A stretch of DNA of 54,131 nt, taken from positions 1-54,131 of the forward strand of contig JAGRGH010000044.1 of NCBI GenBank assembly GCA_020445605.1, given 5' to 3'. The notes under the pieces are model-generated. The model worked only from the letters and a program-made list of their open reading frames with translations, did not search any database and was not told the DNA's origin. Numbering within the stretch: position 1 is the stretch's first letter; every line of letters starts with the position of its first letter. The DNA is from Chromatiales bacterium (GTDB taxonomy: Bacteria > Pseudomonadota > Gammaproteobacteria > JAGRGH01). Below are positions 1 to 54,131 of this stretch, piece after piece. A program made the translations under genes and the position numbers.

Positions 1-120
1 GCGGCACAGGGAGGTGCCGCCATTTCTGCTGGCGTTCTGGCCAGCAGAAATGCAAGAAGACGAAAAACCACGCTTTTTCGTTTTCGTGGACCTGGCAATC
101 CGGGACGGATTGATCAGGGC
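1..120. repeat. Structured dispersed repeat, copy A
   Basis: This is the first of three copies of an intergenic element (others near 2167-2290 and 26571-26690). Successive hairpins are visible: GCGGCAC/GTGCCGC (1-7 with 14-20), an 11-bp stem (22-32 with 41-51), a CGAAAAA/TTTTTCG stem (61-67 with 74-80), and CAATCC/GGATTG (96-101 with 107-112). The final block, CAATCC-loop-GGATTGATCA followed by a pyrimidine-rich run, is the best-conserved part. The repeat runs directly into the promoter of the next gene. The left edge may lie outside the window. Confidence 0.75.
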
Positions 121-137
121 TTCCGTTAGGGTATAGT
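110..137 (+). promoter_or_regulatory. Putative sigma-70 promoter of the adenosyltransferase gene
   Basis: TTGATC (110-115) and TATAGT (132-137) are separated by 16 bp. The -35 hexamer lies in the 3' end of repeat copy A. The predicted transcript start, about 144, is only about 3 nt before the ATG at 147, and no ribosome binding site is visible, so the mRNA could be leaderless. This is inferred from sequence only. Confidence 0.45.
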
Positions 138-146
138 CCGCGCGCG

Positions 147-683
147 ATGGGAAACCGACTGACCCGCATCTACACCCGCACCGGCGACGATGGCACGACC
201 GGCCTCGCCAATGGCACGCGCCTGGAAAAGACCGACGCGCGCATCGAAGCCATCGGCGCGGTCGACGAGCTGAATTCCACGCTCGGGCTCGCGCTGGCCG
301 CCAGCGCGCTCGGCGCCGCACTGCGCGATCAGTTGCGCAGGCTCCAGCACCGCCTGTTCGATCTCGGCGCGGACCTCGCGCTGCCGGGGCAGGACACGCT
401 GGGCGATGAGCATGTCGCGGCGCTGGAACGCGCCATCGACGACATGAACGCCGGTCTTCCGCCGCTCAAGGAGTTTATCCTGCCGGGCGGTGGCGATGCG
501 GCGGCGCGTCTGCACGTGGCGCGGGCGACCTGCCGCCGCGCGGAGCGTTGTGTGCTGGCGCTCGGCGACACCGCACCGCGTGGTGGCGCCCGTTACCTCA
601 ATCGCCTTTCGGACTGGCTGTTCGTGGCCGCACGCATCTGTGCGCGGCTCGACGGCGGCGAGGTCTACTGGCGCCGCGACTGA
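147..683 (+). CDS. Cob(I)alamin adenosyltransferase, PduO type
   Basis: This 178-residue protein should transfer the adenosyl group of ATP to cob(I)alamin, giving coenzyme B12 in the cytoplasm. The PduO-family signature is clear. The N-terminal ATP loop YTRTGDDGTTGL lies at residues 9-20, the AVDELNSTLGLALA helix follows, and the CRRAER segment typical of the active site is in the C-terminal third. Length is normal for a single-domain enzyme. The ATG at 147 has no Shine-Dalgarno sequence and sits just behind a promoter-like element, so a leaderless message is possible. A riboswitch-controlled btuB elsewhere in the window (32.2-34.4 kb) fits a cell that salvages corrinoids. Family assignment is firm; the leaderless reading is inference. 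Confidence 0.93.
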   Translation: MGNRLTRIYTRTGDDGTTGLANGTRLEKTDARIEAIGAVDELNSTLGLALAASALGAALRDQLRRLQHRLFDLGADLALPGQDTLGDEHVAALERAIDDMNAGLPPLKEFILPGGGDAAARLHVARATCRRAERCVLALGDTAPRGGARYLNRLSDWLFVAARICARLDGGEVYWRRD

Positions 684-734
684 GCGGCAGCGCCGGCGTG
701 CATACCCGGCGATTCACATCAAACTCCGCAATCC

Positions 735-1187
735 GTGTCAGAACCGACGGACGTCCCCACCATCCGCGCCGGCAGCCGCGTGCGCATGCACCTGGAACTC
801 GCGCTGGGCAACGGCGAGGTCGTGGAGTCCAGCTTCGGCGGCGAGCCGTTCGAGTTCACGCTCGGTGACGGCACGTTTGCCGAGCCGATCGAGCGTGCCC
901 TGCGCGGGCTTGCGCAAGGCCAGCGCGAGCAGATCTTCGTTCCCTTCGAGGCCGCCTTCGGCTGGCCCGATCCCGACCTCGTGCACGTGCTCGCGCGCGC
1001 GGATTTCGCCGAAGGCCAGCTCGAGGAGGGCGTGATCCTCGAGTTCGCCACCCCCGGCGGCAGCACGACGCCCGGGCGCATCGTCGCAATCGATGCCGAG
1101 CAGGTCTCGGTCGACTTCAATCACCCGCTGGCCGGGCATGACCTGGTGCTGACCGTCGAAGTACTCGGGGTTCGCCCGCCCGCTTGA
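735..1187 (+). CDS. fkpB: FKBP-type peptidyl-prolyl isomerase, SlpA/FkpB type
   Basis: This 150-residue protein matches the short SlpA/FkpB branch of FKBP proline isomerases, which have an FKBP fold with an inserted chaperone-like flap. The FKBP opening (RAGSRVRMHLELALGNGEVV) is followed by the FTLGDGTF strand, the IERALRGLAQGQ helix and the C-terminal NHPLAGHDLVLTVEVLGV strand. No signal peptide is present, so it acts in the cytoplasm, probably assisting folding of new proteins. The start is a GTG at 735, 51 nt behind the adenosyltransferase stop. It lies directly before ispH, as in Escherichia coli and Pseudomonas, which supports the symbol. Confidence 0.9.
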   Translation: MSEPTDVPTIRAGSRVRMHLELALGNGEVVESSFGGEPFEFTLGDGTFAEPIERALRGLAQGQREQIFVPFEAAFGWPDPDLVHVLARADFAEGQLEEGVILEFATPGGSTTPGRIVAIDAEQVSVDFNHPLAGHDLVLTVEVLGVRPPA

Positions 1188-1220
1188 AGCGGTGGCGGGC
1201 CCGGCGGTATCGTCGTAACG

Positions 1221-2162
1221 ATGCAGATTTTGCTTGCGAATCCGCGCGGTTTTTGCGCCGGGGTCGACCGCGCAATCGATATCGTCGAGCGCGCGCTGGA
1301 ATCCTTCGGTGCGCCGATCTATGTGCGTCACGAGGTCGTGCACAACCGCTTCGTGGTCGAAGACCTGCGCGGGCGCGGCGCGGTATTCGTCGACGAGATT
1401 GCCGAGGTGCCGGCCGGCGCCACGGTGATCTTCTCCGCGCATGGTGTTTCGCAGCAGGTGCGCGAAGAAGCAGACCTGCGCGACCTGCGCGTGTTCGACG
1501 CGACCTGCCCGCTGGTCACGAAGGTGCATCTGGAGGTCGCCGGGCTCGCCGCGCAGGGGGTCGAGGTCATCCTGATCGGCCACCGCGGGCATCCGGAGGT
1601 CGAGGGCACCATGGGTCAGTATCGTGGTGCGGGCGGTGCCATCTATCTGGTCGAAACGCTCGACGATGTGGCCCGGCTGGTGCCGCGTGATCCCGCGCGG
1701 CTCGCGTATGTTACGCAGACGACGCTTTCGGTCGACGACACCGACGCGATCGTCGAAGCCTTGCGCGCGCGCTTCCCGCGCATCCGCGGTCCGCGCAAGG
1801 ACGACATCTGCTACGCCACGCAGAACCGGCAGGATGCAGTCAAACGCCTTGCCGAGCGTTGCGATCGCGTGCTCGTGGTCGGTTCGCCCTCGAGTTCCAA
1901 TTCCAACCGTCTGCGTGAACTCGCGGAGAAACTCGGCACGCCGGCTTATCTCATCGATGGTGCGGACGACATCCGTCGCGAGTGGATCGACGGTGCCGAA
2001 CGCATCGGCGTGACGGCCGGCGCGTCGGCGCCGGAACTGCTGGTTCGGCAGGTGCTCGAACGGCTGCGCGAATGGGGCGCCGACGGCGTCGAGGAACTCG
2101 ACGGCCGGCGTGAAGAGGTGGTCTTTTCCCTGCCGCGCGAACTGAAACGCGCCGTGACCTGA
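1221..2162 (+). CDS. ispH: 4-hydroxy-3-methylbut-2-enyl diphosphate reductase
   Basis: IspH (LytB) is the last enzyme of the MEP isoprenoid pathway, reducing HMBPP to isopentenyl and dimethylallyl diphosphate with a [4Fe-4S] cluster. The 313 residues contain the three conserved cluster cysteines, C12 ([10 protein letters not shown]), C96 ([11 protein letters not shown]) and C197 ([11 protein letters not shown]). They also contain the HEVVHN and SAHGVS histidine motifs and the C-terminal GASAPE motif. Length is standard. It starts 33 nt after fkpB and is probably cotranscribed with it. It ends 150 nt before the convergent pilE, separated from it by repeat copy B. Confidence 0.97.
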
Positions 2163-2166
2163 ACCC

Positions 2167-2290
2167 GCGGCGCAGTGGAGTGCCGCCGTTTTCAACGGCT
2201 GCATGCCGTGGAAAACGAAAGAAAACGAAAACCCACGCTTTTTCGTTTTCGCTGCTCTGTCAATCCTTACGATGGATTGATCACGGTTTC
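2167..2290. repeat. Structured dispersed repeat, copy B
   Basis: This second copy of the four-hairpin element lies between convergent ispH and pilE. Stems are 2167-2173 with 2180-2186 (one G-T mismatch, still pairable in RNA), 2187-2199 with 2205-2217 (sequence different from copy A but again a hairpin), GAAAACGAAAA with TTTTCGTTTTC (2221-2231 with 2240-2250), and CAATCC with GGATTG (2261-2266 with 2274-2279). The last loop differs from the other copies while the stem is identical. It could act as a bidirectional transcription end, but this is untested. Confidence 0.75.
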
Positions 2291-2314
2291 CCCGGGTTCA
2301 GGCTTTTGCCTTCT

Positions 2315-2773
2315 TTACCAGCAGGCGTCCGATGACGCGCCGGAGCCGGACTGCACACCAAGGTAGTTCAGGCTGATCTTCGTGCAGTCGCTGTCGTTCG
2401 AGACGGCCTTGCCCGATTTCGGCGTCGCGGTGGTCGTGTAGCGCTGGCCTGAGTTCGTGACGGTCAGCGCGATGGCGTATTTGGGGTCGGTATCGGCGCT
2501 GTTGCCATCGAACGGTGCGTCCGGGTCCGACGGGTCGCGCGCCAGCGACGAGATGTTCGCCGTGTAGCGGTTGTTGATGGTGAAGAAGCGTTCCTGCGCG
2601 AGCGCAATCTGCATCAGTGCCTTGCGCCCCTCGCTGCGCTGGGCCTTGATCACGTAGCTGTTGTAGGCCGGGATCGCGACGGTGGTCAGTACCACGAGCA
2701 CCGCGAGCGCGATCATCAGCTCGATCAGCGAGAAGCCCCGCATCGGGCGCGGTCCGCAGGTGGCGAACATCAT
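2315..2773 (-). CDS. pilE: Type IV pilus minor pilin, PilE-like
   Basis: This type IVa pilin-like protein of up to 152 residues has a prepilin leader ending MRG, then the methylated N-terminus FSLIELMIALAVLVVLTTVA with Glu at +5. It continues with the alpha-helix segment AIPAYNSYVIKAQRSEGRKALMQIA and a small beta domain ending in DACW. Two cysteines near the C-terminus (SDCTK and DACW) may form the usual disulfide loop. It should be processed by PilD and join the minor-pilin complex. Its ATG overlaps the pilY2 stop (ATGA). A second ATG three bases on is better spaced from the GGAGG, and the MRG methionine is a third candidate start. It is the last gene of the operon. Confidence 0.9.
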   Translation of the reverse strand: MMFATCGPRPMRGFSLIELMIALAVLVVLTTVAIPAYNSYVIKAQRSEGRKALMQIALAQERFFTINNRYTANISSLARDPSDPDAPFDGNSADTDPKYAIALTVTNSGQRYTTTATPKSGKAVSNDSDCTKISLNYLGVQSGSGASSDACW

Positions 2774-3195
2774 TCCTCCGGGCGCGGGGGAACGATACGC
2801 GCCTCGCGTACAAAAGGTGCATTGAACTGTCGATCGAGCCTTTCGGTTACGGTGATGCCCAGCCAGACCTCGGGCTCAAGCTCTTCGATTTTCATCGGCA
2901 GCCCACGCGCATCATAGAATCTTGAATCCTTTCCGACCATGAATGACGTTTCAACGAAATCAAGGCGTCCTTCTGGCTGCTCGACATTGCTGAGCTGGCC
3001 GACGAAGGTGAATCGCGAATAGTCGAAGCCGCGAGAGGGGGCAGTCGCCGTCGTCGGCGTGGACGATGGAATGTTCGCCGCGGGTGCAGGTTTCGCGTTC
3101 TGTGTAGGGATCTCCACCACGCTCACGGCGCCGGCCGTGAGCGCCCAAAGGCTGCCAAGGGTCGCGGCAAGGATTCGGGTCGACAGGGTCTTCAT
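2770..3195 (-). CDS. pilY2: PilY2-position secreted protein
   Basis: This 141-residue protein has an N-terminal signal peptide (MKTLSTRILAATLGSLWALTAG), a low-complexity Pro/Ala/Thr linker, and a C-terminal beta-rich domain (residues about 65-141). The ATG at 3195 follows a strong GAGGAGGGTG, so longer upstream readings in this frame are not needed. Position rather than sequence suggests the name: in Pseudomonas aeruginosa pilY2 sits between pilY1 and pilE, exactly as here. PilY2 function is poorly understood; a periplasmic role in pilus assembly is likely. It overlaps pilE by four bases and starts 14 nt after pilY1, so coupled translation is likely. Confidence 0.65.
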   Translation of the reverse strand: MKTLSTRILAATLGSLWALTAGAVSVVEIPTQNAKPAPAANIPSSTPTTATAPSRGFDYSRFTFVGQLSNVEQPEGRLDFVETSFMVGKDSRFYDARGLPMKIEELEPEVWLGITVTERLDRQFNAPFVREARIVPPRPEE

Positions 3196-3209
3196 GTTGT
3201 TCACCCTCC

Positions 3210-6200
3210 TCAGTAACCGACATGGGTCCAGGACGTGCGCGTGCACAGGCCGGCCTGATACTGGATGTCCTTGGTGTCCAGCGCCGGGCCGGAGCCGCTC
3301 GAGTCGTCCTTCGAGATCACGACCTTGCCGGCGCCCGCGCCGGTGCCTGAGCACGCGCTCGCCCCGCCACTGCTGCCGCCGCTGGACGAACCGCTGCCCG
3401 ACGACCCGCTGGCGCCCGACGAACTGCCGGAGCTGCTACTGCTGCTGGTCTGGTCATAGGCCGTGGTCAGGCCGCCCAGCGCGGTCGGCTGCCAGTAGAG
3501 GTCTGCCGAGTACACGCCCGCCGGGTTCTCGCCGGCATCGGTCTGGTCATTGTCGAAGCTGCCGTTGCCGTCGACATCGAACACCACGAAGTCGGGTTCA
3601 CCACCCGTGAGCAGGTCCGCGGCCATGACCCAGGATTTGCCGGCGCTGTCGCACAGCGTCCCCTGCGGGATGGCCGTGACCCAGGCGACGACCTCGCCGA
3701 GGATCAGCGGGCTGACGATCACGCGCTCGCTGCTGGTCGGCAGGTCCACATACCAGCCGCTCTTGTCCTGATAGTTCACGGCCTCGCGTGTGAGTAGGCG
3801 AACGTCATTGGCCGGGTCGGTGCCGCCGCCGTCCGGATCGACCGACGACAGACTGATGGTCTGCTCGACCAGGTTCGAGCGCACGATCGGCAGACTCTTC
3901 GCCGTCAGCGGATTACCGCTCGCCGGGCCGCGGTCCCAGACCGCGTACATGGTCTGGGTGTCGGTGTTGGACTTCGCCGTGCTTGAGACAAATTCGCCGG
4001 TGCCGAAGAACACGAGCAAGTTGGGGGTGGTCGCCGAGCCGCGCTCGGTCGGATGGAAGGCCACCGCCGGCTGCGTGGTGATCGGCTGTTTGGCGTCGGC
4101 GTCGTTGCGGGCGCGGAACAGCGGTGAAGAGCCGCCGATCGAGGCCCACGACCCCGTCGAAACCGTCGAGATGTCAAACGCCCACAGATTGCCGTGCACG
4201 TCGCCGGCATAGACGCGGTCGGCAACGCCGTCGAAATTGAAGTCGACCACGGCCGGCGTCGACAGGCCGTTGCAGTCGCTGCTTCCGTCCGCGCAATTGC
4301 TGTTCGCGACCGAGCCCACGCCGGTGTCGATCGCCTTGATCAGCGAGCCGTCCTCCAGATCGGCGATGTACAGCACGGCACGGCCGTTGCTGGTGTTGTT
4401 GTAGCCGTTGCCGAAGATCACGCCCCATTTGCCGTTGTGGAGCTTGGCGATCGTCGGCCGTGCGAAGGTGTAACCCAGTGCTTCGTATCCGGACGCGGTG
4501 TTGGTGATCTCCCACATCACCATGCTGGCCGCGTTCGCCTCGCTGAAGTTCGCCGGGTTCGTGATGTTCATCGCGAAGATGCCCTTGCCGCCGGCGCGCA
4601 GCGAGCCGACCAGGGCGGTACCCCACTCATCGGAGCTGTTGCCGTCGAAGTCGATGTAGGCATCGGCCGCCGTCGGCGAACCATCGACGTAGTACTTGTG
4701 TTCGTAGTCCGGGCTGGACAATGCGGAGACATAGCCGCCGGCGCTGAACAGCATGCCCGGGAAATATGCGAACTTCTCGTAGCCGGTCGTCGCGTCGACG
4801 CCGTGCAGCGCGCCGTCGTTCGCGCCGATGTAGACCATGGCGGTGCGGTTGGTGGCGGTTACGTACGAGGAGTAGGCCGGCGCCGGTGACGGCTCGATGG
4901 TGTCCGGGTACTTGTTCGCCGCCGGATTGCCGACATACAGCGGCGCGGAGTTGACGATGTCGCCCAGCAGGTCGCCGCTGTCGCGCTCGCGAAGCCCGGT
5001 GTCGTCATCCTCGTTGCTGCGGTCGCCGCGCAGCCAGTCAATGATCTTCACGCCATGCTCGAAGTTGGCCTGCCGTGCACTGGCAAACAGGACATTGAGG
5101 ATGTTGGTCACCAGGTTGTCGTAATCGTATGGCGCATCGGAAAGCAGGTCGCGAACCTGGGTCTGGCTCAGATAGCTCGAGGTGCCCAGTAGATTGGTGG
5201 TGAGGTAGATCAGGTAGTTCAGAACACCACCATCGCCAGGAAACGTCAGCGGCACGCCCTGGGTGCCGTTGAACGTGATGATCTGCCGCGCGGGTGCGCT
5301 GTTTGCGCCCGAAACCTGATCCTCCAGCTTGCTGGCCACGGCGAAGCTTGCCGTGTTCGAAAAGGCCTGCGTGTTGCTGTCGTAGGCGAAGGCCTTGACG
5401 TTGCCGGACCACGAACTCGAATCGAAGCTGGCCTGGTACACGAGGCCGCCCGCGCCGAGGTTGGTCGAGTTGACGGCCACCGCGGCTGCGGCCGCTGTAT
5501 TGCGATTGTCGATGTCCGAAAATGCCTCCAGCAGTGAATCGATGAGATCCTGCGGATCGCCCGCCGACAGAAACTGACCGCGACCGTTCCACGCCGCGTG
5601 GCGCATGTCGTCGATGGTCGTGGCCGAATCCGCGACCGGGTTCGGCCAGCCGGACCCCGACGACGCGCTTGGGTTATCGCAGATCTCGGGCCAGTTCTGG
5701 CTGGCCACCGAGGTGGTCCGGTCGGTCGGGTTGCAGCTCGTGTTGCCGCTCAGTCCGAAGGCCACGGTGAAGGTCACCATGTGCTGTTCGGTATTGTCAT
5801 CCTGATCGGCCGAACTGCCGATGTTCGACGATGGCACCTTGCCGGTCAGCGTGGTATCGAGGTCAGTCTCGTACCACTTCATTGCAACGTCGGCCAGCGT
5901 GTTTCTGTAGGTATCCGCATACGACTGGCCGTCCCAATCGCCGGTGCCGTCGGTGTCAGTGTTGCCTACTCCGCTGCTGCCGGTCGTGGTACTCCACTCG
6001 TCGCCTGAATCGGTGTTCCAGTACCCGTCGGACATCACCACCGCAAAGTTCTGCTGGCACTCGCCGCCATCGGACGCGGACAGGATGGGGGTCTCATCGC
6101 TGGCACTGAAACCGAACAGGTTCGTGCCGGTGCTGTCAGCTGCGCTGAAGTACTTGCCTACGTTGTTCAGGCCGCTACGCAGCGGCGTGCCGCTGTTTGA

Positions 6201-7136
6201 ATTGATGCGGAAAAGATTGCGCATCAGTTTGAACTTGTTGTCCGCGGCCGAGGTGTCGAGCGGCACGCTGATGTCATCCACATCTGCGATCTCGGTGCCG
6301 ACCTCCTGTGGGTCTCGATAGGCAGATCCGTACGGCGGCTGCACTCCATAGTTGCGAGTGATGCCGTTGTTGCGATTGATGGTCGAAAGCCCGATGCGCT
6401 GCTTGGATTCGCTGATGACCTCCGACAGCGCGCGTTTGGCGACGTACTCGCGCTTTCTGTAATAGGAATACCAGTTGGCGAAATTGGTCTTTTGAGCGTC
6501 ACTCAGGGTGCTGACGTACACGCGGTTTTCGCTTGCCGTCGGGCACTCGCCGTTGTCGTATTCCTCGTCGTTGTCGGCGTCGTTCCACGGGTAGTAAAAG
6601 GCACCCCTGATGCTCTGGGGGTCGGACGAGCCTTGCGGACCGACCTGCGTCAGGAGATTGCAGTAGCCGTTGTTGTCGCCCTGGTCGCCATTGCCGGAAT
6701 TGCAGTTGTTCTCGGGATTCGCCAGGTACGGGTTTTCCCTCGCTGCCGTTACGGACTGGTCGGCGTACGCCACGCCTCCTTCGTCTGTGCCAACCCATGG
6801 CGTGTAGGTGACGTTCGGGTTGTACATAAGTGCGTTGTAGCCCGCGCACAGCTCCAGGCGCTCCGTGCTGTTGTCCGGCGAGAGATCGATCCAGCCCGAT
6901 CCACCCTGGCTGCCCGTGCCCGATGCTCGGATCATGACTTCCCAGTCCATCGAGCCGGAATCGTCGGTCAGGATCATGATGTTCGACTGCACGGGCTGCT
7001 GCAGGAACACCGGGATGTCCGCGAGCGTGCCGGGGGCGGCCGCGGCCTGGCCGGCGGCGAGCGTCATGCCCGCGGCCGTGGCCAGCGTTGCGATGTGGCG
7101 AAGCGTGTTCGCGATGATGCGGTGTGGTGTGGACAT
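3210..7136 (-). CDS. pilY1: Type IV pilus tip/assembly protein PilY1
   Basis: This 1308-residue exported protein has a signal peptide ending near AAGQAAAA. An N-terminal von Willebrand A-like domain follows, with a MIDAS-type DDSGSMD at residues about 58-64, and the C-terminal half is a PilC/PilY1 beta-propeller. The family calcium site is visible as DFNFDGVADRVYAGD near residue 964. A second acidic DVDGNGSFDNDQTD loop is near the C-terminus. An RGD tripeptide lies in DWLRGDRSNED near residue 702, the context known in P. aeruginosa PilY1. A Ser/Gly-rich tract covers about residues 1229-1265. The ATG at 7136 is preceded by GGAGGTGACAACG. Family roles are pilus biogenesis, adhesion, and surface or mechanosensing. 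Confidence 0.95.
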   Translation of the reverse strand: MSTPHRIIANTLRHIATLATAAGMTLAAGQAAAAPGTLADIPVFLQQPVQSNIMILTDDSGSMDWEVMIRASGTGSQGGSGWIDLSPDNSTERLELCAGYNALMYNPNVTYTPWVGTDEGGVAYADQSVTAARENPYLANPENNCNSGNGDQGDNNGYCNLLTQVGPQGSSDPQSIRGAFYYPWNDADNDEEYDNGECPTASENRVYVSTLSDAQKTNFANWYSYYRKREYVAKRALSEVISESKQRIGLSTINRNNGITRNYGVQPPYGSAYRDPQEVGTEIADVDDISVPLDTSAADNKFKLMRNLFRINSNSGTPLRSGLNNVGKYFSAADSTGTNLFGFSASDETPILSASDGGECQQNFAVVMSDGYWNTDSGDEWSTTTGSSGVGNTDTDGTGDWDGQSYADTYRNTLADVAMKWYETDLDTTLTGKVPSSNIGSSADQDDNTEQHMVTFTVAFGLSGNTSCNPTDRTTSVASQNWPEICDNPSASSGSGWPNPVADSATTIDDMRHAAWNGRGQFLSAGDPQDLIDSLLEAFSDIDNRNTAAAAAVAVNSTNLGAGGLVYQASFDSSSWSGNVKAFAYDSNTQAFSNTASFAVASKLEDQVSGANSAPARQIITFNGTQGVPLTFPGDGGVLNYLIYLTTNLLGTSSYLSQTQVRDLLSDAPYDYDNLVTNILNVLFASARQANFEHGVKIIDWLRGDRSNEDDDTGLRERDSGDLLGDIVNSAPLYVGNPAANKYPDTIEPSPAPAYSSYVTATNRTAMVYIGANDGALHGVDATTGYEKFAYFPGMLFSAGGYVSALSSPDYEHKYYVDGSPTAADAYIDFDGNSSDEWGTALVGSLRAGGKGIFAMNITNPANFSEANAASMVMWEITNTASGYEALGYTFARPTIAKLHNGKWGVIFGNGYNNTSNGRAVLYIADLEDGSLIKAIDTGVGSVANSNCADGSSDCNGLSTPAVVDFNFDGVADRVYAGDVHGNLWAFDISTVSTGSWASIGGSSPLFRARNDADAKQPITTQPAVAFHPTERGSATTPNLLVFFGTGEFVSSTAKSNTDTQTMYAVWDRGPASGNPLTAKSLPIVRSNLVEQTISLSSVDPDGGGTDPANDVRLLTREAVNYQDKSGWYVDLPTSSERVIVSPLILGEVVAWVTAIPQGTLCDSAGKSWVMAADLLTGGEPDFVVFDVDGNGSFDNDQTDAGENPAGVYSADLYWQPTALGGLTTAYDQTSSSSSSGSSSGASGSSGSGSSSGGSSGGASACSGTGAGAGKVVISKDDSSGSGPALDTKDIQYQAGLCTRTSWTHVGY

Positions 7137-7162
7137 CGTTGTCACCTCCGGCCGTGAGCGGC

Positions 7163-7876
7163 TCACAGCGGAATCTCGAAATGCGATTGCAGCACCTGGG
7201 CGGTGATGGGGCGCTCGTTGCCGGCGTCGTTCACTTCGATCTGCCGGCCCCAGCCGACCGAGGTGATGCGGAAACCGAGCCGCACGATTGTGAAGGCCTG
7301 TCCCTCGGCGTCCTGCACGAGGTTCTGGCCGGTGGTCGCACCGCGACCGACGTACTCGATGACGTAGCGCGGCGAGCGGATCAGCCCGAGTGAGGCCAGC
7401 GTGCTGCCCGAGACGGCATTGGCGTAGTTGAAGTCGTAGTCGGACTCGTTCACGGGTTCCCAGTTGTCGGCGTTGCGCAGGTCCAGGTCTGGCGGCATCG
7501 CGAGTGAGGTCACGCCGGAGAGCGTCAATCCGGATGGCGCCGGGTCCGCCGGGCTGAACAGGAACGCGGTTGTGGTCGGCAAGTACAGCGAGGTCAGCGA
7601 CGACGGCGATGCCGTGTAGTCGAGCTGCGCGGCGTTGTAGATGTTCGAGCGCAGCCAGTCCTCGGCGGAGCGGATGCCCATCTCGGCGGCCTCGCGCGCG
7701 CTCATCTGGTCGCGGTAGTTGCCGGCCATGCGCTCTTCGAGCGTGGAATCGCCGGTCGCCGAGATGCCGAGCACGGTCAGGATGACGAGGATCAACAGGG
7801 CCGTGATTAGCACCGCGCCGCTTTCGCGCCGCGCGCCCACAGGCATTCTTGCTGCGACGGGTTTCAGGGTGTTCAT
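7163..7876 (-). CDS. pilX: Type IV pilus minor pilin PilX
   Basis: This 237-residue minor pilin begins MNTLKPVAARMPVGARRESG and continues GAVLITALLILVILTVLGIS, the PilX-type hydrophobic helix. As in other PilX/GspK-like proteins the +5 glutamate is not obvious. TGDSTLEERMAGNYRDQMSA and REAAEMGIRSAEDWL are strongly PilX-like and correspond to the PilX_N and PilX domains. The start at 7876 lies 4 nt after the pilW stop. It is followed by pilY1 after 26 nt. PilX with PilV, PilW, FimU and PilE forms the priming complex that presents PilY1. Confidence 0.9.
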   Translation of the reverse strand: MNTLKPVAARMPVGARRESGAVLITALLILVILTVLGISATGDSTLEERMAGNYRDQMSAREAAEMGIRSAEDWLRSNIYNAAQLDYTASPSSLTSLYLPTTTAFLFSPADPAPSGLTLSGVTSLAMPPDLDLRNADNWEPVNESDYDFNYANAVSGSTLASLGLIRSPRYVIEYVGRGATTGQNLVQDAEGQAFTIVRLGFRITSVGWGRQIEVNDAGNERPITAQVLQSHFEIPL

Positions 7877-7880
7877 GCGC

Positions 7881-8921
7881 TCAACCACTGCCGAAACGGT
7901 TGCGCAGCCGCACGGTGACGAGCATCGATTTGAAGTCCGCGGCGGCTTCGGCGACCCCGGCGCTGGAAACCGTGGCGTCTGCGATCGGCAGTCCGTCGTT
8001 GACTTCCAGCGCCACGCGAACGCTGACGATGGACTGGCGCCGCGCGTTGGTCGTGATCTGGTCCCAGCGCGAATAGGTGTCGGCATTGCCGTCGCCGGTG
8101 GTGTCCTCGCCGTAGGTCAGGTTGAAGGTCTGCACGCCGTCGACCAGCGGCTGGCCCGCGGAGCTGCCGACTTGCCGGTACAGCGTGCGTACCGTCGAGC
8201 CGCTGGGCGCGCTGGGATTGTCGTCCACGTAGTAGCGCACGGCTTCGACCTTGTAGAGCACCGCAAGCTGGAACGGGCTCGTGCCGGGCTGCGCGGTGTC
8301 GGAGACCGTGCCGTTGGTCAGGCCCTCGGTCTCCTCGTCGGACGGTGCGGTGCTGTTGCCGACATCGGCGGAGTCATCCGCGTCCGGATCGTTCGTGACC
8401 AGAAACACCAGCGTCTTCTCGCAGTCCGTCGCGGCGGCGACGTCCCACTGCTCGATCTGCAGGTCTTCGGGCAGGGCGTCGTAGCGCGTGCTGCTGAATG
8501 CGTAGGAGGTCTTGGTGCTCGACCCCCGATCGATCTCCAGCGCGCTGCCGCCAAGCGCGTGGCGGACGTAGATCTCGTCCTGGCTGTTCGAGCCCGATTC
8601 CACGCCCCAGATGGCGTGGGTGTAGTCGTGCGGGGTGGCCGTGCCCGCCGAGACGTTCAGCACGGAGGTGACGTTCGAGGTGCCGGACTTCGCCGACTTC
8701 GCGCAGCCCGCAAAGCCCGCGGTCTGCAAGTCCTCGACGACCTTCGTGAGCGCGAAGCGCATGTTCTCTTGCAGGCGCGAAAGGGTCTCCTGCGTCTTGT
8801 AGGTCTCCTTCGTGCTCAGGAACACCTGTCCGACGCTGCCCAGCAGCAGGATACTCAGCGCCAGGGCGACCATGAGCTCGGTCAGCGTGACGCCGGACTG
8901 GCGGTGCGGATTGCCGTTCAT
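7881..8921 (-). CDS. pilW: Type IV pilus minor pilin PilW
   Basis: This 346-residue protein has a prepilin leader MNGNPHRQSG followed by VTLTELMVALALSILLLGSV, with Glu at +5, then a long helix (STKETYKTQETLSRLQENMR) typical of PilW. The large globular domain is rich in Ser, Thr and Asp. The ATG at 8921 overlaps the pilV stop as ATGA, which fixes the start against a much longer open frame upstream. Length is in the PilW range. Two cysteine-containing segments (GCAKS and ATDCEK) could form a disulfide. Confidence 0.9.
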   Translation of the reverse strand: MNGNPHRQSGVTLTELMVALALSILLLGSVGQVFLSTKETYKTQETLSRLQENMRFALTKVVEDLQTAGFAGCAKSAKSGTSNVTSVLNVSAGTATPHDYTHAIWGVESGSNSQDEIYVRHALGGSALEIDRGSSTKTSYAFSSTRYDALPEDLQIEQWDVAAATDCEKTLVFLVTNDPDADDSADVGNSTAPSDEETEGLTNGTVSDTAQPGTSPFQLAVLYKVEAVRYYVDDNPSAPSGSTVRTLYRQVGSSAGQPLVDGVQTFNLTYGEDTTGDGNADTYSRWDQITTNARRQSIVSVRVALEVNDGLPIADATVSSAGVAEAAADFKSMLVTVRLRNRFGSG

Positions 8922-9394
8922 GGCCGGAAGCTGTAGCTGAAGCGCTGCAGGGCGTTGGGGTTGCGGTTGTCGCGCCACCAGACCTTGATCGCGTAGACAT
9001 CGCCGCTGTTGTCGCAGCCCGCGTCGCCCAGGCCGGACCCGGTGCCGTCGTCCGGGGTCGAGTCGCGGCAGACGATGCCTTCGCCTTCGGGCAGCTGGCT
9101 GGCGAGTTCGGTGTTCCAGCCCGACGGTGTGCAGGCGACGAGCTGCGAGGTCGTGCAGGTGTCGTTGTCGGTGATGCAGTCGCAGTCGTTCTCGTTGGCG
9201 CGGATTCGCTCGCTGATGTCCGAGGCCATGGCCGTGACCAGCGTGCGCTGATAGGCGCTGTGGTTGCCCTGCAGGGAACTGAGCTGAAGGCCGGCGATGC
9301 CGAGCAGGCCGACGGCGAGCAGCACGACGGCGACCAGCACCTCCCATACGGTGAAGCCGCGTTGCCGGGCGGGAACGGGTGGCATTGCGTTCAT
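8918..9394 (-). CDS. pilV: Type IV pilus minor pilin PilV
   Basis: This 158-residue minor pilin has leader MNAMPPVPARQRG and mature start FTVWEVLVAVVLLAVGLLGI (Glu at +5), followed by AGLQLSSLQGNHSAYQRTL. The family-typical ASDISERIRAN helix follows, then a cysteine-rich loop region (NDCDCITDNDTC). The start at 9394 is chosen because its ATGA overlaps the fimU stop; the ATG four codons upstream (9406) would give a longer overlap. Its place between fimU and pilW matches the Pseudomonas operon. Confidence 0.9.
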   Translation of the reverse strand: MNAMPPVPARQRGFTVWEVLVAVVLLAVGLLGIAGLQLSSLQGNHSAYQRTLVTAMASDISERIRANENDCDCITDNDTCTTSQLVACTPSGWNTELASQLPEGEGIVCRDSTPDDGTGSGLGDAGCDNSGDVYAIKVWWRDNRNPNALQRFSYSFRP

Positions 9395-9954
9395 GTGCTC
9401 GGGCACGCGCTGTAGTACAGGGTCGCCTGGCCCGACGGCGAAATGCTCAGATTGCGGACCTGGTCGCCCTTGCAGCTCGAATGGGTCACGGTCAGGGTGA
9501 CGGCCGCGGCGTGCGAGTCGTCGTCGAGCGCGCCGGAGGGCACGAAACGCACGAAGTCGTCACCGCCGTCGGCGATCGTCGGACTGCCCGCGGGTTTGGC
9601 GTAGTTGCGCAGAACGGTGTCGTCCGGTGAGTTGGGCATGGAATCGTCGGAGTCCAGCGTGCCGGCCGTGCCGTCCGGGTCCAGGATCATGATCCAGCCG
9701 TTCGCCGACCAGGTGTTTGCGCCCGAGCAGTTGGTCTGATCGGCGTTCGCCGCGCACACCGCGACCGGGGTGCTGCGCTTGATCGCCTCCGAGCGCGCCA
9801 GCTTCAGGGTGCCGACCAGGCGGTTGGCCTCGGCGCTCGCGCGGTTGTTCTGTAACATGCCCAGAAACGACGGAACGGCCACGGTCACGACCACCGCGAC
9901 GACCGCGAGGGTGACCATGAGCTCGATCAATGTCATGCCAAGTGCCTGACGCAT
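9391..9954 (-). CDS. fimU: Minor pseudopilin FimU/FimT (GspH type)
   Basis: This 187-residue GspH/FimT-type pilin has a short leader MRQALG. The mature N-terminus MTLIELMVTLAVVAVVVTVA (Glu at +5) is followed by the diagnostic VPSFLGMLQNNRASAEANRL and LKLARSEAIKRSTPVAVC segments. The C-terminal GspH beta domain ends in SPSGQATLYYSAC, with two cysteines placed for a disulfide. It is the first gene of the minor-pilin operon, so the promoter should lie at about 9955-10071 between it and divergent thiO. I see no decisive promoter there. fimT rather than fimU cannot be excluded, but there is only one such gene and it heads the operon. Confidence 0.88.
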   Translation of the reverse strand: MRQALGMTLIELMVTLAVVAVVVTVAVPSFLGMLQNNRASAEANRLVGTLKLARSEAIKRSTPVAVCAANADQTNCSGANTWSANGWIMILDPDGTAGTLDSDDSMPNSPDDTVLRNYAKPAGSPTIADGGDDFVRFVPSGALDDDSHAAAVTLTVTHSSCKGDQVRNLSISPSGQATLYYSACPST

Positions 9955-10071
9955 ACGCTGAATCTACTCGGCCCGCACGGCCTTTCCCAAGCCCATCTTG
10001 ATGAAAACGCTGGGTTTCCCGATGAGTGGCCGCGCCGCGCGCGCGGAACGTGAACGGCGTCGCAGGCCGGC

Positions 10072-11187
10072 ATGAGCACGCAAGACGTCGTGATCATCGG
10101 CGCGGGCGCTGCTGGATTGACGGCGGCGCTGGAACTGGCCGGCGCGGGTCTGCGCGTGGCGGTCGTCGAACGTGGTGCCGCCGCGCGAGAGTCGTCCTGG
10201 GCCGGTGGCGGCATCGTCGCACCGCTGTACCCGTGGCGCTACCCGCGCGCGGTGCAGGCGCTGGCGCTGGAGGGTCATCGGCTCTGGCCGCAGTGGACGG
10301 CGCGGCTCGAGGCGCAAACCGGCGTGGCGATCGAGTACACGGCAAGCGGCATGTGGATCGGCGCGCTCGGCGACGTCGAACCCGCCCGGGCCTGGGCCGG
10401 AGAACACGGCCTGGATTGTCGACCGCTCGATGTCGACGCGGTGGCGCGGGAAACCGGGGTTCATCTGACGGGTCCGGCGCTGGCGTTTCCCGATTTCGCG
10501 CAGCTGCGTACGCCACGGCTGGGTCGCGCCCTGGCGCTGGCGGCGGTCGCCGCTGGCGTCGAACTCATCACGGACCGTGCCGCGACGGCAATCGAAACCG
10601 TCGCGGGTCGCGTGGCCGGTGTCCGGCTGGCCGATGGAACGGCGCTTGGCGCGCCGAACGTGGTCGTCGCCGCCGGCGCCTGGAGCGCCGGGTTGCTCGC
10701 GCCCCTTGGCCTGGACCTGCCGGTCGCACCCGTGCGCGGGCAGATGCTGCTGTACTCGGGCGCGGCCGGGCGGCTGGCGCCGATGGTGCTGAGCGAGGGG
10801 CGCTACCTGATCCCGCGGCGCGATGGCCGGGTGCTGTGCGGCAGCACGATGGAGGACGTGGGCTTCGAGAAGGCGACCACGGACGAGGCCGCGCAGTCCC
10901 TGCGCGCGGCCGCGGTCGGCATGGCGCCGTGGCTGGCCGATTGCCCGATCGAGGCGCACTGGGCGGGTCTGCGTCCGGGTTCGCCGGACGGTGTGCCGTT
11001 TATTGGCGCGGTGGCCGAAGTGCCGGGGCTGTATCTGAACTGCGGCCACCACCGCAACGGCATCGTGCTGGCACCGGGCAGCGCGCGGCTGCTACGTGCG
11101 CTGCTGTCCGCGGGGGAACCCGAGATCGATCCGCTGCCGTACCGGCCTGTCCTGGCCGGCGGCGAGGTCGTTCAGTCGCGATCGTAG
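10072..11187 (+). CDS. thiO: Glycine oxidase / FAD-dependent D-amino-acid oxidase, ThiO type
   Basis: This 371-residue protein has an N-terminal dinucleotide-binding motif VVIIGAGAAGLTAALELAGA (residues 6-25) for FAD. The DAO family features ESSWAGGGIVAPLYPWRYP and the C-terminal GLRPGSPDGVPFIG and GHHRNGIVLAPG motifs follow. ThiO oxidises glycine to dehydroglycine for thiazole synthesis in thiamine biosynthesis. No other thi gene is in the window, so a general D-amino-acid oxidase remains possible. A thiO homologue also adjoins the minor-pilin operon in Pseudomonas aeruginosa. Its 3' end overlaps the opposite-strand zinc-ribbon gene by 16 nt. Confidence 0.85.
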   Translation: MSTQDVVIIGAGAAGLTAALELAGAGLRVAVVERGAAARESSWAGGGIVAPLYPWRYPRAVQALALEGHRLWPQWTARLEAQTGVAIEYTASGMWIGALGDVEPARAWAGEHGLDCRPLDVDAVARETGVHLTGPALAFPDFAQLRTPRLGRALALAAVAAGVELITDRAATAIETVAGRVAGVRLADGTALGAPNVVVAAGAWSAGLLAPLGLDLPVAPVRGQMLLYSGAAGRLAPMVLSEGRYLIPRRDGRVLCGSTMEDVGFEKATTDEAAQSLRAAAVGMAPWLADCPIEAHWAGLRPGSPDGVPFIGAVAEVPGLYLNCGHHRNGIVLAPGSARLLRALLSAGEPEIDPLPYRPVLAGGEVVQSRS

Positions 11188-11351
11188 AGCTGGTCCGGTG
11201 AAACGCCGGCCTTCTCGTAGGACACTCCGCACCGCGGGCACTGCCAGCGCGGCGCGCGCTCGTCGTCGTCGGGTTTGCGCAGATAGCCGCAGCGCGGGCA
11301 CTTGATGGGCGGCGTGTCGTCGTCGTCTTCGAGGGAGAGCTCAAAATCCAA
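11172..11351 (-). CDS. Small rubredoxin-like zinc-ribbon protein
   Basis: This 59-residue reading frame has a TTG start at 11351, preceded by a strong GGAGGT with 9 nt spacing. An acidic N-terminus (DFELSLEDDDDTPP) leads into IKCPRCGYLRKPDDD and WQCPRCGVSYEKAG, which form two CPxCG knuckles 17 residues apart. The pattern fits a zinc ribbon or a rubredoxin-like iron site with a shortened loop, but the usual rubredoxin aromatic residues are only partly present. Function is unknown. It converges on thiO, overlapping it by 16 nt. The good ribosome binding site and paired Cys motifs argue that it is a real gene. Confidence 0.75.
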   Translation of the reverse strand: MDFELSLEDDDDTPPIKCPRCGYLRKPDDDERAPRWQCPRCGVSYEKAGVSPDQLYDRD

Positions 11352-11443
11352 TTGAAGCGACCTCCGGGCGTTTGGCGTTGAACCCGCGGGCCGGTGCGTT
11401 GTGACCCGCTCAGGTGCTCATTATACTGGCGCGTCCACTGCGT

Positions 11444-11519
<76 letters not shown>

Positions 11520-11586
11520 CGCCTGTCGTCTGTTTCGCCGCCTGTCTACCTGCGCGAATTCCCCCGGAGCGACTGAATTCGGCCAT

Positions 11587-12630
11587 TCACGGTCCGGGAT
11601 TGGGCTGTGCCGTGTGAATCGCCTCGATGCCGGCGCGGACCGCGTCGCCGAGTTTCAGATCGATGCTCGCGATGTTGTATTCGAGCTGCCCGATCGTCGT
11701 TGCGCCAATGATGTTCGCGGTCACGAACGGTTGCTGGTTCACGAAGGCCAGCGCCATCTGCGCGGGGTCCAGGCCGTGGGTGCGCGCCAAGTCCACATAG
11801 GCGTGCGTCGCGCGCTCACATTGCGCGTTGTTGTAGCGGTCGAAGCGCGTGAACAGGGTCAGCCGCGCGCCGGCCGGCCGCCCGCCGTTCAGGTATTTGC
11901 CGCTCAGCACACCAAACGCCAGCGGTGAATAGGCCAGCAGGCCGAGCGATTCGCGCATCGCGATCTCCGCCAGACCGACCTCGAAGCTGCGGTTCAGCAG
12001 GCTGTAGGGATTCTGGATGCTGGCCACGCGCGCCTGTCCGGTGCGGCCAGCAATGTCCAGATAGCGCATGGCGCCCCAGGGCGTTTCGTTCGAGATGCCC
12101 ACCGCGCGAACCTTGCCGGCGCGCACGAACGCGTCGAGCACGACCAGGGTCTCTTCGATCGGCACCGTCGCATGGTGATCGGGCTGGTGGCGGTAGCCGA
12201 GTTCGCCGAAGTAGTTCGTGCGCCGGTCCGGCCAGTGCACCTGGTAGAGGTCGACATAGTCGGTGCCGAGCCGTCTCAGGCTCGCGGCGAGCGCGGCCTC
12301 GAGATTGCGCCGGTCGAGCCGTACGGTACCGGGTCGCAGGTACTCCATCCACGCCGCGGGGCCGCTGACCTTGGTCGCGAGCACGACGTCGTCGCGGCGT
12401 CCGCGCTGCGCCAGCCAGCTGCCGATGTACTGCTCGGTGCGGCCCTGGGTCTGCGGTTTCGGCGGCACCGGGTACATCTCGGCGGCGTCGATGAAGTTGA
12501 CGCCGCGCTCCAGCGCGAGGTCCAGCTGCGCGTGCGCCGCGGTCTCGGTGTTCTGCTCGCCGAAGGTCATGGTGCCGAGACAGATGCGACTCACGCGGAT
12601 GCCGGTGCGGCCGAGCGTTGTGTATTCCAT
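11587..12630 (-). CDS. tas: Aldo/keto reductase, Tas type
   Basis: This 347-residue NADPH-dependent aldo/keto reductase has the TIM-barrel family markers. The N-terminal strand LGTMTFGEQNTE is followed by the catalytic Asp-Tyr pair in FIDAAEMYPVPPKPQTQG, the Lys in ATKVSG, and VDLYQVHWPDR. SNETPWGAMRYLDI, the QNPYSLLNRSFE signature and the C-terminal GATTIGQLEYNI cofactor segment complete the fold. The long NLLNRSFE and TQGRTEQ blocks match E. coli Tas closely. The physiological substrate of Tas is not settled. The ATG at 12630 matches the Tas N-terminus; a much longer open frame upstream on this strand is a GC-rich artefact crossing djlA and the peptidase gene. Confidence 0.88.
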   Translation of the reverse strand: MEYTTLGRTGIRVSRICLGTMTFGEQNTETAAHAQLDLALERGVNFIDAAEMYPVPPKPQTQGRTEQYIGSWLAQRGRRDDVVLATKVSGPAAWMEYLRPGTVRLDRRNLEAALAASLRRLGTDYVDLYQVHWPDRRTNYFGELGYRHQPDHHATVPIEETLVVLDAFVRAGKVRAVGISNETPWGAMRYLDIAGRTGQARVASIQNPYSLLNRSFEVGLAEIAMRESLGLLAYSPLAFGVLSGKYLNGGRPAGARLTLFTRFDRYNNAQCERATHAYVDLARTHGLDPAQMALAFVNQQPFVTANIIGATTIGQLEYNIASIDLKLGDAVRAGIEAIHTAQPNPGP

Positions 12631-12705
12631 CGGAAGATCGGGGTCGTGGCGTCTGGTTTGCCACGGTAGGATAGCCGACCCTCCAGGCAGGTCTCTGATC
12701 CGCGA

Positions 12706-13515
12706 ATGTTCTTCGGCAAGATTCTCGGCGCGATTTTCGGTTACATGGCGTTCGGTCTGATCGGCGCGCTGCTCGGCGCCCTGCTCGGCCATCAGTTTGA
12801 CAAGGGCATGGCCGGCGGTCGGTTTGCGGACCTCGGCATCGGCACGGCCGACCGGGCAACCGTCCAGCGCGTGTTCTTCGACAGCGCGTTCGCGGTGATG
12901 GGCGCGATCGCGAAGGCCGATGGCCGCGTCACCCCGGACGAGATCCGGCTCGCCGAAACGGTCATGCGCCACCTGAATCTCGACGGCGAGCGGCGCGCCC
13001 GCGCCATCGCCGAGTTCAACCGCGGCAAATCGCCCGGCTTCGATCTCGCCGGGGAACTGCGCCAGCTGCGCGTGCACCTGGGCCGCCAGGTCATGCTGCG
13101 GCAGATGTTCGTGGAGATTCAGGCGCAGATCGCGCTGGTCGACGGGACACTCGACGAGACCGAGCATCGCATCCTGCTGGCGGTCTGCGATGCGCTCGAC
13201 TATCCACGCGCCGCGTTCGAACGGCTCGTCTCGATGTTGCAGGCCGGGGCCGGTTTCGGCGGCGCGGGTGCGGGCCAGGCTGGCGCGGCACCGAAACCGC
13301 GCGGGCCGACACTGGAGCAGGCCTATGCGATCCTCGGCGTGCCGGCGTCGGCGACGGATGCCGAGGTCAAGCGCGCATATCGCAAGCTCCTCAGTCAGCA
13401 TCACCCGGACAAGCTCGCCGCGCGCGGTGTGCCCGAAGAAATGATCAAACTCGCGAACGAGAAGACCCACGAGATCCGTCAGGCGTGGGAGCTGATCCAG
13501 CGCGAGCGGGGTTAA
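12706..13515 (+). CDS. djlA: DnaJ-like membrane co-chaperone DjlA
   Basis: This 269-residue protein has three DjlA parts in order. A glycine-rich N-terminal transmembrane segment (GKILGAIFGYMAFGLIGALL, about residues 4-23) comes first. A central TerB-like domain (VFFDSAFAVMGAIAKADGRVT onward) follows. The C-terminal J domain (about residues 205-269) has the essential HPD (SQHHPDKLAARG). Between them is a Gly/Ala linker. DjlA stimulates DnaK from the inner membrane and is linked to envelope stress signalling. Its stop overlaps the stop of the convergent peptidase gene by 4 nt. Length and architecture are typical. Confidence 0.93.
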   Translation: MFFGKILGAIFGYMAFGLIGALLGALLGHQFDKGMAGGRFADLGIGTADRATVQRVFFDSAFAVMGAIAKADGRVTPDEIRLAETVMRHLNLDGERRARAIAEFNRGKSPGFDLAGELRQLRVHLGRQVMLRQMFVEIQAQIALVDGTLDETEHRILLAVCDALDYPRAAFERLVSMLQAGAGFGGAGAGQAGAAPKPRGPTLEQAYAILGVPASATDAEVKRAYRKLLSQHHPDKLAARGVPEEMIKLANEKTHEIRQAWELIQRERG

Positions 13516-14900
13516 CCGATCGGGCTTGCCGGCGAGGGTGCCGCCGGGCGTGGCGATACGGGTGGCTCCTCGCGGGTCTCGCGCAGGCGCCGCAGCCGCG
13601 CATCGAGGCGGATCAGCAAGGGGTCGATCAGCGGGCCGACGTGCAGTTGCGGCATGGAAGCCTGCTCGCCCGCACGCCGTTCGCGGGCGCCGACCGCATC
13701 CATCGCCGCGCGAAAGCTTTCGATCATGCCCGTGCCGTTGCCCAGCGCATCGGCAAGCAGGGCGCGGCCGAACCAGGTGAAATCCGCGCCGTTTTCGCAG
13801 CCGAACGAGGTGCGGTCCGCCGCCGATGCGGTCAGCACCAGGCTCGAATCGGTCGCGAGCCGGTCGATGAACGAGCCCGAGTAACAGGCCGAAACGACCA
13901 GCACGCGCCAGCGGATGCCGGCCTCGTCGAGCCAGCGCTTGAGGTCGTCCGCGCGCACGTCGTTGAGCGGCAACGGCGGGTAGTGCACCGACAGGCGCTG
14001 TTTCGTGCCGTGGCTGGTCAGGTACAGGAACAGCACATCCTCGTCGCGGTTCATGCGCTCGCCGAGCATGCGGATCGTCGCCGCCAGGTTCGAGGCCGAC
14101 GCGATCGGCGGCGCGCGTTCGAGTTTCGGCTCGCTGGTCAGGATGACCGATCGACCCGTCGTGTCGTACTCGCGGTCGAACAGCGTCTGGGCGTAGCGCA
14201 CCTCGCGGGCGAACACGTCTTGGGTCGAGTCGCCACCGAAGCCGACGAAGTACAGGTCGACGACGCCCGGCCGGCCGGCCTGGACCGCGGACAGCGCGCC
14301 GGTCAGGAGCGGAATCTGCCGGTACATCAGGGCCTCGGGGTCGGCGGGCATCGCAACGCGTTCGCGCGGCTCGGCGGTCGAGTGGAACAGCGCGCCGGAG
14401 ATGCCGGCCTCGCCGATCGTGACCGCCGCGGCGAGATAAAGGACGGCGGCCGTGCCCGCCGCAAGGCGCCGCGCGCGCAGCGGCAGGGCGAATGCGCGCA
14501 GCAGTGCCGTCAGGAGCCAGGCGAGGACCAGCCACCAGAAGTCCTCGCTGCCGCCCGGCGGCGCCAGTTCCACGGCCGCCAGGCCCGCGCCCAGCCACAC
14601 ATCGGCGGCCGCCACGCTGGTCGCCACCGCGACCAGGCGATCGGGCAGGCGCGCGAGACGGCTGGCGAGATAGAACGCCAGCGCCGCGCACACCAGCACC
14701 GCCGCATGGCCCGCGAGCCCGTAGACGTCGAACTCGCGTGGTGGCTCGGTTGCGAGCCAGTCGCCGGCCAGATTCACCGCAAACGCCGTCACGACCAGCG
14801 CCAGAAACGCGTCCACCCCGGGGCGCAGGCGCGCCGGATCGACCGGCAGACCCGTGACGAGCCGCAACCCGACCGCAAGGTTTTCGAACAGCTCACGCAT
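13512..14900 (-). CDS. Membrane-anchored C13-family (caspase-clan) cysteine peptidase
   Basis: This 462-residue protein has an N-terminal half with four or five hydrophobic segments (about residues 30-48, 60-82, 86-112, 120-142, 148-170). The C-terminal half is a clan-CD peptidase domain. The catalytic pair is visible as YLTSHG (His297) and VVSACYSGSF (Cys339), each after a hydrophobic beta strand as in legumain-like C13 enzymes. The spacing and DVLFLYLTSHG context support catalysis. FVGFGGDSTQDVF marks the first strand of the fold. The C-terminal tail is rich in Arg and Pro. The substrate is unknown. It converges on djlA with a 4-nt overlap and starts 86 nt from the divergent DUF350 gene. 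Confidence 0.82.
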   Translation of the reverse strand: MRELFENLAVGLRLVTGLPVDPARLRPGVDAFLALVVTAFAVNLAGDWLATEPPREFDVYGLAGHAAVLVCAALAFYLASRLARLPDRLVAVATSVAAADVWLGAGLAAVELAPPGGSEDFWWLVLAWLLTALLRAFALPLRARRLAAGTAAVLYLAAAVTIGEAGISGALFHSTAEPRERVAMPADPEALMYRQIPLLTGALSAVQAGRPGVVDLYFVGFGGDSTQDVFAREVRYAQTLFDREYDTTGRSVILTSEPKLERAPPIASASNLAATIRMLGERMNRDEDVLFLYLTSHGTKQRLSVHYPPLPLNDVRADDLKRWLDEAGIRWRVLVVSACYSGSFIDRLATDSSLVLTASAADRTSFGCENGADFTWFGRALLADALGNGTGMIESFRAAMDAVGARERRAGEQASMPQLHVGPLIDPLLIRLDARLRRLRETREEPPVSPRPAAPSPASPIG

Positions 14901-14986
14901 GAATCCGACCCGAATGCTGTTGGCGACGTGGCGTCCGGCCGCCGCGCTCGCTAAGCTTTGAAAAAAACCGAGGGGAGGCGCCGGCC

Positions 14987-15217
14987 ATGAGTTCGTATCT
15001 CGATCCTGTCATTCTGAACTTTCTCTACGCCATCCTGGGCGGCCTGCTGACGCTGTACTTCATGCGGCTGGGCTGCAAGTGGATGAATCGCATGGTGCCG
15101 TTCAGCATCGGCGATGAGCTGCACAAGGGCAATGTGGCCGTGGGGCTCATGGTCATGGGCATCTTCATCGGCATCGGCACCGCGCTGGGGCTGGTCATCG
15201 GCCTCGGTCTGAACTGA
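14987..15217 (+). CDS. Small DUF350 membrane protein
   Basis: This 76-residue protein has two hydrophobic segments, FLYAILGGLLTLYFMRLG (about residues 11-28) and the Gly-rich VAVGLMVMGIFIGIGTALGL (about 50-70). They flank a polar loop with the DUF350-like LHKGNVAVGL motif. Typical DUF350 proteins carry two copies of this unit with about four membrane spans; this one has a single unit. A GAGGGGAGG lies upstream of the ATG. Function is unknown. Confidence 0.7.
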   Translation: MSSYLDPVILNFLYAILGGLLTLYFMRLGCKWMNRMVPFSIGDELHKGNVAVGLMVMGIFIGIGTALGLVIGLGLN

Positions 15218-15376
15218 CCCCCGATCTCTGAACATCGCGCACGCCGACAGGCGGCGCCGGCGTCCGGCCGCCTCCCGCCGGCTGCATCCGGGCGCGCGTT
15301 TCGGTACCCTATCCGGCCTTTTTCCCCGGCCGCCGTGTCCGGCGGGTCGGGTGCCATTTTGTCCGGAGGTATTCCC

Positions 15377-16078
15377 ATGGCAGAGAACTGGATCGCGCCG
15401 TCGATTCTGTCGGCAGACTTCGCCCGCCTCGGCGACGAAGTGGACATGGTCCTGAAGGCTGGGGCCGACATCGTGCATTTCGACGTCATGGACAACCATT
15501 ACGTGCCGAACCTCACGATCGGGCCGCTGGTCTGCGAGGCGCTGCGCAAGCATGGCGTGACCGCGCCGATCGACGTTCACCTGATGGTCAAGCCCGTCGA
15601 CCGCATCATCCCGGATTTCGCCAAGGCCGGCGCGAGCTACATCACGTTTCATCCCGAGGCCAGCGATCATATCGACCGCTCGCTGGCGCTGGTGCGCGAA
15701 TCCGGCTGCAAGTCGGGTCTGGTGTTCAACCCGGCCACGCCGCTGTCGTACCTCGATCACGTCATGGACAAGATCGACATGATCCTGCTGATGTCGGTGA
15801 ACCCGGGTTTCGGCGGCCAGAAGTTCATCCCCTCCGCGCTCGACAAGCTGCGCGAGGCGCGCCGGCGCATCGACGAATCGGGTTTCGACATCCGGCTCGA
15901 GATCGACGGCGGCGTGAAGGTCGACAACATCCGCGAGATTCGCGAGGCCGGCGCCGATACGTTCGTCGCGGGCTCGGCGATCTTCAGCGCGGCGGCTGCC
16001 TCGGACCCGAACCGCTACGACACCGTGGTCGGCAAGATGCGCGCCGAGCTCGCTGCCGCGAAGGCCAAGGCGGCCTGA
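15377..16078 (+). CDS. rpe: Ribulose-phosphate 3-epimerase
   Basis: This 233-residue TIM barrel interconverts ribulose-5-phosphate and xylulose-5-phosphate in the pentose phosphate pathway. Motifs are [44 protein letters not shown], the [11 protein letters not shown] phosphate-loop region and [12 protein letters not shown] with its catalytic Asp. The ATG at 15377 is chosen over an earlier in-frame ATG because GGAGGT is 7 nt upstream and the protein then begins as the family does. It is followed by gph after 11 nt. Together with trpE this makes the rpe-gph-trpE order found in several gammaproteobacteria. Confidence 0.96.
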
Positions 16079-16089
16079 GCCATCGAAGC

Positions 16090-16767
16090 ATGTTCGGGCG
16101 GCCGTCCATGATCCTGATCGACGTCGACGGCACGCTCGTCGATTCGGTCCCGGACCTCGCGCTGTGTGTCGACGAGACCATGCGCGCGGTGGGGTTGCCG
16201 GCACGCGGCGAGTCGCGCGTGCGTGAGTGGGTCGGCAACGGGGTCGAGCGACTCGTGGAGCGCGCGCTGACCGATGACCTGGACGGCATGCCCGAACTCG
16301 CGCTGTTCGAGCGGGCGATGCCGGTGTTCCTGGACTGCTACCAGCGCAACACCTGCAAGCGCAGCCGTCTGTATCCCGGGGTGCGCGAAGGGCTGGATCG
16401 CCTGCGCGCCGCCGGCTTTGCGCTCGGTTGCGTGACGAACAAGGCCGGCCGGTTCACGCTGCCGCTGCTCGAGGCGCTCGGCGTGCGCAACGACTTCGGC
16501 ATCGTCGTCGCCGGCGACACGCTGCCGAAGAAAAAGCCCGACCCGCTGCCCTTGCTGCATGCGGCGGAGCACTTCGGCGCGGCCCCGGCCGACTCGCTGC
16601 TGGTCGGCGACTCGATCAGCGACGTCAAGGCGGCGCGCGCCGCCGGTTTCCGTGTCGTCTGCGTCAGCTATGGCTACAACCACGGTCAGGACATCCGCTT
16701 GGCCAGTCCCGACGCGGTGATCGATTCGCTCGCCGAACTGCCGGCGTTGCTTGCGGACGCGGCCTGA
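16090..16767 (+). CDS. gph: Phosphoglycolate phosphatase
   Basis: This 225-residue HAD-superfamily phosphatase converts 2-phosphoglycolate to glycolate, mainly salvage of a DNA-repair by-product. The motifs are IDVDGTLVDS with the nucleophile Asp (near residue 10), the cap helices, CVTNKAGRFT, the Lys in LPKKKPDPLPLLH, and VGDSISDVKAARAAG with the metal-binding Asp residues. The C-terminal YGYNHGQDI is typical of Gph. The gene sits 11 nt after rpe and ends 14 nt before the trp leader peptide. Confidence 0.94.
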   Translation: MFGRPSMILIDVDGTLVDSVPDLALCVDETMRAVGLPARGESRVREWVGNGVERLVERALTDDLDGMPELALFERAMPVFLDCYQRNTCKRSRLYPGVREGLDRLRAAGFALGCVTNKAGRFTLPLLEALGVRNDFGIVVAGDTLPKKKPDPLPLLHAAEHFGAAPADSLLVGDSISDVKAARAAGFRVVCVSYGYNHGQDIRLASPDAVIDSLAELPALLADAA

Positions 16768-16781
16768 GAGAGACTTTCCGC

Positions 16782-16811
16782 ATGGTTCCGATGCGTTGGC
16801 GATGGTGGTGA
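16782..16811 (+). CDS. trpL: trp operon leader peptide
   Basis: This nine-codon reading frame encodes MVPMRWRWW followed by TGA. Three of its last four sense codons are Trp (TGG at 16797, 16803 and 16806), far above chance, and it lies 73 nt before trpE. This is the classic layout of a ribosome-sensed tryptophan leader. A weak purine-rich GAGAGA precedes the ATG. The peptide is too short for normal gene finding. Confidence 0.8.
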   Translation: MVPMRWRWW

Positions 16812-16860
16812 CGGATTGCTGTGCCGGGTGTGCGCCCGGCACCGTCGTGCCCACCATTGG
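16796..16860 (+). promoter_or_regulatory. Candidate trp attenuator region
   Basis: An 8-bp hairpin GTGCCGGG/CCCGGCAC lies in about 16820-16843, right after the leader peptide. The Trp-codon segment ATGGTGG (16802-16808) can pair with CCACCAT (about 16851-16857), so alternative structures are possible. No T-run follows the strong hairpin, so a standard intrinsic terminator is not shown. Control might instead act through translation of trpE or through Rho. Confidence 0.5.
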
Positions 16861-16883
16861 ATTGCCACTCACCGGAAACCGTC

Positions 16884-18368
16884 ATGACCCATCCTGATTT
16901 CGACGCGCTGCGTGCGGCGGGCTATACGCATGCGCCGCTGGCCAGGCGCGTGCTCGCCGATCTGGACACGCCGCTGTCGGCCTACCGCAAGCTCGCGGCC
17001 GGCCCGTTTTCCTTTTTGTTCGAATCCGTGCACGGCGGCGAGAAATGGGGCCGCTATTCGATCATCGGCCTGCCCGCACGGGCGCGCATCGAGGTGACCG
17101 GACGGCGAGTCCGGCACATCGTCGACGACACCGAGGTCGAGACCGCCGAGATCGATGATCCGCTGGCCTGGGTCGACGCCTTCGCGAAACGCATGCGGGT
17201 CGCGCCGCGCGAGCACCTGCCGCGATTCACCGGCGGGCTGGTCGGCTATTTCGGCTATGACGTCGTGCGCTACATCGAGCCGCGACTCGCGGCGGGCACG
17301 CCACCGGACACACTTGGGTGTCCGGATATCGTGTTGCTCGTCAGCGATGAGGTGCTGGTGTTCGACAACCTCAGCGGCCATCTGCACCTGATCGTGCTGG
17401 CGGACCTGGACGCGGCGAATGGAATCGAGCGCGCGCGTGCCCGGCTGGAGGAACTGATCAGCCGGCTCGATGAGCCCGTTGCGCATGCAGCCCGCCCCGC
17501 GGCCGGCAAACGACTGGACGAAGCGGATTTCGTCTCGGCGTTCACGCGCGAGGGGTACGAGGCGGCGGTCGGCCGGATCAAGGACTACATCGTCGACGGC
17601 GACGTCATGCAGGTCGTGCTTGCGCAGCGCATGTCCGTGCCGTTTGCGGCGCCGCCGGTGGATCTCTACCGCGCGCTGCGCAGCCTGAACCCGTCGCCGT
17701 ACATGTTCTTCATGGACCTCGGCGCATTCCAGATCGTCGGTTCGTCGCCGGAGATCCTGGTGCGGCTCGAGGGCGATATTGTGACCGTGCGGCCGATCGC
17801 CGGCACGCGCCCGCGCGGTCGCGACAACGACGAAGATCTGGCGCTGGAGCAGGAGCTTCTTGCCGATCCGAAGGAACGCGCCGAGCATCTGATGCTCATC
17901 GACCTCGGGCGCAACGACGTCGGGCGGGTCGCGGAGATCGGCAGCGTGCGGGTGACCGAACAGATGGTCATCGAGCGCTATTCACACGTCATGCACATCG
18001 TCTCGAACGTCGAGGCCCGCATCGGCTCCGGGCTGGATGCGATGGATACGCTGCGCGCGACCTTTCCCGCCGGCACGGTCAGCGGCGCGCCAAAGGTCCG
18101 CGCCATGGAGATCATCGACGAACTCGAGCCGGTCAAGCGCGGCGTCTACGCCGGCGCGGTCGGCTATCTGGGCTGGAACGGTGACATGGACACCGCGATC
18201 GCAATCCGCACCGCCGTGATTCGCGACGGACGGCTCTATATTGAGGCCGGCGCCGGAATCGTGGCCGACTCGGTGCCGGCGCGCGAATGGGACGAGACCA
18301 TGAACAAGGGTCGCGCGATCTTTCGCGCCGCGGCGCTGGCCGTTTCGGGCCTGCGGCTGGAGGACTGA
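16884..18368 (+). CDS. trpE: Anthranilate synthase component I
   Basis: This 494-residue subunit converts chorismate to anthranilate with ammonia supplied by TrpG. Family motifs include [19 protein letters not shown], part of the Trp feedback site region near the N-terminus. [68 protein letters not shown] and the C-terminal [10 protein letters not shown] follow. The ATG at 16884 gives the usual TrpE N-terminus; an in-frame ATG at 16821 would add residues encoded in the attenuator region. trpG follows after 3 nt, so the two subunits are probably translationally coupled. Confidence 0.97.
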
Positions 18369-18371
18369 ACG

Positions 18372-18946
<575 letters not shown>

Positions 18947-18950
<4 letters not shown>

Positions 18951-19975
18951 ACACGCTGAGCTTGCCGGGCGCCATCGCCCGGGTCATCGACCGTGGAGAT
19001 CTGGCGGGCGACGAGATGCAGGCCGTCATGCACACGATCATGACCGGCGGCGCGACCCCGGCGCAGATCGGCGGGTTCCTGGTGGGCCTGCGGATGAAGG
19101 GCGAAACCGTCGCAGAGATTGCCGCCGCCGCGCGGGTCATGCGCGAACTCGCGACGCCGGTGGTCGTTGCCAATCGTGCGCATCTCGTGGACACCTGCGG
19201 TACCGGTGGCGATGGTGCGCGCATGTTCAACGTTTCCACGGCCGCGGCCTTTGTCGCGGCCGCGGGCGGGGCGCGTGTGGCGAAGCACGGTAACCGTTCG
19301 ATCTCCAGTCGCTCGGGCAGCGCGGACGTGCTGGAGGCCGCCGGCGTTCGACTTGATCTGACGCCCGAACAGGTCGCCGCCTGCATCGACGAGGTCGGCG
19401 TCGGATTCATGTTCGCCCCCGCGCATCACGGCGCGATGAAGCACGCGATCGGGCCGCGGCGCGAAATGGCGGTGCGCACGGTGTTCAATCTGCTCGGCCC
19501 GCTGACGAACCCGGCCGGGGCGCCGAACCAGGTGCTCGGGGTGTTCGATGCGCGCTGGCTGGAGCCGATGGCCGAGGTGCTGCGGGAACTGGGCAGCCGC
19601 CATGTGCTGGTCGTGCATTCCGACGACGGGCTCGATGAGATTTCCGTCGGTGCCACGACCGAAGTCGCGGAACTTCGCGGTGGCGAGATCCGTCGTTATC
19701 GGATCGAACCGGAGGCTTTCGGCTGCACCCGGGCCGATATTGCACAGCTCGCCGTCGACGATGCGCAGCAGAGTCTTGCGCGCATCCGTGCGGTGTTCGA
19801 TGGCGAGCCGGGTGCGGCGGCCGACATCGTCGCGCTGAATGCCGGTGCCGCGCTGTATGTCGCCGGGCTTGCCGATGACCATGCAGCCGGCGTGAAGCGG
19901 GCGCGCGAACTCACCGCGAACGGCGCGGCACGCGAGTGTCTCGGCCGGCTCGTGGCGTTTTCCGGCGCGCAGTGA
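18947..19975 (+). CDS. trpD: Anthranilate phosphoribosyltransferase
   Basis: This 342-residue enzyme transfers phosphoribosyl from PRPP to anthranilate. The PRPP loop is [18 protein letters not shown], with [39 protein letters not shown] and [20 protein letters not shown] as further motifs. The start at 18947 is set by the ATGA overlap with trpG. A longer frame beginning inside trpG would read through the wrong region. The gene ends with a GTGA overlap into trpC. Confidence 0.97.
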
Positions 19976-20781
19976 CCGTCGCTGTGCGCGCGGACACGCC
20001 GGATATCCTCAAGCGCATTCTGCGCCGCAAGCTCGAGGAGATTGCCGAGCGCAGCGCACAGGTCAGCCTGCAAGCGCTGATGGAACGCATCGACACGGTT
20101 CCCGCGCGCGGCTTCGTCGAGGCGATCCGCGCGCGTGTTGCGAGCGGTGGACCGGCCGTCATCGCCGAGATCAAGAAGGCCTCGCCAAGCAAGGGCGTGC
20201 TGCGTGCGGACTTCCATCCGGCCGAGATCGCGCGCGACTACGCGGCACATGGCGCGACCTGTCTGTCGGTGCTGACCGACGCGGATTTTTTCCAGGGCAG
20301 CGAGGACTACCTGCGCCGCGCGCGCGCGGCATGCGGGCTGCCGGTGATCCGCAAGGATTTCATCATCGATCCCTATCAGGTGTATGAATCGCGCGCGATC
20401 GGCGCGGACTGCATCCTGCTGATCGTCGCCGCACTCGGCGATGTCCAGCTGCGCGAACTGGCGCGCATGGCCGCTGATCTGGGGCTGGACGTGCTCGTCG
20501 AGGTCCACGATGTGGAAGAACTCGAACGTGCGCTGGCGCTGGATGTGGCGCTGATCGGCATCAACAATCGGGATCTGCGCACGTTTGACGTGCGCCTTGA
20601 AACGACGCTGGCGATGCTCGAACGGATGCCCGCGGATCGAATCGTCGTGACCGAGAGCGGCATCCATGCCCGCGAAGATGTCGCGCGCATGCGCGCCGCG
20701 GGTGTGCAGGCGTTTCTGGTGGGCGAGGCGTTCATGCGTGCGGCCTCGCCTGGCGCGGAACTCGAACGGCTGTTCGGCTGA
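19972..20781 (+). CDS. trpC: Indole-3-glycerol-phosphate synthase
   Basis: This 269-residue TIM-barrel enzyme closes the indole ring from carboxyphenylaminodeoxyribulose phosphate. Motifs are [16 protein letters not shown] near the N-terminus, [14 protein letters not shown] with the catalytic lysine, [41 protein letters not shown] and [11 protein letters not shown]. The GTG at 19972 overlaps the trpD stop (GTGA). A second GTG four codons on is also possible. It is the monofunctional form without TrpF, and no trpF, trpB or trpA follows. Confidence 0.95.
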
Positions 20782-20801
20782 GCGGCGCTCCCGCGGGCGT
20801 C

Positions 20802-21464
20802 TCAGTCTTCGTCGGTGCGGCGCGTGCGCACGACCATGGTCTTGCCGCTGCACGCGACCATGCCGTCGCCCTCCAGGTTCTTGAGGACCCGGCCGACCAT
20901 TTCGCGCGAGCACCCGACGATTCGCGCAAGTTCCTGGCGCGTGATGCGGATCTGCATGCCCTCGGGATGCGTGATCGCGTCCGGCTGTTTCGACAGCTGC
21001 AGCAGCGTGCGCGCGACCCGTCCGGACACGTCCACGAACGCCAGGTCACGAACCTTGCGCGAGGTCTCCAGCAGGCGCTTGGTGAGCTGGGCGCCGATGG
21101 CGAACAGCAGGTCCTCGCGCACCTCGCGCAGGCCGCTGTCGAACAGTTGCAGGAGCTTGCGGTAGCTGATTTCGGCGATTTCGCTCTTCACACGGGTGCG
21201 CACCAGCGCGCCGCGCGAGTCCTGTTTGGAAAACAGGCCCATCTCGCCGATGAAATCACCCGCGTTCAGGTAGGCAAGCACCAGCTCGTTGCCGTCTTCA
21301 TCCTCGATGATGACGGTGACCGATCCGTCGACAATGTAATAAAGCGTGTCCGGCGGATCGCCGGGGCGGATGATGTCCGTCTTCGCCGGGTAGTTCTTGC
21401 GGTGGCAGTAGGCAAGCAGCGGCCCGACGAATGGCTTCGGGTCTACGGGCGTGACGATGGCGAT
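20802..21464 (-). CDS. vfr: CRP/FNR-family regulator, Vfr/CRP orthologue (AUC start proposed)
   Basis: This 220-residue regulator has a cyclic-nucleotide-binding domain (YYIVDGSVTVIIEDEDG, YLNAGDFIGEMGLFSK, the C-helix region) and a winged helix ending in RQELARIVGCSREMVGRVL, almost as in P. aeruginosa Vfr. The reading frame has homology up to residue 2, yet there is no ATG, GTG or TTG between the upstream TAG (21501-21503) and an internal GTG at residue 62. The only start-like codon at the right place is ATC at 21464-21462, with GGAG 7 nt before it (GGGAGAGCGACC-ATC). An internal GTG start would delete much of the cAMP domain. A sequencing error (ATG read as ATC) is the main alternative. Its neighbours match the trpC-vfr-osmC-speD order of Pseudomonas. 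Confidence 0.85.
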   Translation of the reverse strand: MAIVTPVDPKPFVGPLLAYCHRKNYPAKTDIIRPGDPPDTLYYIVDGSVTVIIEDEDGNELVLAYLNAGDFIGEMGLFSKQDSRGALVRTRVKSEIAEISYRKLLQLFDSGLREVREDLLFAIGAQLTKRLLETSRKVRDLAFVDVSGRVARTLLQLSKQPDAITHPEGMQIRITRQELARIVGCSREMVGRVLKNLEGDGMVACSGKTMVVRTRRTDED

Positions 21465-21579
21465 GGTCGCTCTCCCTGTGGTGCGGCTTGTGGTCGGAGT
21501 CTAGCAAAGTGCGGCGGCCTTGTCCGCGCCGCAGGCAGGCGGTTGTGATAGGCTCGCGCGCCTGTCCGGGGGAGGGGTC

Positions 21580-21996
21580 ATGAAAGCATCGGTGCGTTGG
21601 GTCGAGGGCGCGAGCTTCATCGCCGAGAGTGGTTCGGGTCATGCGCTCGTGCTCGATGGCGCCGCCGAGTTCGGTGGCCGCAACATCGGCCCGCGGCCGA
21701 TGGAGATGCTGCTGCTCGGGCTGGGCGGATGCACCGCGTTCGATGTCGTCTACATCCTGCAACGCGGGCGCCACCAGGTTCGGGATTGCAGCGTGGAGAT
21801 CGAGGCCGAGCGTGCCGAGGAGCCGCCAAAGGTCTTCACGCGGATTCATGTGCACTTTCGCGTGAGTGGCGAGGGCCTTGATGCCAAGGCGGTCGAGCGG
21901 GCCGTGCACCTGTCCGCCGAGAAGTACTGCTCTGCGTCGATCATGCTCGGCAAGACCGCCGAGATCACGCATGACTTTGAACTGGTCGATCCATGA
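21580..21996 (+). CDS. OsmC/YhfA-family thiol protein
   Basis: This 138-residue OsmC-superfamily protein has the two conserved cysteines in LLGLGGCTAFDVVYIL and AVHLSAEKYCSASIML, with a glutamate in between. These are the elements of the thiol peroxidase-like active site. It belongs to the YhfA branch, close to CRP genes in many gammaproteobacteria; YhfA itself has no settled role. The ATG at 21580 has GGGAGGGG immediately upstream, so the longer reading starting at 21520 is not preferred. It is divergent from vfr and about 115 nt away. Confidence 0.88.
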   Translation: MKASVRWVEGASFIAESGSGHALVLDGAAEFGGRNIGPRPMEMLLLGLGGCTAFDVVYILQRGRHQVRDCSVEIEAERAEEPPKVFTRIHVHFRVSGEGLDAKAVERAVHLSAEKYCSASIMLGKTAEITHDFELVDP

Positions 21997-22048
21997 TGTC
22001 GGTGGATCGGTTTCTAGGGTTGGTTTTTAGCTGGGTGGCCAGACCAAG

Positions 22049-22837
22049 ATGAGCGATTCGGGCAAGATCACGCTGGAGGGCTTCAACAATCTCACGAAGT
22101 CCCTCAGTTTCAACATCTATGATCTCTGCTATGCGGCAACGCCCGCGCAGCAGCGCGAGTACATCGACTATATCGATGAGGCCTACAACGCCGATCGCCT
22201 GACGCATATCCTGAGCGATGTCGCCGAGATCATCGGCGCGACGATCCTGAACATCGCGCGCCAGGACTATGACCCGCAGGGTGCGAGCGTCACCATGCTC
22301 GTGGCCGATGAAGGCGAGACGCCACCCGGCATCACGAATTCCGAAACGCCAGGGCCGCTGCCGGATGCGGTGGTCGCGCATCTGGACAAGAGTCATCTCA
22401 CGGTGCACACCTATCCGGAGATTCACCCGCACGAGGGCATCTCCAGCTTCCGCGCCGACATCGATGTGTCGACCTGCGGGACGGTATCACCGCTGAAGGC
22501 GCTGAATTATCTGATCCACAGCTTCGAGTCCGACATTGTGCTGGTCGACTACCGGGTGCGCGGATTTACCCGCGACACCACCGGGCGCAAGCACTACATC
22601 GACCACGACATTCACTCCATCCAGTACTTCCTGTCCGACGATACGCTCGACCGCTATCACTGCATGGATGTGAACGTGCAGCAGGAACGCATGTACCACA
22701 CCAAGATGATGCTGCGAACGCTCGATCTCGACGCCTACCTGTTCGGCATCAAGGCAGCGGAGCTGTCACGTACCGACCACGACGAGATCCTCGGTCGGGT
22801 GCGGCGCGAGATGGAAGAGATTTTCTACGGGCGCTGA
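22049..22837 (+). CDS. speD: S-adenosylmethionine decarboxylase proenzyme
   Basis: This 262-residue protein is of the long, E. coli-type SpeD class. It decarboxylates AdoMet to supply aminopropyl groups for spermidine. The self-processing site is [14 protein letters not shown], with predicted cleavage between Lys114 and Ser115, the serine giving the pyruvoyl group. The following [20 protein letters not shown] and [16 protein letters not shown] blocks are also conserved. It begins about 50 nt after the osmC-like gene. A hairpin element follows the stop. Confidence 0.97.
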
Positions 22838-22850
22838 GCGGACGGGGTGT

Positions 22851-22890
22851 TTATCAGGCTGTTGAAATTCTCATTTCAGCAGCCTGATAA
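22851..22890 (+). terminator. 18-bp hairpin after speD (terminator-like or repeat)
   Basis: TTATCAGGCTGTTGAAAT (22851-22868) pairs with 22873-22890 around a 4-nt loop, with one T-G wobble in 18 pairs. There is no T-run behind it, so it may be a repeat or mRNA-protecting hairpin rather than an intrinsic terminator. A related hairpin with compensatory changes follows rpsI (24991-25022). Confidence 0.55.
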
Positions 22891-23016
22891 CGCGAGACAG
22901 GGACGTCGCGCCCGAAAATCGAACACGCGAGTGTTTGATTTTTGTGAGCGACCGAAAACCGCGCTTTTCGGTTGCGACGTTGGAAAGGCCATGGATAGGC
23001 CTGTTTCAACGACCTG
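22855..23016. repeat. Palindrome-rich intergenic element between speD and coq7
   Basis: The outer ends are near-inverted repeats (CAGGCTGTTGAAA at 22855 against TTTCAACGACCTG at about 23004-23016, two mismatches). Inside are further stems: AAAATCGAACAC with GTGTTTGATTTT, ACCGAAAA with TTTTCGGT, and GGCC with GGCC near the right end. This looks like a MITE-like or structured RNA repeat filling the gap between convergent genes. It encodes nothing recognisable. Confidence 0.5.
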
Positions 23017-23017
23017 T

Positions 23018-23677
23018 TTAGATCCAGTACGCCGTCCGGGTCATCACGCGGCCAGCGAAGTGCATCAGTCGCCGCAGCGCGAACGGGAGTTCAGTCCCGC
23101 CGGCCTCCATGGCCTTGGTCGCGTGGCGCAGTTCGTCCTCGCGCATGCGCTCGAGCACGGCGCGCGAGCGGGCGTCCGGATCCGGAAGGCGGTGCAGGTG
23201 TTCGTCGAGGTGGGCGCCGACCTGTTTCTCGGTCTCCGCGACAAAGCCGAGGCTGACTCGGTCCCCGATCAGTCCGGCGGCCGCGCCAATGGCGAACGCG
23301 CCGGCATACCAGAGTGGATTGAGAACGCTCGGGCGTCCGCCGAGTTCGGTGATCCTTTCGCTGCACCAGGCCAGGTGGTCGTTTTCTTCCTCGGCGGCCT
23401 GGCGCATGGCGTCCGCTACCACCGGGGTGCGTGCCGCCGCCGCCTGGCCCTGGTAGAGCGCCTGCGCGCAGATCTCGCCGACGTGGTTCACGCGCATCAG
23501 TCGGGCGGATTCAGTGCGCTGCCCCGAATCGAGTTCGCGTTCTGCGATACCCGCGGCCGGCGAGGGCTGCCGCGCGGTCGCGGTGTCGGTGACCGTGCGC
23601 AGCGCCCGGTCGGCGCCCGCGAGGAGGCGGTCCAACGGGGACAGGTTTCGCGTCGTGTCAGAATAGATCATCGCCAT
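23018..23677 (-). CDS. coq7: Demethoxyubiquinol hydroxylase (Coq7)
   Basis: This 219-residue di-iron carboxylate enzyme carries out the penultimate hydroxylation in ubiquinone synthesis. The metal-ligand motifs are LMRVNHVGEICAQALYQG (Glu), AAEEENDHLAWC (Glu and His), FVAETEKQVGAHLDEH, and RMREDELRHATKAM (Glu, Glu, His). The N-terminus MAMIYSD has a second possible ATG two codons on. The bacterial Coq7 length is normal. Its start is only 19 nt from the start of the divergent ferredoxin gene, so the two promoters must overlap coding sequence or each other. Confidence 0.95.
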   Translation of the reverse strand: MAMIYSDTTRNLSPLDRLLAGADRALRTVTDTATARQPSPAAGIAERELDSGQRTESARLMRVNHVGEICAQALYQGQAAAARTPVVADAMRQAAEEENDHLAWCSERITELGGRPSVLNPLWYAGAFAIGAAAGLIGDRVSLGFVAETEKQVGAHLDEHLHRLPDPDARSRAVLERMREDELRHATKAMEAGGTELPFALRRLMHFAGRVMTRTAYWI

Positions 23678-23696
23678 TCACCCGTTTCGGGCGTCC

Positions 23697-24005
23697 ATGT
23701 CGTACTACCGCCACCACGTGTTTTTCTGCACCAACGAGCGCGACGACGGTCGCGCGTGCTGCCAGCAGCATGCTGCCCTGGCCCTGCGCGATTATGCCAA
23801 GGCCCGGGTCAAGGCGCTCGGTCTGGCCGGGCCCGGCGGCGTGCGGGTCAATACGGCCGGCTGTCTGGATCGCTGCGAGCAGGGTCCGGTGCTGGTCGTC
23901 TATCCCGAGGCGGTCTGGTACACCTATGTCGATCGCGAGGACATCGACGAGATCATCGACGCCCACTTGGTCGGCGGGCATGTCGTCGACCGCCTGACGA
24001 TCTGA
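23697..24005 (+). CDS. Thioredoxin-like [2Fe-2S] ferredoxin
   Basis: This 102-residue protein matches the small thioredoxin-fold ferredoxin family (COG3411-like). It has FFCTNERDDGRACC at the N-terminus (Cys11, Cys21, Cys22) and TAGCLDRCEQGPVLVVYPE (Cys56, Cys60). The cluster ligands are most likely Cys11, Cys21 or Cys22, Cys56 and Cys60. The electron partner is unknown. The HVFFCTN opening and YTYVDREDIDEII end are typical. It is divergent from coq7 with a 19-nt gap. Confidence 0.9.
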   Translation: MSYYRHHVFFCTNERDDGRACCQQHAALALRDYAKARVKALGLAGPGGVRVNTAGCLDRCEQGPVLVVYPEAVWYTYVDREDIDEIIDAHLVGGHVVDRLTI

Positions 24006-24082
24006 GCTTTGCGCGTCCCGGCCGTCAACCCACAACCAGGGCTGGCCAGCGCGCCGATCGTGTAGTAATATTCCGCGCCTTT

Positions 24083-24098
24083 CGTCTCGCACGAGACG
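24083..24098 (+). promoter_or_regulatory. Hairpin in the rplM leader
   Basis: CGTCTCG and CGAGACG form a perfect 7-bp stem with a 2-nt spacer as written, so the real loop is larger. GTTTTATG follows. It may end the ferredoxin transcript or be part of the 5' leader of rplM-rpsI, where L13 is known to autoregulate in E. coli. A TAATAT -10-like sequence lies at 24066-24071 without a convincing -35. Confidence 0.35.
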
Positions 24099-24139
24099 GT
24101 TTTATGTATTTCCGGAACGCGTAAAGAGCGCCGCTCAAG

Positions 24140-24568
24140 ATGAAAACATTTTCCGCCAAGCCCGCAGAAGTGCGCCGTGACTGGCTGGTCGTGGATGCCG
24201 AGGGCAAGTCGCTCGGCCGCCTGGCCAGCGAGGTCGCCAGCCGCCTGCGCGGCAAACACAAGCCCGAGTACACCCCGCACGTTGACACCGGCGATTACAT
24301 CGTCGTCGTCAACGCCGCGAAGGTGCGGGTGACCGGCAACAAGCTTGCCGACAAGCACTACCATCGGCACACCGGCTACATCGGCAACATGAAGTCGATC
24401 TCGCTGGGCAAGCTGCTCGAGACCCACCCCGAGCGGGCGATCGAGTTCGCCGTCCGCGGCATGCTGCCGCGCAACCCCCTGGGTCGCGCGATGTTCAGCA
24501 AGCTGCGCGTGTACCCGGGCGCCGAGCATCGCCATGCGGCCCAACAGCCACGTGCCCTCGAAATCTGA
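24140..24568 (+). CDS. rplM: 50S ribosomal protein L13
   Basis: The 142-residue L13 begins [20 protein letters not shown] and contains [57 protein letters not shown] and the [19 protein letters not shown] signature. It binds 23S rRNA early in large-subunit assembly. Length matches E. coli L13. rpsI follows after 24 nt, the usual conserved pair. Confidence 0.99.
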
Positions 24569-24592
24569 ATTTCATAACAGGTATTAATTGGT

Positions 24593-24985
24593 ATGGCTGA
24601 CATCCAGACCCCGAGCAAGGGCCGCCGCAAGACCTCCACGGCCAGCGTGTTTCTGCGCCCGGGCGCCGGCGCGATCAACGTCAACGGTCGCTCGCTCGAC
24701 ACCTACTTCGGCCGCGAGACGGCCCGCATGATCGTGCGCCAGCCGCTGGCCGTGACCGATCTGGACGGCCGCTTCGACATCGAGGTGCGGGTGCGCGGCG
24801 GTGGCCCGAGCGGTCAGGCGGGCGCGATCCGCCATGGCCTGTCGCGCGCGCTGGTCGCCTACGACGAGAACCTGCGCTCGCCGCTGCGCAAGGCCGGCTT
24901 CCTCACGCGCGACGCCCGCGCGGTCGAGCGCAAGAAGGTCGGGCTGCACAAGGCCCGCAAGCGTCCGCAGTTCTCGAAGCGCTGA
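24593..24985 (+). CDS. rpsI: 30S ribosomal protein S9
   Basis: The 130-residue S9 has [19 protein letters not shown] at the start, [13 protein letters not shown], the [19 protein letters not shown] core signature and the basic tail ending KRPQFSKR. The C-terminal Lys-Arg reaches the P-site tRNA in the ribosome. It is cotranscribed with rplM. A hairpin at 24991-25022 follows its stop. Confidence 0.99.
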
Positions 24986-24990
24986 TCCTG

Positions 24991-25022
24991 CAGGCGGTTG
25001 GAATTCCGGTTCCAACTGCCTG
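24991..25022 (+). terminator. Hairpin after rpsI, related to the one after speD
   Basis: CAGGCGGTTGGAA (24991-25003) pairs with TTCCAACTGCCTG (25010-25022) around a TTCCGG loop. Aligned with 22855-22886 it differs at about eight of 32 positions, and at least one change is compensatory (an A-T pair there is G-C here). No T-run follows. It marks the probable 3' end of the rplM-rpsI message. Confidence 0.55.
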
Positions 25023-25152
25023 TAAGGTGCCCGCTGACCACCGCGCCGACGGAACGCCGCGAAGCGGCGACGGGAACGGCGGAGCACATGGAGGTGCGGA
25101 GTAATCCTGGTCCCCAGCGCGCCGGCGAGGCGCGCGGGACCTTGAATCTAGA

Positions 25153-25226
25153 TGGGGGATCGTCTAGCGGTAGGACTGCGGACTCTGACTCCGCCAGCCC
25201 AGGTTCGAATCCTGGTCCCCCAGCCA
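25153..25226 (+). tRNA. tRNA-Gln (anticodon CUG)
   Basis: This is a 74-nt cloverleaf: acceptor TGGGGGA (25153-25159) with TCCCCCA (25216-25222), anticodon stem GCGGA/TCCGC around CTCTGAC (anticodon CTG), T-arm CCAGGTTCGAATCCTGG, discriminator G and an encoded CCA. The U1-A72 start is typical of tRNA-Gln. Confidence 0.97.
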
Positions 25227-25336
25227 ATTCTCGCCGCTGATAGCGAACGGATTGCCAAGGATTGTTGCTTATTTGCAACAAATTGCCGGCTTTAGACCTG
25301 TGTCGCAATTCTGTGTGCGTTTTTTCACACAAACTG

Positions 25337-25365
25337 TTGCAATCTGGCAACCGTTCGGCTAAAGT
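25337..25365 (+). promoter_or_regulatory. Putative porin promoter
   Basis: TTGCAA (25337-25342), a 17-bp spacer and TAAAGT (25360-25365) make a good sigma-70-like promoter, giving a leader of about 85 nt. Upstream lies the palindrome TTGTTGC-N6-GCAACAA (25262-25281), and TGTGTG/CACACA flanks a T-run just before the -35. Both are possible operators in an unusually AT-rich gap. Confidence 0.55.
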
Positions 25366-25457
25366 ACGCCGGCAGACCATAAGCAGGTACCCGCCTGCGT
25401 GGAAACTCTACAGCTTCTGACGTCATAGCAACGACTAATTCATCGGGAGACAGTTTG

Positions 25458-26396
25458 ATGAAAAAGAAACTTCTTGTAGCCGCCGTCGCTGCGGTCATGG
25501 TTGCCCCGCTGGCTGCCAATGCCGACCCGAAGGTCTACGGTAAATTCCATGTGTCCATCGACCGTTGGGACGGCGACGTCTCCGGCGACGCCTTCTACGT
25601 CAAGAGCCGCGCCTCGCGTCTCGGCGTGAAGGGCAGCGAAGACCTGGGTGGCGGTCTGGCCGTTACCTACCAGGCCGAATTCCAGGTTGACATCGACGAC
25701 AACGGTGGCGACAACGGCCCGCTCTGGACCGCGCGTAACCAGTTTGTCGGCCTGAAGGGCGGCTTTGGTGAAGTCCGCGTCGGCAACCACGACACCCCGT
25801 ACAAGATCTCCACCGGTTCGCTCGATTACTTCAGCGACGAGGCTGGCGACTACAACGCGACGGCCGGCATGGTCGACCGCCGTGCGGGCAACGCGATTGC
25901 CTACATTTCGCCGACCTTCGGTGGCCTGCACATCGCCGCCGCCATCGTCCCGGGTGAAGCCCCGGGCACCGACGGCGACGATCTGCACGACGGCATCTCG
26001 ATCGCCGCCATGTACAGCGCCGGTGGCCTGTACGCCGCGATCGCCTACGAAGATGTTGAAGATCTGGGCGCCGCTCCGGAAACCATGTGGCGCGCAGGCG
26101 TCGGCTATGACGCGGGTGCGTTCCGTGTCGCCGCCGTCTACGAAGACCGCTCGGACCCCGATTCGGAATCCTTCTTCATCAACGCCGGCTTCAAGTTCGG
26201 CAACAATGAAGTCAAGGCCCTGTACGCCAAGACCGACGGCGGCAGCGATCCGGATTCGTTCGGCATTGGTCTGGACCACCACTTCAGCAAGAAGACCAAG
26301 GGTTACATCCAGTACGTCGACAGCGAGCGTCAGATCCAGAACTATGGCGTCGAAGAAGCCAATGCGTTCTCGGTCGGCCTCGTGACGAGCTTCTAA
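25458..26396 (+). CDS. Outer-membrane porin, Gram-negative trimeric type
   Basis: This 312-residue protein has a signal peptide (MKKKLLVAAVAAVMVAPLAANA, cleavage before DPKVYGK) and a mature 16-strand-type porin sequence. VYGKFHVSIDRWDGD begins strand 1. RASRLGVKGSEDLGGGLAV and FVGLKGGFGEVRVGNHDTPYK are diagnostic of the family. A terminal aromatic Phe (VGLVTSF) is used for BAM recognition. The barrel is acidic with many Asp, so cation preference is possible. The ATG at 25458 has GGGAG 8 nt upstream. Two tandem terminators follow, as expected for an abundant message. Confidence 0.9.
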   Translation: MKKKLLVAAVAAVMVAPLAANADPKVYGKFHVSIDRWDGDVSGDAFYVKSRASRLGVKGSEDLGGGLAVTYQAEFQVDIDDNGGDNGPLWTARNQFVGLKGGFGEVRVGNHDTPYKISTGSLDYFSDEAGDYNATAGMVDRRAGNAIAYISPTFGGLHIAAAIVPGEAPGTDGDDLHDGISIAAMYSAGGLYAAIAYEDVEDLGAAPETMWRAGVGYDAGAFRVAAVYEDRSDPDSESFFINAGFKFGNNEVKALYAKTDGGSDPDSFGIGLDHHFSKKTKGYIQYVDSERQIQNYGVEEANAFSVGLVTSF

Positions 26397-26422
26397 TAAC
26401 AACCACGTTGTGCATACCCTTG

Positions 26423-26448
26423 AACGGGGCCTTCGGGCCCCGTTTTTT
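26423..26448 (+). terminator. Intrinsic terminator 1 of the porin gene
   Basis: AACGGGGCC-TTCG-GGCCCCGTTTTTT: a strong GC stem with a UUCG tetraloop and six T residues, 27 nt after the porin stop. Confidence 0.95.
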
Positions 26449-26458
26449 GTGCATGTTT

Positions 26459-26485
26459 TAAACGGGGCCTTCGGGCCCCGTTTTT
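26459..26485 (+). terminator. Intrinsic terminator 2 of the porin gene (duplicate)
   Basis: This is an almost exact second copy of the preceding terminator (AAACGGGGCC-TTCG-GGCCCCGTTTTT), separated from it by about 10 nt. It is a tandem duplication that should give near-complete termination. Confidence 0.93.
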
Positions 26486-26570
26486 CGTGCGGGATAGAAA
26501 TCCGCGAACGACCAGAACCCGATCGTTCGCGGCGAGTCGTTAGGGAAATTCTGAATTGTCAGAGTTTCCC

Positions 26571-26692
26571 GCGGCACATGGACGTGCCGCCACAACCGCG
26601 GCTGCAAGCCGTGGAAAATGAAAGAAAACGAAAAATCACACTTTTTCGTTTTCGCTGCCCTGGCAATCCGGGACGGATTGATCAGAGCTTCC
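26571..26692. repeat. Structured dispersed repeat, copy C
   Basis: This third copy of the four-hairpin element lies between the convergent porin and rpiA genes. Stems: GCGGCAC/GTGCCGC (26571-26577 with 26584-26590), CCGCGGC/GCCGTGG in the second block, a perfect 12-bp GAAAACGAAAAA/TTTTTCGTTTTC (26624-26635 with 26642-26653), and CAATCC/GGATTG (26664-26669 with 26675-26680). The repeat ends exactly at the rpiA stop codon. Confidence 0.78.
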
Positions 26693-27352
26693 TTAGCGCG
26701 TGACGGTCGCGACGCCGTCGGCGCTGCCGACCACCAGCACGTCCGCGGGCCGCAGGGCGAAGATGCCCACCGTCACGACGCCGGCCAGATCATTGATCGC
26801 ACGCTCGAGCTTGATGGGTTCGGCGATCTCCAGCCCGTGCACATCCAGAATCTGGTTGCCGTTGTCGGTGACGAAGCCCTCGCGCAGCACCGGGTTGCCA
26901 CCCATGCGTGCGAGTGCGCGTGCGACCAGACCGCGCGCCATCGGGATCACCTCGACCGGCAGCGGGAACTTCCCGAGCACCCGGACGCGTTTGCCGGCGT
27001 CGACGATACAGACGAACTTTTCGGCCGAGGCCGCGACGATCTTCTCGCGCGTCAGCGCGCCGCCGCCGCCCTTGATCAGTTCCAGCTGACCGTTGGCCTC
27101 ATCCGCACCGTCGACGTACAGCGGTATGTCGCCGACGGCATTTGGGTCGAGCACCTCGATCCCGTGGGTTTTGAGTCGTGTACTGGACGCTTCGGAACTC
27201 GACACGGCGCCGTCGATCCGTCCCTTGATCCGCGCAAGCGCGTCGATGAAGAAGTTCACCGTGGAGCCGGTGCCGACCCCGACGATGCTGCCGGGGCGGA
27301 CAAATTCGAGCGCGGCTTCGGCCGCGGCGCGTTTCATTTCGTTTTGATCCAT
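26693..27352 (-). CDS. rpiA: Ribose-5-phosphate isomerase A
   Basis: This 219-residue RpiA interconverts ribose-5-phosphate and ribulose-5-phosphate. Motifs are [44 protein letters not shown] and [15 protein letters not shown] (with the catalytic Glu region), and [13 protein letters not shown] near the end. The ATG at 27352 is preferred because GGAG lies 6 nt upstream; another ATG two codons earlier is too close to it. It is divergent from ilvA with a 70-nt gap. Confidence 0.96.
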
Positions 27353-27422
27353 GATCATCTCCGCAGGACAAGCCAGCTATCATAGCGAATGCCTTTGCTC
27401 TGTCGAGTGAGCTGGACCGTAC

Positions 27423-28964
27423 ATGGGTAGCGCCTATATCGACCGGATTCTGCGTGCGCGCGTCTACGACGTCGCGACGGAAACACCACTGGAACTCGCG
27501 TCGCGACTGTCCCGGCGGCTCGGCGCACGCGTGTGGTTCAAGCGCGAGGACCTGCAGCCGGTGTTCTCATTCAAGCTGCGCGGTGCGTACAACAAGATTG
27601 TGTCCTTGTCTGCAGAGCGTCGCAAAGCCGGGGTGGTGGCAGCCTCGGCCGGTAATCACGCCCAGGGCGTGGCGCTCGCCGCCCAGCGGCTCGGTGTCGC
27701 GGCCACGATCGTAATGCCGGTGACCACGCCGAGCATCAAGGTCGAGGCCGTGCGATCCTACGGCGCGCGCGTCGAGCTGCACGGCGATGGTTATGACGAG
27801 GCCTATGCGCATGCCGTCGCGATGGCGCAAGACAACGGTGCCGAGTTCATCCATCCGTTCGATGACCCAGACGTCATCGCAGGTCAGGGCACTGTCGCGA
27901 TGGAGATTCTGCGTCAGCATCCCGATCCGATCGACGCTGTCTACGTACCCATCGGCGGCGGCGGGCTGATCTCGGGCGTCGCCGAATTCATCAAGTATGT
28001 GCACCCTTCAACCCGTGTCATCGGCGTCGAGCCGGACGATGCACCCAGCATGTACCGGGCACTGAAGGCGAAGCGTCGTGTGCGGCTGAGCGAGGTGGGG
28101 CTTTTCGCCGATGGTGCGGCCGTACGACAGGTCGGGGCTGAAACGCTCAAGATCTGCCGCCGGCTCGTCGACGAGGTGGTGCTGGTTTCAACCGACGAGA
28201 TCTGTGCGGCGATCAAGGATGTCTTCGAGGACACCCGCTCGATTGCCGAGCCCGCCGGGGCGCTGTCGGTTGCCGGATTGAAGAAGCACCTGGGAAAACG
28301 CGCCGACGGTGGCAACTACGTTGCAATCGTGAGCGGCGCGAACATCAACTTCGATCGTTTGCGCCATGTCGCCGAGCGCGCGGAAGTCGGTGAACAGCGC
28401 GAGTTTTTGCTGGCGGTGACCATTCCCGAAGAACCGGGCAGCTTTCTGCAGTTCTGCAAGATTCTCGGCAAACGGCGGATCACCGAGTTCAACTATCGAT
28501 ATTCAGGACCGCAGTCGGCTCAGGTTTTCGTGGGCGTGGAGATCTCGCGCAGTTCGTCCGAACGGGTCGAAATGATCGAGCGTTTGCGTGCCCGCGGTCT
28601 GGCCGTGACGGACATGACCGATAACGAGTTGGCAAAGCTGCATATCCGCTACATGGTTGGCGGTCGTTCGGACGAGGTGCGTGACGAATCGATATTCAAA
28701 CTGATGTTTCCGGAACGCCCCGGCGCGTTGCTGCAGTTTCTCTCGCATATCGGCACGCGCTGGAACATCAGCCTGTTTCACTATCGCAACCACGGTGCCG
28801 CGTATGGACGCGTTCTGATCGGTTTGCAGCTGTCCACCGCCGAGCGGCGGGAATTTCTCGCGGCTGTGCGCGAGGCGGGCTATTCCGTGGATGACGAGAC
28901 CGAAAATCCCGCCTACCGTCTGTTTGTATCGACCCGCGGAGAGTCTGAACGGTCAGACGGGTGA
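27423..28964 (+). CDS. ilvA: Threonine ammonia-lyase, biosynthetic
   Basis: This 513-residue PLP enzyme deaminates threonine to 2-oxobutanoate, the first step to isoleucine. The catalytic domain has FKREDLQPVFSFKLRGAYNK with the PLP lysine at Lys51, AASAGNHAQGVALAA, and the glycine loop VPIGGGGLISGVA. The C-terminal part holds two ACT-like regulatory units (FLLAVTIPEEPGSFLQFCKI near residue 330 and FKLMFPERPGALLQFLSHIG near 430). This marks the long, isoleucine-inhibited form. rpiA is divergent, as in Pseudomonas. Confidence 0.97.
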   Translation: MGSAYIDRILRARVYDVATETPLELASRLSRRLGARVWFKREDLQPVFSFKLRGAYNKIVSLSAERRKAGVVAASAGNHAQGVALAAQRLGVAATIVMPVTTPSIKVEAVRSYGARVELHGDGYDEAYAHAVAMAQDNGAEFIHPFDDPDVIAGQGTVAMEILRQHPDPIDAVYVPIGGGGLISGVAEFIKYVHPSTRVIGVEPDDAPSMYRALKAKRRVRLSEVGLFADGAAVRQVGAETLKICRRLVDEVVLVSTDEICAAIKDVFEDTRSIAEPAGALSVAGLKKHLGKRADGGNYVAIVSGANINFDRLRHVAERAEVGEQREFLLAVTIPEEPGSFLQFCKILGKRRITEFNYRYSGPQSAQVFVGVEISRSSSERVEMIERLRARGLAVTDMTDNELAKLHIRYMVGGRSDEVRDESIFKLMFPERPGALLQFLSHIGTRWNISLFHYRNHGAAYGRVLIGLQLSTAERREFLAAVREAGYSVDDETENPAYRLFVSTRGESERSDG

Positions 28965-29039
28965 TCCGGCGTGCAGATTCGGCCGATCGGCCGCATGGAG
29001 CTGGCTTTTGAATTGCGCTGCTGAGCTGAATCGCAGGCG

Positions 29040-29066
29040 AAAAAAAGCCCGCGCGTAGCGCGGGCT
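29040..29066 (-). terminator. Terminator of the histone-like gene
   Basis: On the minus strand AGCCCGCGC-TAC-GCGCGGGCT is followed by a run of T, a strong intrinsic terminator 27 nt after the stop of the H1-like gene. It can also serve ilvA, which approaches from the other side, but has a poorer T-run in that direction. Confidence 0.93.
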
Positions 29067-29092
29067 TCCATTGTCAGGCTCGGAAACCGGGC

Positions 29093-29533
29093 CTATGCCA
29101 TCGCCGGCGCCGCAGGAGCGGCTTCGGGGGCCGCGGCCATGGCCTTCTTGCGCGGGCGAACCTTGCGGGTTACGCGCCCTGCGCCCTTCTTTCTACCGGC
29201 CTTCTTCTTGGCGGTGCCTTTCTTGCGTCCCGCCTTCTTCTTCGTGGCGGACTTCTTACGTCCAGCCTTTTTCTTTGGCGCTGCCTTCTTGCGGCTGGCC
29301 TTTTTACGTCCGGCCTTTTTCTTTGGCGCTGCTTTTTTACGGCTGGCTTTTTTACGCCCGGCCTTTTTCTTTGGTGCGGCTTTTTTGCGTCCGGCCTTTT
29401 TCTTGGTCGCCGCTTTTTTGCGGGTGGCTTTCTTTCGCGTTCCCTTCTTGGCGGCCGCTTTCTTCTTGCGGGCGCCTGCCTTCTTCTTCGGTGCCGCCTT
29501 CTTTTTGCTGGCGGCGCGTTTCTTGACTGCCAT
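29093..29533 (-). CDS. Histone H1-like Lys/Ala-rich repeat protein (AlgP-like)
   Basis: This 146-residue, extremely basic protein consists mostly of Lys, Ala, Arg and Gly. It contains tandem 16-residue units of the form KKAAPKKKAGRKKASR (two near-exact and further degenerate copies, about residues 45-110) and a C-terminal Ala/Pro tail (EAAPAAPAMA). It resembles eukaryotic H1 tails and bacterial AlgP/HctB-like proteins that bind DNA or RNA. The ATG at 29533 has GGAGGT 7 nt upstream. A matching promoter and terminator frame the gene as a single unit. The repeat number is likely to vary between strains by slippage. The target is inferred, not shown. Confidence 0.85.
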   Translation of the reverse strand: MAVKKRAASKKKAAPKKKAGARKKKAAAKKGTRKKATRKKAATKKKAGRKKAAPKKKAGRKKASRKKAAPKKKAGRKKASRKKAAPKKKAGRKKSATKKKAGRKKGTAKKKAGRKKGAGRVTRKVRPRKKAMAAAPEAAPAAPAMA

Positions 29534-29564
29534 CTGTATACCTCCGCGCGGTGTTTCAGCAGTT

Positions 29565-29584
29565 ACAACAGCATGCGCTGTTGT
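29565..29584 (-). promoter_or_regulatory. Palindrome at the start of the H1-like transcript
   Basis: ACAACAGC-ATGC-GCTGTTGT, an 8-bp inverted repeat, falls at about +2 to +21 of the predicted transcript. It could be an operator or an RNA hairpin in the leader. Confidence 0.4.
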
Positions 29585-29592
29585 CATCGCCA

Positions 29593-29620
29593 AAACTAGC
29601 TAACCACACAGAAATGTCAA
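29593..29620 (-). promoter_or_regulatory. Putative promoter of the H1-like gene
   Basis: On the minus strand a consensus TTGACA (29620-29615), a 16-bp spacer and TAGTTT (29598-29593) predict a start near 29586 and a leader of about 53 nt. The rest of 29621-29866 shows no further gene. Confidence 0.6.
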
Positions 29621-29866
29621 GAGTTATTTCACGATTTCCGCAAAATAATCTCGGGATCGACGAATTTCGGGACCGGTTTCGCAGATTGCACGAAGCGAAA
29701 CGCCGAAACAGGCGCCGGGTGTCTTGTGTGAAGGCCGTGTTCGAATCCCATCAGACTCAGGCTTGATGATGTGCGCCAACCTACAGTGTGTGAGGCGGAG
29801 CGATGCGGGCCAACGACTACAGAACGGATGTCGGTCGACTGCGCCAGTCCAGCTTTTCCTTTTATT

Positions 29867-30505
29867 TTAATGAATCTCTTGTCGGGCAGTCGTGCGTTTC
29901 AGACGGCAGTCCAGTGTGCGACGCTCGCTCAGGACAAAGTCAACGGGTACGTCCCATGGGCGGGATTCGATGCGGTCGACGATCTGGAAATCGTGCACGA
30001 CTGCGACCAGGAGCGGACGCGATGCCTGCGCACCGGCGCCACATCGTGAACCAAGCGCTCGATCATAGAATCCGCCGCCCGTACCGATGCGTGAACCACG
30101 TGGGTCACACGCCAGCGCAGGAAGCAGTACGACGCTGAGCGCCGACAGTCGGCAGCGGTTGCGGGACGTGGGCACCGGCTCGCGGATACCAAAGCGGTTG
30201 GTGCGTGCCGGGCGCTCTGCGCTGTCCCAGAAGAACGCCATGTGCTGCGGGCCGAGAACACTGGGCAATGCCACGCGCGCGCCGCGCCGCCGCGCTCGTC
30301 GCAGAATGTCTGCCGGGTCGATCTCACCGCGAACGGCCAGATATCCAGCAATTCTGCGAGCGAACCGCAGTTCGGGGATTTGGGCAAACCTGCGTGCCAG
30401 GGATCGGGCCGCTGCGGTTTGTGCGCTTTTGGATAGGCCCGCCCGGAGGCTGCGCATGCGGCGTCGCAGTTCGCTGACGGGATCGATGACGGGCAGGTTG
30501 GTCAA
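29867..30505 (-). CDS. ygfA: 5-formyltetrahydrofolate cyclo-ligase
   Basis: This 212-residue 5-FCL/MTHFS-family enzyme converts 5-formyl-THF to 5,10-methenyl-THF with ATP. Recognisable elements are the N-terminal LRRRMRSLRAGLS helix, RIAGYLAVRGEIDPADIL, the central FGIREPVP strand, LLPALACDPRGSRIGTGGGFYDRAL (the family signature, here with Ala where many have Phe), and WDVPVDFVLSERRT near the end. It lies 16 nt downstream of the 6S RNA gene and in the same direction, exactly the ssrS-ygfA arrangement of E. coli, so part of its message may come from read-through of 6S RNA. Confidence 0.92.
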   Translation of the reverse strand: MTNLPVIDPVSELRRRMRSLRAGLSKSAQTAAARSLARRFAQIPELRFARRIAGYLAVRGEIDPADILRRARRRGARVALPSVLGPQHMAFFWDSAERPARTNRFGIREPVPTSRNRCRLSALSVVLLPALACDPRGSRIGTGGGFYDRALGSRCGAGAQASRPLLVAVVHDFQIVDRIESRPWDVPVDFVLSERRTLDCRLKRTTARQEIH

Positions 30506-30520
30506 GGTCGGTGGGATGGC

Positions 30521-30698
30521 ATTCCCCGCGTGTGCCGTATCGAATCCTTACCCTTGAACCGAAGGTTCAAGTGGGACGCGACGGCGGTGTTTCGGGCTTC
30601 CCGCGGGAGCGGGCATGCACGCCTGCACCGCGCGAAACATCCCTGGGTAAGTCATACGCTCAAGGGGATTACGGGCCGATACGAACACCACAGGGAAT
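30521..30698 (-). ncRNA. ssrS: 6S RNA
   Basis: On the minus strand the 178-nt segment begins ATTCCCTGTGGTGTTCG and ends CACGCGGGGAAT; these ends pair as the closing stem. The conserved middle is present: CCCTTGAGC, GTGCATGCCCGC in the region opposite the central bubble, GAAGCCCGAAACACCG, and the 3' arm ACTTGAACC-TTCG-GGTTCAAG hairpin with GGGTAAGG. Length matches E. coli 6S (about 183 nt). Its place between zapA and the 5-FCL gene is the known location. It sequesters sigma-70 RNA polymerase in stationary phase. Exact ends are estimated from the pairing; the promoter (30699-30760) is not clear. Confidence 0.92.
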
Positions 30699-30838
30699 GC
30701 CGTGACTGCATTGGAGCACAACTGCGGCATGACTGGCCAGCGCACTGCGTGCGCCGTTGCGGGATACAGGGGCGGGGAATGTGGCGACGTTGCGTGGGTG
30801 GCCCGAGCACGCCCGCGCATTGTGACGTGTGACCGTGG

Positions 30839-31153
30839 CTACAGTTCGAGCTGGTTGGTGTCGGTCAGTGCGGTTTCGACTCGTTCGCGAAGGGAACGGA
30901 TTCGCGTGCCGACCGCATTGTTCAGGGTGCGGCTGCCGGCCTCGCCCTGAAGAAGTTCGTGGGCGATGTTCAGTGCGGCCATCACTGCAATGCGTTCGCT
31001 GCCGATGACCTTGCCGCTGGCGCGAATCTCGCGCATGCGCTGGTCGAGATACTGCGCGGACCGACGCAGGGCCTCGGTCTCGTCGCGCTGGCAGCTGACG
31101 CGGTAGTCCTTGTCCAGGATCGCCACGCTGACCGAGTCGCCGTCGCTGCTCAT
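30839..31153 (-). CDS. zapA: Cell division protein ZapA
   Basis: This 104-residue ZapA stabilises FtsZ filament bundles at mid-cell. It has VSVAILDKDYRVSC at the start and DETEALRRSAQYLDQRMREIRAS. The coiled-coil half (GSERIAVMAALNIAHELL, then the helix RTLNNAVGTRIRSLRERVETAL) follows. Its start overlaps the stop of the zapB-like gene (ATGA). 6S RNA and 5-FCL lie downstream, the common gammaproteobacterial order. Confidence 0.95.
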   Translation of the reverse strand: MSSDGDSVSVAILDKDYRVSCQRDETEALRRSAQYLDQRMREIRASGKVIGSERIAVMAALNIAHELLQGEAGSRTLNNAVGTRIRSLRERVETALTDTNQLEL

Positions 31154-31383
31154 GAACTGCTTTCCATCGCACGCAGCCGGGTGATCATGCCTTCGACACG
31201 GCGCCGGGCCTCTTCGGTTTTTTCGATCAGCCGAGCGCGTTCCGCCATCAACTCGTCGTGGCGCGAGCGCAGTGTGCGGTTGTCCGACTTCAGCGTCGAA
31301 CAGGTGCGGATCAGATCCTCGACGCGGGTTTCCAGCGCGCGGAGTTCGCCGTCGGCGGAGGAGTCAGTTGAACTGCTAGGCAT
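31150..31383 (-). CDS. ZapB-like coiled-coil protein (TIGR02449 type)
   Basis: This 77-residue protein consists almost entirely of a heptad-rich helix (LRALETRVEDLIRTCSTLKS, RTLRSRHDELMAERARLIEK and EEARRRVEGMITRLRAM) after a short Ser-rich N-terminus. Proteins of this type are encoded immediately before zapA in many gammaproteobacteria and are thought to act in cell division. The ATG at 31383 starts MPSSST; an earlier in-frame start at 31419 would add 12 residues. No strong ribosome binding site is seen for either. Confidence 0.8.
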   Translation of the reverse strand: MPSSSTDSSADGELRALETRVEDLIRTCSTLKSDNRTLRSRHDELMAERARLIEKTEEARRRVEGMITRLRAMESSS

Positions 31384-31403
31384 GGCGCTAATAGTAGGCA
31401 GCC

Positions 31404-31581
31404 GCCCGGGATCGGTCAATTTGTGCGGCCACGGAACTTTTCTCCCAGCCCCCAGTCAGACCTCTCGTGCGTGCGTAAAGGGCCGTTTCCCCTCCCTGGA
31501 CGGCCCGGCGCCATCGGTCTTACCCCTGCCGAATGGCGCGATTTGACCCTCGCGGCGACCCCCTGGCCGCGAGGGTTTTTT
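31404..31581 (+). ncRNA. Candidate structured small RNA with intrinsic terminator
   Basis: No reading frame is convincing here, but the plus strand shows three successive stems: GGCCGT/ACGGCC (31481-31486 with 31500-31505), GCGCCAT plus CGG with CCG plus ATGGCGC (31508-31517 with 31529-31539, one bulged A), and the terminator (31547-31575 plus T6). The terminator points away from both flanking minus-strand genes, so it implies a plus-strand transcript. A possible promoter, TTGAAC (31368-31373), 18 bp, TAGTAG (31392-31397), would start it near 31404. It matches no RNA family I know. Confidence 0.5.
31547..31581 (+). terminator. Strong plus-strand intrinsic terminator
   Basis: CCCTCGCGGC (31547-31556) pairs perfectly with GCCGCGAGGG (31566-31575), followed by six T. 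The opposite orientation lacks a T-run. It lies 19 nt outside the stop of the minus-strand DUF937 gene. Confidence 0.92.
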
Positions 31582-31599
31582 GTTGCCTGGGCGATCCGG

Positions 31600-32157
31600 C
31601 TACCGGCCGAAGAACTTCCCCGCCATGCCCAGCAGATCATCGGCAATCGAGCCATCGCCGTCGGCGTCGAGGAACGAGGTCAGCAGTCCGCCACCGCCCT
31701 GTTTCGACTGACCGCCGAGAAGTCCATCGAGCGGTCCGCTCGCGCCGGATTGCTTGCCCAGCGCGCCCATGGCGGCTGCTGCAAGCATGGGCAGCATCTT
31801 CTTCAGGATGCCGGCGTCGATGCCGGTATTGCTGGCGGCCTGGCTCGCCACGGCGCGACTGACGTCCTTGCTGCCGAAGATGTGGCCAAGGATGCCGTTG
31901 CCGTCCTGCACCGTCTCCTTGCGGTCGAATGCACGGGCGTCTTCCAGATAGCGCTCGTGACCGCCGTTGCGGATTGCGCCGAGCAGTGCATCAAGTCCGC
32001 CGCTGTTTTCGGCGTTGCGTCGCAGGCCCTTGGACAGCGCAGGCACCAGTGCCTCCGCCGCCTGCTGTGCCCGCGCCGGGTCCAGTCCGACCTGGCCGCC
32101 GATGCGGTTCAGAAGGTCGCCACCCTGGGCCTTGATCAAGGTATCGAGAATTCCCAT
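31600..32157 (-). CDS. DUF937 (YidB-like) protein
   Basis: This 185-residue DUF937 protein begins MGILDTLIKAQGGDLLNRIG and contains QQAAEALVPALSKGLRRNAE. HIFGSKDVSRAVASQAASNTG, the helical DUF937 repeat, comes next, then KKMLPMLAAAAMGALGKQ. The end has a calcium-like DADGDGSIADDLLGMAGKFF loop. No signal peptide or membrane helix is clear. Function is unknown. It is a single-gene unit between btuB and the candidate small RNA. Confidence 0.85.
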   Translation of the reverse strand: MGILDTLIKAQGGDLLNRIGGQVGLDPARAQQAAEALVPALSKGLRRNAENSGGLDALLGAIRNGGHERYLEDARAFDRKETVQDGNGILGHIFGSKDVSRAVASQAASNTGIDAGILKKMLPMLAAAAMGALGKQSGASGPLDGLLGGQSKQGGGGLLTSFLDADGDGSIADDLLGMAGKFFGR

Positions 32158-32246
32158 TTCCGCCTCGCGATGTGACAGGTAGAAGCCCAGATCATACCGC
32201 GCGCCACCGAGCGGGACCCGTGTTGGTCACGCGAATTTGCGAACGG

Positions 32247-34073
32247 TTACAGCTGGCTGTCTGAATCGACCCCCGAACCGAGCCGATAGCGCAGCGTGAC
32301 CCACATCGTACGGTCCTGGCTGTTGAAGCCATCGGCGGTTTGGTAGGCGCGGTCGGTCAGGTTTTCGACCCGTGCCTCGATGCTCGCGCCCGGTGCGAAC
32401 CGCCAGCGTGCCGCGAGGTCTGCGCGTCCATAGCCGGCGATCTGCGCGTCCGAGAAGTCAGAATCGAAACGATCCGATTGCGCGAGCGCATCGAGCCGTA
32501 CATCGAACGCGGGCTGCACGAACGCGGCGCTCAGCACGCCACCGAGCTCGGCGCGCCGCGCGAGGTCGCGCCCGAGCGTCTCGTTGCGCGGGCGTTGCCA
32601 CTGCGCCTCGGCGGCGAGCCGCCACGGGCCGCTCGCAAGCGACCAGCGTCCCTGCACGCCACGAATGCGCGCGCGATCGATGTTTTCGTTGCGTCCGGGG
32701 ATCGGACCGAGAAAACCGTCCGGATCCTCGAAGTTGATGAGGTCGCGAATCCGCGTATCGAACAGCGCCAGTGATGCCTGCTGTCCGCCGGAGCGCCACT
32801 TGAGTCCAACTTCGGCGCTGCGCGAGCGTTCCGGCGCGAGATCCGGATTGCCGCCGAAACCGAAGCGGTCGAGGCCATCGGGCGCGCGGAATGCCGTACC
32901 GGCGCTCGCGTAGAGATCGAGCTGCTCGCTCACCCGGAACCGGTAGGACGCGCTCCAGACGGTGTGTGTCCCCGCGCTTTCGTGGTCATGCAGCCGCAAG
33001 CCCGCAATGAAGCGGTGCCGGCCGATGCTGATGTCATCCTGCACGAACAGCTCGCGCACATCGGTGCGCTCCTCGTAGCCGCTGCCGAACACGAGCGACC
33101 CCACATCCTCGCGCGACAGCGTGAGACCAGCCGTGATCAGGTGCGCGCCGTGACGCAGATCGTTCTGCCAGTCCAGCGCATGGCGGCGTGTGTGTGCGTA
33201 GTCGTCGCTCTGGTTCTGATCGATGCGTTCGACGAAACGGCTGAGCTTCAGCGTCGAGGTCAGATGCTCGCCCAGATACGCGCGTCCCGAAAGGATCTGT
33301 GCGCTGTTGACGAAGTCCTGGTCCAGTGGAGTCAGAAAGAAATCCAGGTACTCGGTGTTGCCGTCCGCGCGCCAGTGCGTGAAGGCGAACTCCGACATCG
33401 CCCCGGACCAGCCCGCGGAGAGAAACGCCGTGTCACGTTCGTAGCCACGGTCCAGATCGGACTCGACACGCGATGGAAATCCATCGGTGCGGGTCCGTTC
33501 GAGCATCGCGGTGCCCCACCATGGACCTTCGCGCCCGGTCAGTACACCGCCCAGGGCTTGCTCGTCATCGCCGCCCGCGGTCGCGAACACCTCGCCCGAG
33601 ACGCCGCGCGCGCGCGGCCGTTTGGGCACGAGATTGATCGCGCCACCGATCGCCTCGGAGCCGTAGAGCGTCGATGCCGGCCCTTCGACGATCTCGACCC
33701 GGTCGATCCATCCCGTTGCAATGTTCTGAATTGCCGCGATGCCGATGGTGCCGGGGTTGATCGGCACGCCGTCGATCATCAACAGCGTGTGGTTGCTGTC
33801 CGTGCCGCGGATGAAGGTCGATACGGGCTGGCCGGGGCCGCCGTTGCCCCCGATTTCCACGCCGACGTTGAACGGCAGCAACTGGGCGAGATCGCGCGGC
33901 TGACGCGAGGCGATCGCATCCGTATCGATGACGATGGTCTGGCCCGGCAGATCGGCGACCGACTGTACCGTGCGCGTGGGGGTGACGACGATCGCTTCGT
34001 CCAGCGCCTGCGCGCAGGGCGCAACACAGACGGCCAGCACGAACGCCAGCGGCAGGGAGTGGTTCTCGGACAT
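32247..34073 (-). CDS. btuB: TonB-dependent vitamin B12 receptor
   Basis: This 608-residue outer-membrane receptor has a signal peptide (MSENHSLPLAFVLAVCVAPCAQA) and a TonB box at the mature start (DEAIVVTPTRT). The plug domain has LLPFNVGVEIGGNGGPGQPV, FIRGTDSNHTLLMIDGVPIN and GSEAIGGAINLVPK, and a 22-strand barrel follows. The C-terminus ends with MWVTLRYRLGSG and a short polar tail, so the usual terminal aromatic is displaced. Overall it is BtuB-like, and the cobalamin riboswitch in its leader makes the corrinoid assignment strong. The ATG at 34073 gives the signal peptide; an upstream in-frame ATG would extend into the leader. Confidence 0.93.
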   Translation of the reverse strand: MSENHSLPLAFVLAVCVAPCAQALDEAIVVTPTRTVQSVADLPGQTIVIDTDAIASRQPRDLAQLLPFNVGVEIGGNGGPGQPVSTFIRGTDSNHTLLMIDGVPINPGTIGIAAIQNIATGWIDRVEIVEGPASTLYGSEAIGGAINLVPKRPRARGVSGEVFATAGGDDEQALGGVLTGREGPWWGTAMLERTRTDGFPSRVESDLDRGYERDTAFLSAGWSGAMSEFAFTHWRADGNTEYLDFFLTPLDQDFVNSAQILSGRAYLGEHLTSTLKLSRFVERIDQNQSDDYAHTRRHALDWQNDLRHGAHLITAGLTLSREDVGSLVFGSGYEERTDVRELFVQDDISIGRHRFIAGLRLHDHESAGTHTVWSASYRFRVSEQLDLYASAGTAFRAPDGLDRFGFGGNPDLAPERSRSAEVGLKWRSGGQQASLALFDTRIRDLINFEDPDGFLGPIPGRNENIDRARIRGVQGRWSLASGPWRLAAEAQWQRPRNETLGRDLARRAELGGVLSAAFVQPAFDVRLDALAQSDRFDSDFSDAQIAGYGRADLAARWRFAPGASIEARVENLTDRAYQTADGFNSQDRTMWVTLRYRLGSGVDSDSQL

Positions 34074-34171
34074 CTTCGGCGCCTCGCAGTGGATACATAC
34101 GCGGCGCGCGAAAACAGGACGGACGGGTGGCACCCGTGACCGACCTGTGCCGCCCGCCGCGACGCGATCAG

Positions 34172-34403
34172 GGGCTTCAGGCCGGTCTCCGGGCTCGCAG
34201 GCGGCACGTGATCGCGCGGATCACATGCCCGGGCCGAACCGCCTTCCCGGGTCGCAACCCAGTGGCGTGTTGACGTTCGGACCCTGTGCCTGCCTACCGT
34301 TGCGGGGGCAGCGCCGGAATTGCCGCGACGAGGTTCATTCTCGCCCGGCGCACCGGCTTCCCGATTCTCCGCAACGCCAGAGCGTTGCGGCACCTGAAGC
34401 GGG
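34172..34403 (-). promoter_or_regulatory. Cobalamin riboswitch upstream of btuB
   Basis: On the minus strand the leader holds the cobalamin aptamer landmarks in order: AGGTGCCG near the 5' end, GAATCGGGAAGCCGGTGCG, the GCTGCCCCCGCAACGGTA core, GCCACTGG...CCCGGGAAGGCGG (B12 box) and AGCCCGGAGACCGGCC at the 3' end. The aptamer ends about 100 nt before the btuB ATG, leaving room for an expression platform that would block translation or cause termination on B12 binding. Confidence 0.93.
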
Positions 34404-34410
34404 GCCGGCA

Positions 34411-34439
34411 ATATAGATGGCCGCTTTCGCTGCCGTCAA
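34411..34439 (-). promoter_or_regulatory. btuB promoter
   Basis: TTGACG (34439-34434), a 17-bp spacer and TATATT (34416-34411) on the minus strand place the transcript start near 34404, exactly at the 5' edge of the riboswitch. Confidence 0.8.
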
Positions 34440-34448
34440 ACGGACATG

Positions 34449-34471
34449 AAAAAGCCCGGCGAACCGGGCTT
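34449..34471 (-). terminator. Terminator of the DUF2892 gene
   Basis: On the minus strand AAGCCCGG-TTCG-CCGGGCTT is followed by more T. It separates the upstream DUF2892 gene from the btuB promoter. Confidence 0.93.
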
Positions 34472-34499
34472 GCGAGGCGGGTGTCTGTAACGGTGCCGG

Positions 34500-34703
34500 C
34501 TATTCGAACGCCGCACCCGGTTTCGTGCCGGTCGCCTTCAGGATGCGCGCGAGCGGGCACCAGCCCGTGAACGCCGATTGCAGCAGGTTCAGGCCGACAA
34601 ATCCGGTGAGCCAGAGCCAGTTCACATTGTGGTAGTGCGCAAGCAGCACGCTCGCGAGGATCACGACGCCGGCGAAGGCCATCACAACTCGATCGATCGA
34701 CAT
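34500..34703 (-). CDS. Small DUF2892 inner-membrane protein
   Basis: This 67-residue protein begins [20 protein letters not shown], with a second hydrophobic segment [20 protein letters not shown] and the DUF2892 end [13 protein letters not shown] containing a conserved Cys. Such proteins, or such domains fused to rhodanese (YgaP), are common in proteobacteria, with a suggested link to sulfur handling. The ATG at 34703 has GGAGGTG 7 nt upstream, so a longer reading across the next gene is wrong. It has its own terminator. Confidence 0.85.
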
Positions 34704-34767
34704 GTTCGTCACCTCCGATTCGAAAACAGGGAATTGACGACTAGTCTGGTGCAAGCACTTCGCCTGA

Positions 34768-35580
34768 TCAAGGCAGGCGGTCGGCCGCCAGCCGAAAGCC
34801 GAGTACCGAATAGCGCGTGTCAGGCGCGTCCGCGGCGCGATACCCGGGGCGGACCAGGTGCGAAGGGCAGTGGTATGAGCCACCGCGCCGGACCCGCTTG
34901 CCGCCGGTGGACGGGCCGGCCGGATCCGCTTGCGATGCGACGCGATAGGTGTCCGGTGCGTAGCGATCCGCGACCCACTCCCAGGCGTTGCCGAGCAGGT
35001 CGTAAAAACCCCACGCATTCGCCATGCGGGTGCCGACCGGCTGTGGTTCATCGCCGGAATTGGCGATGTACCACGCGTGACCGGCAAGCGATTCGAGCGG
35101 CATCGGTCGCAACCCGTCACTGCCGGCGCGCGCGGCGAACTCCCACTCGGCCTCGGTCGGCAGACGATAACGCCAGTTGCCTGGCAGGGCGTTGAGCGTG
35201 CGGATGAAGGCCTGAGTGTCGTCCCAGCTCACCGACACGACGGGCAGTCGTTCCCAGTCCGGCCGGTTCCAGTGGCTGTCGGGGCCTGGCTTGGTGTCCA
35301 TGATCGCGAGCCACTGCGCCTGCGTGACCTCGGTGCGCGTCAGCCAGAAGGCACGCGTGATGCTGACCTCGCGCGCGGGCGTCTCGTCGTCGATCTGAAG
35401 TTTGTCAGGCTCCGTTGCCTCGAAGCGTACCGCGTCGAGATCAGCGGTACCCATCGTGAACGTGCCGGGCGCGACGCGCACGAGATCAAACTCGGGTGGT
35501 GGTTTGGCGGTGGCGGGGATGGCGGCTGCCGTTGCGGACAACAGCAGTGCGATGAATGATCGATTCAGGGTTCGAAACAT
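34768..35580 (-). CDS. FGE-sulfatase (SUMF1/EgtB-like) fold exported protein
   Basis: This 270-residue protein has a signal peptide ([20 protein letters not shown]) and a complete formylglycine-generating-enzyme fold: [83 protein letters not shown] and [18 protein letters not shown]. True FGEs bind copper with two cysteines six positions apart in the GGSY motif. Here the first is present (SYHC) but the second is Val, so sulfatase activation is unlikely. A structural or ligand-binding role, as in many bacterial paralogues, fits better. GGAG precedes the ATG at 35580. Confidence 0.85.
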
Positions 35581-35727
35581 GCGGGCGATCTCCGGATTGG
35601 CGGGGCCGCCGGACGGCTGACGTCCGTTCACGATCAGGCGACTGGCCCTCATGCATGAGACCGCGAGAATCCGCGCCAGGTTGCAGGCGCGGTGCCGAGC
35701 GACGAACGCGGTCGAACGATGGACCGA

Positions 35728-36099
35728 CTACACGCGCCGGTCGATCTCCGCGCGCCACGGCGGGCTGACGATCGCCGCGAAGCGCAGCGGTTCCGCACCG
35801 ATGTTCTCGATCCACTGCCGCGCTCCGGCGGGGATCAGCAACGCGTCACCGACGGTGATCTCGAAGCTGGCGTCGTCCACATGCGCGAGCCCGCGGCCGT
35901 CGAGCACGTGATAGACCTCCGCATGGTCCAGTCGGTGGGGTGCGGTGTGGTCGCCGACTTCCACACGCGCGATCGCGAGCGAGTAGGGCAGGTCGACGCC
36001 GTCCCGATCGGGATGCAGCAGTTCCTGCACCTCGGCGCCGTCGACGGCCGTGATCCGGTCGCAATCCCAGACGCGTTTCAGTACGGGGCGTTCAGCCAT
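35728..36099 (-). CDS. Cupin-domain protein
   Basis: This 123-residue single-domain cupin has GDHTAPHRLDHAEVYHVLDG as motif 1 (His, His, Glu, His metal ligands) and GDALLIPAGARQWIENIG as motif 2. The N-terminus VQELLHPDRDGVDLPYSLAI is typical of mannose-6-phosphate-isomerase-like cupins. The metal and substrate are unknown. The start at 36099 overlaps the end of the preceding methyltransferase-like gene by 8 nt. Confidence 0.82.
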   Translation of the reverse strand: MAERPVLKRVWDCDRITAVDGAEVQELLHPDRDGVDLPYSLAIARVEVGDHTAPHRLDHAEVYHVLDGRGLAHVDDASFEITVGDALLIPAGARQWIENIGAEPLRFAAIVSPPWRAEIDRRV

Positions 36100-36748
36100 G
36101 CCGTGATTGTGCCTCGATCTCACGCGCCTGTGTCGCGTTCAGGTGTCGCCACGGCCGCGGAACGATGCCGGGAACGGCGTCGCGATACCGGGCGTAGGCG
36201 TCACCGTGATAGACGATGAGCTTGCGTTCCTCGAGCAGCGAGCCGAGTTTGAAATAGGCGCTGATGGCGACGGCGCTGATGAGCCAGGCGAGGTTCATGT
36301 CGCGCGTCCAGATCAGCACAATCGCGAACAGGTACCACGGATGGCGCACGTAGCGGTGCAGGGTCGAGATCTTCAGCCGCTCCTGGTCCTCGACGCCCCT
36401 GGCCCGGTCGCGCCACTGGCGCAGGCCGATGAACTCGCCGCCATCGTAGCCGCGCAGGGAAAACAGGAAGCCGCCGATCGCGGCCACGGCGAGCCCGTCG
36501 GCGACCCAGCGCCATGCGCCGCTGAAGCGCCACAGCCACGGACTTTCGATCGACCATGACAGCCACAAAGGCAGCGCAAGCGCCGCCAGCGCTACGGCAT
36601 TGAACGCGAGCCGGTAGCCGCGCATCGCGCCGGGCCAGCGTTGCGCCACGGCGCGCTTGACGCCCAGCGAGGCCGCTACCGAGTGCAGCGCGAAATAGCC
36701 GAGCCAGGCGACCGCGAGTGCGCTGTGGGTGGCTAGATCGATCGGCAT
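36092..36748 (-). CDS. Isoprenylcysteine carboxyl methyltransferase-like membrane protein
   Basis: This 218-residue protein has about five hydrophobic segments (SALAVAWLGYFALHSVAASLG, LAFNAVALAALALPLWLSW, WVADGLAVAAIGGFLFSL and others). The C-terminal signature of ICMT/PEMT-type methyltransferases is present: TLHRYVRHPWYLFAIVLIW, then LEERKLIVYHGDAYARYRDAVPGIVPRPW. The HPWY and E-ER-Y-H-AY--Y elements bind AdoMet in the family. The substrate is unknown; lipids or sulfur compounds are likely. The ATG at 36748 lies at the start of the first hydrophobic segment. It stands between the glycosyltransferase fusion gene and the cupin gene. Confidence 0.8.
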   Translation of the reverse strand: MPIDLATHSALAVAWLGYFALHSVAASLGVKRAVAQRWPGAMRGYRLAFNAVALAALALPLWLSWSIESPWLWRFSGAWRWVADGLAVAAIGGFLFSLRGYDGGEFIGLRQWRDRARGVEDQERLKISTLHRYVRHPWYLFAIVLIWTRDMNLAWLISAVAISAYFKLGSLLEERKLIVYHGDAYARYRDAVPGIVPRPWRHLNATQAREIEAQSRHG

Positions 36749-36779
36749 GCGCGGTGTGTGTCCCGTATTGTTCGTCGAA

Positions 36780-38966
36780 TCAGCGGCTGGTGCCGCCTGA
36801 GGCTGCCTCTGGGGCGAGCAGGCGTGCGTAGGCGTCAGCAATGGCCGACCAGTCATAGCGCGGCGCCAGCGCGGCGTACGCGGCGCTGGCGAGCGCCTGG
36901 CCGCGCTCGGGGGACTCCAGCAGCTCGATGACGGCCCGGGCAAGGGCGTCGGTATCCCCGGGCGGAAACAGCAGCCCGGTGCGCCCGGGCTCGATCAGGT
37001 CGCGCACCGCCGGCACGTCGCCGGCGATCACCGGTCGACCCTGGGCCACCGCTTCCAGCACGACCAGACCCAGGCCTTCCTGGTCGCCGTCCGGCGCGAC
37101 GCGGAACGGAAACACCGCAATACCCGCTGCGGCATACAGCGCCGCGCGCTGGTCGGGGCGGTAGGGGCCGGCGAATTCGACGTTGGCCGCGATGCCGAGG
37201 CTCTGTGTCTGTTGTTCCAATGCCGCGCGTTCCGGTCCGTCACCAGCGATCACGAGATGCACGTCCGGCACTCGCTCGAGGATCGTCGGCAGCGCAGCGA
37301 GGAGCGTGTCCACACCCTTCTTCGCGACCAGGCGGCCGGTGAACAACAGGCGGTGACCAGCATCAACCGCTGGTTCGGGCGGCGTGCCGAGTTCGGCGCC
37401 CATGGAGCGAACGACCACCTCGCGGCGCCCGCTGATCTCGACCAGCCGCTGCGCCAGCGCGCGGCTGACCGCGGTCACCTCATCGGCCCGGTTCGCGGTG
37501 TGCCGCAACAGGCGGCGTGCAAAGGCGCCGCGCGCCACATGCACGTCGGCACCATGCGCAGTTACCAGCACGCGGGCACGGCTGCCCGTCACAGTCCGGG
37601 CGAGGAGCGCAAGCAGGCCCTGCGGGATGAGCCAGTGTGCGTGGATCGCCGCGGGGAGAAGTTCCCGAATCAGGCGCTGGGTCGACCAGAACTGCGCGAT
37701 GACAAAACCCGGTACCAGCAGCCAGCGAAACGGATTCGCGCGCAGCCGGGCGGGGACACCGCTCTCGTAGGCCAGCGATTCCAGCGCGGTCGGCGCGTAA
37801 CGGAATCGCCGCACGTCCACGCCATCGAGCCGTTCGGATCGCGCCGACCCCGGCGCGTGCGGTGCCAGCACCGTGACGCGAAAGCGGTCGGTCAGACGTC
37901 GCGCCAGTTCGTGCACGAACGCCGGCTCATGGTCGTTCGCCCAGCGTGGATAGGTCGAGGTCAGTACCAGCAGCGCGGGCATCAGACCGGACGGCGGCGG
38001 GTCGTTGCGTGCGAGCCAGGTTCCACGCGTGTGTGCAAGAGCGCCGGCGAGCTGGTAGACGATCCGCCGAAGCGCGAACGGAATGGCCGCGCGCGGCGCG
38101 AGCGCCAGCGCCAGCGCTCGCGCAGGGCGTGCAAGAGTGGCGAGCAGCGGAGCGCTCCAGCGCACCAGCGCGGGGCCGACCGAGGCATCGAACAGGCCGT
38201 AGCGCGATTGTCGGTAAAAGGCCGGATGGCGTGCACGGAAGCGCGGCGCCGAGTGGCGCGCGCCTTCGGCGAGCTTGTCCAGCGGTCGCGAAGGATCCGT
38301 GTCCACCGCAGTAACGACGTCTGCGCCGGGCGTGTAGCGAATCCTCGCGCCGGCCTCCTTGAGCCGAAGCAGCAAGTCGCGGTCCTCGAACCCGTAGCGG
38401 GAATAGCCCTCGTCGAATCCTCCGATCCGTTCGAACCACTCGCGGCGGAGCACGACGTTGGCCGTCGTCAGTGCCAGCGGCTGACCACGCCTTGCATGCA
38501 TACGGCGCATGGTGGTTACTCGATCAAAGTAGCGGTATGCGAATTCATCTCCAGTGTCGCCGACCAGTTCGCCGAGGCTGACGTCGGCCGATGCGAGTGT
38601 GCCGAGGTGCGCCTGTAGCCAGGCGTGATCCTTGGGGGCGCAGTCACTGTCTAGGAACGCGATGATTGCACCGCTGGATTCGCTGACGCCGAGGTTCAGA
38701 GCACCGCCGCGTCCAAGATTCTGGGGCGTACACACCAGTTGCATCGACTTGGGGAATGCGCGAAGGGCCGCTTCCGCGGTGCTGTCGGTCGAGGCGTCAT
38801 CGACGACAGTCACCCGCAACTGCCAGCCGTCGGGTACGACCAGCGCGTTGAGAGACTCCGCAAGCCGGGGCAAATGGGCTTGCGCGTTGCGCGCGGGGAC
38901 AATCAGTTCTGCCAGCTGATCCACTTGTGCTTGTTGGTTCTGGGTGCGCCGGGGATCTGCTGTCAT
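36780..38966 (-). CDS. Fused GT2-GT4 glycosyltransferase
   Basis: This 728-residue protein carries two glycosyltransferase domains. The N-terminal GT-A/GT2 domain (about residues 15-260) has IVPARNAQAHLPRLAESL, VVDDASTDSTAEAAL, FLDSDCAPKDHAWL and the acceptor region GGFDEGYSRYGFEDRDLLLR. After a hydrophobic linker comes a GT-B/GT4 domain (about 330-725) with LVLTSTYPRWANDHEPAFVH, AHGADVH, LLFTGRLVAKKGVDTLLAAL and the GDQEGLGLVVLEAVAQGRPV donor site. No stop or frameshift separates them, so one chain probably adds two sugars or acts bifunctionally. The ATG at 38966 overlaps the upstream methyltransferase stop (ATGA). Confidence 0.88.
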   Translation of the reverse strand: MTADPRRTQNQQAQVDQLAELIVPARNAQAHLPRLAESLNALVVPDGWQLRVTVVDDASTDSTAEAALRAFPKSMQLVCTPQNLGRGGALNLGVSESSGAIIAFLDSDCAPKDHAWLQAHLGTLASADVSLGELVGDTGDEFAYRYFDRVTTMRRMHARRGQPLALTTANVVLRREWFERIGGFDEGYSRYGFEDRDLLLRLKEAGARIRYTPGADVVTAVDTDPSRPLDKLAEGARHSAPRFRARHPAFYRQSRYGLFDASVGPALVRWSAPLLATLARPARALALALAPRAAIPFALRRIVYQLAGALAHTRGTWLARNDPPPSGLMPALLVLTSTYPRWANDHEPAFVHELARRLTDRFRVTVLAPHAPGSARSERLDGVDVRRFRYAPTALESLAYESGVPARLRANPFRWLLVPGFVIAQFWSTQRLIRELLPAAIHAHWLIPQGLLALLARTVTGSRARVLVTAHGADVHVARGAFARRLLRHTANRADEVTAVSRALAQRLVEISGRREVVVRSMGAELGTPPEPAVDAGHRLLFTGRLVAKKGVDTLLAALPTILERVPDVHLVIAGDGPERAALEQQTQSLGIAANVEFAGPYRPDQRAALYAAAGIAVFPFRVAPDGDQEGLGLVVLEAVAQGRPVIAGDVPAVRDLIEPGRTGLLFPPGDTDALARAVIELLESPERGQALASAAYAALAPRYDWSAIADAYARLLAPEAASGGTSR

Positions 38967-39724
38967 TGGTCCAGGCGGTCGGCGGATCCGGCTTTGTTGG
39001 CCACGAAGACCATCTGATGGCAATGGTAGGGGTCGATTCGTTCCAGAACCGGCTGCATGAAATTGGGAAACGGATACAGTCCAAATCCGTGACCGCGGAC
39101 ATTCTTGAAGCCGATCATGCGCAGATACCGAGTCAGGGCGAGATAGCTGAATACGACGAGATGGCGGTGAACCGGGGTGTCGGATTCCACGTCCTGCAGC
39201 GTTCCGATGTCGGACACCTGTACGGGAGCCTCGCTCTGTAACAGCTGCAGCGAGTCCGGGTGCGGTCCGCTCGATGGCATGCGCCCGGCGAGAATCAGTG
39301 CGGCCGTGAAATAGGTGCTGATGTTGGGTGTCAGCAATACCAGTGTGCCCTCAGGTTCCAGCACACGTTGACACTCACTCAGGAAACGGCAGGGGTTGAG
39401 CAGGTGTTCGAGCACCGACAGCGCGAATACGCAGCGCTGCGACTCATCAGGAGCCGGGATGGGTTGGTTCAGATCCCCCCGTACAACATTGAGCCCCTGG
39501 GCCCGGGCGGATTCGGCGAACTGCGCGTTCCATTCGATACCCTGATACTCGAATTCGGTGGTTCCCAGTGCGTTGCGCAGCATGGTGTACTCGAATCCGC
39601 TTCCGGCGCCGCAATCGAGCACGGCGCCGCCGGCGTTCATGGCTTTGCTGATTTCCCCCCGGGCCCTGGCGTATGCCTTGTCCATGGTCCTGCGATAAAG
39701 CCGGCGAAAATACGCTTTTGTCAT
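38963..39724 (-). CDS. SAM-dependent methyltransferase
   Basis: This 253-residue class I methyltransferase has motif I VLDCGAGSGFEYTMLR, acidic motif II QGIEWN, and FALSVLEHLLNPCRFLSECQ followed by GTLVLLTPNI. A long insert after the core and an Arg-rich N-terminal helix (RRLYRRTMDKAYARARGE) are specific to it. The context (GT genes on both sides) suggests glycan or lipid-linked sugar methylation. Its stop overlaps the GT2-GT4 start, so the two are cotranslated. Confidence 0.85.
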   Translation of the reverse strand: MTKAYFRRLYRRTMDKAYARARGEISKAMNAGGAVLDCGAGSGFEYTMLRNALGTTEFEYQGIEWNAQFAESARAQGLNVVRGDLNQPIPAPDESQRCVFALSVLEHLLNPCRFLSECQRVLEPEGTLVLLTPNISTYFTAALILAGRMPSSGPHPDSLQLLQSEAPVQVSDIGTLQDVESDTPVHRHLVVFSYLALTRYLRMIGFKNVRGHGFGLYPFPNFMQPVLERIDPYHCHQMVFVANKAGSADRLDQ

Positions 39725-39776
39725 CGAATTCCCACGTTTCGCCGGACCTGGTTCCGGTGGTGCCTGTGTCTGGAGG

Positions 39777-40763
39777 CTATGCTAGCGCCAACTCGGGAAA
39801 CGGAGTCTGGTCGCGGGCGAGGGCGCCGGGCGAGCGGCGCGCAATGCGCCATAGCCACCACCACGCTGCCGGGTTCAGCAGATCGATTCCAGCCCCGTGG
39901 GTCAGCGTTGCAATCGCCCGTGACGGACTTCCGGCCTTCGCGGCGAGAGCAGCGTAACGCAGCGCAGTGCCGGCCCGGCGCGCGGGGGCATAGCCACGTT
40001 GAGAAAGGCGCCAGTCGACAAATCGCTCGGCCAGCCCGGGGTTCTCGTCCAGCGGATCGGGCCGGCCAGAGCGTCTGATCAGCGCGAGCCGGAAGGCCAG
40101 TTCCTGAAGCGCGGTCTGGCGGGGTCGGGATCGCTGTGCTCCTGGGCCGGTGCGGATCTGGTAATCCAGCAGCACGTCCGCCAGGTTATCGACTCGACCG
40201 TGTCCGCTGAGACGCAGCACGAGATCGACATCTTCCGCGCCATCGAGCGCCCGTCGGTACGGGAACCGCACCAGCGAATCGCGCCGCAAAATGAGCGATG
40301 GGTGCGCATGACAGGTCCGCTCCAATAGACTGCGCGCGATATCCTGCGGCTCGGTTGGATAGCCTGACGGAGTCAGCGAATTTCCGTGCTCGTCGTAGAC
40401 CTGAACCTGGGTTCCGCAGCCAAGCGTGTTGGCGGACGAGGACTCCAGATGGCGCATCTGGAACTCGAACCGGCGTGGGTGAGCTCGGTCGTCCGCATCC
40501 ATGCGTGCTATCCACGGTGCGGTGCAGCAGGCGATGCCGGTGTTCAGGGCGTCAGAAATTCCGCGCCCGCGGTTTGGAATCCGGCGGAATTTTGCACCGA
40601 TGATCGCGCGGCCAAATTGATCAACTGCATCGGGGTTGGACAGGCCATCGTCTACTATCAGAACTGAGACGGGGCATAATGTCTGATCGCGAATGCTGGA
40701 TAGAGCTACGTCAATACTCCGGGTGTCACCCGTGGCCGGAATTACAACCTCAATGTCCCGCAT
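39777..40763 (-). CDS. Family 2 glycosyltransferase
   Basis: This 328-residue GT2 enzyme has VVIPATGDTRSIDVALSSIR, VLIVDDGLSN, the RGRGISDALNTGIACC nucleotide-sugar segment, the metal-binding ARMDADDRAHPRRFEFQ (DxD) and AHPSLILRRDSLVRF with RRALDGAEDVDLVLRL as the catalytic-base region. No membrane helix is present. It is the upstream gene of the minus-strand run 36.8-40.8 kb, divergent from the 40,981 gene. Confidence 0.9.
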   Translation of the reverse strand: MRDIEVVIPATGDTRSIDVALSSIRDQTLCPVSVLIVDDGLSNPDAVDQFGRAIIGAKFRRIPNRGRGISDALNTGIACCTAPWIARMDADDRAHPRRFEFQMRHLESSSANTLGCGTQVQVYDEHGNSLTPSGYPTEPQDIARSLLERTCHAHPSLILRRDSLVRFPYRRALDGAEDVDLVLRLSGHGRVDNLADVLLDYQIRTGPGAQRSRPRQTALQELAFRLALIRRSGRPDPLDENPGLAERFVDWRLSQRGYAPARRAGTALRYAALAAKAGSPSRAIATLTHGAGIDLLNPAAWWWLWRIARRSPGALARDQTPFPELALA

Positions 40764-40980
40764 TTGACTGAATGCCTACTTCGGTGACCATTGCCCTGAA
40801 CCGTCTCGCATGGCGCCCTGAAAATCTCTGCGATCGCCGAATTTCCTGCGTATTCAGTGCGCGCGCCTCGAGTGACAGGTTTCAGAAATCGATGGATATT
40901 GCGCATCTGAAACCGCGGATCGATCTCTCGAAGGTTTCGAACAATAGGCCCGCCCTTGGCGCTCGAGGGCCGGGCTGATA
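40764..40980. other. 217-nt divergent gap at the edge of the glycan island
   Basis: This gap separates the minus-strand GT2 from the plus-strand gene at 40981. A 68-codon plus-strand frame (40772-40978) is open but has no ribosome binding site and no recognisable sequence. Base composition is lower in GC than the flanks. No clear promoter is seen in either direction. Confidence 0.4.
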
Positions 40981-41691
40981 GTGCGAAACGTGCTGGATGC
41001 CATCTGGAGCATGTTGCGACCCTTGCCCTACCAGGGGGAGGTCAAGCTGCTTGCTTCCAACTCTGTGTACCGAATCACCGATATTGTGCTGCGAAAGGGG
41101 CTTCGGTGGCAACGGGACCGAGACACCATTCTGGCCGACCGACAGTATTCAGGAACGATCCTTCGTGATTACCTCTGCAACATGCGGAGAGAGAATGACT
41201 GGGAAACATGGCGAAACGTGGTCTCCATGCATTGCAAGCACTACGCTGTTCCGCCGCCCGATAGCCTGGTAATCCATTTGCGATTGGGTGATGTCATGGA
41301 TGACTGGGAAAACGACGATCACTCCCGGCATTTCTCTCGCGCAGTTCGAGCCTATGCGCGGCTGCCGTTGCAGAGGTTCCCGGGCGTGAAAAGCGCAACC
41401 ATAGTGACCGCCATGCATTTCGGGTCGAACGACTTGAATCTCAGCTACTACCCGTCTAAGCGTGCGGTTCGCAGGAGTCTAAAACTTCTTCGATTGGTGG
41501 CTGAACAACTGAAGCAGCAGGGGGTTTCTGTGCGTATTCAATCCAGTACAAACATAGATGAAGACCTTTGTTACATGGCGTCTGCACACCAATTTCTGGG
41601 CGGGATGTCCGGTCTGTCTGATCTCGTGGAGCGTTGCCTTCCCGCCGATGCTGTCATCGCGTCCATTGTTGATGGCGGGCGCGAGAGCTGA
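40981..41691 (+). CDS. Possible GDP-fucose-type glycosyltransferase-like protein
   Basis: This protein of up to 236 residues is of uncertain family. LVIHLRLGDVMDDWENDD (about residues 96-113) resembles the HxRxGD donor-binding motif of alpha-1,2/1,6-fucosyltransferases and protein O-fucosyltransferases. ASAHQFLGGMSGLSDLVERC near the C-terminus resembles the following Ser-rich motif of that superfamily. The start is unclear: GTG at 40981 is the first after an in-frame stop and its GAGGG is poorly spaced. It is followed after 2 nt by the GT87-like gene. Assignment to a glycosyltransferase is inference from one motif and from context. Confidence 0.5.
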   Translation: MRNVLDAIWSMLRPLPYQGEVKLLASNSVYRITDIVLRKGLRWQRDRDTILADRQYSGTILRDYLCNMRRENDWETWRNVVSMHCKHYAVPPPDSLVIHLRLGDVMDDWENDDHSRHFSRAVRAYARLPLQRFPGVKSATIVTAMHFGSNDLNLSYYPSKRAVRRSLKLLRLVAEQLKQQGVSVRIQSSTNIDEDLCYMASAHQFLGGMSGLSDLVERCLPADAVIASIVDGGRES

Positions 41692-41693
41692 CA

Positions 41694-42914
41694 ATGTCCT
41701 CTGGCGTGCGGTCCTCATGGCCGGCTCTCGCGCTGCTTTTTGTGGCGATGGGTGTGATCGTGTTCTTTTACATCGTCGGATACGAGGCGGGTTGGCGGTA
41801 CTGGAATGTGCCGACCATTTCGCCGCCGTTCGCCGATCTTCGTTCCCTCACCCACGGCGCGAGGACTGCTGAGATGGGTCTTGATCCCATGATAGAAAAT
41901 CCCGCCGATCCATGGAGGCGCCCACTGAACTATCCCCGAATCTGGCAGGTGCTCTACGCGTTGGGGCTGCGAGCCGAGCATTCGGTATGGCTCGCCGTGG
42001 CGTTTGTATCTTCCTTTTTCCTCGGCCTGGTGTTTCTGGTGCGCGACGAGCCTGCGTCGACGACTGCATTGGTTGCCATCGCGGCGTTGTCCCCGTCCAG
42101 TATGCTGGGAATTGAACGGGCGAACACTGACCTGTTGATGTTTTTCTTGGTGGCGTTGGCCGCAGTGTTTGCGTCCAACCGCCGGGTGTTGTCCGCTCTG
42201 ATCATTTCGATTGGCACGTTGCTCAAACTCTATCCGCTGTTTTCCGCGCTCGCTTGGCTGCAGGCGGGCCGGTCCGGAATGGTTTGGCGCGCTCTTGGAA
42301 TTGCAATATTGACAATGTTGTATGTCCTGTTCACCTGGGAGGATCTGAAACTAATAGCCGGAAACACCCCTGGCGGCACGGGGCTCAGCTACGGCACTAA
42401 TGTTCTATGGAGTTCACTGGCGAAATCCAGCCCCATGGCGGGAATTCTCATCGGAGTCAGCTCCTATGCGATCGTTGTGAGCGTGCTCATATTTTCAGTC
42501 GTTTCCGCCGGAAGGCGCGGCGCGCAGAAAAACCTACAAGCGGTGTCATTGCGGTTTAGTTTCTTTCTTGCAGGGGCTGGCGTCTATCTGGGGACCTTTC
42601 TGATCGGAAACAATTGGAATTATCGCCTCGTTTTCCTCATTCTCTGCATACCACAACTGAGCGAATGGGTTCGCGCCAGAGATGGGCTGAACTCGGTGCT
42701 ATCGTGGGTGGTCTTGACGGCTATCTTTGTGTCGATGTGGTACTGGATCGGATTGAGGTCGGTATACCATCCGGGCGAGCCGGATCTGTTATTGTTTTTC
42801 TTGGGGCAGGTCGCGCAATGGGTCGTATTTTCGGGCCTGTGCATTTTTGTGGCTGAGGGCATGATGGCGTCGGTCAGCGCGGATCGACGTGGTTCGAAGA
42901 AGGGACCGGAGTGA
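41694..42914 (+). CDS. Polytopic GT-C-fold glycosyltransferase (GT87/DUF2029-like)
   Basis: This 406-residue protein has about ten hydrophobic helices. After the first helix (ALALLFVAMGVIVFFYIVGY) lies a periplasmic-type loop with Asp and Arg (NPADPWRRPLNYPRIWQVLY). The family-like ERANTDLLMFFLVALAAV and GTLLKLYPLFSALAWLQ follow; in GT87 enzymes a similar N-D motif and K-YP motif are conserved. Such enzymes use polyprenyl-phosphate sugars on the outer face of the inner membrane. It starts 2 nt after the preceding gene, so the pair forms a small plus-strand operon inside the cluster. Confidence 0.72.
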   Translation: MSSGVRSSWPALALLFVAMGVIVFFYIVGYEAGWRYWNVPTISPPFADLRSLTHGARTAEMGLDPMIENPADPWRRPLNYPRIWQVLYALGLRAEHSVWLAVAFVSSFFLGLVFLVRDEPASTTALVAIAALSPSSMLGIERANTDLLMFFLVALAAVFASNRRVLSALIISIGTLLKLYPLFSALAWLQAGRSGMVWRALGIAILTMLYVLFTWEDLKLIAGNTPGGTGLSYGTNVLWSSLAKSSPMAGILIGVSSYAIVVSVLIFSVVSAGRRGAQKNLQAVSLRFSFFLAGAGVYLGTFLIGNNWNYRLVFLILCIPQLSEWVRARDGLNSVLSWVVLTAIFVSMWYWIGLRSVYHPGEPDLLLFFLGQVAQWVVFSGLCIFVAEGMMASVSADRRGSKKGPE

Positions 42915-43128
42915 TATGAGCATTCCAAGGGGCGGACGGGGGCTATGTACCGGTCGAACTGGGCGCGTTTCGAGGAATGGTGGATCTCAATGGATGAGTT
43001 AAACGACGGGCACGCATTGTCTGGCATTGATTAGTGGCGCTGCTGCGGATAGCGGTGCGACTGCGCCGTGTTTCGATCGGGGAAGGCGCGCCCAGCGACG
43101 CAGCAGCCGCGCAAAGGCCGCGTTGCTG
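42915..43128. other. 214-nt gap between convergent genes
   Basis: This stretch lies between the GT87-like gene and the 43129 methyltransferase. It contains a 9-bp inverted repeat (GCTGCTGCG at 43039-43047 with CGCAGCAGC at 43099-43107) but no T-run. Plus-strand frames of about 28 codons (ATG at 42916 and 42945) have no supporting features. Part of it may be decayed coding sequence. Confidence 0.4.
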
Positions 43129-44178
43129 CTAGTGGCCCTGTTTACGCTTGCGTCGAATCGTGCTGCGCAGGAGGCTTTGCAAGCGGGGGAGCAGCGAGGC
43201 TAAAGGCCGCTCTGCGGTAGGGCGTGAATGGTCGGCAAGCGCCAGTCGGGCGCGCAACTCTCGCAGTTCCTCATTCAGGGTCTCTACCGACTTCGGGGAA
43301 GTTTTGGCGTTGACAAAAGCGGTACCTGGCGCCATTAGGATGAATGTGTCCTGGAAGGATCTGGCGCCCGGTTTCTCAGCCCAGGCCCCGAGGTCGATGG
43401 ATACAAGATGCAGGCCGGCCGCGTCAAAAAGTGAGCGCCAGGTGGCCAGCGTTAGCCCGGCGAAGTGATCCTGCCCCTGATAGGCATAGAAGCCACCGTC
43501 TTCGTGTTGCCGAACCTCGGAATGTAGTCCGCTGCTCGCCACGTAGTGATGAAACCACTCGTCAATAATGAACCCTGTTACATAAGCAAGTTTTCCAGGG
43601 CGAAGAGTTCTGGCTATTTCGTTCAGATACCAAGACGTATCGTTCAAGGTCAGGTGAGTAAACACTGACACCGCGAACACTCCGTCGACGGAACTGTCCG
43701 CGAGAAAACTTAGCGGGAAGTGGTTCTGAGTATCGTAATCCGGGTGGTCGGTGAAGTAATAATTCGAGTCGGCGTGCAGGCAGTGGAAGTCCAAATTGGG
43801 GAACTCCGTGGACAATTGACGGCTGCACCAATCTGTTCCTTCGGCCCACACATCAGTGCCGGTGTAACGGCCATGATCCCGATTCAAGAAGTAGCCGAAT
43901 GGAATCGCGAGACGGCCGCAGCCGCAGCCAATGTCAACAATGTGGTCGTTGGGCGTCAAGCCTAGCCGCATTACGATTTCTTGAAAGATTGATGCCTGTA
44001 CGGAAACAAAATGGTCTGCATCCGCGCTCCCTATGGTCTGCATCAGTTCAAGAGGGGGAAGGAGGGCTCTGTTTCTCCCTCTCTGCGCGCACGCGGCCAA
44101 TGCTTCCTGCATGGGGCGTCGCTGCGCCAGCCGCGCCGTTTTGTATGCTCCCTGAGTTCGAATGTAGCCGCTGGTCAC
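43129..44178 (-). CDS. SAM-dependent methyltransferase with C-terminal coiled tail
   Basis: This 349-residue class I methyltransferase has HIVDIGCGCGRLAIPFGYFL as motif I, YTGTDVWAEG as motif II, DGVFAVSVFTHLTLNDTSWY and TLRPGKLAYVTGF. C-terminally there is an Arg-rich helix with NEELRELRARLAL. The start is chosen at GTG 44178, which has GAGGAG 9 nt upstream. In-frame GTG codons at 44253 and 44223 would lengthen it to 374 residues. It probably modifies the exported glycan or its lipid carrier. It is the last gene of the wzm/wzt run. Confidence 0.8.
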   Translation of the reverse strand: MTSGYIRTQGAYKTARLAQRRPMQEALAACAQRGRNRALLPPLELMQTIGSADADHFVSVQASIFQEIVMRLGLTPNDHIVDIGCGCGRLAIPFGYFLNRDHGRYTGTDVWAEGTDWCSRQLSTEFPNLDFHCLHADSNYYFTDHPDYDTQNHFPLSFLADSSVDGVFAVSVFTHLTLNDTSWYLNEIARTLRPGKLAYVTGFIIDEWFHHYVASSGLHSEVRQHEDGGFYAYQGQDHFAGLTLATWRSLFDAAGLHLVSIDLGAWAEKPGARSFQDTFILMAPGTAFVNAKTSPKSVETLNEELRELRARLALADHSRPTAERPLASLLPRLQSLLRSTIRRKRKQGH

Positions 44179-44358
44179 AATCGTGTTCTCCTCGGTGGGG
44201 TAGGTTGGGCGGGGACAGGACACTAGTATCGTGCGCGATGAAGAGTCGGACACGTTGCGCAGATTGCTCCCGCCGTAGCCATAGGCAGGTCCCGGTCGCG
44301 CCGGTTCGTGCTTCGCACCGACGGTGGGTCGCCGCAGACGTAGATGGCGTCTTTCGGT

Positions 44359-46839
44359 TTATCCTTTGCCAAGCGATGGATTTCTCCGGAAGGGCTTTGT
44401 GAGGGCTCTGAAGCGCACCCACCCCGACTGGTATCCTGGTCTTGAGATGGATGGGAGGCCGGACGGCCGCGCCGGCAATGAAGAAAACGCCAACTGCTTG
44501 CGACGGCGAGCGAACAGGTAGAACGGGATTACTCTGGCAGTCAGGCTCATCAGCAGGAATTCCGCGCGGGTAATGGGTGTCCATACCTCTTTGATTGTCG
44601 CGAGAGCTGTCGGGCCGGGCCGCTTCTGGAGTTGCCCCTCCATTTCCATGATCTGCGCCTCCATTGACGATTTTGCGCTACTCAACTCTTGCGGGAGAGG
44701 GGATGGAGAATGGGGGCTCGTGGGCATGCTGTTGTGGCGCGCGTCGGCGGAGGGGCCTGAATTTACGGGTTGCTGTGCGGGCAGTCGACGTGATATCCGC
44801 GCGGATTTCAGTACTGCAAGAATTACGGCCCCGACGCGCCCTGCGCCAAGCACTGCGGCTCCTTCGCTCCAGAGAGATCGATTTATCGCGCCGAAAAAAT
44901 CCAACGGCCGGGTCAGCCGCGCGCGGTATCCCAAGGGGCGGCTGTCATTGCTCCCGAGGTGAGCAATGTTCTCAAATCCGAGAAGAAACTCGACCTCACG
45001 GACACGCGGGAAACGGATTACCCGCGTTGCCACGGTCGCAGCGTGACGAACGATTTCGCTTGAGCTGATGCCGGTCATGGCCGCAAACCTTGCCAGTTGT
45101 GCGGCATAAGCTCGCATTCCTGTTTGGCACTGCACGATCGCACTGTCATCCGGTTCTTCGGCGGCACGGGCTGGGGTCCCCGACGCAGCAAGGCACGGGT
45201 GCCCGTCCTCGTAGCCGAGCACGGTCCCGTGCGGGGCGCGGGTCAGTACCTCGAACAGATGTACAAAGTCGAAGATCGCACCAGCGAACCACTCGTACTG
45301 CTGTGCATCAGCAAGCAGGCCGACTGCGCGTACCCCTGCCCGCCGCCGGGCTACGCCGAGGCGGTCGACGCCCAGGTACAAGCCATGTATTTCCGGTGCG
45401 CCTGCATGATCCTGGATGGCCAATTCCAGGCTCTCCTGGATCTGCAGACCCCATCCAACGTCGACGAGCGCCACCCTTCCGCCGCGAAAAAAATCGATCC
45501 CTTCGAGATATTTGATCAACTCGACCCGGGAATTTTCGCCGAGTTCGGCCGCGCGCGCAGTGACGTCGGGATGGGCCAGCAACCTGGCTACCTCTGGGGA
45601 GAATGGCTCCTGAAGCGGCGCGTCGACACCCGGAAGACCGCATGAACTGGTGATCGAAGCGAGGGTGCGATCGTCCAAACTCAGCATCGTCAGGAGCTTG
45701 CGGGCCGTTGGTTTGCCGTTGGCGGCGAGCGATGCCAACATCTCACGCAAACCAAAGCTGCGCATGGCTGCGAGCCCGGTACTCAGGCGGGATACGTACA
45801 GGTACTCTGTGTCCGGTTGCTTCCGCATGCAGAGGGCGGCGAATTCGTTGAATATACCCTTGAGGACCAGCCCCTCCCGAGAAAGAAAATAGATCCGATC
45901 AATTGCGTTACTAGAACAATACTCGGCCATGGCCAGAGCAAAATATCCGACAACCGGCCCCATCAGCGCCATGCCAAACGCCTCAGCATAGCCGCCCTTG
46001 AAGGGCTCGTCCCAACAGGCGTATCGGTGGGAGAGCGGGCCGAACCAGTCACGGTTACGCCGTGCGTCATTCCAGTCCCGTCGCGCCAGACGACGAAGGC
46101 GAAGGTGTTCCGTAGAGCGAACGGTTATGCTGGCGATTCCAAGTGCTGTGGGACGTTCCCCGTCCGCAAGCGGATCGTCCCCAACGTGAATCATCTCGGC
46201 TGGACTTATCCCTTCGGACTCCAGCACGTGCTCAAACAGCCGGCCGGTACGCTTGAGAAGTTGATGGTCACCAGAAACGTAACCGTGAGAAAAACCTGGG
46301 TCGTATCCGCACTTTGAAAGAATGCGCTCTATGATCGTCTGTCCGAGGTACATATCCGAACAGTAGATAACTCGATGCCCAGCCTCGGCCAGTTCTGTAA
46401 CGAGGCGTCGTATCTCCAGGTTGGGTTCGCAGGCCCAGATTTCATACTTTGCCTCGGTTGAAAGCATGAAATCGGCAAGCGCGCCGTGCTCAGTGACCGA
46501 CCTGCCCGGCAGAAGCCGGGCTGCCCACGTGAGACACATCGTGGCCAGGTCGATATCGGGGTCCCTTCCGGAGGACCTGCTATTTTCGGCCAGCTCGAAA
46601 TAAACGGACTCGCGCTTGCGGCGGATTTGCTCTATCTCCGCTGCGGAATGCTGGTCAAGTCGCTTTCCAACCTCCCGGCACACCGACTCGACAATGAGTT
46701 CCGGGACGCAGCGCCGGAAAACGGCGGTATCAAACACATCTATAGAAACGAGCCGACATTTGCCAGTCGCCACAAGGGCGCGGACCCGGTCGGTGGCAGA
46801 TCCAAAATCATTGAACTTGAGAGCGTTACGACTGATCAT
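44359..46839 (-). CDS. Large HAD-superfamily protein (COG5610-like) of polysaccharide loci
   Basis: This 826-residue protein has an N-terminal HAD domain (about residues 28-240) with LVSIDVFDTAVFRRC (nucleophile Asp34; the usual second Asp position holds Phe36, as in dehalogenase-type members), VIYCSDMYLGQTIIE and MIHVGDDPLADGERPTALG. The central region (about 260-620) is a conserved but unassigned domain with YFLSREGLVLKGIFNEFA and GRVALVDVGWGLQIQESLEL. The C-terminal 200 residues are low complexity with a Pro-rich linker, then a membrane-associating basic end. Such proteins occur in O-antigen and capsule clusters. Catalysis is plausible but the substrate is unknown. Confidence 0.75.
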   Translation of the reverse strand: MISRNALKFNDFGSATDRVRALVATGKCRLVSIDVFDTAVFRRCVPELIVESVCREVGKRLDQHSAAEIEQIRRKRESVYFELAENSRSSGRDPDIDLATMCLTWAARLLPGRSVTEHGALADFMLSTEAKYEIWACEPNLEIRRLVTELAEAGHRVIYCSDMYLGQTIIERILSKCGYDPGFSHGYVSGDHQLLKRTGRLFEHVLESEGISPAEMIHVGDDPLADGERPTALGIASITVRSTEHLRLRRLARRDWNDARRNRDWFGPLSHRYACWDEPFKGGYAEAFGMALMGPVVGYFALAMAEYCSSNAIDRIYFLSREGLVLKGIFNEFAALCMRKQPDTEYLYVSRLSTGLAAMRSFGLREMLASLAANGKPTARKLLTMLSLDDRTLASITSSCGLPGVDAPLQEPFSPEVARLLAHPDVTARAAELGENSRVELIKYLEGIDFFRGGRVALVDVGWGLQIQESLELAIQDHAGAPEIHGLYLGVDRLGVARRRAGVRAVGLLADAQQYEWFAGAIFDFVHLFEVLTRAPHGTVLGYEDGHPCLAASGTPARAAEEPDDSAIVQCQTGMRAYAAQLARFAAMTGISSSEIVRHAATVATRVIRFPRVREVEFLLGFENIAHLGSNDSRPLGYRARLTRPLDFFGAINRSLWSEGAAVLGAGRVGAVILAVLKSARISRRLPAQQPVNSGPSADARHNSMPTSPHSPSPLPQELSSAKSSMEAQIMEMEGQLQKRPGPTALATIKEVWTPITRAEFLLMSLTARVIPFYLFARRRKQLAFSSLPARPSGLPSISRPGYQSGWVRFRALTKPFRRNPSLGKG

Positions 46840-46955
46840 CGTTTCCGCCAGGGCTGTTGTCGTTGTACCTGGAAACGCAACCGTTGCGAACTGGACGCAT
46901 GCCGGTCAGGGGGGCGGCGACTCGGGATTTCGCCGGGATTAAATGGCCTGCCGCG

Positions 46956-47912
46956 TCAAACATCCCTGGTGAGCCTTAGGAGCATCCCGTGTCTTCGGAA
47001 CCAGCGTATCGTTGCGGCAGCACCCGGAACCCGATAAAACGCATCGAACCTCGCGTTACTTGGTCTTGACGTTGGGCCCGATGGCCGATCAGCCATCAGC
47101 TGTCCGATCGCCCTCAGCGTCGCGTCACCGCTCCTGAGGTACCGATTTCTGAGGATCGAGTCGTAAAGCCGATGTTGGGGCTGGTTGGCAAACAATGAAT
47201 TTCCTGTCCGAGCATCTCGTGAGCCTGGCCGGTGATGGTAGTTCGACAACGGCTCCTCGATCACGGCGATTTCATAGCGCGCCAGAAATCTTAGATTGAA
47301 ATCCCAGTCACCCAGGACCGGAAGTGAATCATCATAGGTTCCAATCTCGTTGAGTACCGATCGCTCATACAGAAAGGCTATGGGCGGGAACTGATTGACC
47401 GCTGCGATATGGTCGATCCGAATGCAGCCCGAAAGTGAACGATACAGTGACCGGCCCAATGGTCGGATTTGGTCGGTATCGACCGCCTCATTGATCAGTG
47501 TGCTCAAGCTCACAACGCCGCGAACCAAGCGATTGGGAGGGTCGCTGAGAAGTCGAGTGGCCTGGGCCAGAAACGCCGGTTCAAGGGTGTCATCATCATC
47601 ATGAATCAACACATAACGCGAGCTCGAGTTCGAAAGGCCGATGTTAGACGCAGCCTCCATACCGACGGATGTGCCGATGGAGACCACTGCAAGTCGGCCG
47701 GCGTAAACATGCTCGTACCGCTTCGCCAGTGTCAGAACAGGCTCTATCGCGCCACCGTCATTGACGATCACGTGTTGCCAGTCATCTATTGTTTGCGACA
47801 GCACACTACGCATTGCCCGATCGAGCATGAGCGGGCGGTCTTTTGTCCGCGTTATGATTCCGACCAATGGGGTCGGCTCATTCTTGGTAGTCTGAATCAG
47901 CAGGTCAATCAT
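46956..47912 (-). CDS. Family 2 glycosyltransferase
   Basis: This 318-residue GT2 enzyme opens with PLVGIITRTKDRPLMLDRAM and has DWQHVIVNDGGAIEPV, the SVGMEAASNIGLSNSSSRYV donor segment, a strongly acidic metal site YVLIHDDDDTLEPAFL, and SLPVLGDWDFNLRFLARYEI with the catalytic Asp. The start at 47912 (MIDLLIQTT) overlaps the preceding sulfotransferase stop by 8 nt. It probably adds a sugar to the glycan exported by Wzm/Wzt. Confidence 0.88.
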   Translation of the reverse strand: MIDLLIQTTKNEPTPLVGIITRTKDRPLMLDRAMRSVLSQTIDDWQHVIVNDGGAIEPVLTLAKRYEHVYAGRLAVVSIGTSVGMEAASNIGLSNSSSRYVLIHDDDDTLEPAFLAQATRLLSDPPNRLVRGVVSLSTLINEAVDTDQIRPLGRSLYRSLSGCIRIDHIAAVNQFPPIAFLYERSVLNEIGTYDDSLPVLGDWDFNLRFLARYEIAVIEEPLSNYHHRPGSRDARTGNSLFANQPQHRLYDSILRNRYLRSGDATLRAIGQLMADRPSGPTSRPSNARFDAFYRVPGAAATIRWFRRHGMLLRLTRDV

Positions 47913-48834
47913 CGAAAATCGTCCGCAACGATGGGTTTGCCATTCGGATCCAGGCGCGAACAACGGGGCCGATGACGGGGTGATTCGTCAGTCGTTTCAG
48001 GTTTGAACGGACCCTGGCGAGGTCGGACGAAGTCTGCTCCAGTCTGGTCTGAAGCTCAGTGAGCGATTGCATCAGCTTCTGGTGGCGGGTCCCAGAGTAG
48101 ACCGGTAGTGACTCCGGTAGCGGATCGTCGTCCGGTTGGATCGCATCTTTATAGTTGTGATAGGAGTTGAATTCCGAAAACTGATCTGCAATCCAGGTTT
48201 CGACCTCGCGAGAAAGCGGCGAAGGTGCGGTGGGGCAATAACGTTGCAGAGAACCCGCGATTCCATTCTCCTGCGTTGTGGTCGAAAGGAATGTTTCGTT
48301 TCCACTTGTTGCGTCGGCGATCGAGTTCCGAGCCTTGGGCCAATCGAGCATCGCCGGATCCCAGTCTATGCCCAGTGCGCAACAGGTGTCGCGCAGTGTG
48401 ATCTCAGGCGTGGCGATCAGTGCTTCATGTTGGACGATTGGCCATTGGCGGTCCCGAAAGAGCCTCCAGTCCGCGAGGAAACGGCTGAACCGAACCAGAA
48501 GCGGTGGATCATCCGACGTGGTTCCGTTGAATCCGTACCATTTGTTGCTAAGGGACCGATACACATCAAATGGATTACGAACAACGAGCAACGGTTTGAC
48601 CTCCCAGCCCGACCAGCGATAGTAACTGGCAATCTCATCAAAATGGAAAGACGCAATTGTCGCCTTGGCCCAGGCCAATCGTGTAGACACGGCTGGAATG
48701 GGCATCAGGCGGTCATGTGGCAGGTCGAGGACCCCGTCCATGTCTGCGCGTTGCAGAAAGCACCACGAGATTAAGGTCGTTCCTCCGCTTTGGAGGCCGG
48801 CCGCAAGGAACAGCTTTCGGTCGCTGGCGTTCAT
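47905..48834 (-). CDS. PAPS-dependent sulfotransferase-like protein
   Basis: This 309-residue protein has the sulfotransferase 5'-phosphosulfate loop variant FLAAGLQSGGTTLISWCFLQ near the N-terminus and the 3'-phosphate motif KPLLVVRNPFDVYRSLSNKW (Arg, Ser) about 90 residues on, with the expected spacing. A C-terminal coiled segment (LTELQTRLEQTSSDLARVRS) may bind partners. The ATG at 48834 overlaps the wzt stop by one base (TGATGA), so translation is coupled. Here it most likely sulfates a sugar of the exported glycan. The methyl-acceptor or sugar target cannot be read from sequence. Confidence 0.8.
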   Translation of the reverse strand: MNASDRKLFLAAGLQSGGTTLISWCFLQRADMDGVLDLPHDRLMPIPAVSTRLAWAKATIASFHFDEIASYYRWSGWEVKPLLVVRNPFDVYRSLSNKWYGFNGTTSDDPPLLVRFSRFLADWRLFRDRQWPIVQHEALIATPEITLRDTCCALGIDWDPAMLDWPKARNSIADATSGNETFLSTTTQENGIAGSLQRYCPTAPSPLSREVETWIADQFSEFNSYHNYKDAIQPDDDPLPESLPVYSGTRHQKLMQSLTELQTRLEQTSSDLARVRSNLKRLTNHPVIGPVVRAWIRMANPSLRTIFDD

Positions 48835-50105
48835 CAGCTGGTGATCTTGCCGGTCAGTGAGGTCAGTTGACCTTGGGTTCGATGGAATATTTCGGGAGTC
48901 AGGCTCCAGGATGCGCGGGGTTGTAGAACGCCCGGCCCGCTTGATTGCCCTGGGGCGCTGGTCACCTGCAAATTGATGATCCTCGTAGACCATGAAAGGA
49001 TTTCCGTGGATCGCCGGAAACCGCCCGCAAACCAGTAGCTACCCGGACTTAGCGGGAGAGGGTCGAGGGTTATCTCGATTGTCCCTGGACCGGCCGGGAC
49101 ATCAAATGGTAAGCCCCTGCTCTTGGAATCCAGCTCGAGAACCAACCCGCCGGAGGAGTTCCACAGGCGGAGGCAGAACGAAGTGTCGTCCAGCGACTCG
49201 GCGCATTCATACTGAAGAGTAACGAGAAGTGGTTCGTCTGTCTTGGAGCGTACGAACGCCGGTACTTTGCTGTTCTGGACGGAAACAATTCGAATCCTTC
49301 CGTTGTAATTGATGTCGACCGGTGCATTGTGAACGTTGTTTTCGACCGAACTATAGTATGCGTCATATGCGCCATTTGCGTTCGGATAAATCTGCGCGAC
49401 CGAACGCGCCATCAGAATACAGCGCTGTGAAATCTCGCGGATCAGCATCTCGGAATGAGAAACGAGCACGATTGAGGTTTCGCAGCGCTGTAGTTCTGCG
49501 ATGCGATTTCGGCAGCGGATAGTGAACTCATGGTCGCCGACCGCCAGCGCCTCGTCGACCAGCAGCACTTCCGGGTTTGCGTGCACGGCGATCGAGAAGC
49601 CGAGCCGTACGAACATTCCGCTGGAAAAATGTTTGACCGGCGAGTCGATAAACGACTCTAGCCCGGCGAACGAGACGATGTCGTCGAATTTCGACTGGAT
49701 CTCCCGCCGGCTCATTCCAAGGATCGCGCCGCTGATGTACACGTTGTCGCGACCGCTCAGCAGCGGGTGAAATCCTGCGCCCACCTCGATCAGGCAGCCC
49801 ACACGGCCACGTACCCGGATGGTCCCGCGGTCCGGCGGGATGATGCCCGCGATCATCTTGAGCAGGGTGCTCTTGCCCGCGCCATTCGGGCCGATTACGC
49901 CCAGACACTCGCCCGGCGCGACGTCGAACGACACATTGTCGAGCGCCCAGAATTCGTCCCGGCGCAGGCGTGTGGTATCGAGCGGCAATCCGAGCAGTTC
50001 GCTCGAAACATCGCGCATGCCATACCACATCGAACGCTTCAGTGACCTGCAGAAACGTTTGCCAACGTTTTGCACCGAGATGCGCGAAGTCGAATGGGCG
50101 GCCAT
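48834..50105 (-). CDS. wzt: Polysaccharide export ABC transporter ATPase (Wzt-like)
   Basis: This 423-residue protein has an ABC domain with Walker A GPNGAGKST (residues 72-80), SGMFVRLGFS in place of the usual LSGG (the SSGM variant of capsule and O-antigen transporters), Walker B EVLLVDEALAVGD and the H-loop SIVLVSHSEML. It also has a C-terminal beta-sandwich domain (about residues 265-400) like the Wzt carbohydrate-binding module that recognises the finished chain end. The N-terminal 50 residues contain WYGMRDVSSELLG, another Wzt trait. It is encoded 3 nt after wzm and runs into the sulfotransferase gene. Confidence 0.92.
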   Translation of the reverse strand: MAAHSTSRISVQNVGKRFCRSLKRSMWYGMRDVSSELLGLPLDTTRLRRDEFWALDNVSFDVAPGECLGVIGPNGAGKSTLLKMIAGIIPPDRGTIRVRGRVGCLIEVGAGFHPLLSGRDNVYISGAILGMSRREIQSKFDDIVSFAGLESFIDSPVKHFSSGMFVRLGFSIAVHANPEVLLVDEALAVGDHEFTIRCRNRIAELQRCETSIVLVSHSEMLIREISQRCILMARSVAQIYPNANGAYDAYYSSVENNVHNAPVDINYNGRIRIVSVQNSKVPAFVRSKTDEPLLVTLQYECAESLDDTSFCLRLWNSSGGLVLELDSKSRGLPFDVPAGPGTIEITLDPLPLSPGSYWFAGGFRRSTEILSWSTRIINLQVTSAPGQSSGPGVLQPRASWSLTPEIFHRTQGQLTSLTGKITS

Positions 50106-50108
50106 GGG

Positions 50109-50963
50109 TCAGGCGCGCTCGGCAACCCGAACAATCGCAACCCGAAACACCCGCCAGCCAACCAGAAACACCGCCAGCGAGAACACTGCGCCGGCCGCAA
50201 ACAGTGCCGGGCGCTGCATGGCGCCGTGCGCGAGCACGTCCTGGACGGCGATCAGAGTCGGGCTGACCGGGTTCAGGTAGTTGACGAGATCGAAAGGGGC
50301 ACGCACCGGTGGTGGGTAGAGGACGGGTGCCGCGAACATGCCGAAGGTCACGAACATGCCGACTAGATTGCCGACATCGCGCGTCAGCAGGTTTGCGATG
50401 GAAAACAAAAATCCGAGACCCGTCGCAAGCAGGATCGCGGGCAGGAGAATCAGCGGCAACAGGACAATGCTCCAGTCCGGCGTCACGCCGTAGTACAGAA
50501 ACGCCGCGGCCACGAGCGGGAGTTTGATCGCGAAGTCCAGCAATGGCTGGCCGACAGCACCAAAGACGAGCGACTCCTTGGGGAAACTCGATTTCGTCAC
50601 CAGCGATCCGGCTCCCGCAAGGCTTGCAGTGCATGCCGCCAGCGTGTTGCCGAACAGCTGCCAGACGATGAGGCTGGACAACGCAAACGCCGGATAGGGG
50701 ATCGGCGGCGCACCAATTGGCAGCACCCGTTTCGATGTCAGGAAGGTAAAGAGCGCGACGGTGGCGAGCGGCACGATTACAGCCCACAACAGCCCGAGAA
50801 ACGCATTGCGGTAGCGCACGGCGATGTCGCGCGCCGCCAGTCGGCCGATCAGCTCGCGCGACTGCCAGAGGTCGACAAACATTTGGCGCCAGCCCGCGAC
50901 GGCCCACAGCGCCTGACGATGGCTGCTGGCGTCGTACACGGTCTCGTCGGGCGCCCCGCTCAT
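50109..50963 (-). CDS. wzm: Polysaccharide export ABC transporter permease (Wzm-like)
   Basis: This 284-residue ABC-2-type permease has six hydrophobic segments: LLWAVIVPLATVALFTFLTS, PAFALSSLIVWQLFGNTLAA, LPLVAAAFLYYG, LLPLILLPAILLATGLGFLF, LVGMFVTFGMFAAPVLYPPP and ALFAAGAVFSLAVFLVGWRV. RELIGRLAARDIAVRYRNAFLG before the first segment is typical of Wzm/KpsM proteins. It pairs with the Wzt-like ATPase downstream. Its start overlaps the regulator stop (ATGA), making regulator-wzm-wzt one operon. Confidence 0.92.
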   Translation of the reverse strand: MSGAPDETVYDASSHRQALWAVAGWRQMFVDLWQSRELIGRLAARDIAVRYRNAFLGLLWAVIVPLATVALFTFLTSKRVLPIGAPPIPYPAFALSSLIVWQLFGNTLAACTASLAGAGSLVTKSSFPKESLVFGAVGQPLLDFAIKLPLVAAAFLYYGVTPDWSIVLLPLILLPAILLATGLGFLFSIANLLTRDVGNLVGMFVTFGMFAAPVLYPPPVRAPFDLVNYLNPVSPTLIAVQDVLAHGAMQRPALFAAGAVFSLAVFLVGWRVFRVAIVRVAERA

Positions 50964-51505
50964 AGTTCCGCCCCGGTGTGGATCCAGACCTGCAGGCGCG
51001 GATTCAGTGATTCGCCGTCGGCCATGGCCGTGAACTCGTCGGCGGTCAGTACACGTGTGCGGATACGCCGACCGATGTAACGCTCGGTTTTCATCACCAG
51101 GTCGTCGAGGTTGTGGCGATCGATATCACCGACCAGCACCAGGTCAATGATCCCGGTGTCGCGGCCGTTGGCGTAGTCACCGACGAGATAGGCCGCGTGC
51201 AGGCTGCCCAGCCGAGAGACGATGCTGTCGACGATGCGGTCCATCCCCAGGGACTTGCGCACCATGGACTGCAACTCCGGAAACAGCGGATGGCGCTGTT
51301 CGGCACGGTAGACGATCTGACGCCCGTCGCGCTCGGCGCGCAGCAGCCCGGCGCTCGAAAGCTGCTGCAACTCGTTGTGTACGTGGCCGGGCGAGGCGCC
51401 GTAGTCCTGCGCGAGTTCCCGCAGATACGTGCGCGCCTCCGGGTTCAGGAACAGCCGGATCAGGATGTTGACCCGCATCTTGGAGGTGAACAGGTCGCCG
51501 AGCAT
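50960..51505 (-). CDS. Winged-helix regulator with nucleotidyltransferase-like domain
   Basis: This 181-residue protein has an N-terminal ArsR-like winged helix (TSKMRVNILIRLFLNP, YLRELAQDYGASPGHVHNEL, QQLSSAGLLRAERDGRQIVY). The C-terminal half is a minimal nucleotidyltransferase fold with AAYLVGDYANGRDTGIIDLV, recalling the G-x-x-A-x-G-x-x-x-D-x-D site of MNT-type enzymes. The second acidic ligand position is ID rather than DxD, so activity is doubtful. It is the first gene of the wzm/wzt operon and carries a palindrome in its own promoter, suggesting autoregulation of polysaccharide export. The ligand is unknown. Confidence 0.8.
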   Translation of the reverse strand: MLGDLFTSKMRVNILIRLFLNPEARTYLRELAQDYGASPGHVHNELQQLSSAGLLRAERDGRQIVYRAEQRHPLFPELQSMVRKSLGMDRIVDSIVSRLGSLHAAYLVGDYANGRDTGIIDLVLVGDIDRHNLDDLVMKTERYIGRRIRTRVLTADEFTAMADGESLNPRLQVWIHTGAEL

Positions 51506-51513
51506 GGGTTCAT

Positions 51514-51556
51514 GTTCTTATTTTTAGAACGATAAGTCTACGGCACCGCGTCACAA
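51514..51556 (-). promoter_or_regulatory. Promoter with operator-like palindrome for the regulator-wzm-wzt operon
   Basis: GTTCT-N7-AGAAC (51514-51530) is an inverted repeat in an AT-rich patch. A TTGTGA (51556-51551), 16-bp spacer and TATCGT (51534-51529) candidate promoter overlaps it, so the palindrome falls at the -10 and transcript start, a typical repressor position. Confidence 0.5.
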
Positions 51557-51603
51557 AATGTGAATCCGGGCGCGATCTCCCGACCGTTGGTCGGGCCCGA
51601 GGC

Positions 51604-53016
51604 CTATCGCGCCGGGGCGCGGCGGGAAAATACCGCGATCACGACACTCGCCAGCACAAACGCCGGCACGAGTTCGTAAAGCTCGAACAGCCCGCCCGAG
51701 AGGTTGTGCCAGGCAACGATCGCGATGGCGCCGATCAGCATCCCGGCCAGAATGGCGGTACCGGTGACCCGCCGTGAATACAGCGCGAACAGGATTGCGG
51801 GCCCGAATACCGCGCCCAGCCCGCCCCAGGCATAGGCGACGAGATCGAGCACGGCATTGTCCGGCGACCATGCCAGCGCAGTGGCGATCAGGGCGATGCC
51901 GACGACGGCCGCGCGGCTGGCCATCAGCGCCCGCCGTTCGTCCAGTTGCACGCCCGCCAGCCCAGGCAGGTCATCGGCCAGCGCCGAGGCGCACACCAGC
52001 AGCTGCGAATCCGCCGTGCTCATGATCGCGGCCAGCACCGCGGCGAGCAGCAGGCCGGCAACCGCCGGGTGGAACAGTTGCTCCACCAGCACGATGAACA
52101 CGGTTTCCCGGCTGGTGCCGTCGAGGCCGGGTGCGAGCACCGTGCCGGCGAGCCCCACCCAGACCGCCGCGAGCATCGCCGTGGCCGCCCAGCCGATGCC
52201 GATCCGCCGCGCGCCGGTCGCGAGCCCCGCATCGCGCAGCGCCATGAACCGCGCGAGCACGTGCGGCTGGCCGAAGTAACCCAGCCCCCAGCCGGCGAGC
52301 GAGACGATGCCGAGCAGGCCGATGGCGCCGCCATCGGGGCTCGCGAACGGATCGAGCAGCCGGTCTGCCGGCCGGACCGTGCCGTTGGCGTCCGGCAGGG
52401 CCGTCGCCAGCAGCGCCGTCAGCACCAGCGCCGCGAGCATCAGCAGGCCCTGGAAGACGTCGGTCCAAGACACGGCGAGGAAGCCGCCGAACACCGTGTA
52501 GAGCACGATGATCGCCGCGCCGATCACGACCGCGAGCCGGTAGTCCCAGCCAAACACCGTGCCGAACAGCTTGCCGCCCGCGACCAGTCCGGACGCCGTG
52601 TAGAACAGGAAAAAGCACACGATCAGCACGCTCGCCGCGAGCCGCAGCGCGCGGGCGCGATCGGGAAACCGCGCGGCGAACCACGCCGGCAGCGTCAGTG
52701 CGTTACCCATGCGCGCGGTCTGCTCGCGCAGCCGGGCCGCGACAAACCGCCAGTTCAGCCACGCGCCAATCAGGAGCCCCGCGACCAGCCAAAGCGCCTG
52801 CACGCCGGAGGCATAGGCAAATCCGGGCAGGCCGAGCAGCAGCCAGCCGCTCATGTCCGACGCCCCGGCCGAGAGCGCTGCGACCACCCGCCCGAGCGAG
52901 CGCCCGCCAAGCAGATAATCGGCGCGGTCGCGCGTACGTCGCCAAGCCCGAAATCCCAGCACCAGCACGCCGAGCAGGTAGGCGGCGAAGCCGGCGGCGA
53001 GCAGGTACTCGCTCAC
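51604..53016 (-). CDS. putP: Sodium/solute symporter, PutP-like
   Basis: This 470-residue member of the sodium:solute symporter family has about 13 membrane segments. Motifs close to PutP are the DYLLGGRSLGRVVAALSAGA and SDMSGWLLLGLPGFAYASG region of the first helices, ADSQLLVCASALADDLPGL and the Gly-rich AYAWGGLGAVFGPAILFALY. Na+-binding Ser and Thr in STADSQLL are conserved. Proline is the likely substrate because PutP is the closest match by motif, but pantothenate or other SSS substrates cannot be excluded. The gene is monocistronic in appearance, 58 nt from the next minus-strand gene. Confidence 0.87.
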   Translation of the reverse strand: MSEYLLAAGFAAYLLGVLVLGFRAWRRTRDRADYLLGGRSLGRVVAALSAGASDMSGWLLLGLPGFAYASGVQALWLVAGLLIGAWLNWRFVAARLREQTARMGNALTLPAWFAARFPDRARALRLAASVLIVCFFLFYTASGLVAGGKLFGTVFGWDYRLAVVIGAAIIVLYTVFGGFLAVSWTDVFQGLLMLAALVLTALLATALPDANGTVRPADRLLDPFASPDGGAIGLLGIVSLAGWGLGYFGQPHVLARFMALRDAGLATGARRIGIGWAATAMLAAVWVGLAGTVLAPGLDGTSRETVFIVLVEQLFHPAVAGLLLAAVLAAIMSTADSQLLVCASALADDLPGLAGVQLDERRALMASRAAVVGIALIATALAWSPDNAVLDLVAYAWGGLGAVFGPAILFALYSRRVTGTAILAGMLIGAIAIVAWHNLSGGLFELYELVPAFVLASVVIAVFSRRAPAR

Positions 53017-53074
53017 GATGCCTGCGACGAGCGGCTGTCTGCGGCCGCCGTCTGCCGACGGTGCCCACGGCGGC

Positions 53075-53878
53075 TCAACGCCGTATCCGGATCAGGTCCG
53101 GGTCCGGGTTGTTGAACTGCGGGCCAATCCGGAAGCCGACCGACTCGTGCACGCGGTCGTTCTCCATGACCTCGCGACGGGTGAACTCCGTGGCATCGGC
53201 TGGAACCGAGATGTCGGCCTGCGCGTCGGGCTTCAGCCCGCCAATTGCGCCGGGGCGGATTGGCAGGCGCAGCAGCCGCGCCTTGCGCAACATCCACGCC
53301 AGCGTCAGGTCGGCCAGTGCGCGGCTGCCCTCGCAGCCGCCGATGTCGTCGTGGTTGCCGCGAAACCACATCTCGTAGGCGCGCGGCTGGCGTTGCAGTT
53401 CGTAGTCCCGGCGCGATTCGTCGATCGCCATGACATGCGCGGCCTTGAACGTGCGCGCGTGCAGGCTGCGATGGTGGTGTTCGTCGGCGTACGGGCAGCG
53501 ATCGCGGTTGGCGTGCAGCACATCCCAGAGCGCGACGAAGCGAATCTGCACGTCGCGCAGGTTCGGGTCGGCCGCGATCACATGGGTGAGTTCCACGGCC
53601 AGCGCGCCGCCACAGCCGAATCCGGCGATATCCAGCATGCGATCGCCGTCGGCCCGGTACTGGCCGACGGCGTTGTGTGCTGAATCCACGATCGAATGCC
53701 CGCCGCGGCGCAGCCGCTCGCGCAGGCGCCCCGCGAACACGGCGACCCGCGGCCAGCCACCGGGGAAGAACCGCTTGTTGGGGCTCTCGTAGAGCGCGTA
53801 CAGCCGCGCGACGTTCGAGCCGCGTTCGGGCGTACGCGCCAGTCCGCAACTGACGCCGTCGAATGCGATCAGGCCCAT
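53075..53878 (-). CDS. DUF2235-type alpha/beta hydrolase, catalytic serine not evident
   Basis: This 267-residue protein has DUF2235 features: IAFDGVSCGLARTPERGSNV near the N-terminus (where the family has an FDGT-type segment), a central nucleophile elbow DIAGFGCGGALAVELTHVI, ALWDVLHANRDRCPY, and the EMWFRGNHDDIGG motif (family WF-G-H-DVGG). The elbow reads G-F-G-C-G-G-A where active members have G-F-S-R-G-A, so the expected nucleophile serine is a glycine with a cysteine next to it. It may be inactive or use another residue. No signal peptide is seen. The family includes Tle1-like T6SS phospholipases, but no T6SS genes are nearby. Confidence 0.75.
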   Translation of the reverse strand: MGLIAFDGVSCGLARTPERGSNVARLYALYESPNKRFFPGGWPRVAVFAGRLRERLRRGGHSIVDSAHNAVGQYRADGDRMLDIAGFGCGGALAVELTHVIAADPNLRDVQIRFVALWDVLHANRDRCPYADEHHHRSLHARTFKAAHVMAIDESRRDYELQRQPRAYEMWFRGNHDDIGGCEGSRALADLTLAWMLRKARLLRLPIRPGAIGGLKPDAQADISVPADATEFTRREVMENDRVHESVGFRIGPQFNNPDPDLIRIRR

Positions 53879-54131
53879 CGGGTCCTAGGGCCTGCTCACA
53901 CTACGCATGACGCAGCGACGGTGGCCGTTGTTGTGGCCAACAAGGCGCTGTGAGCGCAGTGTACTGGACGTACATCAGCGAACAGCAACGCGGTTGGACA
54001 CCACAACGGCCCCGTCCCGCGGGGTTGCGCCCCAAAATCCGTCATGCTGCGTTGCTCGTCGTTCATTTAGACACGCCAAACCTCTCTCCTCGCGCCTTGC
54101 CTGACGTATTTTGGGGCAGCAACGCTGCGCC
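53879..54131. repeat. Intergenic region with nested inverted repeats at the window edge
   Basis: No gene is supported in the last 253 nt. An imperfect inverted repeat links GGTGGCCGTTGTTGTGGCCA (about 53920-53939) with a matching segment at about 53994-54014. A second, GCCCCAAAATCCGTCA (54029-54044) against TGACGTATTTTGGGGC (54102-54117), matches at 15 of 16 positions. AGCAACGCTGC/GCTGCGTTGCT extends it. It may be a MITE-like or REP-like element that continues outside the window. Confidence 0.5.

Follow-up and report, generated by a model that had tools for sequence, protein, structure and literature searches.

The window analyzed here, a stretch of 54,131 nt from a Chromatiales bacterium, carries a strong intrinsic terminator on the plus strand opposite the zapB-zapA-6S operon, and the question is what transcript this terminator could end. 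An earlier note on this DNA had proposed a novel small RNA beginning near 31404, with a perfect 10-bp stem, T6, and two more stems upstream, and had suggested that it could be linked to 6S/zapA regulation because it shares a divergent promoter area with the operon. The nearest plus-strand gene upstream of the hairpins is ilvA, which ends at 28964; no plus-strand gene lies close enough to require a terminator at 31546-31581. The identity of the operon as zapB-zapA-6S also holds, with the zapB-like gene scoring just below the Pfam cut-off (Table 1).

Table 1. Features of the small RNA locus and its neighborhood (positions in the window).
Feature	Position	Strand	Description
Predicted transcript	31466..31582	+	~116 nt; ends predicted from the promoter (5') and the T-run (3')
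Sigma-E (RpoE/AlgU)-type promoter	31433..31460	+	-35 GGAACTT 31433-31439, 15-nt spacer, -10 GTCAGA 31455-31460
Stem-loop 1	31480..31506	+	GGGCCGTTT(CCCCTCCCT)GGACGGCCC; CTCCCT core almost invariant among relatives
Stem-loop 2	31508..31539	+	7+3 bp; ACCCC in loop
Stem-loop 3 and intrinsic terminator	31546..31581	+	10-bp stem with an added A-T pair; loop GACCCCCTG; T6
zapB promoter, sigma-70-like	31391..31419	-	TTGACC-17-TACTAT, 9/12 matches; ~0.6 such sites by chance per 4 kb
zapB-like gene	31150..31383	-	Pfam ZapB 30.9 bits (cut-off 31.5)
zapA	30839..31153	-	Pfam ZapA 88.7 bits
6S RNA	30519..30699	-	Rfam RF00013 82.6 bits
DUF937 gene	31600..32157	-	Convergent, 3' of the terminator; Pfam PF06078 106.6 bits

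As read from the plus strand, the perfect 10-bp stem is formed by CCCTCGCGGC and GCCGCGAGGG (31547-31556/31566-31575), encloses the 9-nt loop GACCCCCTG, and is followed directly by T6 (31576-31581). Together with the A-T pair it spans 31546-31576 and is the last of three stems, the other two lying at 31480-31506 and 31508-31539. The helix of stem-loop 1 has 7 bp (31480-31486/31500-31506), with two further inner pairs possible, and the helix of stem-loop 2 has 7+3 bp (31508-31517/31529-31539), as the note had described; a C-run is present in each of the three loops. The fold of 31470-31582 has an energy of -58.2 kcal/mol, compared to -41.9 +/- 3.4 kcal/mol in dinucleotide shuffles (z = -4.80), and none of the 200 shuffles folds equally well, whereas about the same stretch of the opposite (minus) strand folds far more weakly (z = -2.05). 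The automated terminator scan has no entry for the terminator at 31546-31581, because the tool is limited to 8-nt loops.

The most telling feature of the locus, absent from the earlier note, is a sigma-E-type promoter upstream of the stems. Its sequence, GGAACTT-N15-GTCAGA, has the classic sigma-E/AlgU promoter form. We scored sigma-E matches over 12 positions and used 2020 dinucleotide-shuffled upstream regions as the control. The promoter of the window copy scores 12/12, a score reached in 0/2020 shuffles, and a score of at least 10/12 is found for 79 of 100 other copies (69 of 90 loci) compared to 1.6% of the shuffles. It is the only site on either strand of the window that scores above 10, and one of only three occurrences of the strict pattern in the 3.36-Mb genome, the other two being no obvious promoters. 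The distance from the promoter to stem-loop 1 is 19 nt in the window copy and 19-79 nt among relatives (median 25). The promoters of zapB and the small RNA are divergent, with 13 bases between their -35 elements, so that the divergent promoter area described before is indeed present. The same genome encodes RpoE (G000:C49:64308-64871; 325 bits against a cut-off of 236); a scan of the rpoE locus itself for sigma-E sites found none above 9/12, and the sigma-E consensus of this host may differ. On the basis of the promoter sequence, the small RNA is predicted to depend on sigma-E, and its transcription would start near 31466, which makes the start at 31404 too early.

We scanned the candidate stretch with Rfam at a permissive setting (E<=10). 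The best match is anti-hemB (RF02837; 37.9 bits, E 2.8e-7), which covers the whole model (1-81) and stays below the gathering score of 49.5. Matches to sX13 (RF02232; 33.8 bits, gathering score 50 missed), alpha-r14 (ar14, RF02344; 31.2 bits, far under 58.8), and alpha-r7 (ar7, RF02342; 27.3 bits, far under 60) fall on the same stretch of the plus strand, and none of the four reaches its gathering threshold. C-rich loops are common to these four small RNAs. We also built covariance models of our own, all from copies of other genomes with the window copy excluded. The first model (R1, 40 copies) scores 37.9 bits on the window copy, and its next best match scores 16.4. The second model (R2, 18 copies) has a structure set by hand, because loop lengths differ between copies and an alignment of 40 of them with MAFFT/RNAalifold brought out little of stem-loops 1 and 2. 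R2 matches the window copy over 31480-31585 with 43.0 bits; the E value is 6.7e-10 for the window and 4.2e-8 for the whole genome (3.36 Mb), in which the next best match scores 30.2 bits. This weaker match (C3:83726-83803; also L032 1501-1576 and L159 3727-3804) combines a C-containing hairpin with a strong terminator, lacks stem-loop 2, and has no sigma-E promoter (6/12); it may be another small RNA, and we rejected it as a second copy on account of its promoter score of only 6/12 and its having one hairpin fewer.

At E<=1e-5, R2 matches 178 of the 369 sampled genomes of the class. In a sample of the phylum, 28 of 398 genomes match, 27 of them from the same class and 1 from outside it, the 398 counting both groups together. 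The curated Rfam models pass in only 5 of 20 loci of the R2 type, and these five are among the top scorers; many copies are therefore unannotated. A search of the 369 class genomes with RF02837 was positive in 203 genomes at E<=0.01, 20 of them above the cut-off, and the matches at E<=0.01 were rejected as a census, with 4 of 14 control genomes also positive.

The covariation set comprised 100 R2 matches from 83 loci. Two-sided changes are found in all 24 pairs of these 100 matched copies; 93.0% of the pairing cells can pair, compared to 76.4% in shuffled and 33-52% in slid alignments, and the covariation score is 0.484, compared to 0.180 after shuffling and no more than 0.093 after sliding, the alignment being fitted to the structure, a bias in its favor. 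Of 101 sequences, 99 could be parsed into the hairpins, the exceptions being L211 and L212, in which the parse broke down at stem-loop 1. The parse was set aside as proof, as stem-loop 1 had been chosen to hold the C-run, which it does in 99/99 by construction; the pair counts from the parse carry the same construction bias and were set aside too. Among the parsed sequences, the window copy included, CCC is found in loop 2 in 75/99 and in loop 3 in 73/99. A short 5' hairpin (AGCGCT...GGCGCT type) recurs between the promoter and stem-loop 1 in relatives, for example in L052, L160, and L182; this hairpin of many relatives is absent from the window copy. Tandem copies of the C-rich RNA occur in L191, L196, L201, L197, and L180 (mostly polA/engB loci of other genomes), with two to five R2 matches each, and many of them have their own sigma-E-type promoter. 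In silico, the promoter, the terminator, the covariance match, and the conserved architecture strongly support the dedicated plus-strand small RNA gene that had been proposed.

The location of the relatives bears on whether this gene has anything to do with zapB. We inspected 90 loci with 100 copies, all drawn from the best RF02837 matches, namely 30 loci and 60 further places down to E 6.2e-7, with second places per genome partly taken. PolA and/or engB adjoin 76 of the 90 loci (both genes in 43, only polA in 14, and only engB, also named yihA, in 19), and the commonest layout is polA followed by the RNA on the same strand and a convergent engB. The remaining 14 loci, in which neither gene was detected, comprise 3 with a cytochrome c4-like gene as neighbor, 1 behind rpiA, and 10 unassigned ones. 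The copy behind rpiA (L171 2468-2574) follows this gene directly instead of polA and has a sigma-E-type promoter, and is thus another relocated copy. Neither zapA nor zapB is found in the flanks of any of the 90 loci. The window copy itself is not at the usual polA/engB position, which at 76/90 is not universal and was not taken as defining.

To see the zapB side of the comparison, we used 80 ilvA loci of named genomes, of which 17 contain zapA and zapB. In 16 of these 17, ygfB is divergent from zapB, and the 17th stops at a contig edge; an R2 match at the zapB position is found in none of these 17 loci of other genomes. In the genome studied here, the small RNA is joined to zapB where the relatives have ygfB. 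Its polA ends at C3:2871, a UPF0149 (YgfB family) gene (106.6 bits) starts ~90 bases further on, and no R2 match lies between the two. Both junctions that a single inversion would leave, if it broke at ygfB|zapB and polA|RNA, are hence present in this genome, and such an event would have carried the small RNA beside zapB. The genome's engB lies elsewhere (C32:190750), with no R2 match beside it. One inversion leaves the separation from engB, and the DUF937 gene after the RNA, unexplained, and we do not claim a perfect single-inversion history. There is no close relative among the compared genomes, all of which belong to the same class only: at the DNA level, 56 genomes of the class yielded nothing but short matches at chance level, and an ilvA-based protein scan of genome contigs gave nothing above 66% identity. 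Because zapA or zapB adjoins none of the 90 related loci and the RNA is found in none of the 17 zapA-zapB loci, the zapB neighborhood looks like a by-product of the rearrangement.

The RNAs that the window copy resembles are partly characterized. In Xanthomonas, sX13 is described as a 115-nt, Hfq-independent RNA downstream of polA, with three stable stems and apical C-rich loops, that represses mRNAs bearing G-rich motifs near the start codon, is expressed constitutively, and is confined to Xanthomonadaceae (PMC3771888). The window copy shares the three stems with C-rich loops; sX13 lies downstream of polA, whereas the window copy lies beside zapB. ErsA of P. aeruginosa (132 nt) is described as a sigma-22-dependent RNA of envelope stress that represses oprD and algC (PMC7565897, PMC5819304), and its gene is placed between polA and engB (PMC8575079). 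Its locus is like that of the relatives, and its sigma-22/AlgU dependence matches the promoter sequence of the window copy, but the window copy is not at polA-engB, and the likeness drawn here is one of promoter type and, for the relatives, of locus. Anti-hemB is given as an entry for Burkholderia (PMC3521395) and as the expressed RNA ncS04 in B. cenocepacia (PMC5688073); it has the same layout of three hairpins, C-rich loops, and terminator at a different location. One Nitrotoga locus (L113) has an R2 match flanked by engB and by a gene that, judged by its sequence, is hemB-like. The alpha-r14 and alpha-r7 RNAs of Alphaproteobacteria have C-rich-loop hairpins in common with the window copy, and in the sample of the phylum, R2 reached beyond the class in a single genome only. 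SPA0122 is tabulated with engB and Spot42 (PMC3349714).

According to its annotation, E. coli has Spot 42 (spf) in the polA-yihA(engB) interval, the same interval that the relatives of the window RNA use elsewhere; R2 is silent on this E. coli locus, and the window stretch has no Rfam match to Spot 42. MicA, RybB, and VrrA are sigma-E RNAs, and they repress envelope mRNAs upon sigma-E induction. The window RNA would work alike, by analogy, and the stretch has no Rfam match to any of the three even at E<=10. The window copy belongs to the R2-defined group both by its covariance match (43.0 bits) and by its promoter (12/12). It is an unannotated, relocated member of the ErsA/sX13/anti-hemB kind and not a new kind, so "novel" is right as far as annotation and position go and wrong as to kind, to which the sub-threshold Rfam matches already point.

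We consider, with a probability of about 0.78, that the locus encodes a trans-acting sigma-E-type small RNA of ~116 nt whose C-rich loops act on G-rich ribosome-binding sites, and that it is the counterpart of the polA-engB RNA moved by an inversion. The proposed mechanism rests on analogy to ErsA and sX13. Envelope stress would set RpoE free, and an RpoE/AlgU-type holoenzyme would transcribe the small RNA from ~31466 to the terminator at 31546-31581. The three hairpins would then expose their C-rich loops, chiefly CCCCUCCCU of stem-loop 1, and the C-runs would reduce the translation of envelope-related and other mRNAs by pairing with their G-rich ribosome-binding sites (AGGGAGG). The inversion with breakpoints polA|RNA and ygfB|zapB would have moved the RNA beside zapB, and the genes that the RNA regulates are probably those of the cell envelope and not the adjoining cell-division operon. 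In a crude target search, AGGGAGG-N4-11-ATG gave 12 matches in the genome compared to 6 for a reversed control pattern; 7 of the 12 precede long frames, including those of signal peptidase II, FlhC, and exported-looking proteins. These putative targets are a weak lead, not evidence. The few target matches, the sub-threshold Rfam scores, the missing 5' hairpin, the distant engB, and the rpoE locus with no site above 9/12 count against this explanation, and so does the reported constitutive expression of sX13 for induction by sigma-E.

The alternatives differ in what they make of the zapB neighborhood and of the hairpins. With the -35 elements only 13 bases apart, the RNA or its promoter could act in cis on the zapB-zapA-6S-fau operon, through promoter competition or a link to 6S control, and any DUF937 transcripts that continued in the direction of zapB would run antisense to it. 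However, the related loci are never beside zapA or zapB (0/90), zapA-zapB loci never have an R2 match (0/17), and the conserved C-rich loops and the sigma-E promoter are independent of the zapB neighborhood; we regard this reading as unlikely, and of the regulatory link to 6S/zapA only the adjacency of divergent promoters is left. Just as unlikely is a decayed remnant, a moved gene that looks intact and now has neither expression nor function. Its score of 43.0 bits, lower than those of most relatives, the missing 5' hairpin, and the lost neighbors would fit decay, but its promoter is perfect (12/12), and all its stems are intact though their sequences differ from those of the relatives, as would be expected under ongoing selection for structure.

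A terminator with GC-rich intergenic hairpins and no RNA gene, for example as a stop for stray plus-strand transcription, would need no promoter, and GC-rich DNA folds readily. Against this, the fold surpasses all 200 shuffles (z = -4.80), the three-hairpin model matches with E 4.2e-8 genome-wide, and a sigma-E-type promoter stands at the position found in relatives, which makes it very improbable. The least probable reading is a protein-coding or dual-function RNA in the manner of E. coli Spot 42, whose gene is annotated with the small protein SpfP; no plausible frame is seen within 31466-31582, the plus-strand frames on the list are antisense to the DUF937 gene, through which they pass, and the Spot 42 locus has no R2 match.

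The trans-acting small RNA also suggests a wider reading, which we offer tentatively and at somewhat less than even odds. A single ancestral RNA, controlled by sigma-E and bearing three C-rich loops, may have held the polA-engB interval across Gammaproteobacteria (in the GTDB sense, with the former Betaproteobacteria included), and ErsA, sX13, and anti-hemB would be its names in different lineages. It would serve as a general envelope-stress brake on translation outside the enterics, where Spot 42 fills the interval. Within this reading, the window copy keeps its promoter and loops after the inversion, and selection would therefore act on the RNA and not on the locus. The sigma-E promoters (79/100) and the matches in 178/369 genomes suggest that the RNAs which bear separate names in Pseudomonas, Xanthomonas, and Burkholderia may be a single regulator that responds to a single trigger, a point that outweighs the addition of a single gene. 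In the literature searched, with most subscription journals outside its scope, ErsA, sX13, and anti-hemB were not found described as one sigma-E-promoted family.

Two further features were observed near the locus. A cobalamin riboswitch (92.4 bits) lies at 34163-34412 of the minus strand, upstream of a TonB-dependent receptor gene (32247-34133). Past the 6S-fau region, 29093-29593 of the minus strand contains a long lysine/alanine-rich, repeat-like frame that by eye resembles a histone-H1-like DNA-binding protein.
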